Shown: in pieces, positions 1-47,677 of the stretch
Layout of the letters: each line of letters opens with the position of its first letter
How positions within the stretch are numbered: the stretch's first letter is position 1
Origin: a virus
Length of the DNA: 47,677 bases
IMG/VR virus record: IMGVR_UViG_3300025886_000044
Span: 1-47,677 of that record
Direction: 5' to 3' (one strand)
The notes under the pieces: model-generated
Seen by the model: the letters and a program-made list of their open reading frames with translations, nothing else
Told to the model about the DNA's origin: nothing
The model's database searches: none
Translations under genes and position numbers: made by a program

Positions 1-293
1 TCAATTAAATCATTATCTAATTTAACCCAACAATTTCTACAAACTATTTTAGAGTTGTTAATAAGTTCTTTTATTTCTACTTGACTTTCTTCGTTTATCC
101 CTACTCTTTTAACCTTTCTTCTTATAGATAAATCGTGAGGATAGAACTTAAGACAGACTGTTTCACTCTCTTTACAGTGAACACAATACTTATCTGCAAG
201 AAAATCATTAAGCCACTTCACTCTTTTACGATAATTGCGTCTTGCAACCTTCTTAATTGTTTCTCTATACTTGATATAGTGTGCGTTTCCCAT
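1..293 (-). CDS. Degenerate HNH-nuclease-like protein, 3' end outside window
   Basis: Reading the minus strand from the ATG at 293 gives 97 open codons running off the window edge. The N-terminus is basic. Residues 37-40 form a CxxC knuckle (CVHC), FYPHD follows at about 50-54, and CRNCW at 85-89. This spacing is that of the small phage HNH/zinc-knuckle nucleases, where the pattern is CxxC, F-D-H, then C-x-N-C-H. Here the last His is replaced by Trp and the FDH box is altered, so the protein may be catalytically dead or repurposed. It is the only minus-strand gene and is divergent from the tail-sheath gene. A TATAAATA box lies just upstream of its start. The HNH relationship is inferred from the cysteine spacing; the rest of the protein is not seen. 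Confidence 0.6.
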   Translation of the reverse strand, partial: MGNAHYIKYRETIKKVARRNYRKRVKWLNDFLADKYCVHCKESETVCLKFYPHDLSIRRKVKRVGINEESQVEIKELINNSKIVCRNCWVKLDNDLI

Positions 294-298
294 GATTT

Positions 299-306
299 TA
301 TTTATA
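299..306 (-). promoter_or_regulatory. T4-late-type promoter box for the divergent HNH-like gene
   Basis: The minus strand reads TATAAATA, identical to the T4 late promoter consensus recognised by gp55-RNA polymerase. It ends only 5 nt before the ATG at 293, so a transcript from it would have almost no leader. In such AT-rich DNA a chance match is possible. Confidence 0.4.
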
Positions 307-348
307 AACAACTGGAATATAAAAACTAGTTTGTAAAATTAAAATTTC

Positions 349-356
349 CTAAATAA
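349..356 (+). promoter_or_regulatory. Possible late promoter box for the tail sheath gene
   Basis: CTAAATAA lies about 40 nt upstream of the sheath ATG, a near match to the TATAAATA late consensus. A purine-rich ribosome-binding site (gaggaaagagga) follows just before the ATG at 397. Confidence 0.4.
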
Positions 357-396
357 AATAAAAACTAACTTCATAGAGGAAAGAGGAGAAAACAAT

Positions 397-2478
397 ATGT
401 CATTTTTAGTTTCCCCAGGCGTTCATGTCAGAGAGATTGACTTAACGAATGTCGTTCCAACGGTTGCTACTTCTATTGGTGCTATTGCAAGTGCTTTTGA
501 AAAGGGGCCTGTAGGTACTATTGTTAGTATTAGTTCAGAAGAAGAATTAATAAGAACATTTGGTAAACCACAAAACGATAGTAATCAATTTGAAAACTGG
601 TTTGTAGCTGCTAACTTTCTTTCATATACTGACGCACTTCAAGTGGTTAGATGTGAATCTGGTATCACTAATGCAACTGCAAATGGTGCTGGTATATTAA
701 TCAAAGATGATGACCACTACGATAACGATTTCGACAATGGTCAAGGTTCTGTTGGAGAGTGGTCTGCAAGAACTGCTGGAACACATGGAAATGCTATCGG
801 TGTTTCAATATGTGCGAGTGCAACTGCATACGAACAAACTGCTGTAACCACAACTTCAGGTTTAGAAGCTGCTGGTCAAACAGTTATATCAGTAACAGAT
901 GAATCAGTATTTAATGTAGGAGATATTGTTAACTTCGGTGAAACAGGTAATATCGAATACGAAACAACTTCAATAAGTTCTAGTGATAGCACAATCACAA
1001 TTAAATTGTTAGATGATGTAAATGGTGGTGGACTACAAAATCAAATATCATCTGGAACAAACATCAGACGAAGATGGAGGTTCTATGATTTATTTGACGG
1101 TGCTCCAGGCACTTCCTCTTATGCAACAGAAAGAGGTAGAGGAACTAATGATGAGATGCACATTATAGTTTACGATTACACAGGTTTACAATCTGGGTTT
1201 GATGTAGACTCAAATGGTAATAGAACAAATGGTATTTTAGAATCTTATGCAAATCTATCAAAGAACATAAATGCAAAATCACCACAAGGTGATAGCATCT
1301 ATTATCCTTATGTAATCAGAAAACAATCTTCATTTGTTTATTGGACAGACCATAATACTGCTGGTATTAACTGGGGTGAAGACATTGATGCAACAACAGG
1401 TAATATTGTTTTAAACTCAACTGACGGTTCAGCAGATGCTGGTGATAAAATCCAACTTGAAGATGGAACTGGAGATAGTGGTTCAATAGAGATGGAAAGT
1501 GGTTCAAGTACTTACTCTGCATTAAACACACCTACTAAATCAGAACTTGATGGTGGAACAGATGACTATGCAGTAACAGCTGGAGAGTTAGACACTGGAT
1601 ATGGTAATTTTGAAGATACAGAATCAGTTGATGTAAATTTAATTTTAGGTGGACGAGGTGGTGGAGCTGGTGATACTGCGTCATCACAAGATACTCATGT
1701 AACAATGTTAACAACTTTTGTAGAAAAAAGAAGAGATTGTGTTGCATTTGTTTCACCTTATCGTTCTGCAACAGTTGGTGTATCAGACTCAATTACACAA
1801 ACAGATAATGTTGTAGAGGCATTTGATTTATGTCCTTCATCATCTTATGTGGTGTTTGACAGTTCATACAAATATCAATACGACAAGTATAATGATGTAT
1901 TCAGATTTGTACCATCTAATGGAGATGTTGCTGGTCTTTGTGCATTTACAGACCAAGTCGCAGATGCATTTTTCTCACCTGCTGGATTTAACAGAGGTAA
2001 CTTAAGAAACGCAATTAAGTTATCTTACAATCCAAAAAAATCAGAAAGAGATAGATTGTATCGTGCAAGAATAAATCCAATAACTAACTTTCCTGGCCAA
2101 GGTGTTTGTTTATTTGGAGATAAGACTGCACTAAGTAAACCAAGTGCGTTTGACAGAATCAATGTAAGAAGATTATTCTTATTACTTGAAAAAGCAATCG
2201 CAACAGCATCTAAATTTCAACTCTTTGAGTTCAATGATGAATTTACAAGAGCACAATTTAGAAACCTAGTAGAACCTTTCTTAAGAGATATACAGGGTAG
2301 AAGAGGTATCACAGACTTTAAAGTAAAATGTGATGACTCAAACAACACTGGTGAGGTAATAGATAAAAATCAGTTTATCGCAGATATCTTTATCAAACCT
2401 GCTAGGTCAATTAACTTTATTACACTAAACTTCATCGCTACAAGAACAGGTGTCGCATTTAGTGAGGTAGGAGGATAA
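397..2478 (+). CDS. 18: Tail sheath protein gp18
   Basis: Contractile tail sheath subunit of a T4-type myovirus, polymerising around the tail tube and contracting at infection. The N-terminus SFLVSPGVHVREIDLTNVV is the typical start of myoviral sheath proteins, and the C-terminal part (about 590-690) carries the conserved sheath fold region ending in FITLNFIATRTGVAF. At 693 aa it is close to T4 gp18 (659 aa). The middle region is rich in G, S, T and D, as expected of the variable surface domain. A strong ribosome-binding site precedes the start. It is followed after 1 nt by the tail tube gene, the standard 18-19-20 order. Confidence 0.95.
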   Translation: MSFLVSPGVHVREIDLTNVVPTVATSIGAIASAFEKGPVGTIVSISSEEELIRTFGKPQNDSNQFENWFVAANFLSYTDALQVVRCESGITNATANGAGILIKDDDHYDNDFDNGQGSVGEWSARTAGTHGNAIGVSICASATAYEQTAVTTTSGLEAAGQTVISVTDESVFNVGDIVNFGETGNIEYETTSISSSDSTITIKLLDDVNGGGLQNQISSGTNIRRRWRFYDLFDGAPGTSSYATERGRGTNDEMHIIVYDYTGLQSGFDVDSNGNRTNGILESYANLSKNINAKSPQGDSIYYPYVIRKQSSFVYWTDHNTAGINWGEDIDATTGNIVLNSTDGSADAGDKIQLEDGTGDSGSIEMESGSSTYSALNTPTKSELDGGTDDYAVTAGELDTGYGNFEDTESVDVNLILGGRGGGAGDTASSQDTHVTMLTTFVEKRRDCVAFVSPYRSATVGVSDSITQTDNVVEAFDLCPSSSYVVFDSSYKYQYDKYNDVFRFVPSNGDVAGLCAFTDQVADAFFSPAGFNRGNLRNAIKLSYNPKKSERDRLYRARINPITNFPGQGVCLFGDKTALSKPSAFDRINVRRLFLLLEKAIATASKFQLFEFNDEFTRAQFRNLVEPFLRDIQGRRGITDFKVKCDDSNNTGEVIDKNQFIADIFIKPARSINFITLNFIATRTGVAFSEVGG

Positions 2479-2479
2479 C

Positions 2480-3010
2480 ATGGCAGCCATAGACGATTTT
2501 AAAGCAAATTTAATTGGTGGTGGTGCGAGAGCCAATCAGTACAGAGTAACGATTACTCCACCTCCAGGCATTGCAATAGGACTTGATGTGAGAAGAGCAT
2601 CATTCCTAGTTACTGCATCTATTTTACCAGCATCAACACTTGGTGAAGTTGCAGTACCATTTAGAGGAAGAAACATTTATGTTGCTGGTGATAGACCTGC
2701 TCCAGAGCCTTGGTCAACAACATTCTTCAATGATACAGACTTCATGGTAAGAAATGCAATGGAGAGATGGCATAATGGTATTAATAACTTTGCAGACAAC
2801 ACTGGTGTTACAAATGCAGCTGATTTTCAAACAGATTTATTTGTAGAACAGTTAGACAGAGATGATACAATTCTAAAGACTTATATTTTTAGAAATGCAT
2901 TTCCTACATCTGTTGGACAAATTGACTTGACAAATGAAGAAACAACAACGATTGAAACATTTGAGGTTAGTTGGAGGTATCAACACTTCGAACCTTCTGG
3001 TATTTTATAA
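2480..3010 (+). CDS. 19: Tail tube protein gp19
   Basis: Major subunit of the inner tail tube. The 176-aa protein has the gp19 pattern: an N-terminal segment around FKANLIGGGARANQYRV, a central VAGDRPAPEPWSTTFFNDTDF stretch (T4: AGDRTFDDWTVTVMND), and a C-terminal FPTSVGQIDLTNE...ETFEVSWRYQ strand pair (T4: WPTNVGELQLD...TFEVTLALDYW). T4 gp19 is 163 aa. It follows the sheath gene almost directly with a gaggtaggagga ribosome-binding site inside the end of gp18, so the two are translated together. Confidence 0.95.
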   Translation: MAAIDDFKANLIGGGARANQYRVTITPPPGIAIGLDVRRASFLVTASILPASTLGEVAVPFRGRNIYVAGDRPAPEPWSTTFFNDTDFMVRNAMERWHNGINNFADNTGVTNAADFQTDLFVEQLDRDDTILKTYIFRNAFPTSVGQIDLTNEETTTIETFEVSWRYQHFEPSGIL

Positions 3011-3014
3011 CCTA

Positions 3015-3021
3015 CTAAATA
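3015..3021 (+). promoter_or_regulatory. Possible late promoter box before the portal gene
   Basis: CTAAATA in the short gap between the tube and portal genes resembles the late box. The same CTAAATA string overlaps a perfect TATAAATA at 8966-8978 and occurs before the sheath gene. Confidence 0.35.
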
Positions 3022-3046
3022 GTAATACAACAGTAGGAGTTTTATA

Positions 3047-4657
3047 ATGGCTGACCTTTTTGGGTTTCGTTTTACACGAATAAAAGATGATAAGAACAAA
3101 GAAAAATTCACTCTGCCGTCTGAACAAGACGGCACGATTGATGTCGCTGGTGGAGGTTTCTTTGGACAAATACTTGACACAGATGGTCGAGAACGAACAG
3201 AACAAGACCTCATTCGTAGGTATAGAGATATCGCACAACAACCAGAGTGTGATAGTGCAATAGAAGATATAGTAAACGAAGGTGTTATTTCTAATGAGAG
3301 AGCACAAGCAGTTTCAGTAGTTCTAGACCAAATCCCTTATCCAAGTAGAATTAAAAAAGCAATTGAAGATGAATTTGATTCTGTTCTTAGATTGTTAGAC
3401 TTTGATACAAAGGGACATGATATATTTCGTAGATGGTATGTTGATGGAAGAATGTATTATCACAAAGTAATTGATAAGAAAAATCCAAAAAGAGGTATTC
3501 AAGAAGTTCGATACATTGACCCACGAAAAATTAAGAAAGTTAGAGAAATTGATAAAGATATTAAAAAAGGTTCAAGTATTGAAACAATTAAAAAAGTAAA
3601 TGATTATTATATTTACAATGACAAAGGTATGTTTAGTGGTGGATATGGTGCTGGTGCAAACGAAGGATTAAAGATTTCACCAGATAGTATTACCTATTGT
3701 CCATCTGGTTTGGTAGACCAAACTAAAGGTAATGTATTATCACACCTACATAAAGCAATCAAACCTGTTAATCAGTTAAGAATGATAGAAGATGCACTTG
3801 TTATCTATCGTATATCAAGAGCTCCAGAAAGAAGAATATTCTACATTGATGTTGGTAACTTACCAAAAATTAAAGCAGAACAATATCTGAAAGATGTTAT
3901 GAATCGTTATCGTAACAAATTAGTGTATGATGCATCTACTGGTGAAATCAGAGATGACCGAAATCATATGTCAATGTTAGAAGATTTCTGGTTACCGAGA
4001 AGAGAAGGTGGTAGAGGTACAGAGATTACTACTTTGCCTGGCGGTTCTAATCTTGGTGAGATAGATGATATAACTTATTTCCAAAGAAAACTATACAGGT
4101 CTTTGAATGTTCCTATTTCAAGATTAGAGGCTGAACAAAACTTTTCTCTTGGTAGGTCAACAGAGATTACAAGAGATGAACTTAAGTTTACAAAGTTTGT
4201 ACAAAGATTAAGAAAGAAGTTTACACCTTTATTTACTGATATGTTAAAAACACAGTTGGTATTAAAGGGTATTATGACACTAGAAGAGTTTCATAATATT
4301 AAAGAACTTATACAGTATGATTTCTTACAGGACGGTCACTTTACTGAACTGAAAGAAGCTGAACTAATGAAAGAAAAACTTGATACCTTATCACAGGTTG
4401 AAGCATATGTTGGAACATTTTTTAGTAAAAAATATGTACAACAACACATTCTTCGTCTTACAGATAGAGAAATCGAACAGATGCAGAATGAAATTAATCA
4501 AGAAGCAAATGCAGATACAGATGATGGGGGTATTGATGTACCACAGGATACAGATGGTGTAACAAGATATCCATCAGCAGGTGGTTCTCCAATACCAGCA
4601 GATGACCTCGATAAATATCAAGGTAATGAACCAGAAGGAGATAATAATGAGCAGTAA
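3047..4657 (+). CDS. 20: Portal vertex protein gp20
   Basis: Dodecameric portal at the unique capsid vertex, the conduit for DNA packaging and the head-tail joint. The 536-aa length matches T4 gp20 (524 aa). Recognisable segments are the N-terminal RYRDIAQQPECDSAIEDIV, the GRMYYHKVID strand region, the conserved RAPERRIFYIDVGNLPK (about 262-278), and FWLPRREGGRGTEITTLPGG (about 316-335). An aggag ribosome-binding site lies 7 nt before the ATG. It overlaps the downstream core-protein gene by 11 nt, keeping the T4 order 20-67-68-21-22-23. Confidence 0.95.
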   Translation: MADLFGFRFTRIKDDKNKEKFTLPSEQDGTIDVAGGGFFGQILDTDGRERTEQDLIRRYRDIAQQPECDSAIEDIVNEGVISNERAQAVSVVLDQIPYPSRIKKAIEDEFDSVLRLLDFDTKGHDIFRRWYVDGRMYYHKVIDKKNPKRGIQEVRYIDPRKIKKVREIDKDIKKGSSIETIKKVNDYYIYNDKGMFSGGYGAGANEGLKISPDSITYCPSGLVDQTKGNVLSHLHKAIKPVNQLRMIEDALVIYRISRAPERRIFYIDVGNLPKIKAEQYLKDVMNRYRNKLVYDASTGEIRDDRNHMSMLEDFWLPRREGGRGTEITTLPGGSNLGEIDDITYFQRKLYRSLNVPISRLEAEQNFSLGRSTEITRDELKFTKFVQRLRKKFTPLFTDMLKTQLVLKGIMTLEEFHNIKELIQYDFLQDGHFTELKEAELMKEKLDTLSQVEAYVGTFFSKKYVQQHILRLTDREIEQMQNEINQEANADTDDGGIDVPQDTDGVTRYPSAGGSPIPADDLDKYQGNEPEGDNNEQ

Positions 4658-4826
4658 AAATTTCGTAGATGCGTTGAGAAAAAATAGTAATCTAGACGCA
4701 GAAGATGCTTTTAAAAGTGCAATAGGTACAAAAGTACAAAGTGCGTTAGAAACAAAAAGACAAGAACTTGCAAAGGGGTTTGTGAACAATCACATACCAG
4801 AACCAGAAGATGACAAAACAGTTTAA
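4647..4826 (+). CDS. 67: Small prohead core protein, gp67-like
   Basis: The 59-aa product begins MSSKNFVDALRKNSNLDAED and ends in an acidic EPEDDK tail. In T4-like phages the gene directly after the portal encodes gp67, a small internal core protein needed for prohead assembly and cleaved by gp21. I chose the ATG at 4647 because it has an agaaggagat ribosome-binding site 3-12 nt upstream. A longer in-frame opening from 4581 would lie wholly inside the portal gene and has no such signal. The assignment rests on position, size and charged composition. Confidence 0.7.
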   Translation: MSSKNFVDALRKNSNLDAEDAFKSAIGTKVQSALETKRQELAKGFVNNHIPEPEDDKTV

Positions 4827-5061
4827 CAACTTTTATTCTTCATTTATGGAGAAAGACGAACATAAGAAATCTAAGGAGTACAAGAAATTGAATCCTAAGA
4901 TGCGTAAGGCTATAGATGATATTTTCACAAAAATGGATTCTAAACCTTCAGATTTCCTAAATAGTTTTGAAAAAACAATAAAAGATGTTGCAAAAAAGTA
5001 CAGAGTATCCGATAAAGACTTACTGAAGTATTTTGAACGAGAAATGTTGACAATAGGATAA
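4810..5061 (+). CDS. 68: Probable prohead core protein, gp68-like
   Basis: An 83-aa, lysine- and glutamate-rich, mostly helical protein with no recognisable domain. It overlaps the gp67-like gene by 17 nt and stands where T4 gene 68 (a minor prohead core protein) lies, before the protease gene. The helical charged character fits a scaffold-core component. I would not claim gp68 from sequence alone; a lineage-specific capsid assembly protein is the alternative. Confidence 0.5.
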   Translation: MTKQFNNFYSSFMEKDEHKKSKEYKKLNPKMRKAIDDIFTKMDSKPSDFLNSFEKTIKDVAKKYRVSDKDLLKYFEREMLTIG

Positions 5062-5066
5062 AAAAC

Positions 5067-5519
5067 ATGGCATTCAAATTAGTACGATATATTGGTAAAC
5101 AAGCGAATGGTGATAACAACGCACATTCAGTTTCACTGGGTGCATTGAGTCCTAATGGTGCGTTACGAGTAAGTGAGTTTGGTGGACAAGATGGTATTAT
5201 TAAAGTAACACAAGCAGGAACAGCAGCTGCACAAGATTCTAACGGAATTTATTTAAGAGCAAATACAACAGTAATAGTAACTCCAGAAGAAAAACCAAGT
5301 AATCTTGGTGGTTCAATTGTTGCATTAGACGGAACAGATTCAGATGGAACTGATAGTGGAGATGCGATTGCTTTAGAATCAGGATTAGACTCAACTGGAA
5401 ACAGTAAACTATTATTTGATGGTGGACAAGTAGACTTCACTCTTTCTGTTATAAATGAAACAAATGGAAGTAACACAAGTGTATATGTCGAAGAAGTTAC
5501 TTTAACAAATACATTGTAG
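5067..5519 (+). CDS. Unassigned protein inserted between the core genes and gp21
   Basis: The 150-aa product is not recognised. It has no Cys. It is rich in G, S, T, D and N with alternating hydrophobics (for example GIIKVTQAGTAAA, IYLRANTTVIVTPEE, VDFTLSVINETNGSNTSVYVEEVTLTN), suggesting a beta-sandwich secreted or virion-surface type protein rather than an enzyme. A stretch near 105-125 repeats D-G-T-D-S. It follows the gp68-like gene by 5 nt and precedes gp21 by 9 nt, so it is co-expressed with the head genes. A head decoration or minor capsid protein is a reasonable guess from location only. Confidence 0.6.
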   Translation: MAFKLVRYIGKQANGDNNAHSVSLGALSPNGALRVSEFGGQDGIIKVTQAGTAAAQDSNGIYLRANTTVIVTPEEKPSNLGGSIVALDGTDSDGTDSGDAIALESGLDSTGNSKLLFDGGQVDFTLSVINETNGSNTSVYVEEVTLTNTL

Positions 5520-5528
5520 GATAATAAG

Positions 5529-6185
5529 ATGAATACTATAAAACTTATATCAGAAGAAATACAAGATGTAGAATATATTACCGAAGAAAAAGAAAACGGT
5601 AAGAAAAACTATAAGATTAAAGGTATCTTTATGCAGGCTGATATCAAGAACAGAAATGGTAGAATATATCCTATGGAAGTTCTTCAGAAAGAAGTACAGA
5701 GATACAACAAAGACCAAATTAAAGAAAACAGGGCATATGGTGAACTTGGTCACCCAGAAGGCCCAACCATAAATCTTGAGAGAGCATCTCATATGATTAC
5801 ATCTTTAGTACCAGATGGTAAAAACTTTATCGGTGAAGCAAAGATATTATCAACCCCTATGGGTAAGATAGTTGAAAATCTTCTAAGTGACGGTGCGAAG
5901 TTAGGTGTATCATCAAGAGGTATGGGTAGTCTTGCACAAAAGAGAGGTGCAAACTATGTTAACGGAGATTTTTACCTTGCAACTGCAGCTGATATAGTTG
6001 CAGACCCCTCTGCACCAAATGCCTTTGTTCAAGGTGTTATGGAAGGAAAAGAGTGGGTTTGGAATCAAGGAACACTTGTAGAAGCAGAGTTGGTGAGAAT
6101 GAAGGATAGAATTGAAAGAAGAACACGCAGTCGACACGCAAAAGAAGATGCGTTAGAGTTTGCTAAGTTCCTCAAAATATTATAA
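5529..6185 (+). CDS. 21: Prohead core protease gp21
   Basis: Serine protease that matures the prohead by cleaving scaffold and capsid proteins after head assembly, then itself. The 218-aa length matches T4 gp21 (212 aa). Motifs of the herpes-assemblin/T4 prohead protease fold are visible: NRNGRIYP at 41-48, GELGHPEG at 71-78 with the catalytic His75, and GVSSRGMGSL at 126-135 with the candidate catalytic Ser. ADIVADPSAPNAFV near 153-166 is the usual C-terminal signature. It stands just before the scaffold and capsid genes, as in T4. Confidence 0.95.
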   Translation: MNTIKLISEEIQDVEYITEEKENGKKNYKIKGIFMQADIKNRNGRIYPMEVLQKEVQRYNKDQIKENRAYGELGHPEGPTINLERASHMITSLVPDGKNFIGEAKILSTPMGKIVENLLSDGAKLGVSSRGMGSLAQKRGANYVNGDFYLATAADIVADPSAPNAFVQGVMEGKEWVWNQGTLVEAELVRMKDRIERRTRSRHAKEDALEFAKFLKIL

Positions 6186-6187
6186 TT

Positions 6188-6195
6188 TATAAATA
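6188..6195 (+). promoter_or_regulatory. Late promoter TATAAATA for the scaffold/capsid genes
   Basis: A perfect TATAAATA starts 3 nt after the gp21 stop and about 36 nt before the scaffold start. The leader ends in a strong aaaaggagag ribosome-binding site. The position is ideal for gp55-dependent late transcription of genes 22 and 23. Confidence 0.7.
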
Positions 6196-6230
6196 TTTTA
6201 TACTAAAAGACCAATTAAAAGGAGAGCCCC

Positions 6231-7541
6231 ATGGCTAACGAACTAGATAAAACAATCGAAGAGTTGGAAGCAGAAGTGATTGCAGAATTGGAAGAAGGCA
6301 ATGGTGCTGACGCTCCAAAAAAAGGTGCAACTGCTTCAGAACCTATGAAGAAAAAACCTTCTGACGGTGCAACTGGAGAAGAAGATATTGGTGGTAGTAC
6401 ACCAGATAAAGTAGACCCACCTAAAGGTCAAGATGCAGCTAAGAGTTCTAAAGAAGTTTCTGGTGATGCACAACAAAAAGGTGAAGGTAAACCAGACAAA
6501 ATGGACAAAGCAAAAGAAGCAGGAAAGAATAAGTCACTTGCTGCTGGTCACGTTCCAGAGGGAGAAGAAGAAATCTCTGAGATGGGACATGAAGATGGTG
6601 AGAAAAAAGAAGAACCAACATACGAAACTAAAGCACAAGCTCTTGAAGCAATGGCAGATATCGTTGCAAAAATGCAAAAGATGCCTGCTGGAAAGGTTAA
6701 AGAACTTGCAGCTACTTACAATGCTGTAGAAATGATGAAACCTCAAGAAAAAGAAGAGTCTGCTGAAGATAAAGAAAAGTCAGAAGCTGTAGAGAAGAGA
6801 GTTAAGGATATCAATGTTAAAGAACACGTTGATGCTTTAATGAACGGCGAAGGTGACCTTTCAGAAGAATTTAAGAGAAAAGCTGCAACAGTATTTGAAG
6901 CTGCAGTGAAATCAAAAGTTCGTGAAGAAGTAGAAAGATTAGAAGAAGACTATAGAAATGACCTAGAAGAAAACATGGTCAAAACTCAAGAAGGATTGAC
7001 AGAGAAAGTTGATAACTATCTCAACTATGTCGTGGAAGAATGGACTAAAGAAAATGAACTTGCAATTGAACGTGGATTAAAAGGTGAAATTGCAGAAGAC
7101 TTCATTTCTGGATTGAAACAACTCTTTGAAGACCACTACATTGATGTGCCAGACGAAAAGTATGATGTCCTAGAGGCACAATCACAAAAGATTTCCGAAC
7201 TAGAAGCAAAGTTAAACGAAGAAGTAGAGAAGAACATCAACTTCAAGAATAACAATGCTAAGTTAGTTAGGGAACAGGTTATATCCCAGTGTACTGGTGA
7301 TTTAACTGAAGTCGAAATTGAAAAGTTTAAGTCATTAACTGAAGATGTTGATTTTACTGACGAAGATTCTTTCAGAAGTAAACTTGACACACTTAAGGAA
7401 AGTTATTTCCCTAAGAACAAACCAGTTGTTACTGAAGCAACAGATGATGTAGAAACTGGCAACGCACAGGACATAGACACTTCAAGTTCAATGGGGGCAT
7501 ATATGTCCGCTATTGGAAAAGGTGTTAAGAGTGCAAAGTAA
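6231..7541 (+). CDS. 22: Prohead core scaffold protein gp22
   Basis: Main internal scaffold around which the capsid shell assembles; it is degraded by gp21. The 436-aa protein is extremely rich in E, K and D with long helical and coiled-coil stretches, as in gp22 of T4-like phages. It is longer than T4 gp22 (269 aa) because of an N-terminal low-complexity segment (about 20-130) rich in K, E, G, A and P. The C-terminal half (about 190-400) is the more conserved helical part, including EERVEKN-type heptads. A TATAAATA box and a ggagag ribosome-binding site precede it, and the capsid gene follows by 33 nt. Confidence 0.9.
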   Translation: MANELDKTIEELEAEVIAELEEGNGADAPKKGATASEPMKKKPSDGATGEEDIGGSTPDKVDPPKGQDAAKSSKEVSGDAQQKGEGKPDKMDKAKEAGKNKSLAAGHVPEGEEEISEMGHEDGEKKEEPTYETKAQALEAMADIVAKMQKMPAGKVKELAATYNAVEMMKPQEKEESAEDKEKSEAVEKRVKDINVKEHVDALMNGEGDLSEEFKRKAATVFEAAVKSKVREEVERLEEDYRNDLEENMVKTQEGLTEKVDNYLNYVVEEWTKENELAIERGLKGEIAEDFISGLKQLFEDHYIDVPDEKYDVLEAQSQKISELEAKLNEEVEKNINFKNNNAKLVREQVISQCTGDLTEVEIEKFKSLTEDVDFTDEDSFRSKLDTLKESYFPKNKPVVTEATDDVETGNAQDIDTSSSMGAYMSAIGKGVKSAK

Positions 7542-7548
7542 ATAAATA
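7541..7548 (+). promoter_or_regulatory. Possible late promoter box for the capsid gene
   Basis: AATAAATA overlaps the end of the scaffold stop codon, 26 nt before the capsid ATG. It differs from TATAAATA only at the first base, a variation tolerated in T4-like late promoters. An acaaggaga ribosome-binding site follows. Confidence 0.45.
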
Positions 7549-7574
7549 AGTAGAATTATAACAAGGAGAAACTA

Positions 7575-8912
7575 ATGTTTCAAACAGAACATCTACAAGA
7601 GAAGTGGCAGCCAGTCCTTGAGCACCCAGATTTACCAAAAATCGAAGATGCTTACAAGCGTGCTGTTACTACAATCATATTAGAGAACCAAGAGAAATCT
7701 CTAAGAGAAGACAGAGCATTCTTATCAGAAGCTGCTCCAACTAACTCATCATTTGGTGGAAATGCATCAATGGATAGCTGGGATCCGATTTTAATATCTT
7801 TAGTTAGACGTGCAATGCCAAATCTAATCGCATATGACATTTGTGGTGTGCAACCAATGACTGGGCCAACTGGTTTAATATTCGCAATGAGAGCAAGATT
7901 TGCATCACAAGACGGTGCAGAAGCACTTGTTGATGAAGCAATGCCTGACATTTCTAACCAAAATAAAGCTGGTACAATCGGTGGTGGAGATATCGGTGCA
8001 ACAGAAACTAACCCTGCCGTTCTTAACGACAGTCCTTCTGCTGGAACTTATACATCTGCAACAGGTATGACTGCTGTACAAGGTGAAGCATTAGGTGACA
8101 GTGGTACAAACGCATTCTCTGAAATGGCATTCAGTATTGAAAAACATACTGTTACTGCTGTAACAAGAGCAATGAAAGCTGAGTACACAATGGAACTTGC
8201 ACAAGACCTTAAAGCAATTCATGGTTTAGATGCTGAAACAGAACTTGCAAACATCTTATCTGCTGAAATACTTGCAGAGATTAACAGAGAAGTTGTAAGA
8301 AACATTTATGTATCTGCTGTTAAAGGTGCATCAACAAACACAACTACTGCTGGTATCTTCGATTTAGATACAGACTCAAACGGTAGATGGTCAGTTGAGA
8401 AGTTCAAAGGACTAATGTTCGCAGTTGAAAGAGATGCTAACGCAATAGGTCAACAAACAAGAAGAGGTAAAGGTAATATGATTGTCTGTTCTGCTGATGT
8501 TGCATCTGCGTTGCAAATGGCTGGTGTATTAGACTACACACCTGCTTTAAACAACAACTTAAATGTAGACGACACAACAACAACTTTTGCTGGTGTGATG
8601 AACGGAAGATATAGAGTGTATGTAGACCCATATGCTGCTAATATTGCTGCTTCACAATACTACATTGTAGGTTACAAAGGTACATCACCTTATGATGCTG
8701 GTATGTTCTACTGCCCATATGTTCCACTACAAATGGTGAGAGCAGTTGGTGAGAACAGTTTCCAACCAAAGATTGGTTTCAAAACTAGATACGGTATTGC
8801 CGCAAACCCATTCCACACAGGAACAGTTGCTGCAAGTACTGACGGTGCGATTTCAATTTCAGGAAATACCAACAAGTATTACAGAAGAGTTAAAGTTACA
8901 AACTTAATGTAA
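7575..8912 (+). CDS. 23: Major capsid protein gp23
   Basis: HK97-fold major head protein. The 445-aa product starts FQTEHLQEKWQPVLEHPDLP and contains the gp23 marker region LVRRAMPNLIAYDICGVQPMTGPTGLIFAMRARF-type sequence (about 79-112), then the conserved segment ending YYIVGYKGTSPYDAGMFYCPYVPLQ (about 356-380), and FKTRYGIAANPF near the C-terminus. It is shorter than T4 gp23 (521 aa), as in marine T4-like phages. The N-terminal 60 or so residues, up to LSEAAP, are probably removed by gp21. A strong terminator follows directly. Confidence 0.97.
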   Translation: MFQTEHLQEKWQPVLEHPDLPKIEDAYKRAVTTIILENQEKSLREDRAFLSEAAPTNSSFGGNASMDSWDPILISLVRRAMPNLIAYDICGVQPMTGPTGLIFAMRARFASQDGAEALVDEAMPDISNQNKAGTIGGGDIGATETNPAVLNDSPSAGTYTSATGMTAVQGEALGDSGTNAFSEMAFSIEKHTVTAVTRAMKAEYTMELAQDLKAIHGLDAETELANILSAEILAEINREVVRNIYVSAVKGASTNTTTAGIFDLDTDSNGRWSVEKFKGLMFAVERDANAIGQQTRRGKGNMIVCSADVASALQMAGVLDYTPALNNNLNVDDTTTTFAGVMNGRYRVYVDPYAANIAASQYYIVGYKGTSPYDAGMFYCPYVPLQMVRAVGENSFQPKIGFKTRYGIAANPFHTGTVAASTDGAISISGNTNKYYRRVKVTNLM

Positions 8913-8933
8913 TCACAATTGTTACCGACTTAG

Positions 8934-8957
8934 AAGGGGACGCAAGTCCCCTTTTTT
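8934..8957 (+). terminator. Rho-independent terminator after the capsid gene
   Basis: An 8-bp perfect stem (AAGGGGAC / GTCCCCTT) with a GCAA tetraloop is followed by further T residues. It lies 22 nt after the capsid stop and ends the highly expressed head transcript. It is the clearest terminator in the window. Confidence 0.9.
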
Positions 8958-8970
8958 GTTTCTACCTAAA

Positions 8971-8978
8971 TATAAATA
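8971..8978 (+). promoter_or_regulatory. Late promoter TATAAATA after the capsid terminator
   Basis: TATAAATA lies 13 nt after the terminator T-run and 20 nt before the next ATG, restarting late transcription for the tube-fold gene. It overlaps a CTAAATA string. A gaaaagga ribosome-binding site follows. Confidence 0.7.
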
Positions 8979-8997
8979 ATAGTGAAAAGGAAAAACA

Positions 8998-9579
8998 ATG
9001 GTAGCAATATCAAGACAACCGACTAAACTGGACTACGCAAGTCCTACTCAATTTAAGTTTACATTAAGTCAACTTCCAAAAGTTGAGTTCTTTACTACAG
9101 CTGCAAATATTCCAGATTTAACTCTTGCAGATGCAATTATACCTACACCATTTAAATCTATCCCAGTTATGGGTACTAATCTTACATATGGTAATTTAAA
9201 TATTACATTTATATGTGATGAGTTTTTAGAAAATTATAAAGAACTACACGACTGGTTAATTGCAATAGGTTTTCCAAAAAGTAGAGAACAGTTTAGAAAC
9301 TTTCGTGCAACAACATCTAATACACCAACTGGAACAAACGCAGTACCAAGAACAGATGCTGGTGCAGTTGGAAGAACAACTAGTGATAGGTCTATGTTTT
9401 CTGATGCAACATTAACAATCCTTTCAAATAAAAACAATCCAATTGTAGAAGTGCGTTTTGCAGATTTATATCCTACATCAATCAGTTCTTTAGAATTTAA
9501 TCAAGGTGCAACTGATGTTGAATATTTAACTGTTCAGGCAACCTTTACATATAAACTATACGAGATACACACACTATAA
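8998..9579 (+). CDS. Second tail-tube-fold protein in the gp3 position
   Basis: The 193-aa protein is a predicted tail component. It shows the gp19/gp54 fold pattern in order: FKFTLSQLPKVEFFTTAANIP (about 19-39), a middle LTYGNLNITFICDEFLENYKELHDWLIAIGFP stretch, and a C-terminal VRFADLYPTSISSLEFNQG...VQATFTYKLYEI strand pair. That order matches tail-tube proteins. In marine T4-like phages the gene after 23 is usually listed as gene 3 (tail terminator), so the slot suggests gp3, while the sequence suggests a tube or tube-initiator paralogue. It is expressed from its own late promoter and is probably a virion protein at one end of the tail. Confidence 0.65.
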   Translation: MVAISRQPTKLDYASPTQFKFTLSQLPKVEFFTTAANIPDLTLADAIIPTPFKSIPVMGTNLTYGNLNITFICDEFLENYKELHDWLIAIGFPKSREQFRNFRATTSNTPTGTNAVPRTDAGAVGRTTSDRSMFSDATLTILSNKNNPIVEVRFADLYPTSISSLEFNQGATDVEYLTVQATFTYKLYEIHTL

Positions 9580-9582
9580 ATA
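9575..9582 (+). promoter_or_regulatory. Late promoter TATAAATA overlapping a stop codon, before uvsY
   Basis: A perfect TATAAATA overlaps the stop codon of the tube-fold gene, 17 nt before the uvsY ATG. An aaaggata ribosome-binding site is in between. Late expression of uvsY fits recombination-dependent replication late in infection. Confidence 0.6.
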
Positions 9583-9598
9583 ATACAAAGGATATATA

Positions 9599-10027
9599 AT
9601 GACACTTGAAGAATTGAAGATGGAAGTTTATCTTTCATTAAAAGTAAATGATGAAAGACTTGATACAGAAGCACTCAAGAACCAAGAACTCTACGCAAAA
9701 TACTTAGACCACAAATCACGATTTGAATTACTCTTACATAAAGCAAAGGGTGATTACAAAAAACTATATCGTGAGAAATGGGAATACTATGGTGGTAAGG
9801 CTGATGCAAAAATCTATGTCACTAAACCATTTGACCTCAAAGTATTAAAGAGTGACCTAAGTGTCTACATAGAATCAGATGAAGACATTATACAAATAGA
9901 ACATAAAGTAGCATACCTTGAAACAGTTGTCAAGTATATTGATGGTGTTCTCAGGTCAATCAATAGTCGTGGTTGGGATATTAAAAACGCAATCGACTGG
10001 AAAAAGTTTGAAGCCGGAATGATGTAA
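9599..10027 (+). CDS. uvsY: Recombination mediator UvsY
   Basis: Loads the UvsX recombinase onto single-stranded DNA covered by gp32. The 142-aa length matches T4 UvsY (137 aa). The pattern matches the family: an N-terminal helix with ELKMEVYLSLKVNDERLDTEAL, the central KLYREKWEYYGGKADAKIYVTKPFDLKVLKSDLSVYIESDED core, and the C-terminal helix VKYIDGVLRSINSRGWDIKNAIDWKKFEAG. It sits upstream of uvsW, as in other marine T4-like phages, and its stop overlaps the next start (TAATGA). Confidence 0.93.
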   Translation: MTLEELKMEVYLSLKVNDERLDTEALKNQELYAKYLDHKSRFELLLHKAKGDYKKLYREKWEYYGGKADAKIYVTKPFDLKVLKSDLSVYIESDEDIIQIEHKVAYLETVVKYIDGVLRSINSRGWDIKNAIDWKKFEAGMM

Positions 10028-10578
10028 TGAGAGAGTGGATTGGATACTACAAAGATATATTATCAGATGAATTATCATCAAATCTTGCATTAAACTCTAA
10101 AGGTTGGAAACAATCAACATTTTCAAATGAAAAGGGTAATATTGGCTCAGAAGGTAGTTTAAAAAGAGTTGTAATGGACGAAACATATGTCAAAGAAAAC
10201 ATGACTTACTGGGTTGATTTAATTAATGCAACAAGAAAAGTAGTAAGTCTATATCAAAAAAAACACCCATACATGAAATACTTTAATCCAAATAGAACAA
10301 CAGATTTTAAGATAAACAAATATGGTAAAGGTGGGTTTATGTCTGAACACGCAGACAATATTCATCATAGTCATGGACAACAATATGGCTATCCATCAGC
10401 ATCACTTTTGTTTTTTCTTAATGATGGGTATAGAGGAGGAGAGATAGTAATTGCAGATAAGGTTTATACACCTAAGAGAAACTCTGCGATTATATTTCCA
10501 GCTAACTTTATGTTTCCACATCATGTAAATAAAATAGAATTTGGTACAAGGTACAGTATAATAACATGGCTCATGTAA
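10027..10578 (+). CDS. 2OG-Fe(II) oxygenase, prolyl-4-hydroxylase-like
   Basis: A 183-aa protein with a double-stranded beta-helix dioxygenase core. The iron-binding facial triad reads HAD (His108-x-Asp110) in FMSEHADNIHH and a distal His near 165-166 (FPHHV). A likely 2OG-binding Arg is R175 (FGTRYSIITWL). The middle SLLFFLNDGYRGGEIVIAD segment is typical of P4H-type oxygenases. It would hydroxylate an unknown substrate using 2OG, O2 and Fe(II). It is inserted between uvsY and uvsW with overlaps at both ends, so it is translated with the recombination genes. The substrate cannot be read from the sequence. Confidence 0.85.
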   Translation: MREWIGYYKDILSDELSSNLALNSKGWKQSTFSNEKGNIGSEGSLKRVVMDETYVKENMTYWVDLINATRKVVSLYQKKHPYMKYFNPNRTTDFKINKYGKGGFMSEHADNIHHSHGQQYGYPSASLLFFLNDGYRGGEIVIADKVYTPKRNSAIIFPANFMFPHHVNKIEFGTRYSIITWLM

Positions 10579-12029
10579 TTATATCCAAAGTAAACGAAGT
10601 TCACCTTAAGGTAGAAACAGAACCAAGTATCGCAAGAGAACTTGCAGATTACTTTACCTTTGAAGTACCAGGCCATAAGTTTATGCCTGCATATCGTAAT
10701 AAGATATGGGACGGAAAGATACGATTGTTTTCTACTGCAACTGGTAGAATATATGTTGGACTACTAGGATATATTAAAAAGTTCTGTGATAGAAATGACA
10801 TACAAATAAATATAGATGAAGGAGTTGAAGATGTTAAAGAAATTGGTAGAAAAGTTGTGGAGGGATTTGTCAAATCTCTTAAACCCAAATCCAAAGGTAA
10901 ATCCATTAAGTTGCGTGATTACCAAATTGATGCTATCGAGTATGCTCTTAAGTCACATAGGGCTTTACTTGTTTCTCCTACTGCTTCAGGTAAATCGTTA
11001 ATCATATATTCTCTAGTTCGTTATTATAAGATGATGGAACTAAAAACTTTGATATTAGTTCCTACTACTTCTTTAGTAGAACAGATGTATTCTGACTTTG
11101 AAGATTATGGGTGGAGTTCTGGAACATACTGTCAAAAGATTTATCAGGGACACGAAAAGAAAGTTGAGAAAGATGTAGTGATATCAACTTGGCAATCTAT
11201 TTACAAGATGCCTAAGAAATACTTTGAACAGTTTGGGTGCGTAATCGGTGATGAAGCTCATCTGTTTAAATCTAAATCACTTACAAACATAATGACAAAA
11301 TTACATTTATGTAAATACAGGTTTGGATTGACTGGTACATTAGATGGAACACAAACACATAGATTAGTTCTAGAAGGTTTGTTTGGTGAGGTAGAAAAGG
11401 TTGTTACAACAAAAGAATTGATAGACAACAAGACACTTGCAAATCTAAACATAGAATGCATTGTATTAAAACATAAAGAAGAAGATTGTAAATTAGTAAA
11501 GGATTATACATATGCAGAAGAAATCAATCATTTGGTATTACAGCCTAATAGGAATAATTTTATTAGTCGCTTATGCAATTCACTAGAAGGTAATACACTT
11601 TGTCTATACCAACTAGTAGAGAAACATGGTAATAAACTTTTTGAGTTAATGAAAGACTTTGATAGAAAAGTATTCTTTATACATGGTGGTACAGATGCTA
11701 AAACTAGAAACGATATAAGAGGAATAGTAGAAAAAGAAAATAATGCAATCATTATCGCAAGTTATGGTACGTTTAGTACTGGTATTAATATTAGGAACAT
11801 TAACAATGTCGTGTTCAGTTCACCTTCAAAGAGTAGAATTAGAGTTCTCCAGTCAATCGGTAGGGGACTCCGTACAAGTGCAACTAAAGATTCCATTAGG
11901 TTGTTCGACTTGTCAGACGACTTATCGTATAAAAGTAAGATGAACTTTACTTTAAACCACTTTAATGAAAGACTAAATATCTATAACGAAGAACAATTCA
12001 ACTATAAAATTGATAGGATTAAGCTATGA
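10566..12029 (+). CDS. uvsW: Recombination helicase UvsW
   Basis: Superfamily 2 helicase acting on branched DNA; in T4 it unwinds R-loops and drives the switch to recombination-dependent replication. The 487-aa length is near T4 UvsW (503 aa). Visible motifs are the Q-type LRDYQIDAI at about 117-125, Walker A SPTASGKS at 137-144, DEAH at 229-232, TGTLDG (motif III) at about 257-262, and the C-terminal helicase part SIGRGLR near 435-441. The N-terminal about 95 residues form the substrate-binding domain typical of UvsW. It overlaps the oxygenase gene by 13 nt and the next gene by 4 nt. Confidence 0.95.
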   Translation: MAHVIISKVNEVHLKVETEPSIARELADYFTFEVPGHKFMPAYRNKIWDGKIRLFSTATGRIYVGLLGYIKKFCDRNDIQINIDEGVEDVKEIGRKVVEGFVKSLKPKSKGKSIKLRDYQIDAIEYALKSHRALLVSPTASGKSLIIYSLVRYYKMMELKTLILVPTTSLVEQMYSDFEDYGWSSGTYCQKIYQGHEKKVEKDVVISTWQSIYKMPKKYFEQFGCVIGDEAHLFKSKSLTNIMTKLHLCKYRFGLTGTLDGTQTHRLVLEGLFGEVEKVVTTKELIDNKTLANLNIECIVLKHKEEDCKLVKDYTYAEEINHLVLQPNRNNFISRLCNSLEGNTLCLYQLVEKHGNKLFELMKDFDRKVFFIHGGTDAKTRNDIRGIVEKENNAIIIASYGTFSTGINIRNINNVVFSSPSKSRIRVLQSIGRGLRTSATKDSIRLFDLSDDLSYKSKMNFTLNHFNERLNIYNEEQFNYKIDRIKL

Positions 12030-12454
12030 GTAGTTATCAAATAATCAAATTAAAGAACGGAGAAGACTTAATTTGTAATGTGTTAGATAATGAAAATGGT
12101 AGACTAAAAGTTTCATCACCATTAAAGATGGAAACTGTCAATCGTTTATCTAAAAAAGGATTAACTGAGTCTTTGGCTTTAACAAGATGGATACAACCGT
12201 ATTCTGATGAAGAACATTACTTTATAGAATCTAACTCAATAATTATAATGACACCAGCATCAGTTGGTATGACAAAATATTATCAATATGTATTAAAGAG
12301 TTATGATGGATTAGTATTAAAAAATGCTAAAGAAGAAACAGTAGAAAAGATAAGAAGTGAAAAACAAAAGAGTAGTAAATTAGAAATAGATGATGATATG
12401 GTAGAATCAGATTTAAGAGATTATCTTTATACCGATAAGAAGACAATCCATTAG
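12026..12454 (+). CDS. Conserved small protein after uvsW, possible Sm-like N-terminus
   Basis: The 142-aa product is not assigned a function. Its first 35 residues, YQIIKLKNGEDLICNVLDNE...LKVSSPLKM, resemble the short Sm/LSm-like beta strands (L-x-N-G-x-x-I, then D-x-x-x-x-x-L). The C-terminal 45 residues are charged and helical (EETVEKIRSEKQKSSKLEID). It overlaps uvsW by 4 nt (ATGA), so it is translated with it. If the Sm-like reading is right it would bind RNA. Only the fold suggestion is mine, and it is weak. Confidence 0.55.
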   Translation: MSSYQIIKLKNGEDLICNVLDNENGRLKVSSPLKMETVNRLSKKGLTESLALTRWIQPYSDEEHYFIESNSIIIMTPASVGMTKYYQYVLKSYDGLVLKNAKEETVEKIRSEKQKSSKLEIDDDMVESDLRDYLYTDKKTIH

Positions 12455-12534
12455 TATATATTCCACCCTACCTCAATGCTTAGTTTAACCATGTTTTGTT
12501 AATCTGTCAAGTAAAAAAAATAATAAAATAATAT

Positions 12535-12563
12535 TTGACAAGTATGCAGTTTTCTAGTATTAT
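12535..12563 (+). promoter_or_regulatory. Sigma70-type promoter for the gp55 gene
   Basis: TTGACA (12535-12540), a 17-nt spacer and TATTAT (12558-12563) give a near-consensus host promoter in the 134-nt gap after the Sm-like gene. The rest of the gap is A/T-rich with no visible gene. It is followed by a gaaagg ribosome-binding site before the gp55 ATG. It separates an early/middle unit (55-47-46) from the uvsY-uvsW unit. Confidence 0.8.
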
Positions 12564-12588
12564 AGTATTAATTGCGAAAGGTAAATAA

Positions 12589-13152
12589 ATGGCAAAAAGA
12601 AAAAGTACAGCTGCACACTATGTAGATAATAAAGTATTTCTACAGGCTATGAAGGAATGGAAAGAACAGTGTGAGGAAGCATTACAGACAGGTGAAGAAA
12701 AACCAAGAGTATCAAATTACATAGGTGAATGTTTTTTAAAGATTGCAAATGGTCTTTCTCATAAACCTAACTTTATGAACTATACATTTAAAGATGATAT
12801 GGTTTCTGATGGTATAGAGAATTGTCTACAATATATACACAACTTTAATCCAGAGAAATCGAAGAATCCATTTGCTTATTTTACACAAATAATATACTAT
12901 GCGTTTATACGAAGAATACAAAGAGAAAAGAAACAAACTCATGTGAAACATAGATTGATTGAGAAAGTAGATTACAGAGCCTTTGTAACTATGGAAGGAG
13001 ATGAAAATTCTTATAGTGTTAGTGGTTTTGACCCAACGATTATGTTACCAGATGAAGCAGTATATAAACCGAAGAAGAAAGTCAAAGTAGACAAACCTTC
13101 TGGACTAGAAAATTTTATGGAAGAAAAGAGTGAAGATAGCGATAATAACTGA
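12589..13152 (+). CDS. 55: Late-transcription sigma factor gp55
   Basis: Phage sigma-like factor that directs host RNA polymerase to late TATAAATA promoters, coupled to the gp45 clamp. The 187-aa length matches T4 gp55 (185 aa). The core region NGLSHKPNFMNYTFKDDMVSDGIENCLQYIHNFNPEKSKNPFAYFTQIIYYAFIRRIQREKK-type sequence (about 53-115) is the sigma region 2-like domain of the family. The C-terminal 30 residues are acidic and lysine-rich. It shares its last 23 nt with the gp47 gene. The late boxes listed in this window are its expected targets. Confidence 0.93.
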   Translation: MAKRKSTAAHYVDNKVFLQAMKEWKEQCEEALQTGEEKPRVSNYIGECFLKIANGLSHKPNFMNYTFKDDMVSDGIENCLQYIHNFNPEKSKNPFAYFTQIIYYAFIRRIQREKKQTHVKHRLIEKVDYRAFVTMEGDENSYSVSGFDPTIMLPDEAVYKPKKKVKVDKPSGLENFMEEKSEDSDNN

Positions 13153-14194
13153 TACACACTTCGGTGCAAGAAACGATAGTATACAGTATGATGAATATTT
13201 CTACCAGTTTTATGAGGGATTGTTTTTTCCTTATCTACAGAAACATAACATTAAAACTGTTATACATCTGGGAGATGTATTAGATAGACGTAAGTTTGTG
13301 TCCTATCGTATTGCAAAGAACTTCAGAGAAAGATTTATATTACCATTTCAAGCTTTAGATATAGAACTACACGCATTGGTTGGTAATCACGATATCTTTT
13401 ACAAAAATACAAATGATGTAAACTCATTACAAGAACTTATTAACGATAGATATAAAAAGATACATTTATATCCAGAGGCACAAGAAGTAACCTTTGATGG
13501 ATTACCTATATTGTTTATGCCTTGGATTAATAGTCAGAACTATATCTATTCAATGGGTATGATTGATGAAACTAAAGCTCAGATATGTATGGGTCATTTG
13601 GATATTAATGGTTTCAAGATGAATAAGACTTCGATTATGTCTGAACATGGATATGATAAAACTACATTTAGAAAGTTTGATACAGTAATGAGTGGACACT
13701 TTCATCACAAGTCAGATGATGGACAAATATTTTATTTGGGAACACCTTATGAAATATACTGGAATGATTATGATGACCCAAAAGGTTTTCATATATTTGA
13801 TACTGAAACAAGACAGCTTGAAAGGGTAATAAATCCCTTGACAATCTTTGATAAAATATACTATGATGATACTACAACAAATTATGAAAATGTAAATGTT
13901 GAACAATACAAAAATAAATTCATTAAAGTTGTGGTTGTAAACAAAAAAGACTTATATCAGTTTGATAGATTTATTGATAAGTTATTAAAAGTTGATACAC
14001 ATGAAGTGAAGATTATAGAAGACTTTACTGATTTAGATGCGAACAGTGTTTCTGATGATATTGTTGAAAATTCAGAAGATACTATTACATTATTAAATAA
14101 GTATGTGGACGAGTTACCAGTTGACTTAAATAAAAATAGATTGAAGAACGAAGTAAGAACTTTATATACGGAAGCTCAAGACTTAGATATATGA
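13130..14194 (+). CDS. 47: Recombination nuclease subunit gp47 (Mre11-like)
   Basis: Metallophosphoesterase nuclease subunit of the gp46/47 complex that resects DNA ends for recombination-dependent replication. The 354-aa length is close to T4 gp47 (339 aa). Metal-binding motifs run in order: DTHFG at 8-12, GDVLDRR at about 48-54, GNHD near 84-87, GHLD near 160-163 and GHFHH near 187-191. The start is GTG at 13130, inside the gp55 gene, judged from the match of MKIAIITDTHFG to family N-termini. Its stop overlaps the gp46 start by 4 nt (ATGA). Confidence 0.95.
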   Translation: MKIAIITDTHFGARNDSIQYDEYFYQFYEGLFFPYLQKHNIKTVIHLGDVLDRRKFVSYRIAKNFRERFILPFQALDIELHALVGNHDIFYKNTNDVNSLQELINDRYKKIHLYPEAQEVTFDGLPILFMPWINSQNYIYSMGMIDETKAQICMGHLDINGFKMNKTSIMSEHGYDKTTFRKFDTVMSGHFHHKSDDGQIFYLGTPYEIYWNDYDDPKGFHIFDTETRQLERVINPLTIFDKIYYDDTTTNYENVNVEQYKNKFIKVVVVNKKDLYQFDRFIDKLLKVDTHEVKIIEDFTDLDANSVSDDIVENSEDTITLLNKYVDELPVDLNKNRLKNEVRTLYTEAQDLDI

Positions 14195-15897
14195 TAATAT
14201 TCAAATCGGTGAAGTGGAAGAACTTGCTTTCGACAGGTAATTCTTTTACTACAATTTTTTTAGATAAACAACCTACAACTTTGATTGTGGGTGATAATGG
14301 TTCTGGTAAATCTACCATACTAGACGCATTGACCTTTGTGTTATTCAATAAACCATTTCGTATTGTTAAGAAAGCACAACTCGTAAACTCTGTAAACAAT
14401 TCAGAAACAGTTGTAGAAGTAGAGTTTGAGATTGGTACAAGAAAATACAGAGTAATGCGTGGTATCAAACCTAATAAGTTTGAAATTTATTGTAATGATA
14501 AAATGGTAAACCAAGATGCAAGCTCTAGAGATTATCAGAAGTACCTAGAACAAAATATCCTTAAACTAAACTATCGAAGTTTTACACAAGTAGTGATACT
14601 TGGTAATGCGTCATTCATTCCATTTATGCAGTTGAAGTCTGTACACAGAAGAGAGGTGGTTGAGGAGATATTAGATATAAAGATATTCTCATTGATGAAT
14701 ATGTTAGTCAAAAATCAAATCAAAGATGTAACAGATGAACTAAGAGATATAGATTACAACAAAGAACTTACAGAAGAAAAGATAGGTCTACAAGGTAAAT
14801 ATATCGAAGACCTTAAGAAAAACAAAGATAAGATTATTAGAGATAAGTTGTCAAAGATAGATGACAATCAAGATATTATAGATGTCAAAGTAAAAGATAG
14901 AGAAACTCTCAAGACAGAAAATGAAATGTTATTACAAGACATAGCTGATAGAATAGAAGTAGAAGATAAACTTGTAAAGTTAAATGATATTAAATCAACA
15001 CTTGTAGAAAAACACAAACAACATTCTAAGAAGATAGACTTTTACAAAAACAATGATGAGTGTCCAGAGTGTAAACAGAATATTGATAAAGATTTCAAAG
15101 AGAATATGATAACAGAAAAAAATAAAGATGTTGATACGATTGTCAAAGGTATAAAACAACTTAAGATTGAACTAGACGAAAAAACAAAAAGGTCAAAGAC
15201 AATCAAAGGTGTCACAACTAAGATAAGAGAAAATGATGTAAAGGTTGCAAGACTACACAGCTCTATAACAGAACTAGAGAAGTTTAATACACAATTAGAA
15301 ACAGAGATGAAATCATTTCAAGAGGGTGGTGTAGGACAATCTGATGAAGATAAACTCAAAGAACTAAAAGAAAACTTAGATAAGATATCTGAACAAAGAC
15401 ACAAACTGCGTGAGGATAAATTATACCTAGAAGCATCTAAAGCTATGTTACAAGATAGTGGTATCAAAACAAAGATAATCAAACAGTATCTACCAATTAT
15501 GAATAAGTTGATAAACACATATTTGACATCTATGGAGTTTTATGTTAACTTTACATTAAATGAAAACTTTGAAGAAACCATCAAGTCAAGGTATAGAGAT
15601 GAATTTACCTACGCATCATTCAGTGAAGGTGAAAAGATGAGAATAGACCTTGCACTATTATTTACTTGGAGAGCTATCGCAAAGATGAAGAACTCTACAA
15701 ATACTAATCTATTAATATTAGATGAGATATTCGATAGTAGTTTAGACGGAACAGGAACAGATGAGTTTCTTAAGATATTAAACACCTTGTCAAAAGAGAA
15801 TGTATTTGTTATAAGTCATAAAGGTGATACATTGTTTGATAAGTTTAGAAGTGTCATTAAATTTGAAAAAGTAAAGAACTTTAGTCATGTCAGTTAA
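14191..15897 (+). CDS. 46: Recombination nuclease subunit gp46 (Rad50/SbcC-like ATPase)
   Basis: ABC/SMC-type ATPase partner of gp47. The 568-aa length matches T4 gp46 (560 aa). Walker A is VGDNGSGKST at 33-42. Coiled-coil arms follow (about 170-280 and 320-420) with a zinc-hook CPEC at 291-294. The ABC signature FSEGEKMR is near 476-483 and Walker B LLILDEIFDSSLD near 506-518. It is translated with gp47 by a 4-nt overlap. Its end overlaps the next gene by 11 nt. Confidence 0.96.
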   Translation: MIIFKSVKWKNLLSTGNSFTTIFLDKQPTTLIVGDNGSGKSTILDALTFVLFNKPFRIVKKAQLVNSVNNSETVVEVEFEIGTRKYRVMRGIKPNKFEIYCNDKMVNQDASSRDYQKYLEQNILKLNYRSFTQVVILGNASFIPFMQLKSVHRREVVEEILDIKIFSLMNMLVKNQIKDVTDELRDIDYNKELTEEKIGLQGKYIEDLKKNKDKIIRDKLSKIDDNQDIIDVKVKDRETLKTENEMLLQDIADRIEVEDKLVKLNDIKSTLVEKHKQHSKKIDFYKNNDECPECKQNIDKDFKENMITEKNKDVDTIVKGIKQLKIELDEKTKRSKTIKGVTTKIRENDVKVARLHSSITELEKFNTQLETEMKSFQEGGVGQSDEDKLKELKENLDKISEQRHKLREDKLYLEASKAMLQDSGIKTKIIKQYLPIMNKLINTYLTSMEFYVNFTLNENFEETIKSRYRDEFTYASFSEGEKMRIDLALLFTWRAIAKMKNSTNTNLLILDEIFDSSLDGTGTDEFLKILNTLSKENVFVISHKGDTLFDKFRSVIKFEKVKNFSHVS

Positions 15898-16360
15898 AAT
15901 TTATATATGTAAAAAAATCTGCAATGTATGTGGTACTATGTACATTTGTAAAACACAACAAGACCCCTATAGGTATGAAGGCTCTGGTACTGAATGGAAA
16001 ATTCATAATCAAAAATGTGGAATAAATCATTCTACTAAAATTTTATTTTCATCAAGTAATAAACAAGAGGTAAAAGAGTTTTGTGAAAAATATGGTAAAG
16101 AAATTAATCCTAACTATTGGAAAACCCCAGAGTATGCTAATATGATTATGGAAGGTGGTGGTTATAATAATACTGGCGAGGCAAATCCTAATTATAAAAA
16201 CGGTAGGGCAGTAGGGTGGAGAAGTAATCCTAAAGTTCAAAAAGAAAATGATAGAATTAGAAATGCAATATATCATAAGGAAAATAGAGATAAAGAAAAT
16301 GCAAGAATGAGAGCTTATTACCATAGAAAAAAAAGAGAAAAATTAAATGTTGTTTCCTAA
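15887..16360 (+). CDS. Homing-endonuclease-like protein with NUMOD3-type motif
   Basis: The 157-aa protein has an N-terminal CNVCG zinc knuckle (about 12-16), then YRYEGSGTEWKIHNQKCG, which resembles the Y-x-GSG-x-x-WK-x-H-x-x-x-x-G block of phage GIY-YIG-like or related homing enzymes. GEANPNYKNGRAVGWRSNP at about 100-118 is a NUMOD3-type DNA-binding motif (G-x-x-NP-x-Y). The C-terminus is a basic helix. Such free-standing homing genes sit between core genes, and this one lies directly after gp46 and is joined to it by overlap. Catalytic residues are not certain, so nuclease activity is inferred only from the module pattern. Confidence 0.55.
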   Translation: MSVKIYICKKICNVCGTMYICKTQQDPYRYEGSGTEWKIHNQKCGINHSTKILFSSSNKQEVKEFCEKYGKEINPNYWKTPEYANMIMEGGGYNNTGEANPNYKNGRAVGWRSNPKVQKENDRIRNAIYHKENRDKENARMRAYYHRKKREKLNVVS

Positions 16361-16913
16361 AAAGAAATATCAGATAATATATGCAGACCCACCTTGGCTG
16401 TTTAGAGTTAGAAGTGAAAAGGGTAATAAAAGGTCTGCAACAAATCATTATGATGTAATGTCTATACAAGATATAAAAGATATGCCTGTTCAAGACATTG
16501 CAGATGAAAACTGTATACTGTTTATATGGGTAACATTTCCCAATCTGATAGAGGGTATAGATACAATAAAATCTTGGGGATTTACATATAAGACTTGTGC
16601 ATTCAATTGGGTAAAGAGAAATAAGAAAGCACCTAGTTGGTTTTGGGGTATGGGATATTGGACACGAAGTAATAGTGAACTATGTTTACTTGCAACAAAG
16701 GGTAGCCCAAAAAGATTGTCAAAGAGTATACATCAAATAGTAGATGACCCTATCAGAGAACATTCTAGAAAACCAGACTGCATAAGAAATAGAATAGTTG
16801 ATTTATGTGGAGATGTACCAAGAATAGAACTATTCGCAAGACAACAAACAAAAGGGTGGGATTACTTTGGTAATGAAATAAAACACTCAACATTAGAGGA
16901 ACACATGATATGA
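16347..16913 (+). CDS. MT-A70-family N6-adenine methyltransferase
   Basis: A 188-aa SAM-dependent methyltransferase. The catalytic motif is DPPW at 14-17 within YQIIYADPPWLFR, followed by FIWVTFPNLIEGIDTIKSWGFTYKTCAFNWVK and ELCLLATKG, all typical of MT-A70 proteins such as phage Dam-like or RNA m6A-type enzymes. RKPDCIRNRIVDLCGDVPRIELFARQQTKGWDYFGNE is the C-terminal part. It overlaps the preceding homing-like gene by 14 nt. A second and a third methylase-type gene lie at 33.7 and 36.9 kb. DNA adenine methylation of the phage genome is the simplest role; RNA as substrate cannot be excluded. Confidence 0.88.
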   Translation: MLFPKKKYQIIYADPPWLFRVRSEKGNKRSATNHYDVMSIQDIKDMPVQDIADENCILFIWVTFPNLIEGIDTIKSWGFTYKTCAFNWVKRNKKAPSWFWGMGYWTRSNSELCLLATKGSPKRLSKSIHQIVDDPIREHSRKPDCIRNRIVDLCGDVPRIELFARQQTKGWDYFGNEIKHSTLEEHMI

Positions 16914-16996
16914 ACAAAAGAAAAGATAACCAAGCAGTAGGATTATTCTTATTGATATTCGCAATTATTATATTATTAGGAGTGTTAAATGGCTGA
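16910..16996 (+). CDS. Small single-pass membrane protein (28 aa)
   Basis: A short open frame of 28 codons: a basic N-terminus (MNKRKDNQ) followed by a hydrophobic helix GLFLLIFAIIILLGVL. Its ATG overlaps the methylase stop (ATGATATGA) and its stop overlaps the start of the deformylase gene. The tight packing and charge-hydrophobic design suggest a real small membrane peptide. It could instead serve only for translational coupling. Confidence 0.45.
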   Translation: MNKRKDNQAVGLFLLIFAIIILLGVLNG

Positions 16997-17558
16997 GATG
17001 AATAAACTGATAGAATCAGATAGTCCATCACTAAAATTAAAGTTAAGTCCTTGTAGTAAGGATTTAAATCGTATGGAACTAAAAATGAAACTTGTAGAAC
17101 ATATGAAGTTTTATCAAGGTGTAGGATTATCTGCAAATCAAATAGGAATTATGGAAAGAGTGTTTGTAATGTATTCTGATGTAAAGAAGAAAGAAATCAT
17201 TGCGTGTTTTAATCCTAATATAGTTGCAGTATCACCAAAGAAAACTTTAATGGACGAAGGGTGTCTTACATTTCCTGGCCTATGGTTGAAGGTAAGTAGA
17301 CCAGAATCAATCGAAGTAGAGTATGAAGATGTGCATGGTGAGAAAACTAAGGTTTTTATGTATGGTTTAGAAGCAAGGGTGTTTCTACATGAATATGACC
17401 ACATGGAAGGTAAGAACTTCACAGATGGTGTATCTAAAGTAAAGTTGGATATGGCAAAGAAGAAACAAAAGAAAGCACTTATTAAAGCAGCTATATACAA
17501 AGAACAAGAAGAAGAACGAGAGAAACAAATGAAGTTTGGACAGAGTTTAATCGTATGA
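16989..17558 (+). CDS. def: Peptide deformylase
   Basis: Removes the formyl group from the N-terminal methionine of new proteins. The three family motifs are complete: GVGLSANQIG at 44-53 (consensus GxGLAAxQ), EGCLTFPG at 90-97 with metal ligand Cys92, and HEYDHMEG at 134-141 (HEXDH). The 189-aa protein has a C-terminal helical tail rich in K and E. Marine T4-like phages are known to carry short deformylases, used in cyanophages with photosystem proteins; here no such genes are seen. It overlaps the small membrane gene by 8 nt and the next gene by 4 nt. Confidence 0.93.
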   Translation: MAEMNKLIESDSPSLKLKLSPCSKDLNRMELKMKLVEHMKFYQGVGLSANQIGIMERVFVMYSDVKKKEIIACFNPNIVAVSPKKTLMDEGCLTFPGLWLKVSRPESIEVEYEDVHGEKTKVFMYGLEARVFLHEYDHMEGKNFTDGVSKVKLDMAKKKQKKALIKAAIYKEQEEEREKQMKFGQSLIV

Positions 17559-17980
17559 CCAATTATACAGACGCATCAAGAGCAAATAAAAGTGGTGAGG
17601 ATTTAGAAAATCGTTTGGAAACATTTTTAATAAAAGAAAATTTTCCATATAAAAGACAAGGTGGCCCAGGCAAAAAAGAAGTTGATTTTGAAATTATGCA
17701 CGATAATAGTATTATATACGCAGACTGTACTAACCAAAACACAGTTGGAACAGCTGAGGAAAAAATACCACATAAGTGTAGAAAATACTTTAGGTTATAC
17801 AAGTTTAGTGAAATTTTTATTATTAGAGGTAAACATAAAATTCATAAAGAAATTATACAAACTTTAAATGAAGATGAAAAGGCATTTGGTTATAAAACAA
17901 ATATCCTAACATTTGATGAATTTACTAACTATATTAAAGGAAATCAAAGTAAAGGTGCATTAGAGGGGTTTATGATATGA
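17555..17980 (+). CDS. Possible PD-(D/E)XK-like nuclease, divergent active site
   Basis: A 141-aa protein that I recognise only loosely. The order is an N-terminal helix with GEDLENRLETFLIKENF (about 14-30), then GGPGKKEVDFEIMHDNSIIYADCTNQNTVGTAEEKIPHKCRKY (about 36-78). This resembles restriction-enzyme-like folds, with VDFEI as the first acidic strand and YADCTNQ as the second, where a PD-D/ExK enzyme would have E-x-K. The Lys is replaced, so activity is unsure. It overlaps the deformylase and thyX genes by 4 nt each. It could be a small DNA nuclease or an unrelated conserved protein. Confidence 0.4.
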   Translation: MTNYTDASRANKSGEDLENRLETFLIKENFPYKRQGGPGKKEVDFEIMHDNSIIYADCTNQNTVGTAEEKIPHKCRKYFRLYKFSEIFIIRGKHKIHKEIIQTLNEDEKAFGYKTNILTFDEFTNYIKGNQSKGALEGFMI

Positions 17981-18642
17981 CCACTGTAAAATTAATATCC
18001 TTCCAACAACCCACAGAATACCTATCTAAAGACGGTATAGAGGACGCTCTAGGACTTGTAGCATACTGTGCAAGGGTAAGTAACCCTTCTAACCAACTAA
18101 ACAGTGAAACCAACGAAAAACTGGTGAAATACCTAATTAAACACCAACATTGGTCACCTTTAGAGATGGTCAATGCGTGTTTAGAGATTAACACCACCAG
18201 AGATATAGCACACCAGATAGTACGTCATAGGTCGTTTAGTTTTCAAGAGTTTAGTCAAAGATATGCAAATGTATCAGAAATGGGAGATATGTTCGAATAT
18301 TCAGAAGCTAGAATGCAAGATACAAAGAATAGACAGAACTCTATAGAAACTGACAGTAAAGAGGTTCAAATACTCTGGGAAGAATCACAAAGACAAGTGA
18401 TTGAACTTGCAAATAAAGAATACCATAAAGCAATCAAAATGGGTATTGCAAAAGAGGTTGCACGAAAAATACTACCAGAGGGATTGACTAAGACTAGGTT
18501 ATATATGAATGGTACACTTCGTTCATGGGTTCACTATATAGACTTGAGGTCTGCAAACGGTACGCAAAAAGAACATATGGAAATTGCGAAGGCTTGTGCA
18601 GAGGTGATTTCAAAATTATTCCCACGAAGTGATTCGCAATAA
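17977..18642 (+). CDS. thyX: Flavin-dependent thymidylate synthase ThyX
   Basis: Makes dTMP from dUMP with methylene-tetrahydrofolate and NADPH using FAD. The 221-aa protein carries the signature RHRSFSFQEFSQRY at 83-96 (RHRX7S). VNACLEINTTRDIAHQIVRH before it and LYMNGTLRSWVHYIDLRSANGTQKEHMEIAKACAEVI-type sequence after it are typical of the family. T4 uses the unrelated ThyA-type enzyme (Td), so this is the marine-phage variant. The glyA gene at 30 kb supplies methylene-tetrahydrofolate for the same reaction. Confidence 0.95.
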   Translation: MTTVKLISFQQPTEYLSKDGIEDALGLVAYCARVSNPSNQLNSETNEKLVKYLIKHQHWSPLEMVNACLEINTTRDIAHQIVRHRSFSFQEFSQRYANVSEMGDMFEYSEARMQDTKNRQNSIETDSKEVQILWEESQRQVIELANKEYHKAIKMGIAKEVARKILPEGLTKTRLYMNGTLRSWVHYIDLRSANGTQKEHMEIAKACAEVISKLFPRSDSQ

Positions 18643-18671
18643 AAACTAACTACGTCAAAACGTGATAGTAC

Positions 18672-18735
18672 GTAAGTCATTGTTTTTATTACGTTTTTTA
18701 GGTGGGGTTGACATTGCTGTTCAAAGGTGTATACT
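18672..18735 (+). promoter_or_regulatory. Sigma70-type promoter with upstream conserved module, for the CobT-like gene
   Basis: TTGACA (18708-18713), 16-nt spacer, TATACT (18730-18735). The upstream part contains GTAAGTCATTG and GTTTTTTAGG followed by GGTGGGG before the -35. The same blocks recur at identical spacing at 38575-38618. It lies in the gap after thyX, which holds no gene. Confidence 0.75.
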
Positions 18736-18763
18736 AGGGGTATAACAAATGAGGTTACAAAAT

Positions 18764-20950
18764 ATGTCAAAAAAATCAATTATCGCAAAGTTACTTTCAG
18801 AAGAGGATATCTCGGTAGTCCATAAAAAAACTAAGACTGCTGCCTTTAATGTTGAAACTAGAGAATTGATACTTCCACTTTGGAAGGAAGAGATGTCAAA
18901 AGATATCTCTGATTTATTCATATGCCACGAGATTGGTCACGCATTATATACCTCAAAAGATTTATTAACAAAGATGATTGAGAGAAAGATTGACAAGTCT
19001 TATGTTAATATTATCGAAGATGCAAGAATAGAAAAAATGGTTCAAGATAAGTATCTAGGTACTAGGTCTTGTTTTACTAAAGGTTACAAAGAATTAATTT
19101 CCAAAGATTTCTTTGGAGTAGACAACAAAGATTTAAATGAACTCAACCTTGCCGACAGAATCAATCTTCATTTCAAGGGAATGGATAATGTTCCATTCTC
19201 TTCTGTCGAGCAAACATGGGTAGATAAAGTTGCAAATGTAAAGACTGAGGACGAGGTATTAGATATTGCTCAAGGTCTTATGGATTTCACTGATGAGAAT
19301 GAAGAGTCTCAAAATCAAGAAGAAGAACAACAAAGTCAAAGCTCCGATAGTTCTGATGATAATTCAGATGACAATTCTGATGATACTGAAACTCAAAGTT
19401 CTGATGATAAGTCTGATGAGAGTCAAGAAGAAACTCAAAGTTCTAGTTCTCAAGAGTCTGATGATGATAAGAATGCAGAAGAAAAAGAAGTTGAAGTAAA
19501 CGGTGGTATTCAAGGTGGGTCTGAGTACAAACACAGAGCTACTACTGATTTGTCATTTGATAAGTCACTTGATGATGCAATGGATAAAGATGCAAAAGAT
19601 AGAGTTTATGCGACTATTCCAAAAGTAAATGATAAAGTAATTGTTAGTTACAAATCAGTTCTAGAACAGTGTAAAAAACATTATACTGATATAGACAATT
19701 GTTCTAAATTTATTTCTAAAACAAAGTCTGAGATAACTAAGTTTCAAATGGATAGTAAGAAAGTTGTTTCTTACATGGTAAAAGAGTTCGAAATGAAAAA
19801 GTCTGCTGACTTATATAAGAGAGCTAGTGTTTCTAAGACTGGTACTTTAAATATGGGTGCGTTACATACTTATCAGTTCAACGAGGATTTGTTCGCAAAA
19901 GTTACTACATTGCCTGGTGCTACTAATCATGGACTAGTTATGTTCTTTGATTGGTCTGGGTCAATGCAACACAATTTAACACAAACTCTAAAACAGTTAT
20001 TCAATTTAGTTTGGTTTTGTGATAGAGTTAAGATACCTTATAGAGTGTATGCATTTAGTGATTGTTATGTAAAACCTTCTAGTTATTCTGGTATTGATTC
20101 AGAGGGTACTAAAGTTACTCAAAATCCAGATAACAAGTCTGACTTAGATGTTTCTGGTTTCAGATTAATTGAGATGTTCTCAGATAAGATGAGAAAAAAT
20201 GAAACAGCTGATATGATGCATTATTGGTATATGATAGGTAGTTATTACGGTGGGTCTAGAAGTTACAGTAGAGATTATAGTTATCCTGCTACTCCACCAT
20301 ATAGACTTCAGTTAGGTGGTACTCCTCTTAACCATGCGATTGTAGCTGCAATGTCAATCATTCCAAAGTTCAAGAATGATAACGGTATTCAAAAAGTAAA
20401 TGCAGTGTTTTTAACTGACGGTGTAAGTCACAATATTAGTAGAAAGATTTCTGGAGAAAGATTATCTCATTACTCCTTTGATAAAGATGCTTACATCACA
20501 GACAAAGTAACAAATACAACTGTTACTCCTATTAAAAAAACATCTAGATATAAAGGTGATAATCAAACAATTACTTTACTTGAGTTACTTAAGAAAAGAA
20601 TACCAGAGTCTAACATATTAGGTTTCTTTGTTGCTGGGTCTGGTACAAGGGGTGTTGTAAGAAGAGAAATTATTCAAGATAAAATGGGTCTTCACTGGGA
20701 CGATATGGATACTCTTAGAAAGTATCAAAAAGAATTGAGAACAAACAAAGTTCTAGTTTGTAAGACTGCTGGATATGATGAGTATTACATTTTACCTTCA
20801 GTTCCTAGTGATGACGAAAGTGCTGAGGACGGTATCCAAGTTAAAGAGAATGCAAAAACTGGTGATTTAAAAAGAGCCTTTGCAAAGTTCTCAAAGAGTA
20901 AAGTTCTTAATAGACAGTTACTTAACAAGTTCATTGCTCAAGTTGCTTAA
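18764..20950 (+). CDS. cobT: CobT-like VWA protein with HExxH N-terminal domain
   Basis: The 728-aa protein starts MSKKSIIAKLLSEED. I chose the ATG at 18764, not the in-frame ATG at 18749, because GAGGTT at 18751-18756 makes a ribosome-binding site for it, as in related genes of this phage. Residues about 40-200 contain ICHEIGHALYT, a zinc-metallopeptidase-like HExxH. An acidic S/D/Q/E-rich linker follows (about 180-245). The C-terminal von Willebrand A domain has a MIDAS FFDWSGSMQ near 394-402 and TDGVS near 545. Phage copies are called CobT, but metalloprotease plus VWA next to a MoxR/CobS-type AAA+ also suggests a protein-remodelling pair. It is followed by the AAA+ gene. Confidence 0.8.
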   Translation: MSKKSIIAKLLSEEDISVVHKKTKTAAFNVETRELILPLWKEEMSKDISDLFICHEIGHALYTSKDLLTKMIERKIDKSYVNIIEDARIEKMVQDKYLGTRSCFTKGYKELISKDFFGVDNKDLNELNLADRINLHFKGMDNVPFSSVEQTWVDKVANVKTEDEVLDIAQGLMDFTDENEESQNQEEEQQSQSSDSSDDNSDDNSDDTETQSSDDKSDESQEETQSSSSQESDDDKNAEEKEVEVNGGIQGGSEYKHRATTDLSFDKSLDDAMDKDAKDRVYATIPKVNDKVIVSYKSVLEQCKKHYTDIDNCSKFISKTKSEITKFQMDSKKVVSYMVKEFEMKKSADLYKRASVSKTGTLNMGALHTYQFNEDLFAKVTTLPGATNHGLVMFFDWSGSMQHNLTQTLKQLFNLVWFCDRVKIPYRVYAFSDCYVKPSSYSGIDSEGTKVTQNPDNKSDLDVSGFRLIEMFSDKMRKNETADMMHYWYMIGSYYGGSRSYSRDYSYPATPPYRLQLGGTPLNHAIVAAMSIIPKFKNDNGIQKVNAVFLTDGVSHNISRKISGERLSHYSFDKDAYITDKVTNTTVTPIKKTSRYKGDNQTITLLELLKKRIPESNILGFFVAGSGTRGVVRREIIQDKMGLHWDDMDTLRKYQKELRTNKVLVCKTAGYDEYYILPSVPSDDESAEDGIQVKENAKTGDLKRAFAKFSKSKVLNRQLLNKFIAQVA

Positions 20951-20967
20951 ACGAATCGATTCGTTTA
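20948..20967 (+). repeat. Perfect 20-bp palindrome at the end of the CobT-like gene
   Basis: TAAACGAATCGATTCGTTTA is a perfect inverted repeat with no loop, beginning at the gene's stop codon. Its core CGAATCGATTCG recurs at 38528-38539. A dyad like this suits binding by a dimeric regulator better than an RNA terminator. Confidence 0.85.
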
Positions 20968-21014
20968 TTGTAAAAACATTTAAATTATATGATGACAAAA
21001 AAACATAGTAAAAA

Positions 21015-21037
21015 CAAGGGGTTACATACCCCCCTTG
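21015..21037 (+). other. Hairpin overlapping the -35 region of the cobS promoter
   Basis: CAAGGGG (21015-21021) pairs with CCCCTTG (21031-21037) around a 9-nt loop. The 3' arm enters the TTGACA box. There is no T-run directly after it, so it is not a classic terminator. Confidence 0.5.
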
Positions 21038-21063
21038 ACAACATAAGAAAAAGTTGGTACAAT
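21035..21063 (+). promoter_or_regulatory. Sigma70-type promoter for the CobS-like gene
   Basis: TTGACA (21035-21040), 17-nt spacer, TACAAT (21058-21063), immediately downstream of a GC-rich hairpin. The transcript begins about 20 nt before a GAGGTTGA ribosome-binding site. Confidence 0.8.
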
Positions 21064-21093
21064 AAGGTATGTTAATTAATAATGAGGTTGAAA

Positions 21094-22293
21094 ATGAAAG
21101 CAAAAGATAAGTTTCTGATTGAAGCGACTAAACAGTATGGTAAAAATGCAATCATTTCTAAATCAAAATGTAAAGAGATTTTTAAAAGTCTTGGTATCAT
21201 GGGATTTGGTTATGGTCATTTGGTTCAAGCTGGTATGTCTGCTGGTACTGATAAGATTAAATTAGAGTCAGTGGATACTTCTAAATCAGATGTTGCAGTT
21301 GTTACTAAGACTAATACTGTCAAAGAGGTTGTCAAGAAAGCAGTTGAGAAAACAGTTCAAGACAACTCAACAGTTAATTTAATTATGGGTAGTGATATAC
21401 AAAATTTAGTTCCCTCTGCGTTTGACGGTTTCGTTGCGTGGGGTCATCACTCTACAATCAAACAAGTAGTTAAGTCTAAAATGTTTTATCCAGTTTTTGT
21501 TACTGGATTATCTGGTAACGGTAAAACTCTTATGATTGAACAAGTTCATGCAGAACTTAAAAAAGAGTTGATTAGGGTTAACATTACAATCGAAACTGAT
21601 GAGGACGATTTACTTGGTGGTTTCAGATTAGTTAACGGTGAAACTAAATACGTTCCTGGCCCAGTTATCGAAGCTATGCAAAGAGGTTGTACTCTTTTAT
21701 TAGATGAGTGTGACTTAGGTTCAAACAAGTTAATGTGTTTACAACCAGTTCTTGAGGGTAAAGGTGTTTATCTTAAAAAAGTAAATAAGTGGATTACTCC
21801 TAAAGATGGTTTCAATGTAATGGCAACTGCCAATACTAAGGGTAAAGGTTCAGAGGACGGTAGGTTCATAGGAACTAATATTCTTAACGAAGCATTTCTT
21901 GAGAGATTTGCAGTGACTATCGAACAACCATATGCTTCAAACTCAGTAGAGAAAAAGATTGTTCTTGGGTCTATGAAAAAGTATGGTTCAGTAGATGAGA
22001 AGTTTGCAACCAACTTAGTTCAGTGGTCAGAAGTTATTAGAAAGACTTTCTATGACGGTGGTATTGACGAAGTGATATCAACCAGAAGGTTAGACCACAT
22101 TGTAAAAGCCTTCGCAATCTTCAAAGATAAAATGAAGTCAATCGAACTTTGTGTTTCAAGGTTTGACACTGATACCAAAGAATCATTTCTTGATTTGTAT
22201 TCAAAGATTGATGCTGGTGTTGACCCTCTTGCAGAAAACAAAGAGGAAGAAGAAGTTACTAAGGAAATCGTAGATGACGAAAATGATTTCTAA
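21094..22293 (+). CDS. cobS: CobS-like AAA+ ATPase
   Basis: AAA+ ATPase of the MoxR/CobS class. Walker A GLSGNGKT is near 138-146 and Walker B LLLDECDLG near 201-209. Sensor and arginine-finger regions include VMATANTKGKGSEDGRFIGTNILNEAFLERF. The 399-aa start at 21094 (MKAKDKFLIEA) is preferred over 21082 because GAGGTTGA (21084-21091) is its ribosome-binding site. CobS is widespread in marine T4-like phages, classically linked to the cobaltochelatase, which needs CobN, CobS and CobT. The adjacent CobT-like gene with its VWA domain fits this pairing. An independent function as a chaperone-like ATPase pair is possible. Confidence 0.88.
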   Translation: MKAKDKFLIEATKQYGKNAIISKSKCKEIFKSLGIMGFGYGHLVQAGMSAGTDKIKLESVDTSKSDVAVVTKTNTVKEVVKKAVEKTVQDNSTVNLIMGSDIQNLVPSAFDGFVAWGHHSTIKQVVKSKMFYPVFVTGLSGNGKTLMIEQVHAELKKELIRVNITIETDEDDLLGGFRLVNGETKYVPGPVIEAMQRGCTLLLDECDLGSNKLMCLQPVLEGKGVYLKKVNKWITPKDGFNVMATANTKGKGSEDGRFIGTNILNEAFLERFAVTIEQPYASNSVEKKIVLGSMKKYGSVDEKFATNLVQWSEVIRKTFYDGGIDEVISTRRLDHIVKAFAIFKDKMKSIELCVSRFDTDTKESFLDLYSKIDAGVDPLAENKEEEEVTKEIVDDENDF

Positions 22294-22308
22294 AAAAAAT
22301 TGTGTAAA

Positions 22309-22335
22309 GGGGTTGACATTTGACTTGTCAATCCC
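22309..22335 (+). repeat. Inverted repeat spanning the -35 box before hsp20
   Basis: GGGGTTGACA pairs with TGTCAATCCC around a 7-nt spacer (one G-T pair). The dyad covers TTGACA and the mirror TGTCAA, extending across the promoter spacer. It could be an operator or a DNA or RNA hairpin. Confidence 0.6.
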
Positions 22336-22341
22336 TATATA
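22313..22341 (+). promoter_or_regulatory. Sigma70-type promoter for hsp20
   Basis: TTGACA (22313-22318), 17-nt spacer, TATATA (22336-22341). A GAAGAC / GTCTTC hairpin (22349-22354 with 22365-22370) would be the very 5' end of the transcript. The aaggag ribosome-binding site is near 22388. Confidence 0.75.
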
Positions 22342-22401
22342 TAATATAGAAGACGCCATAAAGGGTCTTCGTTTAATCTTGCTTAATAAGGAGAAATAAT
22401 C

Positions 22402-22833
22402 ATGGTAAGCAAATCTATAAGTCTATTCGACAATTTAAATTCACTAACACCGTTTTCAGTAGGATATGATTCAGTCTTTAATCGATTGAATGATGCTATT
22501 GAAGCAGGACATGGGTCTAACTACCCACCCTACAATATCAAAAAGAAGAGTGAGTATCTTTATGAAATCGAACTTGCAGTAGCTGGTTTCGGTAAAAAAG
22601 ATATTGATGTTGAAGTTGCAGATGGTATAATTACTGTAAAGTCAATCAAGGAAAACTCTGAAGATGAAGATATTGTGCATAGAGGAATCTCATATAGAAA
22701 GTTTGAAAAGAGGTTCTCTATTGCAGATGATATACAAGTAAAGGGTGCGAAGTTAGAAAATGGTTTATTAACCATTGACCTTGAAAGAATTGTACCAGAG
22801 GAGAAAAAACCTCGTACAATAGCGATTAAGTAA
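22402..22833 (+). CDS. hsp20: Hsp20-family small heat shock protein
   Basis: ATP-independent holdase that keeps unfolding proteins soluble. The 143-aa protein has an N-terminal start SISLFDNLNSLTPFSVGYDSVFNRL typical of marine phage Hsp20, an alpha-crystallin domain with PPYNIKKKSEYLYEIELAVAGFGKKDIDVEVADGIITVKS (about 33-72), an R/K-F-x-R-x-F segment (YRKFEKRFSIADDIQVKGAKLENGLLTIDLERIVPE), and a short tail. The ribosome-binding site is taaggaga. Its own sigma70-type promoter suggests early expression. Confidence 0.92.
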   Translation: MVSKSISLFDNLNSLTPFSVGYDSVFNRLNDAIEAGHGSNYPPYNIKKKSEYLYEIELAVAGFGKKDIDVEVADGIITVKSIKENSEDEDIVHRGISYRKFEKRFSIADDIQVKGAKLENGLLTIDLERIVPEEKKPRTIAIK

Positions 22834-22876
22834 TGGTACTTAATTGTTTATTAACCTTATACACTATGGAGATATT

Positions 22877-23197
22877 ATGTATAAAAAACTTACTAAAAAA
22901 GCGAAGATTTTAAATCTTCTAACTAAGGGCAGTAATGTGACTTGGAATCAACTAAAAACTACTTACGGTTTAAAGTCACCTAGAGCCATGATAGACACCA
23001 TCAGAAGAGATGGTTATGTAGTCTATGCAAACAAAAATGCAAAGGGAAATACCTTTTACAAAATTGGTAAACCTTCTGCAGCCATCTTAAAAGCTGGTGT
23101 TGCAAAGATTAATTCTATCAAGAATGTGTCTTACGATACAATCATTGCAGCTGGTGTTGCAGAGGTTTTAGGTACAAAGTTCGCATACGCAAACTAA
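22877..23197 (+). CDS. Winged-helix-like DNA-binding protein
   Basis: A 106-aa protein. Residues about 8-60, KILNLLTKGSNVTWNQLKTTYGLKSPRAMIDTIRRDGYVVYANKNAKGNTFYKIG, read as a helix-turn-helix with a beta wing, as in conserved marine-phage proteins. It then has a C-terminal helical part. I start it at 22877 because TGGAGA lies 7-12 nt upstream; an opening at 22844 adds only 11 weakly supported residues. A transcription factor role for the nearby promoters is possible but no target is known. It follows hsp20 in the same transcript. Confidence 0.7.
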   Translation: MYKKLTKKAKILNLLTKGSNVTWNQLKTTYGLKSPRAMIDTIRRDGYVVYANKNAKGNTFYKIGKPSAAILKAGVAKINSIKNVSYDTIIAAGVAEVLGTKFAYAN

Positions 23198-23213
23198 CCT
23201 AAGTTTTTTTGAG

Positions 23214-23241
23214 AGAGAGGGGTTGACAACAACCCCTCTCT
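23214..23241 (+). other. Perfect 11-bp hairpin overlapping a -35 box
   Basis: AGAGAGGGGTT pairs perfectly with AACCCCTCTCT around the loop GACAAC, and the -35 TTGACA lies inside the stem-loop. A T-tract lies before it, and no T-run follows it on the + strand, so it is not a classic terminator. It may stop transcription weakly or mark a control site. Confidence 0.6.
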
Positions 23242-23252
23242 TATGTTATGGT
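23223..23252 (+). promoter_or_regulatory. Sigma70-type promoter before a 2OG oxygenase gene
   Basis: TTGACA (23223-23228) and TATGGT (23247-23252) at 18-nt spacing. The predicted start of transcription falls at or next to the ATG at 23260, so the mRNA would be leaderless. The -10 match is weaker than that of the other promoters. Confidence 0.5.
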
Positions 23253-23259
23253 TACTACT

Positions 23260-24771
23260 ATGAGTGAAAAAAAGAAAAAAGTAAAATTAAAACCAGAAGA
23301 ATTTGTTTCTCAAAATGATAAGATTGAGGAAGGTGTAGTTCATACTAGACTACGAAACAAAGATGGTCGTTGGCTTGATATGTTTGATTATGTTCCAGAA
23401 GGAATTGGTGTTGACAGATTAACTAATGATGGAACAAGAACAACAAAAAAAGAAGAAAAGATTTTTACTATCGGTGACCTAAATAATATGTTAGTAGATG
23501 GTAATAAAGTAAAACAACAGAAAATTGATTTAATGAAGGAGAGTGAAGTGAGTGAAGACGCATACAATCTGATGCCCAGAAAAGAATTTATCAACGCACA
23601 AAATAGAGCTGCAGAGATGAGTTCTCAACCACAACCTAAAACTGAAACAACAGAAAATACTACAATAGATTTAAAAGACGCAAATCAAAAGTATCATAAT
23701 CCACACGATTCAGATGAAGTGAATGAAAGGATTATGAATGACTTTGATAACTTTGTTTCAGAGAGTAAAGCAAGAACTAAAAATATGATGCTTGCAAAGA
23801 AAGCTCACCCAGAAGCAACTCCAGAAGAATTAAAAATTAAGTTTCTTGAAAAGAGAGCTCGTAAAATGAAAACACAATTTGACCAACAAGAATATGATAA
23901 ATTTGATAAAGAGGGTAAGTTAAATGAATTACCAAAAACAAACTCTTTTCACCCAGAATATATCAACCCACACGCAGAAAAAGAAAGAGAAGAAACTACA
24001 CAACCAGAACAACCACAACCACAAAGTGAAGATATATCTAAAGACGGTAGTACAAATCCAGGCGGTCTACAAGTTGCAATGCGTCCTAAACTTGCAGTAA
24101 ATATAATGAGAATACAAATACCAGATGATGTAATATCTGAAATCAATGAACATATCGATAACACAATCATACCTTCTAACAAAGATTATTCAAAAGGATT
24201 AGTTGGACAAATCAGTCACGACAAAAGGTCTGCACAATTACACTTCCCACATAATGATGAGGGTGTAGGTAAACAGTTCAGTGATGTTATCACAAGGCTA
24301 GGTAGTGAGTATATCGACAGAGTTGTTGGTATTAGGTCTGAGATTGAAATGCAATCTATGTGGACGGTTCACAGTTACGAAGGTGATTACAACCCAGTAC
24401 ACGACCACGGCACTAAAACACCTATGGGACTATCTTGTATTCTATACTTGAAAGTTCCACCACAGATTGAAAAGTTAGGTAACCCAGCAGAACACTTTGA
24501 AGGATTAAACGAATCATCTGGTGCAGTTGATGGATTTACTTATTTAACTTGGGGTGTAAATGGTATGAGAGATATAAACATACTAAGACCTATCACAGAA
24601 GAATATGTGAAACCAGAAGTTGGAACAATGTTAATGTTCCCAGCTTGGTTACGACATGGTGTAATGCCATTTTTTGGAGAAGGAGAAAGAAGAACATTCT
24701 CTTGTAACATGAACGTGTCACCAACAGAAAAATTAAGTGGTGACCACTACAGAAAAACTAGAGAGGAATAA
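23260..24771 (+). CDS. 2OG-Fe(II) oxygenase with long charged N-terminal extension
   Basis: A 503-aa protein. The first ~260 residues are low-complexity, rich in K, E, Q and N, with no recognised domain. The C-terminal ~240 residues are a 2OG oxygenase domain: MWTVHSYEGDYNPVHDHGTKTPMGLSCILYLK holds the iron-binding HDH region (about 381-383), and LMFPAWLRHGVMPFFGEGERRTFSCNMNV holds the distal His and the R-R-T that anchors 2OG. The start at 23260 is preferred over 23248 as it begins MSEKKKKVK. No clear Shine-Dalgarno precedes it. It is a paralogue of the gene at 25282, with the peroxiredoxin between. Confidence 0.85.
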   Translation: MSEKKKKVKLKPEEFVSQNDKIEEGVVHTRLRNKDGRWLDMFDYVPEGIGVDRLTNDGTRTTKKEEKIFTIGDLNNMLVDGNKVKQQKIDLMKESEVSEDAYNLMPRKEFINAQNRAAEMSSQPQPKTETTENTTIDLKDANQKYHNPHDSDEVNERIMNDFDNFVSESKARTKNMMLAKKAHPEATPEELKIKFLEKRARKMKTQFDQQEYDKFDKEGKLNELPKTNSFHPEYINPHAEKEREETTQPEQPQPQSEDISKDGSTNPGGLQVAMRPKLAVNIMRIQIPDDVISEINEHIDNTIIPSNKDYSKGLVGQISHDKRSAQLHFPHNDEGVGKQFSDVITRLGSEYIDRVVGIRSEIEMQSMWTVHSYEGDYNPVHDHGTKTPMGLSCILYLKVPPQIEKLGNPAEHFEGLNESSGAVDGFTYLTWGVNGMRDINILRPITEEYVKPEVGTMLMFPAWLRHGVMPFFGEGERRTFSCNMNVSPTEKLSGDHYRKTREE

Positions 24772-24773
24772 TT

Positions 24774-25295
24774 ATGGACGGTTTTAAAACACCAAATATT
24801 ACATTTAAAACTAGAGTGAAAGATGATGAAGGAAACTTTGATTGGAAAGATGTAACAACTGATGATTACTTCAAAGGTAAGAAAGTAATTTTATTTTCAT
24901 TGCCTGGCGCCTTTACACCAACTTGTTCAACATATCAATTACCAAACTTTGAAAAGATGTATGATGATTTTAAAGAGTTAGGTATTGATGCAATTTACTG
25001 TATGTCTGTGAATGATTCGTTTGTAATGAATGCATGGGCAAAAAACCAAGAATTAAAAAATGTAAAAGTTATACCAGATGGTTCTGGTGATTTTACTAGA
25101 CAAATGGGAATGATTGTCAAGAAAGATAATCTAGGTTTTGGATATCGTTCTTGGAGATATGCAGCTCTAATCAATGATGGTGTAGTTAAAAAGACTTGGG
25201 TAGAAGAAGGTAAAATGGATAATTGTCCAGATGACCCATATAGTGTAACTGACCCAGCATACATTTATAAGGATTTATTAGATGGGACTGAGTGA
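24774..25295 (+). CDS. Peroxiredoxin
   Basis: Reduces peroxides with a catalytic cysteine. The 173-aa protein has the FSLPGAFTPTCSTYQLP motif with peroxidatic Cys51, the family region MSVNDSFVMNAWAKNQ, and DGSGDFTRQMGM, typical of Prx5-type peroxiredoxins. It begins 2 nt after the oxygenase gene (TAATT-ATG) and overlaps the next by 14 nt. A thiol-dependent peroxidase between two 2OG oxygenases could protect iron enzymes or the host from oxidants made during infection; that link is inference. Confidence 0.92.
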   Translation: MDGFKTPNITFKTRVKDDEGNFDWKDVTTDDYFKGKKVILFSLPGAFTPTCSTYQLPNFEKMYDDFKELGIDAIYCMSVNDSFVMNAWAKNQELKNVKVIPDGSGDFTRQMGMIVKKDNLGFGYRSWRYAALINDGVVKKTWVEEGKMDNCPDDPYSVTDPAYIYKDLLDGTE

Positions 25296-26139
25296 TTTAT
25301 CAAAACAACTAGATGATAGAAAATCATCTAACAAAGAACAACCTTATTCAATGGGTAGACAAACTGTGAGAAAGGCTAGAACTGATTTATCAGAAAAAGA
25401 CTTTCAAGCAAATATCAAATTGAAAACTATGCCTGCTGTAAAATGGTTAGAAGTAGAGTTTCCAAAAGTATTTGTAGAAGAAATAAATGAATATATTGAT
25501 ACTGTCGTTACAGAAAAGAATGAAGATTATTCTAATCGACTAGTAGGTCAGTTGAAAACAGAAAAATCTGCACAACTTGACTTTCCATTGAAAGACCATG
25601 AAACTGGTGTGCAATTTAAACAAGTCTTAGAAAACTTGGGTAAATCGTTTATACAAAAACCTTATGGTAGAATGTCATCAGTAGAATGTTTTGAGGCTTG
25701 GACTGTTCACAGTTATGCTGGAGATTACAATCCTTTACACGACCATGGCGTTCACACTGGTTCTGGACTATCTTGTATATTCTACTTAAAAGTTCCAGAG
25801 TGTATCAGTAGTAAACCAGAAGTAGATGTTCCTAGTTTGGAAAATGCATCTGGTATTATTGATGGTTGGACACAGTTTTCTTGGGGTGCTCATACAATGA
25901 AAGATTTGTATCAACTAAGAGAACAGACACAACACGTTGTAAGACCAAGAGAAGGTCTACTAGTTATGTTTCCTTGTTGGTTACAACACATGGTATGGCC
26001 ATTCTCTGGTGAAGGAGAAAGAAGAACTTTATCTGCAAACTTTAACATACACGACTCACCAGAAGTTGGAAAACAGTTTGGTTCGATAGGTGCGAAAAGA
26101 GCAGTAGGAGATAACCCACTTAAAAACGTAAAGAGATAA
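25282..26139 (+). CDS. 2OG-Fe(II) oxygenase, paralogue of the 23.3 kb gene
   Basis: The 285-aa protein is an oxygenase domain with a short N-terminal region. It parallels the C-terminal half of the earlier gene segment for segment: AWTVHSYAGDYNPLHDHGVHTGSGLSCIFYLKVPE for the iron site, GWTQFSWGAHTMKDLYQL, and VMFPCWLQHMVWPFSGEGERRTLSANFNIH for the distal His and 2OG-binding Arg. The two probably arose by duplication with loss or gain of the N-terminal extension. Its start overlaps the peroxiredoxin end. The substrate is unknown. Confidence 0.87.
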   Translation: MGLSDLSKQLDDRKSSNKEQPYSMGRQTVRKARTDLSEKDFQANIKLKTMPAVKWLEVEFPKVFVEEINEYIDTVVTEKNEDYSNRLVGQLKTEKSAQLDFPLKDHETGVQFKQVLENLGKSFIQKPYGRMSSVECFEAWTVHSYAGDYNPLHDHGVHTGSGLSCIFYLKVPECISSKPEVDVPSLENASGIIDGWTQFSWGAHTMKDLYQLREQTQHVVRPREGLLVMFPCWLQHMVWPFSGEGERRTLSANFNIHDSPEVGKQFGSIGAKRAVGDNPLKNVKR

Positions 26140-26143
26140 TATT

Positions 26144-26407
26144 ATGTACAAATTTGATGAAGACAAGATTATAAAAGAAATAAAGAAACATATTGACAAA
26201 ACCTACGAAGGTCACTATAATAAGAATAAGTTTCAAGCGACAGAGTTTATTATAGACTCTGGACATGGAGAAGGTTTCTGTATCGGTAATATTTTAAAGT
26301 ATGCTCAACGATATGGAAAGAAGAATGGTAAAAATAGAGCAGACTTATTAAAGGTTATACATTATGGTATAATCGCAATGCATTTAAATAATGGAGAAAG
26401 TGAATGA
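26144..26407 (+). CDS. DUF3310-type small protein
   Basis: An 87-aa protein with FQATEFIIDSGHGEGFCIGNILKYAQRYGKKNGKNRADLLKVIHYGII, matching the DUF3310 family pattern (E-x-I, then GN-x-x-KY-x-x-R, K, DL-x-K-x-x-Y). Such proteins are common in phages, linked to nucleotide metabolism, with no firm activity. It overlaps the clamp gene by 4 nt (ATGA). Confidence 0.72.
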   Translation: MYKFDEDKIIKEIKKHIDKTYEGHYNKNKFQATEFIIDSGHGEGFCIGNILKYAQRYGKKNGKNRADLLKVIHYGIIAMHLNNGESE

Positions 26408-27063
26408 AGTTAAGTAATAATACAGTGCAAGTTCTAAAGAACTTTGCGTCTATAAATCAAAACCTAGTGATTAAAGAAGGTAACGAAATCAAGACAATGT
26501 CTGCAATGAAGAATATTGTTGCAAAGGCTCAGGTAGAAGAAACATTTCCTAAACAAGTTGCAATCTATGACTTGAATGAATTTTTAGGTTGTCTATCTTT
26601 GTTTAAAGAACCAATACTTTCATTTAAAGATACAAGTGTTGTCATTACTGAAGAGAATGGTAGTAGTGGTGATTCGTTAGAGTATATGTATAGTGACCCA
26701 AGTGTTGTAACAACACCAAGTAAAGATATTGCTATGCCTAGTGAAGAAGTAAAATTTACTTTAGATGATGTGATGTTATCTAAACTATCAAAGTCAGCTG
26801 GTATGATTGGAGCACCAGACTTACTTTTAGAAAACAACAAACTTACTGTAAGAGATAAAAAGAACGACAGTGGAAACTGTTATTCAACAAATGTTAATGC
26901 ACAAGGTAGTGGAACATATAAGTTTTATTTCAAAACAGAGAACTTAAAACTGATACCAGGCTCTTATGATGTAACTGTTTCATCTAAGAACATCAGTACT
27001 TTTAAAAATGGAAAGACACAATACTGGATTGCACTTGAACCAGAATCAACATATTCTGCGTAG
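26404..27063 (+). CDS. 45: Sliding clamp gp45
   Basis: Trimeric clamp that tethers DNA polymerase and, with gp55, activates late promoters. The 219-aa length is that of T4 gp45 (228 aa). Recognisable stretches are NTVQVLKNFASINQNLVIKEGNEIKTMSAMKNIVAKAQVEETFP near the start and LKLIPGSYDVTVSSKNISTFKNGKTQYWIALEPES near the end. It stands before gp44 and gp62 as in T4, and overlaps the DUF3310 gene. Confidence 0.95.
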   Translation: MKLSNNTVQVLKNFASINQNLVIKEGNEIKTMSAMKNIVAKAQVEETFPKQVAIYDLNEFLGCLSLFKEPILSFKDTSVVITEENGSSGDSLEYMYSDPSVVTTPSKDIAMPSEEVKFTLDDVMLSKLSKSAGMIGAPDLLLENNKLTVRDKKNDSGNCYSTNVNAQGSGTYKFYFKTENLKLIPGSYDVTVSSKNISTFKNGKTQYWIALEPESTYSA

Positions 27064-27074
27064 GGGGAACATAC

Positions 27075-28010
27075 ATGGAAAAGTTTCTCTGGGTGGAGAA
27101 GTACCGTCCAACGAAGGTAGACGAGTGCATACTCCCAAGTAATCTAAAACAAACTTTTAAACAGTTTGTCAAAGATAAAAAGATACCTAATCTTATTTTA
27201 TCTGGTGGTGCTGGTGTAGGTAAAACTACAGTTGCAAATGCTATGATAAATGAGATAGGTGCAACATCAATGATGATAAACGGTTCTGAAGAATCTGGTA
27301 TTGATGTTCTCAGAACTAAGATTAAAAACTTTGCATCTACAAGTTCTCTTGAAGGTGGTCGTAAGTATTTAATCTTAGATGAGTCTGACTATCTTAATCC
27401 TCAATCAACACAGCCTGCACTTCGTGGGTTCATGGAAGAGTTTCATAAGAACTGTGGTTTTATTCTTACTTGTAATTACAAGAACAGATTAATTGAACCA
27501 TTGCACTCTAGATGTGGTAGTATTGATTTTAAAATAACAAAAAAAGAAAAACCACAACTTGCAAATGCGTTCTTTAAAAGAGTAAAGAATATACTTGAGC
27601 AAGAGTCTATTAAATATGATGAAAAGGTTGTTGCAGAACTGATTAATAAATACTTTCCAGATTGGAGAAGAACTCTAAATGAAATGCAAAAGTATTCTGC
27701 TTCTGGTCAAATAGATTCTGGAATACTTGTTAATTTATCGGAGGTAAGTATAAATGAACTTATGGACGCACTTAAAAAGAAAGAGTTCACAGTTGTTAGA
27801 AAGTGGATTGTTAATAATTTGGATAATGACCCAAATCGTATGTACCGTCTTGTTTATGATTCTTTGTATGATTATCTTGATGGTAGTACTATTCCTCATG
27901 CTGTTCTCCTCATTGGAAAATATTCTTACCAGTCGGCATTCGTTGCAGACCAAGAAATAAATATGTTGGCTTGTATGACTGAATTAATGTCTACGGTGAA
28001 ATTCAAATGA
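27075..28010 (+). CDS. 44: Clamp loader large subunit gp44
   Basis: AAA+ ATPase of the gp44/62 loader that opens the gp45 ring. The 311-aa length matches T4 gp44 (319 aa). Motifs are VEKYRPTKVDECILP at 7-21, Walker A GGAGVGKTT at 44-52, Walker B LILDESDYL near 98-106 and SRC (sensor/arginine-finger) near 144-146. The C-terminal collar is typical. It overlaps gp62 by 4 nt (ATGA). Confidence 0.96.
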   Translation: MEKFLWVEKYRPTKVDECILPSNLKQTFKQFVKDKKIPNLILSGGAGVGKTTVANAMINEIGATSMMINGSEESGIDVLRTKIKNFASTSSLEGGRKYLILDESDYLNPQSTQPALRGFMEEFHKNCGFILTCNYKNRLIEPLHSRCGSIDFKITKKEKPQLANAFFKRVKNILEQESIKYDEKVVAELINKYFPDWRRTLNEMQKYSASGQIDSGILVNLSEVSINELMDALKKKEFTVVRKWIVNNLDNDPNRMYRLVYDSLYDYLDGSTIPHAVLLIGKYSYQSAFVADQEINMLACMTELMSTVKFK

Positions 28011-28411
28011 GTTATGAATTAAAAGAATATCTAAAAGCAATCAATCAGTCTAAAGAAAAACTGATGGATACTGAAGATGAAGTCTGGGAAAAGAAATACC
28101 CAGCCTATATTGTAAATAAATGTCTTGCACCATCTGATATGCAAACTTGTTTAATTGTTAATGAAGTCAACGGACTTTCACACCTAGACAATAAACTTCA
28201 GTTTGATTTTTTGATAAATAGTCTTAGAAGAATGAATAGATATTCTCCTTGGCAGAAAGCTAAGAAGATAAGTGATATAGAGTATGTAAAAGAGTATTAT
28301 GGATATAGTAATGAAAAGGCTAGGTCTGCACTCACCATACTTAATAATGAACAGATTAAATATATAAAGAAGAAATTGAATAAAGGTGGAAGACATGGAA
28401 AAAACTATTAA
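28007..28411 (+). CDS. 62: Clamp loader small subunit gp62
   Basis: Partner of gp44. The 134-aa product begins SYELKEYLKAINQSKEKLMDTEDEVWEKKYPAYIVNKCLAPSDM-type sequence, and continues with NEVNGLSHLDNKLQFDFLINSLR, both typical of gp62. It is shorter than T4 gp62 (187 aa), the usual marine form. The order 45-44-62-regA is conserved. Overlaps are 4 nt with gp44 and 17 nt with regA from its ATG at 28395. Confidence 0.92.
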   Translation: MSYELKEYLKAINQSKEKLMDTEDEVWEKKYPAYIVNKCLAPSDMQTCLIVNEVNGLSHLDNKLQFDFLINSLRRMNRYSPWQKAKKISDIEYVKEYYGYSNEKARSALTILNNEQIKYIKKKLNKGGRHGKNY

Positions 28412-28802
28412 TTGGTCGCAAGACCAAATGTTGGAAGTTGTATTAAAAGAACCAGACGATTTCCTTAAGGTAAGAGAAACACTATCTCGTATAGGTGTTG
28501 CCTCCAGAAAAGAAAAAAAGTTATATCAGTCTTGTCATATACTGCACAAGCAAGGTAAGTACTATATCGTACATTTCAAAGAACTATTTGCATTAGATGG
28601 TAAAGAAACAAATCTATCAGAGAATGATATTGCAAGAAGAAACACAATCGCAAAATTATTAAATGATTGGAATCTAGTAGAAGTAAAAGGAAGTATGGAG
28701 CCTGCAGCTCCTCTGAGTCAGATTAAGATATTAGCATTTAAAGATAAAGACGAATGGACATTAGAAACAAAGTATAATATTGGCAAAAAGAAAGAGGACT
28801 AA
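28395..28802 (+). CDS. regA: Translational repressor RegA
   Basis: RNA-binding repressor of early phage mRNAs, acting at ribosome-binding sites. The 135-aa protein (T4: 122 aa) includes LEVVLKEPDDFLKVRETLSRIGVASRKEKKLYQSCHILHKQGKYYIVHFKELFALDGK-type sequence (about 10-68), the family core. The ATG at 28395 is chosen because an aaaggtggaag site lies just upstream. A GTG at 28386 would add three residues. It lies between gp62 and the RimK-like gene as part of the replication cluster. Confidence 0.93.
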   Translation: MEKTINWSQDQMLEVVLKEPDDFLKVRETLSRIGVASRKEKKLYQSCHILHKQGKYYIVHFKELFALDGKETNLSENDIARRNTIAKLLNDWNLVEVKGSMEPAAPLSQIKILAFKDKDEWTLETKYNIGKKKED

Positions 28803-28804
28803 CA

Positions 28805-29839
28805 GTGGATAAATTTTCCGACTTTATTTCAGAACAGAAGAATGAACAACCTTATAGGTTTGTAAATTTAATTCATCATACACCAGATGACCCTAATAAA
28901 ACTGGTGATTTGATGGTTGCAGAGGCAAAAAAATTAGGTATAAATGATACCTATCAGTTGAATGTTGATGGGGGGTATCTTACACTTAATGGAAAAGGTA
29001 GCCTAGTTGCTCATAACTTTTCAGTTGAAGAGGGAAAAGTTGTATCTGCGACCACGACTAAAAATTCAGATAAAAAAATAATACACGACAAAGAGGGTTT
29101 TGAAATTTCACCAGAGAACACTATTTGTTTTGTTAGAGTTGCAATAGGTAGAGGATATCACTTACTAGAACAATTAAGGTTACATGGTGTAAAAACTGTT
29201 AACTCAAGGTATTGTCATATGATATGTGATGATAAATGGTTTAATTATGTTGCATTAGAAAGAAGTGGTTTTAGACAACCCAAAACTGATTTAATATCAC
29301 ATATAGAAAATCTTGACACACCAATAAAAAATATTGGAGGCAAATATCCTATGATATTAAAGAGTGCGTCTGGTACACAGGGAGTTGGTGTTATTTTTAT
29401 AGACTCAAAACAAGCATTACTCTCAACTATGCAGTTAATTAATAAGATAGATGAAAATGTGAGAATGGTAATACAAGAGTATATAAAAACACCTTATGAT
29501 GTTAGAGCCATGGTTTTAAATGGTGAAGTGGTTGGACAATTAAAAAGACCAATCATTACTGGAGATTTTAGAAGTAATATAAGTCAGGGTAATGAACCAG
29601 AAAAAATAGAACTCACAGAATTAGAAAAGAGTGAGTGTATAAAAGTTGCAAAAGAAGTTGACGGAATGTGGGTAGGAGTAGATTTTATACCATCAAAGGA
29701 TAGAGAAAAAGAGTCACCATATTTTATAGAGGTAAATAGTTCGCCTGGCACCACACACATAAGTGAATTAAATAATGTTAACATTCACAAAAAAGTTATT
29801 GAAACATTTAAAAATAGAGAAAACTGGAGAAAACTATGA
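28805..29839 (+). CDS. RimK-like ATP-grasp ligase
   Basis: The 344-aa protein is an ATP-grasp enzyme of the RimK type, which adds amino acids to the C-terminus of a protein such as ribosomal S6, or ligates glutamate. Residues about 175-340 show the ATP-grasp features YPMILKSASGTQGVGVIFI, VIQEYIKTPYDVRAMVLNGEVVGQLKRP, DFRSNISQGNEPEKIEL, VGVDFIP and YFIEVNSSPGTTHI. The N-terminal ~125 residues form the preceding domain, ending in FVRVAIGRGYHLLEQL. The start is GTG, with agagga 8 nt upstream. It is placed between regA and a small gene, joined by overlap. The target protein is unknown. Confidence 0.88.
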   Translation: MDKFSDFISEQKNEQPYRFVNLIHHTPDDPNKTGDLMVAEAKKLGINDTYQLNVDGGYLTLNGKGSLVAHNFSVEEGKVVSATTTKNSDKKIIHDKEGFEISPENTICFVRVAIGRGYHLLEQLRLHGVKTVNSRYCHMICDDKWFNYVALERSGFRQPKTDLISHIENLDTPIKNIGGKYPMILKSASGTQGVGVIFIDSKQALLSTMQLINKIDENVRMVIQEYIKTPYDVRAMVLNGEVVGQLKRPIITGDFRSNISQGNEPEKIELTELEKSECIKVAKEVDGMWVGVDFIPSKDREKESPYFIEVNSSPGTTHISELNNVNIHKKVIETFKNRENWRKL

Positions 29840-30081
29840 GTATAATATTAGACGCATTAAAAAAGAAATACGAAGCTGAGATTGAAGAGGGAAAAGTAAA
29901 CATTAAAGTTATGTTAAATAATCCAACCTCTATTCCAGAACATTCAAAATTCCTAGAAGAACTAGATGTACATCTTGGAAAGATTGCAGAAGCAGAAGAT
30001 AAATTAGGTGTAATTAATAATCACTTCGACAGTAGTCAAGAACTATTAAACGAAGACGTTCAGATGGCACTTAAGTTGTAG
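29836..30081 (+). CDS. Small charged helical protein between RimK-like and SHMT genes
   Basis: An 81-aa acidic, probably coiled-coil protein with no recognised family. It overlaps the ligase gene by 4 nt and ends (TAG) immediately before the glyA ATG. It is not a truncation of a neighbour. The conserved slot suggests a small accessory factor, not further assignable. Confidence 0.5.
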   Translation: MSIILDALKKKYEAEIEEGKVNIKVMLNNPTSIPEHSKFLEELDVHLGKIAEAEDKLGVINNHFDSSQELLNEDVQMALKL

Positions 30082-31221
30082 ATGGACAAACAAGTAAAAG
30101 ATATACTACTTAAAGAAATCAAAAGACAAGAAACTACAGTAGAACTAATTGCAAGTGAAAACTTTGCAAGTCAAGCTGTAATGGATTTGTGTGGTTCAGT
30201 ATTCACAAACAAGTATGCAGAAGGATATCCAAGTAAGAGATATTACAATGGTTGTGAGTACATGGACGAAGTAGAACAACTTGCAATAGATGAGGTCAAA
30301 AAACTATATTACTGTTCTCATGCAAATGTTCAACCACATTGTGGTGCAAACGCAAACACAGCTGTCTATCAAGCATTTCTAAAACCAAACGATACTATTC
30401 TTGGAATGGACTTAGCATCTGGTGGACATTTAAGTCATGGTTCTAAACCAAACATATCTGGTAAGATATTTGATGCACATTACTATGGTGTCAATGATGA
30501 AGGTTGGTTAGACTATAATGTGATTGAAGACCAAGCAAAGAAACTTAAACCTAAAATGATTGTTGCTGGTGCAAGTGCATATTCCAGACTAATAGATTGG
30601 AGTAAGTTTAAAGTTATTGCAGATGAAGTCGGTGCAATACTGTTATGTGATATGGCACATTACTCTGGATTGATTGCTGGTGGACATTATACTAATCCAG
30701 TACATTATGCAGATGTAGTTACTTCTACCACACATAAAACATTACGAGGCCCAAGAGGTGGTATTATACTATGGAATAATGATGAGTACACAAAGAAACT
30801 AAACTCTGCGATATTTCCCGGCACTCAAGGTGGCCCACTAATGAATATGATTGCGTCTAAAGCACAAGCATTCAAAGAAGCAAATACCACAGACTTTATA
30901 CAATACATCAAACAAGTCATAGATAACGCACAAGTTATGAGTGAAGTGTTTATGGATAATGGATTTAATGTATTGACTGGTGGTACAGATAGTCACTTGA
31001 TGTTGGTTGATTTAAGTGATAAGAAATACTCTGGTAGAGAAGCTGCAGATTTACTAGAAGATAATGGAATAACTGTAAACAAAAATGGAATACCAAATGA
31101 CCCTAGAAGTTTTGTAGAAACATCTGGTATTCGAATAGGTACAGCTGCAGAAACAACCAGAGGTCATGGTGCAGATTGGTTCAGAGATTTGACCAAGAGG
31201 ATAATTGATATACTTTCTTGA
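30082..31221 (+). CDS. glyA: Serine hydroxymethyltransferase
   Basis: PLP enzyme converting serine and tetrahydrofolate to glycine and methylene-tetrahydrofolate. The 379-aa protein has the family markers: ELIASENFASQAVMDLCGSVFTNKYAEGYPSKRYY near the N-terminus, and STTHKTLRGPRGG with PLP-binding Lys219. The histidine-rich QPHCGANANTAVYQAFL and MAHYSGLIAGG are also typical. It is shorter than bacterial SHMT (about 415 aa), as is common in marine phages. The product feeds ThyX. The start directly abuts the preceding stop. Confidence 0.95.
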   Translation: MDKQVKDILLKEIKRQETTVELIASENFASQAVMDLCGSVFTNKYAEGYPSKRYYNGCEYMDEVEQLAIDEVKKLYYCSHANVQPHCGANANTAVYQAFLKPNDTILGMDLASGGHLSHGSKPNISGKIFDAHYYGVNDEGWLDYNVIEDQAKKLKPKMIVAGASAYSRLIDWSKFKVIADEVGAILLCDMAHYSGLIAGGHYTNPVHYADVVTSTTHKTLRGPRGGIILWNNDEYTKKLNSAIFPGTQGGPLMNMIASKAQAFKEANTTDFIQYIKQVIDNAQVMSEVFMDNGFNVLTGGTDSHLMLVDLSDKKYSGREAADLLEDNGITVNKNGIPNDPRSFVETSGIRIGTAAETTRGHGADWFRDLTKRIIDILS

Positions 31222-31246
31222 CAAACCCCTTTTATTATGGTAAATT
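31218..31246 (+). promoter_or_regulatory. Sigma70-type promoter for DNA polymerase
   Basis: TTGACA (31218-31223) and TAAATT (31241-31246), 17 nt apart, begin at the end of glyA. The start codon of gp43 (31253) lies about 7 nt after the -10, so transcription from here would give a leaderless mRNA. No Shine-Dalgarno is seen before the ATG. Readthrough from glyA is the alternative source. Confidence 0.65.
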
Positions 31247-31252
31247 TATATT

Positions 31253-33751
31253 ATGAAGTTTTATACAAATGTCGTTAGATACGGTAACAACCTTCTTATA
31301 AGAGAAGTCAATAATGGTGAGAGGTCGAATCGTAAAGTAAAGTATTCGCCTACCATGTATATGAGAGTTGGTAAACCGACAAGCCATAAAAGTCTTGATG
31401 GTCGATTTGTGACTCCTGTCAAACATGAAACTATGAAAGAATGTAACGAATGGTTACAATCTTATGAAAATCAAAAACATCTTATATTTGGTAATACACT
31501 TCACGCATATAGCTATATTGCAGATACTTATCCTAATACAGTAAACTGGGATATTGACCAGATACTTATTGTTACTATGGATATTGAGGTTCAATGTGAA
31601 AATGGTTTTCCTAATCCTAGAGATGCAGCTGAACCTTTACTTTCTATTACAATCAAAAATCATCAGAACAAACACATTATGGTTTGGGGTATCGGTGAAT
31701 TTAAAAACAATCGTGATGATGTTGGTTATGTAGAGTGTAGAGATGAAAAACATCTTATACAAGAGTTTCTAAAGTTTTGGGAGAAGAACCAACCAGATGT
31801 GATTACGGGCTGGAATACTGAGTTCTTTGATATTCCTTATTTACACAATCGTATTGTAAAACTATATGATGACAAAGAAGTAAAAAGACTATCGCCTTGG
31901 CGTAATGTATATTCCAAAGAAGTTTACATGATGGGTAGAAATCATCAAGTGATTGATATTCAAGGTGTGTCTGCATTAGATTACTTTGACCTATATCGTA
32001 AGTTTACTTATACAAACCAAGAGAAATATACTCTTGACCATATTGCATTTGTAGAACTTGGTGAAAGAAAAGAAGGTAATCCTTATGATACATTTAGTGA
32101 GTGGTATCAGAAAGACTATCAATCCTTTATCGAATACAATATCACAGATGTGGAGTTAGTGGACAAACTTGAAGATAAGATGAAATTAATCGAGCTTGCA
32201 CTCACTATGGCTTATGATTCTAAAACAAACTATATGGACGTTCTTGGTACAACAAAGTATTGGGATATTATTATTTACAACTATCTCAGAAAGAAAAACA
32301 TTGTTGTCCCTCAAAGAATCAGTTCATCTAAATCTGAGAAGTTTGAGGGTGCTTATGTGAAAGACCCTATCGTGGGTATGCATAAGTGGGTGATGTCATT
32401 TGACTTGAACTCTCTATATCCACATCTGATTATGCAATATAATATATCAACAGAAACACTTGTATCACAAAACAAAGTTCCTAATATGAAGGTAGATAAA
32501 CTACTACATAAAGAGTTTGATACAAGTAAGTTAGATAAGAATCATACTATGACACCTAACGGTGCAATATTCAGAACTGACAAGAAAGGTTTTCTTCCAC
32601 AACTTATGGAAGATATGTATAATACCAGAACTGAATACAAAAGAAAGATGTTGGAGGCTAAACAAGAATATGAAAACACTAAAGATAAAAAACTACTCAA
32701 AGACATTTCAAAATACAACAATATTCAAATGGCTAAAAAGATTTCACTCAACTCTGCGTATGGTGCTATCGGTAATGCATACTTTAGGTATTTCAATTTA
32801 CTCATTGCTGAAGGTATTACTACGAGTGGTCAGTTATCTATTCGCTGGATTGAGTTTGCTCTTAATAGGTATCTCAATAAGACTTTGGGTACTACTGATG
32901 AAGATTTCGTGGTTGCAAGTGATACCGATTCGGTGTACATTACATTTGACAGACTTGTTAATAAAGTGTTTAAATCACAGTCAGATGTTGGAAAGATTAC
33001 CGACTTCTTGGACACTATCGCTAAGGAAAAGATTGAACCTTTTATTGATAAAAGTTATCAAGATTTGTCTGAATATCTCAACTGTCATTCCCAAAGAATG
33101 AATATGAAACGAGAAGTGATTGCAGACAAAGCAATCTGGACTGCAAAGAAAAGATACATTCTTAATGCGTGGGATATCGAAGGTGTTCGATACAAAGAAC
33201 CACAACTTAAACTTATGGGTATCGAGGCTATCAAAAGTTCTACTCCTGCTCCTTGTCGTAAGAAACTCAAAGAAGGTATAAAAATAATTATGTCTGGTGA
33301 TGAGAAAATGCTAAATACATTCATACAAGATTTTAGGAAAGAGTTTATGGATTTACCACCAGAAGAAATTGCATATCCAAGAAGTGTGAATGGATTAAGT
33401 AAATGGTCTAATAGTGCAAACCTATTCAACAAGGGTGCTCCTATTCATGTGAAGGGTGCAATACTGTATAATCATCTTGTCAAACAAAAGAAACTAGGAC
33501 ACAAGTATCCATTTATTCAAGAGGGTGATAAGATTAAGTTTCTCAATCTAAAACTACCAAACAAGTATCAATGTACAGCCATGACCTTTATAACTAAGTT
33601 ACCAAAAGAACTTGACATACACTCTCTAATAGACTATAATGTACAGTATGAAAAGAGTTTTGTTGAACCCCTTAAATTTATTACAGATAAAATATCGTGG
33701 AATATAGATAAATCGTTTGGAACACAGGGTAACTTATTGGATTTCTTATGA
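31253..33751 (+). CDS. 43: DNA polymerase gp43 (family B)
   Basis: Replicative polymerase with 3'-5' exonuclease. The 832-aa length is near T4 gp43 (898 aa). Exo motifs are MDIEVQ (about 106-111), TGWNTEFFDIPYLHNR (about 185-200) and YNITDVELVDKLE (about 295-307). Polymerase motifs are SFDLNSLYPHLI (about 383-394, motif A), ISLNSAYGAIGN (about 500-511, motif B) and SDTDSVYITF (about 558-567, motif C). The C-terminus FGTQGNLLDFL resembles the clamp-binding tail. It is intact, with no intron or split. It overlaps the next gene by 4 nt. Confidence 0.97.
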   Translation: MKFYTNVVRYGNNLLIREVNNGERSNRKVKYSPTMYMRVGKPTSHKSLDGRFVTPVKHETMKECNEWLQSYENQKHLIFGNTLHAYSYIADTYPNTVNWDIDQILIVTMDIEVQCENGFPNPRDAAEPLLSITIKNHQNKHIMVWGIGEFKNNRDDVGYVECRDEKHLIQEFLKFWEKNQPDVITGWNTEFFDIPYLHNRIVKLYDDKEVKRLSPWRNVYSKEVYMMGRNHQVIDIQGVSALDYFDLYRKFTYTNQEKYTLDHIAFVELGERKEGNPYDTFSEWYQKDYQSFIEYNITDVELVDKLEDKMKLIELALTMAYDSKTNYMDVLGTTKYWDIIIYNYLRKKNIVVPQRISSSKSEKFEGAYVKDPIVGMHKWVMSFDLNSLYPHLIMQYNISTETLVSQNKVPNMKVDKLLHKEFDTSKLDKNHTMTPNGAIFRTDKKGFLPQLMEDMYNTRTEYKRKMLEAKQEYENTKDKKLLKDISKYNNIQMAKKISLNSAYGAIGNAYFRYFNLLIAEGITTSGQLSIRWIEFALNRYLNKTLGTTDEDFVVASDTDSVYITFDRLVNKVFKSQSDVGKITDFLDTIAKEKIEPFIDKSYQDLSEYLNCHSQRMNMKREVIADKAIWTAKKRYILNAWDIEGVRYKEPQLKLMGIEAIKSSTPAPCRKKLKEGIKIIMSGDEKMLNTFIQDFRKEFMDLPPEEIAYPRSVNGLSKWSNSANLFNKGAPIHVKGAILYNHLVKQKKLGHKYPFIQEGDKIKFLNLKLPNKYQCTAMTFITKLPKELDIHSLIDYNVQYEKSFVEPLKFITDKISWNIDKSFGTQGNLLDFL

Positions 33752-35013
33752 TGAATGAAGAGTTATATCAAATACTAAAACAAAGTTGTAATTCAAATGG
33801 ATTACCAGTGATGAATAGAAGTCAATTTGTTGCAACAGTTGATAAGTTTGGTAAAGAGGATTTTCGTACAACTCTTGCAGAATATATCACAAAAGAAAAA
33901 CCACCATTTCCTTTTCACGAGTTTGACCAGAAAAGAGTAGTTGATACTTTTCACAAATTAATAAAAGCTGACTTTACTGATTTTTTTACAACATCAAAGA
34001 ATGATAGAGTGATTGAAAAGTATGATGATTACAAATATCCATATAGTAAATATGGATTAGGTGTTATTGAAGCATCACCTAAATTTAATTATGTTAGTGA
34101 TTCTTTTATGAATGACTTACGACTAGCGTGTGGTTCTTATGGATATAAATCACCTGTCCAAAGATGGAATGATTGTGATAATCTTTGGGGTGCGTTTGGG
34201 CCTATCTTTCGTGGTGTGAATGATACGCAAGAGTTGAATGGTAGAATTTTTATAATGGCTTTCAGACTTGGAACTTATATTGCAACACAGTTTAAACCTA
34301 TTGTTGCAAAAGTCATATATGAAATGTCTGATGCAAAAACTGTATTAGATACCTCTATGGGTTGGGGTGATAGACTTACTGCGTTTTATGCCTCTAGTGC
34401 AACACATTATATTGGTTGTGACCCAAATCCAAGTACATTTGCAAGATATAAAAAAATGATAAAGTTTTATGATAAATTAACAGGTGGTAAAAAGACAACA
34501 CAAATTTACAACTGTGGTGCAGAAGACTTGCCTTGGGACGAGATTAAAAATGTTGACTGTGCGTTTACAAGTCCTCCATATTTTTCTACAGAGAGATACA
34601 ATGAGGGTGGTGATAAACAAGAGCTGCAGTCTTGGTTCAAGTTCAATGAATATGAAAAATGGAGAGATGATTTTTATTTACCTGTGTCACAAAAGACATT
34701 TAATTCCTTAAGTGATAAAGGTGTAATGTTGATAAACATACTTGACCCAAAGATAAAGAGTAAAAGGTATCGTTCTGGTGATGAACTTGTGGATATGTTG
34801 AAAGATAATTTTATGGGTCAGATAGGAATGAGAATAATGCAAAGACCTCAAGGAGCTGCTGTATTCAAAGATGAGGAAGGTAACTTTGATAAACAAAAGA
34901 TGGACGAGTTTATGAATAAGATATACATAGAAAATGTCTGGTACTTTGCAAAGAATAAAAATACGGATATATTTAAACATACTAAAAGAGGAACATTAGA
35001 GGACTTTTTGTAA
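33748..35013 (+). CDS. SAM-dependent DNA methyltransferase with TSPPY motif
   Basis: A 421-aa protein. The SAM-binding motif I VLDTSMGWGDRLTAFYASSATHYIGCDPNP is near 198-227, and the catalytic motif IV FTSPPYFS near 273-280. The order motif I before IV suggests an N6-adenine or N4-cytosine enzyme. The N-terminal ~190 residues carry a further domain that I do not recognise, beginning MNEELYQILKQSC. The start overlaps the end of gp43 by 4 nt and its stop overlaps the next start by 1 nt. It opens a run of four overlapping genes (to 37631) that look like one modification cassette. Confidence 0.82.
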   Translation: MMNEELYQILKQSCNSNGLPVMNRSQFVATVDKFGKEDFRTTLAEYITKEKPPFPFHEFDQKRVVDTFHKLIKADFTDFFTTSKNDRVIEKYDDYKYPYSKYGLGVIEASPKFNYVSDSFMNDLRLACGSYGYKSPVQRWNDCDNLWGAFGPIFRGVNDTQELNGRIFIMAFRLGTYIATQFKPIVAKVIYEMSDAKTVLDTSMGWGDRLTAFYASSATHYIGCDPNPSTFARYKKMIKFYDKLTGGKKTTQIYNCGAEDLPWDEIKNVDCAFTSPPYFSTERYNEGGDKQELQSWFKFNEYEKWRDDFYLPVSQKTFNSLSDKGVMLINILDPKIKSKRYRSGDELVDMLKDNFMGQIGMRIMQRPQGAAVFKDEEGNFDKQKMDEFMNKIYIENVWYFAKNKNTDIFKHTKRGTLEDFL

Positions 35014-36137
35014 TGAAAACTTGGCAAAAAGGTATAGAGTTAGAAAAATTATTAGAGTTGGAAAAAATGTGGATAGGTTATAATGAAAAAACACTTTCTC
35101 CATTCTTACAAATGAAGAAAAATAGTATTGCAAGTGTAATTGACGCAAAAATGTATGATTATACAGAGGATTACGCAATATATACGAAGATTTATAAAGT
35201 TAAATCGAAAATAAAAATGTATTCTGGGTATGATATAATTATTAGTTCGATTGAGCCTGGTGAAAGAGTTATTAATAAAATTTCCTACAAAGATAAAAAT
35301 AAGATAATAGAAAAAATAAAATCTTACGAAGAAAATACTTTTTTATATGTTCACGAAGAAGATGATGAAGATAAAAATATAGTTGATATTTGTGGTTTCA
35401 AAAAAATTGGTGTAAAAATAAATACATTCGGAGATGTTCTTGGTGTATATTTTAAAGGAAAACCTACAATATTTGGTGAGAGAGAGTTTCCTGAACTTAA
35501 TAAAATTATTAAAGAAGAGCATTATATTTTAAAAAAATTTAATGTACCAGATTTTTCTAAACTTTGTAATTCTATTTTGTTAAAACTAAATGAAAAAAAT
35601 ATACACTTTACAAATCATTATTCTAATTATAATAAAGGAAAATCTTGGAGTGCAATTTCTTTGAGAGGATACACAGAGGATTTTAGTTTTATAACAAAAC
35701 CAGATGAAATGAATAAAAAATGGAAGAATGAAAATAAAGATATAGAATTTAAATTAAGAGATACAGTATTAAGAAAGGATTTTCCAGAAGTTGAAATTAT
35801 AATCAAAAATTTTAAATCAGTGCCACATAGAATAAGATTTATGAATTTAAAATCTAAAGGTGGTGAATTACAAAGACATACAGACCAAGTTGACCCAGAT
35901 GCAGGCATAATGAATGGTAAGTTAATGAGAGTTCATATTCCAATAGTAACTAATAATAATGTAATATTTGAACAGTGGGATTGTAATGGTAAAAATAAAA
36001 AGGTAAATATGAAAGTTGGAGAGAGTTGGTATCTTGATGTAAGAAAACCACATAGAGCTGTAAACAACGGAGATAGTGTTAGAACTCATCTAGTAATTGA
36101 TTTTGAATCAAATGAGTATTTAAGAGGTTTATTATGA
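35013..36137 (+). CDS. Asp/Asn beta-hydroxylase-like oxygenase with N-terminal extra domain
   Basis: A 374-aa protein. The C-terminal part (about 275-370) has GGELQRHTDQVDP with iron ligands H-T-D, MRVHIPIVTNNNVIFEQW, and ESWYLDVRKPHRAVNNGDSVRTHLVIDF with the distal His and Arg. This is the pattern of aspartyl/asparaginyl beta-hydroxylase-type 2OG oxygenases. The N-terminal ~170 residues include NTFLYVHEEDDEDKNIVDICGFKKIGVKINTFGDVLGVYFKGK, which is reminiscent of an acetyltransferase (GNAT) C-terminal part; that reading is weak. The base composition is more AT-rich than its neighbours. Stop and start overlap the adjoining genes. Confidence 0.7.
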   Translation: MKTWQKGIELEKLLELEKMWIGYNEKTLSPFLQMKKNSIASVIDAKMYDYTEDYAIYTKIYKVKSKIKMYSGYDIIISSIEPGERVINKISYKDKNKIIEKIKSYEENTFLYVHEEDDEDKNIVDICGFKKIGVKINTFGDVLGVYFKGKPTIFGEREFPELNKIIKEEHYILKKFNVPDFSKLCNSILLKLNEKNIHFTNHYSNYNKGKSWSAISLRGYTEDFSFITKPDEMNKKWKNENKDIEFKLRDTVLRKDFPEVEIIIKNFKSVPHRIRFMNLKSKGGELQRHTDQVDPDAGIMNGKLMRVHIPIVTNNNVIFEQWDCNGKNKKVNMKVGESWYLDVRKPHRAVNNGDSVRTHLVIDFESNEYLRGLL

Positions 36138-36973
36138 ATTTAACACCAATAGAAAAACACAATGAAATTTTATTTAAAAGAGATGATTTATTTTGTCCTT
36201 ACGGTGATGTTAATGGTGGAAAGGTAAGACAGACAATTAATCTTATTAAAAAACATAAACCAAAGGGTGTGATAGCTGCTGTATCTGTTCATTCACCTAC
36301 TGGGCCAGTCATTAGTAGAGTTGCAAAATATTATAATATTCCTTGTATTATTGCAGTTGGTGGTACAAAGAAAGAAAATTTAGATAAGTTACCTATGATG
36401 AAATTAACAAAAAAATGGGGTGGAGATATACGAATAGTCGCTGGACATGGAATGAAAAATGTAGTATCAAGTAGAATGAAAACTATACAAAAAGAGGTGG
36501 GATATTTTGATATGGATTTTAGTAAACACATTTTTAGTGACGGTGATTTGATGTTTGATACTAATTCATATCAAGTGCAAAATATTCCAAATGAATTAGA
36601 TGCGTTAGTTGTTTCTTTAGGTGTTGGTATTCAGTTTTCTTCTATACTAAAAGGTATAAAAAGATATAATAAAAAAGTAAAAAGAATTATAGGTGTTCAA
36701 GTTGGGCCTGATAGAAGAAAACTTATAGACTCATATTTGAATCAAAATCCACTATATGAAGAAAGATTTAATATTAATTATGAGCTACATCAAGATACAA
36801 CTGCGTATAGTAAAGTTGTTGAGTATAAAATAAACAATTTTTATTTAGATGATATATACGAAGGTAAGGCATACAAGTGGTTATTAAATAATTTAGACTT
36901 AAATAAAAAAATATTATTTTGGTGTATAGGAAGGAGATTAAGAAATGATGAAGTGGAATCAATTTGTAAATGA
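36134..36973 (+). CDS. PLP-dependent enzyme, ACC deaminase/desulfhydrase-like
   Basis: The 279-aa protein belongs to fold-type II PLP enzymes (tryptophan synthase beta superfamily). ILFKRDDLFCPYGDVNGGKVRQ with likely PLP-binding Lys30 is the equivalent of KRDDL...GGNKxRK in ACC deaminase and D-cysteine desulfhydrase. VSVHSPTGPVISRVAKYYNIPCIIAVGG and LVVSLGVGIQFSSILKG resemble substrate-loop and phosphate-binding parts. It overlaps the hydroxylase gene by 4 nt and the methylase-like gene by 29 nt. Amino acid or base side-chain chemistry is possible. It is shorter than typical family members (about 330 aa). Confidence 0.8.
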   Translation: MNLTPIEKHNEILFKRDDLFCPYGDVNGGKVRQTINLIKKHKPKGVIAAVSVHSPTGPVISRVAKYYNIPCIIAVGGTKKENLDKLPMMKLTKKWGGDIRIVAGHGMKNVVSSRMKTIQKEVGYFDMDFSKHIFSDGDLMFDTNSYQVQNIPNELDALVVSLGVGIQFSSILKGIKRYNKKVKRIIGVQVGPDRRKLIDSYLNQNPLYEERFNINYELHQDTTAYSKVVEYKINNFYLDDIYEGKAYKWLLNNLDLNKKILFWCIGRRLRNDEVESICK

Positions 36974-37631
36974 TGATGCGTTTAATGTATTTCCTAAGAT
37001 AGATGATAATTGTGTAGATTTAACTTTTACAAGTTTACCAGATATATCTCAAACACCATTTCAAAAAGATATAGCAAAATATCAAGAGTTACAAAATAAT
37101 GCTTGTGATGAAATGTCTAGAATTACAAAACCAAATGGATTTGTTGTCATATCACAAACAGATAGAAAAATAAACGGAGAAATATTAACAAATCATATAA
37201 CTTATCATAATGCAATGACAAGAAATGGATTTAAGTTAAAAGACTATAAGATAATGGTTAGAAATTATCCAGTGGATAAAAAAGATATGTATTACTTTAA
37301 TTATCAACATTGTTTAATATTTACAAAGAAAGGTACTATAAAAAGAAATGGAGAGTTTCTTAAAAATATATTAGTATATGATACGGTAAAAATGAAAAAT
37401 ATGAAAGGCCCACTACAATTATATGTATGGAATGAAAAATTTATAAAATTAATGATTAATTATTTATCAAAAGATAATGACAAAATTTTTGACCCATTTG
37501 CAGGCTCTGGTATTGTACCATATATTGCAAAAAATTTAAATAGACAATATCTTGGTTGTGAAATAAGTGAAGAAGTTTATAATGAATCTATTATGAAAAA
37601 AAATAATACACTAGATGAATTTATGACTTGA
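36945..37631 (+). CDS. Methyltransferase-like protein with altered catalytic motif
   Basis: A 228-aa protein. Near the N-terminus VDLTFTSLPDISQ (29-33: TSLPD) stands where class beta DNA methylases have the catalytic DPPY/SPPY motif. The C-terminal KIFDPFAGSGIVPYIAKNLNRQYLGCEIS (about 179-207) is an intact SAM-binding motif I. So the order (catalytic motif first, SAM motif last) and the general fold fit class beta DNA methylases, but the catalytic Pro-Pro-Tyr is replaced. It may act on a different chemistry or substrate. The ribosome-binding site is gaaggaga. Its TGA stop forms part of the following TTGACA promoter box. Confidence 0.75.
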   Translation: MMKWNQFVNDDAFNVFPKIDDNCVDLTFTSLPDISQTPFQKDIAKYQELQNNACDEMSRITKPNGFVVISQTDRKINGEILTNHITYHNAMTRNGFKLKDYKIMVRNYPVDKKDMYYFNYQHCLIFTKKGTIKRNGEFLKNILVYDTVKMKNMKGPLQLYVWNEKFIKLMINYLSKDNDKIFDPFAGSGIVPYIAKNLNRQYLGCEISEEVYNESIMKKNNTLDEFMT

Positions 37632-37656
37632 CAAATACACCAAAGTTTGGTACTAT
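37628..37656 (+). promoter_or_regulatory. Sigma70-type promoter for the small-gene operon
   Basis: TTGACA (37628-37633), 17-nt spacer, TACTAT (37651-37656), with a TATAAT 3 nt further on. The -35 box contains the stop codon of the preceding gene. A leader with GATTCGTT and a GAGAGGTT ribosome-binding site follows. Confidence 0.75.
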
Positions 37657-37696
37657 AATAGTATAAGTGATTCGTTAATATAATAGAGAGGTTAAT

Positions 37697-38083
37697 ATGA
37701 AACAAGTAACAAAACAATTTACAGATATCAAAGACGGTATTAAGAACTTAATCAAGGCTGCAAACGCAGATTATTGTGATAACAGAAGTTATGGTTCTGA
37801 GGGAAAAACAGAAATAAGAACAAAGATGGAAGAACAGTTCAAGAATGGTTGGACTATTAAAGACGGTAAGAAATACATTGGTATTTACAAAACATTAGGT
37901 AATCAATCGTCAATCTGGGGTGGTGTCGTAAAAGAAGATAGTGCTAATGGTCTTTTGAAAAAAGGTGATATCCTTAAAGCTGCTGGTTACGGTACATACA
38001 CAATGGTGGGTGCTGGTAGAAGAGGTAATGTCTTAGAAGGTAACTTTTCAGTTTCTTGGACTGGTGCTAACTACTTAATATAG
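37697..38083 (+). CDS. Unassigned protein with GAGAGGTT ribosome-binding site
   Basis: A 128-aa basic protein not recognised by family. There are no membrane segments. Residues about 50-128 are rich in G, K, Y and W (GWTIKDGKKYIGIYKTLGNQSSIWGGVV and AGYGTYTMVGAGRRGNVLEGNFSVSWTGANYLI), suggesting a small beta-rich fold. It is the first gene after the sigma70-type promoter at 37628, with GAGAGGTT at 37686-37693. Confidence 0.65.
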   Translation: MKQVTKQFTDIKDGIKNLIKAANADYCDNRSYGSEGKTEIRTKMEEQFKNGWTIKDGKKYIGIYKTLGNQSSIWGGVVKEDSANGLLKKGDILKAAGYGTYTMVGAGRRGNVLEGNFSVSWTGANYLI

Positions 38084-38093
38084 AGAGGTGAAT

Positions 38094-38300
38094 ATGATTA
38101 AAATTATATCAATAGTATTATCAGTGACTTTTGTAGCAGGGTGCTCAACAGTTGCTGGTGTAGGTCAAGATGTCCAAGATGTGGCAAATTGGGGTCGAAA
38201 TAAAATAGTTGAAAATGCTAATAAGAAAGAAGTAATTCAAGAAGAATTGACAGAAGAAGATTTAGATAGAATAGAAGAAGAATTAGAGGGGGATATATGA
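38094..38300 (+). CDS. Entericidin-like small lipoprotein
   Basis: A 68-aa protein: signal peptide MIKIISIVLSVTFVAGCS with a lipobox VAGC and lipid-modified Cys17. The mature part STVAGVGQDVQDVANWG resembles entericidin (C-x-T-x-x-G-x-GxDIQ), the small bacterial lipoproteins of toxin/antidote type. The C-terminus is acidic (EELTEEDLDRIEEELEGD), which entericidins lack. The ATG at 38094 is chosen; GTG at 38088 is part of the ribosome-binding site GAGAGGTGAA. It would be attached to the inner leaflet of the outer membrane or cytoplasmic membrane. A role in lysis or envelope change is possible. Confidence 0.7.
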   Translation: MIKIISIVLSVTFVAGCSTVAGVGQDVQDVANWGRNKIVENANKKEVIQEELTEEDLDRIEEELEGDI

Positions 38301-38449
38301 TTTTATTTACAATAGGTTTAGTTATGATTATGACTGGTGTAGGGTTCGAGTCCCTACCCATATCATTCCTAGTGAGTTTCACTGGCCTTGCATTTATGTT
38401 TGGTGGTGTATATTATATGGTTGCTACAAATAGTGAGTATATAGATTAA
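38297..38449 (+). CDS. Small two-helix membrane protein (50 aa)
   Basis: An open frame whose ATG overlaps the stop of the lipoprotein gene (ATGA). It encodes about two hydrophobic helices (ILFTIGLVMIMTGVG and ISFLVSFTGLAFMFGGVYYMV) separated by a short turn with FESLP. Size and topology resemble small holin-like proteins, but none can be named. It pairs with the lipoprotein gene. Confidence 0.55.
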   Translation: MILFTIGLVMIMTGVGFESLPISFLVSFTGLAFMFGGVYYMVATNSEYID

Positions 38450-38571
38450 TGAGTTTCTATCTGCAAGACGCCTCTCAACCTCAACCTCAAAGTCTTGCTG
38501 ATAGGGAGAACTTAATAATAATCGGTACGAATCGATTCGGTGTTTTACAAGGTGATGTACAAATTAGATAA
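38449..38571 (+). CDS. Possible 40-aa ORF overlapping a structured RNA
   Basis: ATG at 38449 overlaps the membrane-protein stop (TAATG). The 40 codons encode a QPQPQ stretch and end at TAA (38569-38571). The same DNA forms a long hairpin and a palindrome core (CGAATCGATTCG). Coding is possible because of the tight overlap, but the structure explains the DNA equally well, so I hold this weakly. Confidence 0.3.
   Translation: MSFYLQDASQPQPQSLADRENLIIIGTNRFGVLQGDVQIR
38454..38507 (+). ncRNA. Candidate regulatory hairpin with anti-ribosome-binding-site loop
   Basis: Arms CTATC-T-GCAAGAC (38457-38469) and GTCTTGC-T-GATAG (38492-38504) pair with one T-T mismatch. The stem extends outward by three more pairs, two of them G-U. 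The 22-nt loop holds TCAACCTC twice (38475-38482 and 38481-38488), the exact complement of GAGGTTGA, the ribosome-binding site of the CobS-like gene (21084-21091) and of the gene at 38689 (38680-38687). It ends in the terminator-promoter at 38603-38639. It may be a 3'-UTR-derived RNA. Confidence 0.45.
38528..38539 (+). repeat. Second copy of the CGAATCGATTCG palindrome
   Basis: A perfect 12-bp palindrome, the same core as the 20-bp palindrome at 20948-20967. Outside the core the flanks differ. It lies between the hairpin and the next promoter. Confidence 0.7.
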
Positions 38572-38574
38572 TGT

Positions 38575-38618
38575 GTAAGTCATTGAAATTATTAAGTTTT
38601 TTAGGGGGAGTTGACATG
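38575..38618 (+). repeat. Copy of a 44-bp promoter module
   Basis: 37 of 44 positions match 18672-18715: GTAAGTCATTG, then TTATTA, GTTTTTTAGG and GG-x-G-TTGACAT, all at the same spacing. It is the upstream part of the promoter at 38611. Confidence 0.75.
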
Positions 38619-38631
38619 ACTCCCCCTTTTT
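38603..38631 (+). terminator. Terminator hairpin containing a promoter -35 box
   Basis: AGGGGGAGT (38603-38611) pairs perfectly with ACTCCCCCT (38619-38627) around a 7-nt loop and is followed by a T-run. It fits a rho-independent terminator ending the operon begun at 37628. The TTGACA (38611-38616) of the next promoter lies in the loop and stem. Confidence 0.75.
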
Positions 38632-38639
38632 GGTATAAT
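38611..38639 (+). promoter_or_regulatory. Consensus sigma70 promoter inside the terminator
   Basis: TTGACA (38611-38616), 17 nt, TATAAT (38634-38639): both boxes are perfect consensus. It would drive the gene at 38689. Confidence 0.85.
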
Positions 38640-38688
38640 AAGGTATATGAGAAAAGAGATTGATAACAATAACAAAAGAGAGGTTGAT

Positions 38689-38889
38689 ATGACAATGACA
38701 TTTAATGAAAACTTAGGTTTTCAATTCGAAAAATTTATCAGTGATGAGATAGTTCTTAATGGTATTCAAGGTGTTCAAGCTATCCTTGATATGATTAAAG
38801 ATACTATTGATAACGGTGATACTGAAGATGCCAAGATGTGGATTTCAGAATTACAGAATGAACTACTTAATAATAACGTGAGAGGTTAA
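38689..38889 (+). CDS. Small acidic protein, unassigned
   Basis: A 66-aa acidic helical protein (MTMTFNENLGFQFEKFISDE...). The ATG at 38689 follows GAGAGGTTGA (38678-38687). An opening at 38647 would begin at the transcript start and lacks such a site. No family recognised. It shares its stop codon region with the next gene's ribosome-binding site. Confidence 0.6.
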   Translation: MTMTFNENLGFQFEKFISDEIVLNGIQGVQAILDMIKDTIDNGDTEDAKMWISELQNELLNNNVRG

Positions 38890-38890
38890 T

Positions 38891-39259
38891 ATGAGTAAAC
38901 AAACAATTACAGTAAGTGAGTTACTAAAACAAGCAGAAACTGCTGGTCTTAAAGCTGGTTTGGAAATCGTTCCAACACCAGTGTATTTCAAAGATGCACA
39001 CACTGGTCAGACATACGATAGTGCTGATGGTGCGTGTGGATTTGCTCACGTTAACATTAGCCCGGCCAGGGGAAAGTTTGTAAACTATCTAAAAAAGATA
39101 GGTAAAGGATATACTTCATATCAAGGTGGATATAATGTTCCTGCTGGTGGAGTTGAGTTAGGTCAGTCCATTACCAGAAAAGAAGCATACGCAGAAGCAT
39201 TCGCAAAGGTTCTTCAAGATTGGGGAATCAAATGTTATGTGTCAAGTAGATTAGATTAA
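38891..39259 (+). CDS. Unassigned 122-aa protein
   Basis: Not recognised. The sequence contains VSELLKQAETAGLKAGLEIVPTPVYF and CGFAHVNISPARGKFVNYLKKIGKGYTSYQGGYNVPAGG, a mixed alpha/beta pattern with conserved-looking G and Y residues, then a C-terminal helix. It has GAGAGGTT at 38880-38887. The site overlaps the preceding stop, giving translational coupling. Confidence 0.6.
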   Translation: MSKQTITVSELLKQAETAGLKAGLEIVPTPVYFKDAHTGQTYDSADGACGFAHVNISPARGKFVNYLKKIGKGYTSYQGGYNVPAGGVELGQSITRKEAYAEAFAKVLQDWGIKCYVSSRLD

Positions 39260-39278
39260 TTTAAACAGAGAGGTTATT

Positions 39279-39488
39279 ATGAAATTAACAATGAATGATA
39301 TAAACAAGAAAAAACAAGATGCATATGATATCTATAATAAGTATCAAGCAACTATGACTGGTCAATCAAATGATGATATTGATAAGTTAGAGTGTGATTT
39401 TGATGAGTTAGCTGTAGAGTTAGGTTGGGAAAGTAGTGACCTTTGGGAAGTATGTGAAAACCAACATTCTGCAAGTCAGGGTTTATGA
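39279..39488 (+). CDS. Small acidic unassigned protein (69 aa)
   Basis: A D/E-rich helical protein starting MKLTMNDINKKKQDAYDIYNKYQ. It follows GAGAGGTT (39268-39275) and overlaps the next gene by 4 nt (ATGA). No family recognised. Confidence 0.55.
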   Translation: MKLTMNDINKKKQDAYDIYNKYQATMTGQSNDDIDKLECDFDELAVELGWESSDLWEVCENQHSASQGL

Positions 39489-39847
39489 ACATCATTGATG
39501 TAAAAGGTTCTTTTAAAAAACAAAGAGTATTTACTGAAGAAATTGCAAAGTGGTGTATTGGTGAGATACTTCCTAAAGTGCGAACTCTTGATATTACCAT
39601 TAGTTTACTGAGTAAGTTAGATGGTGGTGTTGATGGTTATCAGTGGTCTGGTGAAAATAATCGACAACATTTTATTGAGATAAATAAAAATCTGATTGAT
39701 GATGATTTTATCACAGCTGTTATGCATGAGATGGTTCATGTGAAACAAGATTATAGAAAAGATAAAAGACCCATAGAAGATAAAGAAAAAGAAGCATACG
39801 AACAACAAGAGATTTTATTCGAGAGGTGGTTAGAAAATGATAATTGA
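39485..39847 (+). CDS. Zinc-metallopeptidase-like protein (HExxH)
   Basis: A 120-aa protein with AVMHEMVHVKQDYRK at 79-93, a zincin HExxH (81-85) followed by a charged helix with E-K-E-A-Y-E-Q. This resembles SprT-like or minigluzincin domains, where a third ligand lies downstream. The N-terminal region has LDITISLLSKLDGGVDGYQW. It overlaps the hydrolase gene by 11 nt. A protease or peptidase role in envelope degradation or host protein cleavage is inferred. Confidence 0.65.
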   Translation: MNIIDVKGSFKKQRVFTEEIAKWCIGEILPKVRTLDITISLLSKLDGGVDGYQWSGENNRQHFIEINKNLIDDDFITAVMHEMVHVKQDYRKDKRPIEDKEKEAYEQQEILFERWLENDN

Positions 39848-40364
39848 ATCAATAATAGGTGGATTACTTATAATGACTCCCATAGATATGGGTAAGGATT
39901 ACAGTGAACAATTACAAGAGGTAGGTCAAGCAAAATGTCTTGCAGACAATATGTATTTTGAGGCACGAAATCAAGGTACAGCTGGTATCATTGCAGTATC
40001 AAATGTGGTATTGAATAGAGTTGCAAGTGGTATGTACCCTAACACTGTATGTGAGGTAGTTAGACAAGGCCCACATAGAGAGAGTTGGAGAAAAGATGGA
40101 ACATTTCACCCTGTCAGACATAGGTGTCAGTTTAGTTGGTATTGTGATGGTAAACCAGATAAACCTAGAAATATAAAACAGTATGATGAGATGTTTAGTT
40201 TTGCATTGATGATTATACAAGGTAAGATAAGTTTACTTGATATTACAGATGGTGCGTTGTGGTATCATGCAGATTATGTAAAACCATCTTGGGCAAGACA
40301 TAAGAAGAGAACAACTGAGATAGGTGACCACATTTTTTATACAATTAAAGATGAGAAAGAGTAA
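39837..40364 (+). CDS. SleB-type cell wall hydrolase
   Basis: The 175-aa protein starts with a hydrophobic segment MIIESIIGGLLIMTP, possibly an export or anchor signal. Then comes the Hydrolase_2/SleB domain: LADNMYFEARNQGTAGIIAVSNVVLNRV with the catalytic Glu42 (YFEAR), and FSWYCDGKPDKP, typical of family members that cut peptidoglycan. ALWYHADYVKPSWARHKKRTTEIGDHIFY is the C-terminal part. It overlaps the preceding gene by 11 nt and the HNH gene by 1 nt. It adds to the lysozyme at 42.9 kb. Confidence 0.88.
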   Translation: MIIESIIGGLLIMTPIDMGKDYSEQLQEVGQAKCLADNMYFEARNQGTAGIIAVSNVVLNRVASGMYPNTVCEVVRQGPHRESWRKDGTFHPVRHRCQFSWYCDGKPDKPRNIKQYDEMFSFALMIIQGKISLLDITDGALWYHADYVKPSWARHKKRTTEIGDHIFYTIKDEKE

Positions 40365-40900
40365 TGAATAAAAGACCTCACACAAAAACTACCCACAAAC
40401 AAATTATTGATTGGGCAATGGATAATATTAATTCTAAAGATAGTATGTTTGGTGAAGAATGGAGTGATACTTTACAAAAATATGTTAAATGGGGTGAATG
40501 TGGATATGGTGTTGATGCATCTGAAATGGCTACTCATTGTTGGAGATGTGGACATGAAGAACCAGCACTTGAAAAATGTCATGTTATTCCATATGCTTTA
40601 GAGGGTAAAGATGAACCATCTAATTTTAGATTATTCTGTCATTCGTGTCATTTAGAACAACCAAATGTAAAAGATTATGAAGCAACAGATAAGTGGGTAA
40701 GAGAAACAAATGTTGGAACATATAATACTTTTTGGAAAATAAGAGAAATCCATTCTTCATTATATAATGAAGTTACAAATCATTGGGGAGAAAAACTCAA
40801 TGATGCTACAAAAAAATGGTTAGTTGAAGAATTTAAAAAAAGAGTAAAGAAAAAATTTGGTTACATTGATGAAAGAATGACGAGGTGTTTAATAAAATGA
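40364..40900 (+). CDS. HNH endonuclease
   Basis: A 178-aa protein with HCWRCG (C59, C62), KCHVIPYALEG (H73), PSNFRLFCHSCH (N87, C92, C95, H96), an HNH/zinc-knuckle nuclease with all the key residues. Phage HNH proteins are mobile homing-type or nicking nucleases. It overlaps the next gene by 4 nt (ATGA) at 40897. Confidence 0.85.
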   Translation: MNKRPHTKTTHKQIIDWAMDNINSKDSMFGEEWSDTLQKYVKWGECGYGVDASEMATHCWRCGHEEPALEKCHVIPYALEGKDEPSNFRLFCHSCHLEQPNVKDYEATDKWVRETNVGTYNTFWKIREIHSSLYNEVTNHWGEKLNDATKKWLVEEFKKRVKKKFGYIDERMTRCLIK

Positions 40901-41478
40901 ATATATTCTATCTAAATGAGAGTGCTCAAATATCTGCACAAGAGCAATGTGATAAACACGTTTGTAAAATGACCATAGAGTATTGTCAATTACTATCTAC
41001 TACCCATAGAGTTTTAGATGGTGTAGATTATTATGATGAAACTAGAAATGGTAGAAGAATTAAAAGATGGTTGTTACCAGATGAAAGAGAAGTTTATCTG
41101 ATGAAGGCCAGTCATGTCAATCACCCATCAAATATCTGGGCTAGAAAATGTGCAGAGAATTATGATTGGTTATTGGATATGTGGGTTAGCACTTGTTATG
41201 AGTTTGAATACAGATACGAGAAAAAACATAAGACACTAGAGAGATTAAAGTACTTGACAAACAGACCAAAGAATATTATAATCAATGGTAGTACGACTGA
41301 GATGCCTCAATGTATGCCAGACTATTGTAAAGTAAAAGACAATCCAATACAAGGTTACAAGTCTTACTATATAAACGAGAAGAACAAATTCGCAACTTGG
41401 AAGAAAAGACAGATTCCAAATTGGTATATTGAAGGATTAAATTATGGTTCTAAGAACAATGGACAAAGCATTGCGTGA
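40897..41478 (+). CDS. Conserved phage protein with CDKHVCKM motif, unassigned
   Basis: A 193-aa protein starting MNIFYLNESAQISAQEQCDKHVCKMTIEYCQLLSTTHRVLDG, a sequence type that I associate with conserved phage proteins without established function. The ribosome-binding site is gaggtg. Residues about 70-90, LMKASHVNHPSNIWARKCAENYDWLLDMW, are W/H/C-rich. Histidine and cysteine clusters suggest metal binding. It is joined to the HNH gene by overlap. No role is proposed. Confidence 0.65.
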   Translation: MNIFYLNESAQISAQEQCDKHVCKMTIEYCQLLSTTHRVLDGVDYYDETRNGRRIKRWLLPDEREVYLMKASHVNHPSNIWARKCAENYDWLLDMWVSTCYEFEYRYEKKHKTLERLKYLTNRPKNIIINGSTTEMPQCMPDYCKVKDNPIQGYKSYYINEKNKFATWKKRQIPNWYIEGLNYGSKNNGQSIA

Positions 41479-41512
41479 ATCTGTCAGACGCACTCCAGAA
41501 CAAGAGATAAAA

Positions 41513-41698
41513 ATGACAGCAACTTTAACAGTAGGTGAATTACAAATTATGCAAGAAGATATGAAACAATTAACAAAATCTTATTATGAATCTTTAACAA
41601 GGATAAAAGAGCTTGTAGAAGAAGTAGAGCAACTAAAGAATGAAGTTGAATCTTTGAAGGGTGATAAAGTTGAGTTACGAAGTATAAGAGGACACTAA
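41513..41698 (+). CDS. Small coiled-coil protein
   Basis: A 61-aa product from the ATG at 41513 (agagata upstream): LTVGELQIMQEDMKQLTKSYYESLTRIKELVEEVEQLKNEVESLKGDKVEL, a clear heptad coiled coil. Openings at 41444 and 41459 exist but overlap the preceding gene more. It overlaps the next gene's start (TAATG). Confidence 0.5.
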   Translation: MTATLTVGELQIMQEDMKQLTKSYYESLTRIKELVEEVEQLKNEVESLKGDKVELRSIRGH

Positions 41699-42051
41699 TG
41701 CCGACTTATATAATTACAGACACTAAGAAGAAAAAAACATTTGATGTGTTTTGTTCTTGGAATAGACTACAAGAGTTACTCAAAGAAAATACACATTGGG
41801 TCAAGGGTATCACTGCAGCTGCAATCGTGGGTGACCATGTCACTGCAAAAACTGATGGTGGTATGAAAGAAGTCTTTTCAAAGATTGCAGACAAACACCC
41901 TAATAGTGCTCTTGCAGATAGATATGGTGGTAGTAAAACAAATGCATCTGTTAAAGCAAAAACACTTGCAAAGAAACATGGTCTGGTAAAAGACGGTGGA
42001 CAAAATTTAAGTAAGAGATTTAAGAAGAATAAAACAACAGGACTGTTTTAA
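41698..42051 (+). CDS. FmdB-like small protein lacking zinc cysteines
   Basis: A 117-aa protein. MPTYIITDTKKKKTFDVFCSW, followed by NRLQELLKENTHWVKGITAAAIVGDHV, recalls marine-phage proteins annotated as FmdB-type, which start MPTY-x-F-x-x-x-x-x-x-x-x-F, but only one Cys (C19) is present, so no zinc ribbon can form. The C-terminal basic helix KAKTLAKKHGLVKDGGQNLSKRFKK may bind nucleic acid. It is followed by a late box. Confidence 0.55.
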   Translation: MPTYIITDTKKKKTFDVFCSWNRLQELLKENTHWVKGITAAAIVGDHVTAKTDGGMKEVFSKIADKHPNSALADRYGGSKTNASVKAKTLAKKHGLVKDGGQNLSKRFKKNKTTGLF

Positions 42052-42059
42052 TATAAATA
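42052..42059 (+). promoter_or_regulatory. Late promoter TATAAATA for phoH/lysozyme
   Basis: A perfect TATAAATA at the end of the FmdB-like gene, 86 nt before phoH. Late expression suits the lysozyme downstream. Confidence 0.6.
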
Positions 42060-42076
42060 GACTGTGTATCGTCAAT

Positions 42077-42120
42077 TGTTGCGTGTACACAACATAGTGG
42101 TAGGGAGAAATCTCTACCAC
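42077..42120 (+). other. Two hairpins in the phoH leader
   Basis: A small stem TGTTG/CAACA (42077-42081 with 42090-42094) and a strong stem GTGGTAGGGA / TCTCTACCAC (42097-42106 with 42111-42120, one G-U pair) with a GAAA tetraloop. No T-run follows, so they are leader structures, not a terminator. Confidence 0.6.
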
Positions 42121-42144
42121 AGTTATATTATTAAGGATTAGATA

Positions 42145-42852
42145 ATGCCAAAGAAAAAAAAAGAAATAAGTTCAAGTAATTTAATAAAAGTAAAACCAAT
42201 TACAGAAGGTCAAAAGACTGTTTTTGAAACTTGGAAACAAGGAAAGAATCAGTTTCTCTTTGGTTGTGCTGGAACGGGTAAAACTTTTGTATCATTATAT
42301 CTTGCATTACAAGATGTGATGAACTTACAAACAAAATATGATAAAGTTATATTAGTGCGTTCATTAATACCAACAAGAGAAATAGGTTTCTTGCCTGGCG
42401 ATGAGGAAGATAAAGCTGCACTATATCAAGTACCATATCAGAATATGGTTAAGTTTATGTTCGAACAACCTAACGAACAATCATTTAATATGTTGTATGA
42501 TAAATTGAAAAATCAAGGTAGCTTGTATTTTTTATCAACATCATTTTTAAGAGGTCTAACTTTTGATAACTCAATCATAATAGTTGATGAGTGTCAAAAC
42601 TTAAACTTTCACGAGTTAGATACCATCACTACAAGGGTAGGTCAAGATTCTAAAATAATATATTGTGGTGATTTTAGTCAAACAGATTTATTAAAACAAA
42701 ACGAAAGAAATGGATTGCATGACTTCCTTAGAATATTAGAAGAGATGCAAGAGTTCAACTGTGTTGAGTTCAATATAGGCGACATAGTTCGTTCTGGATT
42801 TGTAAGAAACTATTTAATCCAGAAAACAAAACTAGGTATGGGAATGGAATAA
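42145..42852 (+). CDS. phoH: PhoH-like ATPase
   Basis: A 235-aa P-loop ATPase of the PhoH family, common in marine phages and possibly RNA-related. Walker A is LFGCAGTGKTF (about 38-48), Walker B IIIVDECQNLNF (about 142-153), and the conserved GDFSQTDL follows. An aaggatta ribosome-binding site precedes it. Its stop overlaps the lysozyme start by 1 nt. Confidence 0.93.
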   Translation: MPKKKKEISSSNLIKVKPITEGQKTVFETWKQGKNQFLFGCAGTGKTFVSLYLALQDVMNLQTKYDKVILVRSLIPTREIGFLPGDEEDKAALYQVPYQNMVKFMFEQPNEQSFNMLYDKLKNQGSLYFLSTSFLRGLTFDNSIIIVDECQNLNFHELDTITTRVGQDSKIIYCGDFSQTDLLKQNERNGLHDFLRILEEMQEFNCVEFNIGDIVRSGFVRNYLIQKTKLGMGME

Positions 42853-43292
42853 TGGATATAGAAAAACTTAGAAAACAATTAGAAATTGACGAAGGAGTCA
42901 AATATGAAATTTACAATGACCATCTTGGTCTTGCTACATTTGGGATTGGTCATTTGGTTATACCGAGTGATAAGGAACATGGAGAACCGATTGGGACAGT
43001 CATATCCGAAGAAAGAGTCAAGGAATGTTTCGATAAAGACGTACAATCAGTATTAAGAGATTGCACTTTATTATATAAAGACTTTGATGAACTACCAGAA
43101 GAAGTACAACAGATTGTTGCAAACATGATGTTCAATATGGGTTATGGTAGATTATCTAAATTCAAAGGAATGAAACGAGGCGTTGATGCAAAAGATTGGA
43201 ACAAGGCTGCAGATGAGATGATTGACAGTCGTTGGTATAAACAAGTTACAAATAGGGCTCAAAGATTAGTTGACAGAATGAGAAACGTCTGA
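42852..43292 (+). CDS. e: T4-type lysozyme (GH24)
   Basis: Hydrolyses peptidoglycan at the end of infection. The 146-aa protein aligns with T4 lysozyme: EIDEGVKYEIYNDHLGLATFGIGHLV places Glu14, Asp23 and Thr29, spaced exactly as the T4 catalytic E11-D20-T26. It continues with NMMFNMGYGRLSKFKGM and TNRAQRLVDRM. T4 gpe is 164 aa. No signal peptide is seen, so a holin would be needed for export. Confidence 0.95.
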   Translation: MDIEKLRKQLEIDEGVKYEIYNDHLGLATFGIGHLVIPSDKEHGEPIGTVISEERVKECFDKDVQSVLRDCTLLYKDFDELPEEVQQIVANMMFNMGYGRLSKFKGMKRGVDAKDWNKAADEMIDSRWYKQVTNRAQRLVDRMRNV

Positions 43293-43308
43293 TACAATAT
43301 ATTACATT

Positions 43309-43998
43309 ATGACATTTAAACATTTAGAAGTAAAACTTCCTAAAGTTATACAAAGAAACAAAGCATTACCTAGTGGTGGTCGTGGATACGAAACACCAGA
43401 TGGAAAGTTGTATCCATCAGTTACCACAGTATTATCCATAAGAAATAAAGAAGGTATATTCGAATGGAGAAAGAGAGTAGGTAATGATGTTGCAAACTAT
43501 ATTATGAGAACAGCTGCATCAAGAGGAACTGCTGTACATAAAATGTGTGAGGATTATCTAAACAATCAACATCTTTCTTGGCCTGATGAGTTTGCGAAAC
43601 ATAAGACAAATAACTTTCTTGCATGGTCTATGTTTGTTCAGATGAGAGATATACTTGGTAATGTAGATAATATTAGGTGTCTTGAGAGTAGCCTATATAG
43701 TGATGAACTAAAACTTGCTGGACAAGTTGATTGTATCGCAGAGTATAAGGGTAAGTTATCTATCATAGATTTCAAAACATCTACCAAAGAAAAGAAAGAA
43801 GAATGGATTGAAAACTATTATATACAGACTTGTGCCTATGCACAGATGTTTGAAGAGAGGACAGGACAAGAAATAAATCAACTTGTCATATTAATAGTTA
43901 CACAAGATGGTACTGTACAAGAGTTTGTAAAAGACAAGAAAGAATATCTACCATTACTTGACAGTGCATTAAAAGATTGGTATAGTAAAAACCAATAG
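43309..43998 (+). CDS. RecB/Cas4-like PD-(D/E)XK exonuclease
   Basis: A 229-aa nuclease. [12 protein letters not shown] (about 74-85) holds the H-x-x-x-E motif. The active-site strands are [13 protein letters not shown] and [12 protein letters not shown] (D-x-K), followed by [10 protein letters not shown] (the Q-x-x-x-Y motif). These are the PDDEXK_1 exonuclease elements. It lies directly before uvsX, suggesting a role in DNA-end processing or recombination. There is little Shine-Dalgarno before its ATG. Confidence 0.85.
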
Positions 43999-44006
43999 GA
44001 GATATT

Positions 44007-45020
44007 ATGAGTGATTTTTTAAAAGATATTATTAAGACAACTGGAAATGAATATGCAGCTTTAGTTGCAGACGGAGTAGAGGCTGGTGATGTAGATAGTT
44101 TTATTGACACAGGTTCATATGTGTTTAACGCATTGTTATCTGGTTCAATACATGGTGGATTACCAGCAAACAAAATAACTGCATTAGCTGGTGAGAGTGC
44201 AACAGGTAAGACATTCTTTCTAATGGGTATTGTTAAAAACTTCTTAGATGCAAATCCAAAGAGTGGTGTTGTATACTTTGAAAGTGAAAGTGCAATTACA
44301 AAACAGATGGTGATTGATAGAGGTATAGACCCAGAGAGAATGGTTATCGTTCCAGTTACAACGGTTCAAGAGTTTAGAACACAGTCATTAAGAATATTAG
44401 ATAGATATATGCAAGAAGATGTAAATGTTAGAAGACCTTTATTCTTATGTTTAGATTCGTTAGGTATGTTATCTACAACTAAAGAAGTAGAAGATACAGC
44501 AGACGGTAAAGAAACAAGAGATATGACTAGAGCTCAAGTATTGAAGGCTGCATTCAGAGTGTTGACTTTGAAACTTGGTAAAGCAAAAGTTCCTATGGTT
44601 GTAACGAATCATACTTACGACAGTATGGGTTCAATGTTTCCAACAAAAGAAATGGGTGGTGGTTCTGGATTGAAGTATGCAGCCTCATCTATTATATTCT
44701 TATCCAAGAAAAAAGAGAAAGATGGTACAGAAGTTGTTGGTAATATTGTTCATTGTAAGAACCATAAATCAAGATTGACTATAGAGAACAAGATGGTTGA
44801 TGTAAGATTATCCTATGAAAAAGGTCTTGACAAATACTATGGATTGTTAGATATTGCAGAGAAGTATAACATATTCAAGAAGGTGTCAACAAGATACGAA
44901 CTACCAGATGGTTCTAAACAATATGGTAAATCTATTATGAGTGAACCAAAGAAATACTTTACAGAAGATATAATGAAACAAATCGAAGAAGCTGTAGGTA
45001 AAGAATTTAAGTATGGATAA
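44007..45020 (+). CDS. uvsX: RecA-like recombinase UvsX
   Basis: Strand-exchange protein of recombination-dependent replication. The 337-aa product has Walker [12 protein letters not shown] at 60-70, [21 protein letters not shown], Walker [12 protein letters not shown], and [31 protein letters not shown], all typical of T4 UvsX (391 aa). Partners UvsY and gp46/47 are in this window. It overlaps the next gene by 8 nt. Confidence 0.95.
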
Positions 45021-45555
45021 TTATATAAAGTGTTATGATAACGTAGTAACAGATGAGTTTTGTGAAAATGCAGTCACAAAATTTGAAGGTGATTATACTC
45101 AACACGAACAATGGCCAAAAGATAATATATTTTTCACTCAAATCAATTTACAAAAAAGTGGTATGTGGGACGAAGAACAAACACATTTAAAAAAAGTGTT
45201 TGAAAAATATATCAAGTTATATAAAAAAGAATGTGAGATTGATGGTAACCAGTGGCCTAATAGTTTTGGATTAGAACCTTTTAGAATAAAAAGATACTTA
45301 CCTGATGGACAAAACTTTCCACCACACGTTGATGTAAACACAAAAAACAACTGTAGTAGATTTCTTGCTTTCTTTCTATACTTGACAAACAACAAAGAAG
45401 GTAGTACAATATTTACTAAACATGAAGTGAAATCATCTTGTACGAAGGGTTCACTTTTAATATTTCCACCGAACTGGTTGTATTTACATTCTGGTGAAAA
45501 GTGTGTGGAAACAAACAAATATATTATAGGTAGTTATGCTCATTACATTAAATAA
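45013..45555 (+). CDS. 2OG-Fe(II) oxygenase, P4H-like
   Basis: A 180-aa protein with [24 protein letters not shown] holding the H105-x-D107 iron motif, [16 protein letters not shown] with distal His159, and [13 protein letters not shown], where K169 stands where the family often has Arg. It is a single-domain dioxygenase with unknown substrate. It overlaps uvsX by 8 nt and the next oxygenase gene by 20 nt. Confidence 0.82.
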
Positions 45556-46039
45556 TTGTTGTTCAAAAACTTATCTAGACTCTATGAGGTTATTATCACA
45601 GAGAAGTGACCAATGGAACTTTAGATATCCAGAAGGTAAGCTTTTTGAACAGAGGTTTGCAAAGATAAATCTAGTACCAGATAATCAAGACACATCTCTC
45701 TCTGGTATGGCTATGGGTTTATTGTTACAAATCTATGATGCTGGTGGATACAAATACTTCGAACCAGAGGTTAAGTTCTGTGGTATATCAGTCAAAGGTG
45801 TAGGTATAGATGACCCACACACAGATACTTGGGATAAGGATACAGTCAAAATTCTAGGATTGTTAAATAGTGATTGGAATAGTGAAACAATGGGTGGTGG
45901 GTTTATGCACGATAATAAATTACACTTCCTGAAGCCTACAAGTTTCGTTATATTTGATTCCAATAAAGTACATTGTGCTCAAGATGTTTTGACAGATAAG
46001 AAAAGATTCGCAATAGATTACGCAGTGAAAAAGATATGA
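45536..46039 (+). CDS. Second tandem 2OG-Fe(II) oxygenase
   Basis: A 167-aa protein. DDPHTDTWDKDTVKILGLLNSDWN has H95-x-D97, SNKVHCAQDVLTDKKRFAIDYAV has distal His146 and Arg157. It differs clearly from its upstream neighbour, so the two are tandem members of one superfamily, not a recent duplication. It overlaps both neighbours (20 nt and 4 nt). Confidence 0.8.
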   Translation: MLITLNNCCSKTYLDSMRLLSQRSDQWNFRYPEGKLFEQRFAKINLVPDNQDTSLSGMAMGLLLQIYDAGGYKYFEPEVKFCGISVKGVGIDDPHTDTWDKDTVKILGLLNSDWNSETMGGGFMHDNKLHFLKPTSFVIFDSNKVHCAQDVLTDKKRFAIDYAVKKI

Positions 46040-46338
46040 GTATAAGAGATAAGTTTGCATATGTAACAACTAAAGAACAAGACCAAACTTTGATAGGTAT
46101 TAAAGAAGGTAAGTTTGCTGGTGTGGTATACAAATATGGTAAAGTATCATTTGCAGAAAAAGAAGATGAAAATGGTAACTTGCCAATGAGGTTTCAATAT
46201 GATATAGTAGATAATAATGGAATACCAAGAGAACAATTTGGTGAAGATTTTTTCACCCTTATAGGAGATATCCTAGTAGAAGTAATAGAGGAACAAGCAA
46301 ATAATGAATCAGTCGATAGAAAGAACAGCTCTAAGTAA
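46036..46338 (+). CDS. Unassigned 100-aa protein before gp41
   Basis: A small acidic protein not recognised by family: DQTLIGIKEGKFAGVVYKYGKVSFAEKEDENGNLPMRFQYDIVDN suggests beta strands. It overlaps the oxygenase gene by 4 nt and the helicase gene by 35 nt, so it is part of the replication transcript. Confidence 0.55.
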   Translation: MSIRDKFAYVTTKEQDQTLIGIKEGKFAGVVYKYGKVSFAEKEDENGNLPMRFQYDIVDNNGIPREQFGEDFFTLIGDILVEVIEEQANNESVDRKNSSK

Positions 46339-47677
46339 CTTAATCACGAATGAAGATTACGCAAGAAAAGTAATCCCATTTCTAAGAAGTAACTATTTTA
46401 AAGTAAGAGAAGAAAGAATTGTATTTGAAGAAATACAAAAGTTTGTCGACAAGTATAAGAAGATACCTACCAAAACTGCACTAGAAATAGAAGTAGATAA
46501 TAGAAAAGATTTAAGTCAAGATGACCATAGTAAAATTGTAAAACTTATTACAAGTTTAAATTCTACAGATGTAGATTTAGAATGGCTACTTGAAACAACA
46601 GAAAAGTTTTGTAAAGACAAAGCTATATACAATGCGATTGTAGATGGTGTAGAGATTATCGAAGGTAAAGATAAGAAGAGAACACCAGATGCAATACCAG
46701 ATATTCTTACAGAAGCACTTGGTGTTTCATTTGACAACAGTGTAGGACACGATTACCTAGCTGATGGTCAACAAAGATACGACTACTATCACAAAAAAGA
46801 GGAGAAGATACCGTTTGATTTAGAATTTTTCAACAAGATAACAAAGGGTGGGTTACCACCAAAGACACTAAACATTGCACTGGCTGGAACTGGTGTAGGT
46901 AAGAGTTTGTTTATGTGTCATGTAGCATCTAGTTGTCTTGCACAAGGAAAGAATGTATTATACATTACAATGGAGATGGCAGAGGAAAAGATTGCCGAAA
47001 GAATAGATGCAAATATGATGAACGTAGAAATTAAAAACTTGCCAGAATTATCTAAGATGATGTTTGACGATAAACTTACAGAGATTAGAAAAAAGACAAG
47101 TGGTAAACTAATAATTAAAGAATACCCAACTGCGTCTGCACATAGTGGACATTTTAGAGGGTTAATCAAAGAACTAGCTATTAAGAAGTCATTTAAACCA
47201 GACATTGTGTTTATTGACTATCTCAATATTTGTGCATCAAGTAGATTTAAAGGTGGTACAAATATCAATTCATATACAATCATAAAGTCGATTGCAGAAG
47301 AGCTAAGAGGACTTGCAGTGGAAACAAATGTTCCATTCATGTCTGCAACCCAAACAACCAGAACAGGTTTTGTATCTAGTGATATAGGACTGGAAGATAC
47401 TTCTGAAAGTTTTGGACTACCTGCTACTGCTGACCTTATGTTTGCACTCATATCCACAGAGGCCTTAGAAGAAATAGGTCAGATGCAAGTTAAACAGTTG
47501 AAGAACAGATATAACGACCCCAGCATGAACAAACGATTTGTTGTGGGAGTGGATAGAAGTAAGATGAGATTATATGATGTTGAATCACAAGCACAAATGG
47601 AGATAGTAGACAATGGTCAAAATAAACTTAATAAAGAATTTGAGAAACCGTCTTTTGGGAAAAACACGAAAGACAAA
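46304..47677 (+). CDS. 41: Replicative helicase gp41 (DnaB-like), 3' end outside window
   Basis: Hexameric replication fork helicase. From the ATG at 46304 the frame is open to the window end (458 codons; T4 gp41 is 475 aa, so little is missing). The N-terminal part begins MNQSIERTALSNLITNEDYARKVI. Walker A LAGTGVGKSLF is near 192-202, then VLYITMEMAEEKIAERIDANMM, Walker B-like IVFIDYLNI near 303-311 and FMSATQTTR near 345-353. This is the RecA-type DnaB core. Confidence 0.93.
   Translation, partial: MNQSIERTALSNLITNEDYARKVIPFLRSNYFKVREERIVFEEIQKFVDKYKKIPTKTALEIEVDNRKDLSQDDHSKIVKLITSLNSTDVDLEWLLETTEKFCKDKAIYNAIVDGVEIIEGKDKKRTPDAIPDILTEALGVSFDNSVGHDYLADGQQRYDYYHKKEEKIPFDLEFFNKITKGGLPPKTLNIALAGTGVGKSLFMCHVASSCLAQGKNVLYITMEMAEEKIAERIDANMMNVEIKNLPELSKMMFDDKLTEIRKKTSGKLIIKEYPTASAHSGHFRGLIKELAIKKSFKPDIVFIDYLNICASSRFKGGTNINSYTIIKSIAEELRGLAVETNVPFMSATQTTRTGFVSSDIGLEDTSESFGLPATADLMFALISTEALEEIGQMQVKQLKNRYNDPSMNKRFVVGVDRSKMRLYDVESQAQMEIVDNGQNKLNKEFEKPSFGKNTKDK

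What the first reader, a model, noticed from the sequence alone, without database searches (positions are those of the whole stretch)
33748..37631. Four-gene cassette for possible DNA hypermodification
Four overlapping genes run directly from the DNA polymerase: an SPPY methylase, a 2OG hydroxylase-like fusion, a fold-type II PLP enzyme and a methylase-like protein with an altered catalytic motif. Base hypermodification pathways in phages often combine methylase-like, oxygenase and PLP-type enzymes. The exact combination here is not one I recognise. An amino-acid-type group might be built or hydroxylated on a base. No product can be named.
Basis: partly seen in the sequence, partly recalled or inferred. 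Interest (0 to 1): 0.75.

Follow-up and report, generated by a model that had tools for sequence, protein, structure and literature searches.

The report
Phage DNA base-tailoring gene cassette
Four overlapping genes behind the DNA polymerase of an ocean phage look like a mix-and-match kit for building an unusual chemical group on its DNA letters, probably to hide from bacterial defences; its parts recur together in many ocean phages in combinations I found no description of, and the product is unknown.

Summary
The four genes are real: on one strand, overlapping, directly behind DNA polymerase (33748-37631). g1 is an amino-methyltransferase with an invariant SPPYF motif. g2 fuses a GNAT-like domain (weakly supported) to a 2OG amino-acid hydroxylase with an intact iron site. 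g3 is a fold-type II PLP enzyme. g4 is a methylase-like protein in which the catalytic aromatic is replaced by a conserved Asp.

g3 and g4 almost always travel together (59/66 g4 loci). g2 travels with a PLP enzyme and an SPPY methylase (28/37 testable loci) at two genome sites. g3's family contains PLP enzymes of phages ViI and M6, which have amino-acid-derived thymine modifications. g2's only full-length structural match, LilMcDreamy gp4, sits beside an amino acid:DNA transferase. Cultured relatives carry other DNA-modification enzymes in the same slot. g1 is often alone there and ends in the polymerase's tail, probably a sliding-clamp-binding motif.

Known C5-pyrimidine handle enzymes were not found in 22 (fragmentary) cassette records, nor in the complete genome of Vincenzo, which has a related methylase-PLP pair. 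Best reading: a modular hypermodification system starting from a base amino group, with PLP, hydroxylase and acyltransferase steps tailoring an amino-acid-like adduct. No chemistry was tested.

The parts
31253..33751 (+). DNA polymerase (T4 gp43-type), upstream anchor; C-terminus GNLLDFL
33748..35013 (+). g1 (MTsp): amino-methyltransferase-fold enzyme, motif I D-x-S-x-G-x-G-D-R then FTSPPYFxxExY
   Evidence: AF2 pLDDT 84, generic class I MTase fold
34570..34581 (+). g1 catalytic motif SPPY (residues 275-278); invariant apart from gaps in 159 aligned family members
34990..35010 (+). g1 C-terminal tail GTLEDFL, resembling the polymerase tail; probable gp45 sliding-clamp-binding motif
   Evidence: 70/82 g1-like, 47/65 polymerases, 14/1229 unlabelled ORFs; clamp tails of gp43/gp55/gp33 described in PMC2988020
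35013..36137 (+). g2 (HYD): N-terminal GNAT-like domain + C-terminal Asp_Arg_Hydrox 2OG oxygenase
35877..35885 (+). g2 Fe ligands H289-x-D291 (third ligand H347 at 36051-36053, 2OG Arg357 at 36081-36083)
   Evidence: H289 and D291 82/82, H347 81/82, R357 81/82
36134..36973 (+). g3: fold-type II PLP enzyme of a phage family that includes ViI Vi01_182, Vincenzo gp2 and, more distantly, M6 gp52
36221..36223 (+). g3 predicted PLP-binding Lys30 (NGGK); 91/93 family members, gap in the other two
36945..37631 (+). g4 (MT4): beta-order DNA amino-methylase relative (closest solved: DpnA) with motif IV altered to TSLPDISQ
37029..37052 (+). g4 altered motif IV TSLPDISQ (residues 29-36)
   Evidence: D33 63/66, P32 66/66, position 31 variable
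37491..37511 (+). g4 SAM-binding motif I DPFAGSG, retained

Best explanation
This is a modular phage DNA base-hypermodification cassette in the post-polymerase modification slot of a T4-like marine phage. Proposed working: (1) g1, tethered to the sliding clamp by its polymerase-like C-terminal tail, acts on newly replicated DNA and uses its intact SPPY site to transfer a SAM-derived group to an exocyclic base amine (N4 of cytosine is the most likely target, N6 of adenine the alternative). (2) g3 uses PLP chemistry to make or reshape an amino-acid-like adduct, as its relatives are thought to do on DNA-bound amino acids in ViI and M6. (3) g2 hydroxylates that adduct with its C-terminal 2OG oxygenase and may acylate its amine with its N-terminal GNAT-like domain. 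(4) g4, a methylase fold that keeps SAM binding but has Asp in place of the base-stacking aromatic, is either a DNA-recognition partner or transfers its group to a different acceptor. The result would be a bulky base that blocks host nucleases. Shown here: gene anatomy, intact active sites of g1-g3, conserved alteration of g4, co-inheritance, and kinship with hypermodification enzymes. Inferred: that DNA is the substrate, target base, step order, product, clamp binding and biological role.
For: Module: 59/66 g4-seeded loci have the PLP gene within 3.5 kb; of 37 g2-seeded loci with enough flank, 30 have a fold-II PLP, 33 an SPPY methylase, 28 both. The same genes occur beside gp46/47 and beside gp43/44/62, and a PLP-methylase pair, with ParB fused to the methylase, occurs in Vincenzo and soil phages. 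A second PLP clade, closer to M6 gp52, fills the g3 place in 42-43 loci. Kinship: the marine g3 profile scores ViI Vi01_182 114 bits, Vincenzo gp2 93, M6 gp52 33, against 12 or less for E. coli CysK, DcyD and TdcB. M6 gp51-gp52-gp53 = ADDT, PLP, radical SAM; Vi01 carries 5-NeOmdU (PMC11721090) and M6-type phages 5-NedU (PMC11946847). g2's only full-length structural hit (E 2e-27, TM about 0.8; next hits cover the oxygenase domain) is LilMcDreamy gp4, next to ADDT and a Tet/JBP-like oxygenase. Oxygenase-domain matches are amino-acid hydroxylases: Pro cis-4-hydroxylase, a nucleoside-antibiotic beta-hydroxylase, AspH. Slot: Melnitz has C5-methylase + Tet_JBP and Mosig an MT-A70 methylase right after polymerase. 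Clamp-like tail on g1. Catalytic residues intact in g1, g2, g3. No C5-MTase, ADDT, TS-type or Tet_JBP match over cut-off in 22 cassette records (positive controls 126-129).
Against: No nucleoside analysis. g1 usually stands alone (47/65), so it may be an ordinary DNA methylase with the others hitch-hiking. The cassette records are fragments, so a missing handle enzyme may lie elsewhere in the genome; the Tet_JBP negative rests on a weak first look. M6 gp52 is only a distant relative (33 bits). The GNAT assignment rests on profile linkage to small GNAT-like genes, not a direct Pfam hit. The clamp-tail reading is by resemblance. That the ViI and M6 PLP enzymes act on DNA-bound amino acids is from my own knowledge; those papers were not readable here. 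Related phages inflate co-occurrence counts.
Confidence: 0.66

Rival explanations
1. g1 (and perhaps g4) is an ordinary anti-restriction m4C/m6A methyltransferase; g2 and g3 are unrelated auxiliary metabolic genes (amino-acid catabolism, protein hydroxylation) that share the slot.
For: g1-type genes stand alone in 47 of 65 testable loci; Pfam calls g1 and g4 plain N6_N4_Mtase and g3 plain PALP; Foldseek gives only generic MTase matches for g1.
Against: g2, g3 and g4 rarely occur without one another or an SPPY methylase, at two unrelated genome places; g3 groups with ViI/M6/Vincenzo enzymes, not with catabolic E. coli ones; LilMcDreamy context of g2.
Confidence: 0.17
2. The cassette modifies a protein or RNA (for example a ribosomal or clamp protein) rather than DNA: amino-methyltransferases include protein-Gln methylases, Asp_Arg hydroxylases act on proteins, GNATs acylate proteins.
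For: AspH and prolyl hydroxylase are among the structural neighbours of g2; RimK ATP-grasp and SHMT genes lie upstream.
Against: ParB fusions with the methylase, polymerase-type tail on g1, PLP relatives in DNA-hypermodifying phages, post-polymerase slot holding C5-methylase/TET or MT-A70 in relatives. A RimK gene is also present in Mosig and Melnitz, whose records gave no hit to the cassette proteins.
Confidence: 0.09
3. The genes act on a 5-hydroxymethyl-pyrimidine handle made by enzymes elsewhere in the phage genome (the classical ViI/M6 route); g1 and g4 merely methylate or target.
For: g3 and g2 relatives occur in such pathways; contigs are incomplete.
Against: No PF00303, PF00145, Tet_JBP or ADDT over cut-off in 22 records or in the complete Vincenzo genome, which has the methylase-PLP pair; the thymidylate synthase in the window matches a phage thymidylate synthase family (phrog_85) but not PF00303.
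Confidence: 0.14

Closest known systems
Thymidine hypermodification of ViI (5-NeOmdU) and M6 (5-NedU)
   Same: Same fold-II PLP family (Vi01_182 114 bits; M6 gp52 33 bits); amino-acid-derived group on a base; modular gene sets
   Different: Those start from 5-hydroxymethyl-dU with a TS-type enzyme, a kinase and ADDT; no TS-type enzyme or ADDT was found here; amino-methyltransferase folds take their place
LilMcDreamy genes 2-4 (Tet_JBP-like, ADDT, GNAT-like/hydroxylase)
   Same: gp4 is the full-length structural counterpart of g2 (E 2e-27)
   Different: Tet/JBP + ADDT instead of SPPY methylase + PLP; the modification itself has not been described in anything I could read
Vincenzo genes 1-2 (ParB-SPPY-type methylase fusion + PLP)
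   Same: Methylase and PLP overlap head to tail, homologous to the g1 and g3 families
   Different: CPPY instead of SPPY, ParB fusion, no g2 or g4 next to them
CmoA/CmoX/CmoY 5-glycylcarboxymethylcytosine (PMC12783734)
   Same: A methyltransferase fold uses a SAM derivative to put a handle on a base, then amino-acid chemistry; marine T4-like phage
   Different: C5-cytosine MTase with SPPC, CmoA and amide ligase; that paper reports finding no N6/N4 carboxymethyltransferase; no CmoA over cut-off here
Beta-class amino-methyltransferases (DpnA, MboIIA)
   Same: g4 sequence order and best solved relatives
   Different: SPPY/DPPY replaced by xPD[IL]SQ
Mu Mom adenine modification
   Same: GNAT-type enzyme acting on a base
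   Different: g2's N-terminal domain does not align with Mom (hhalign probability 2%)

Membership tests
ViI/M6-type thymidine hypermodification pathway | Fold-II PLP enzyme of the same family | tested here: met
   114 bits to Vi01_182, 33 bits to M6 gp52
ViI/M6-type thymidine hypermodification pathway | ADDT amino acid:DNA transferase present | tested here: not met
   (0 of 22 records over cut-off); controls positive in M6 and LilMcDreamy
ViI/M6-type thymidine hypermodification pathway | TS-type deoxyuridylate hydroxymethylase (PF00303) | tested here: not met
   (0 of 22; records are fragments); control positive in M6
ViI/M6-type thymidine hypermodification pathway | Modified thymidine in virion DNA | not testable with these tools
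   needs LC-MS
DNA N4/N6 amino-methyltransferase (g1) | [SDN]PP[YFW] motif plus SAM-binding motif | tested here: met
   SPPY 157/159 with 2 gaps, motif I D and R invariant
DNA N4/N6 amino-methyltransferase (g4) | [SDN]PP[YFW] catalytic motif | tested here: not met
   xPD in 63/66; therefore not filed as a methyltransferase by activity
2OG/Fe(II) Asp_Arg hydroxylase (g2 C-terminal domain) | HxD...H iron triad and 2OG-binding Arg | tested here: met
   H289, D291, H347, R357; fold by AF2/Foldseek
GNAT acyltransferase (g2 N-terminal domain) | GNAT fold / acetyl-CoA site | tested here: inconclusive
   no Pfam hit; profile match to stand-alone genes with weak Acetyltransf_1 hits
CmoA/CmoX/CmoY carboxymethylcytosine system | CmoA Cx-SAM synthase and C5-MTase | tested here: not met
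   none over cut-off in 22 records
T4 sliding-clamp client (g1) | Hydrophobic-acidic C-terminal clamp-binding motif | tested here: met
   (sequence resemblance only; binding not tested)

The most novel reading that the evidence does not exclude
An exocyclic-amine route to DNA hypermodification: a clamp-tethered amino-methyltransferase-fold enzyme transfers a SAM-derived amino-acid unit (for example 3-amino-3-carboxypropyl) or another carbon handle directly to cytosine N4 or adenine N6, and PLP, GNAT-like and 2OG enzymes then sculpt it. This would be a base-modification chemistry different from all C5-pyrimidine, 7-deazaguanine and Mom systems.
Probability: 0.22. Interest if true: 0.85.

Novelty: new variant of a known kind. 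Interest (0 to 1): 0.63.

Why it matters
If right, it adds a hypermodification route that lacks the known handle enzymes in the records searched, carried in combinatorial form by hundreds of marine phage contigs (188 PLP, 259 hydroxylase and at least 594 SPPY-methylase relatives found), with close variants in culturable mycobacteriophages. It would bear on phage escape from restriction and CRISPR, could bias sequencing of such phages, and offers new DNA-editing enzymes. The clamp-like tail suggests a simple way in which such modification could be coupled to replication.

Tried and rejected
RimK ATP-grasp gene (28805-29839) as part of the cassette: rejected as specific, since Mosig and Melnitz have a RimK beside polymerase while their records gave no hit to the cassette proteins, and only 8 of 22 cassette records have one. 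Mom homology of g2: rejected. CmoA/Cx-SAM route: not found over cut-off (weak sub-threshold hits in two records). PLP as a plain threonine dehydratase or ACC deaminase: disfavoured; best solved relative ACC deaminase only 36 bits, E. coli enzymes 12 bits or less. Single-protein scans with g2 alone found nothing and with g3 alone only L001; alignments were needed. g4 tail NTLDEFMT as a clamp motif: not conserved in the family, left out. Literature searches found no paper on this combination, but Lee 2018/2022 and Iyer 2013 were not in the library.

Full report
Observation. One search confirms four ORFs on the + strand with 1- to 29-base overlaps, directly behind DNA polymerase: g1 33748-35013, g2 35013-36137, g3 36134-36973, g4 36945-37631. 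The window is a 47,677-base IMG/VR virus record with T4-type clamp loader, clamp, gp46/47, gp55 and UvsX. Pfam: g1 and g4 N6_N4_Mtase, g2 Asp_Arg_Hydrox (C-terminal half only), g3 PALP. A sister contig, L001, carries polymerase, g1, an extra 205-aa gene, g2, g3, g4 at 70/71/85/63% identity.

Active sites. Over all relatives gathered, g1 keeps T-S-P-P-Y-F-x-x-E-x-Y (157 of 159 at SPPY, two gaps) and an unusual motif I, D-x-S-x-G-x-G-[DG]-R, with D and R invariant. g2 keeps H289, D291, H347 and R357, the iron and 2-oxoglutarate ligands. g3 keeps the PLP lysine K30 (91 of 93, two gaps). g4 has Asp at the aromatic position in 63 of 66 while the second motif residue varies (P, L, C, V, M, I); its SAM motif DPFAGSG is kept. 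So g1-g3 look catalytically able, and g4 is altered in a selected, not decayed, way. TSPPY is the form I know as typical of cytosine-N4 methylases; a g1 relative in Vibrio phage 2.058 is annotated so.

Structures. AF2 of g2 (pLDDT 91): Foldseek against PDB gives L-proline cis-4-hydroxylase, a beta-hydroxylase of a nucleoside-antibiotic pathway and AspH, i.e. mostly amino-acid and amino-acyl hydroxylases. Against viral models, the only full-length match is LilMcDreamy gp4 (E 2e-27, TM about 0.8). The N-terminal half has no Pfam hit but aligns with small GNAT-like genes found in sister cassettes; GNAT is therefore probable, not proven. g1 (pLDDT 84) gives only generic class I methyltransferase matches.

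Do the genes travel together? A profile of g3 found 188 viral contigs. A g2 profile found 259, g4 66, g1 at least 594. From g4, 59 of 66 loci have the PLP gene within 3.5 kb. From g2, of 37 loci with enough flank, 30 have a fold-II PLP gene, 33 an SPPY methylase and 28 both; in many of these the PLP is a second, more M6-like clade. Orders vary: methylase-HYD-PLP-g4, HYD-PLP-g4, g4-PLP-methylase, HYD-PLPb-methylase. The set occurs beside gp46/47 and beside gp43/44/62, two separate places in T4-like genomes. From g1, 18 of 65 testable loci have PLP, HYD or g4 next to the methylase and 47 have none. The picture is a core methylase with interchangeable tailoring genes, not an obligate quartet. Relatedness of the contigs inflates these counts.

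Links to known DNA hypermodification. The marine g3 profile scores 114 bits with ViI Vi01_182, 93 with Vincenzo gp2 and 33 with M6 gp52, but 11.7, 10.5 and 5.5 with E. coli CysK, DcyD and TdcB. M6 gp51-gp52-gp53 are ADDT, this PLP type and a radical SAM enzyme; Vi01 DNA carries 5-NeOmdU (PMC11721090) and M6-type phages 5-NedU (PMC11946847). That PLP enzymes there decarboxylate DNA-bound amino acids is from my knowledge of Lee et al. 2018/2022, not readable here. LilMcDreamy gp4, the g2 counterpart, follows a Tet/JBP-like and an ADDT gene. Vincenzo gp1-gp2 are a ParB-methylase fusion overlapping a PLP gene; its complete genome shows no ADDT, Tet_JBP, TS-type or C5-methylase match. In gut/soil phages the PLP gene follows a radical SAM gene and ParB genes and precedes terminase.

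The slot. In cultured relatives the place right after polymerase holds other DNA-modification enzymes: a C5-methylase and a Tet_JBP oxygenase in Melnitz, an MT-A70 methylase in Mosig. The window also has an MT-A70-like methylase elsewhere (16347-16913, phrog_359).

Clamp-like tail. g1 ends GTLEDFL and the polymerase GNLLDFL. This tail is on 70 of 82 g1-like proteins, 47 of 65 polymerases and 14 of 1229 unlabelled ORFs, and on 0 of 76 distant methylases. T4 gp43, gp55 and gp33 bind the gp45 clamp through similar, interchangeable hydrophobic-acidic C-termini (PMC2988020). I infer that g1 rides the clamp and acts on new DNA.

What is missing. In 22 cassette records no C5-MTase, TS-type, Tet_JBP, ADDT or CmoA gene passes its cut-off; positive controls rang where expected. 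The records are fragments, so this is suggestive only, but with Vincenzo it favours a start at the base's amino group through the SPPY methylase. The carboxymethylcytosine paper reports finding no N6/N4 carboxymethyltransferase (PMC12783734), so no such system is on record in what I could read.

Mechanism and verdict. Most likely: g1 puts a SAM-derived group on cytosine N4 (or adenine N6) of new DNA; g3 builds or reshapes an amino-acid-like adduct; g2 hydroxylates and perhaps acylates it; g4 helps recognition or transfers to another acceptor. DNA modification as such I put near 0.8, amino-acid-type hypermodification near 0.65, aminocarboxypropyl or similar direct transfer near 0.2. It is a new variant of a known kind.

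Noticed in passing
window 17555-17980: 141-aa protein with nuclease-like residues (KKEVDFEI...DCTNQ) and a clamp-like tail GALEGFMI; no PHROG match.
   Followed up: partly
window 16347-16913: Further DNA methylase (DPPW, phrog_359), MT-A70-like, away from the cassette; Mosig carries an MT-A70 gene right after polymerase.
   Followed up: partly
window 30082-31221: Phage serine hydroxymethyltransferase (PF00464, E=1e-148) just upstream of polymerase; could supply one-carbon units or glycine, link to the cassette untested.
   Followed up: no
L064, L069, L077, L080 and others: Gut/soil phage cassette ParB - radical SAM (SPL-like) - g3-family PLP - TerS - TerL, repeated in about 18 contigs, without ADDT in the two large records tested.
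   Followed up: partly
L002:855-1787: LilMcDreamy gp2 is annotated as queuine tRNA-ribosyltransferase but matches Tet_JBP (weakly) instead; gp3 is an ADDT.
   Followed up: partly
L235:4010-6194: Cultured Methylophilales phage Melnitz-3 has a C5-cytosine methylase next to a Tet_JBP oxygenase right after polymerase, a candidate 5mC-oxidation system.
   Followed up: no
L100, L109, L115, L125, L146: Stand-alone GNAT-like gene homologous to the N-terminal half of g2 sits downstream of the PLP gene.
   Followed up: partly
L001:4873-5490: Extra 205-aa gene of unknown family between g1 and g2, ending in the clamp-like tail GPLEDFF; absent from the window.
   Followed up: no
window 23248-24771, 25282-26139, 45013-45555: Three further 2OG-Fe(II) oxygenases (phrog_81, phrog_61).
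   Followed up: no
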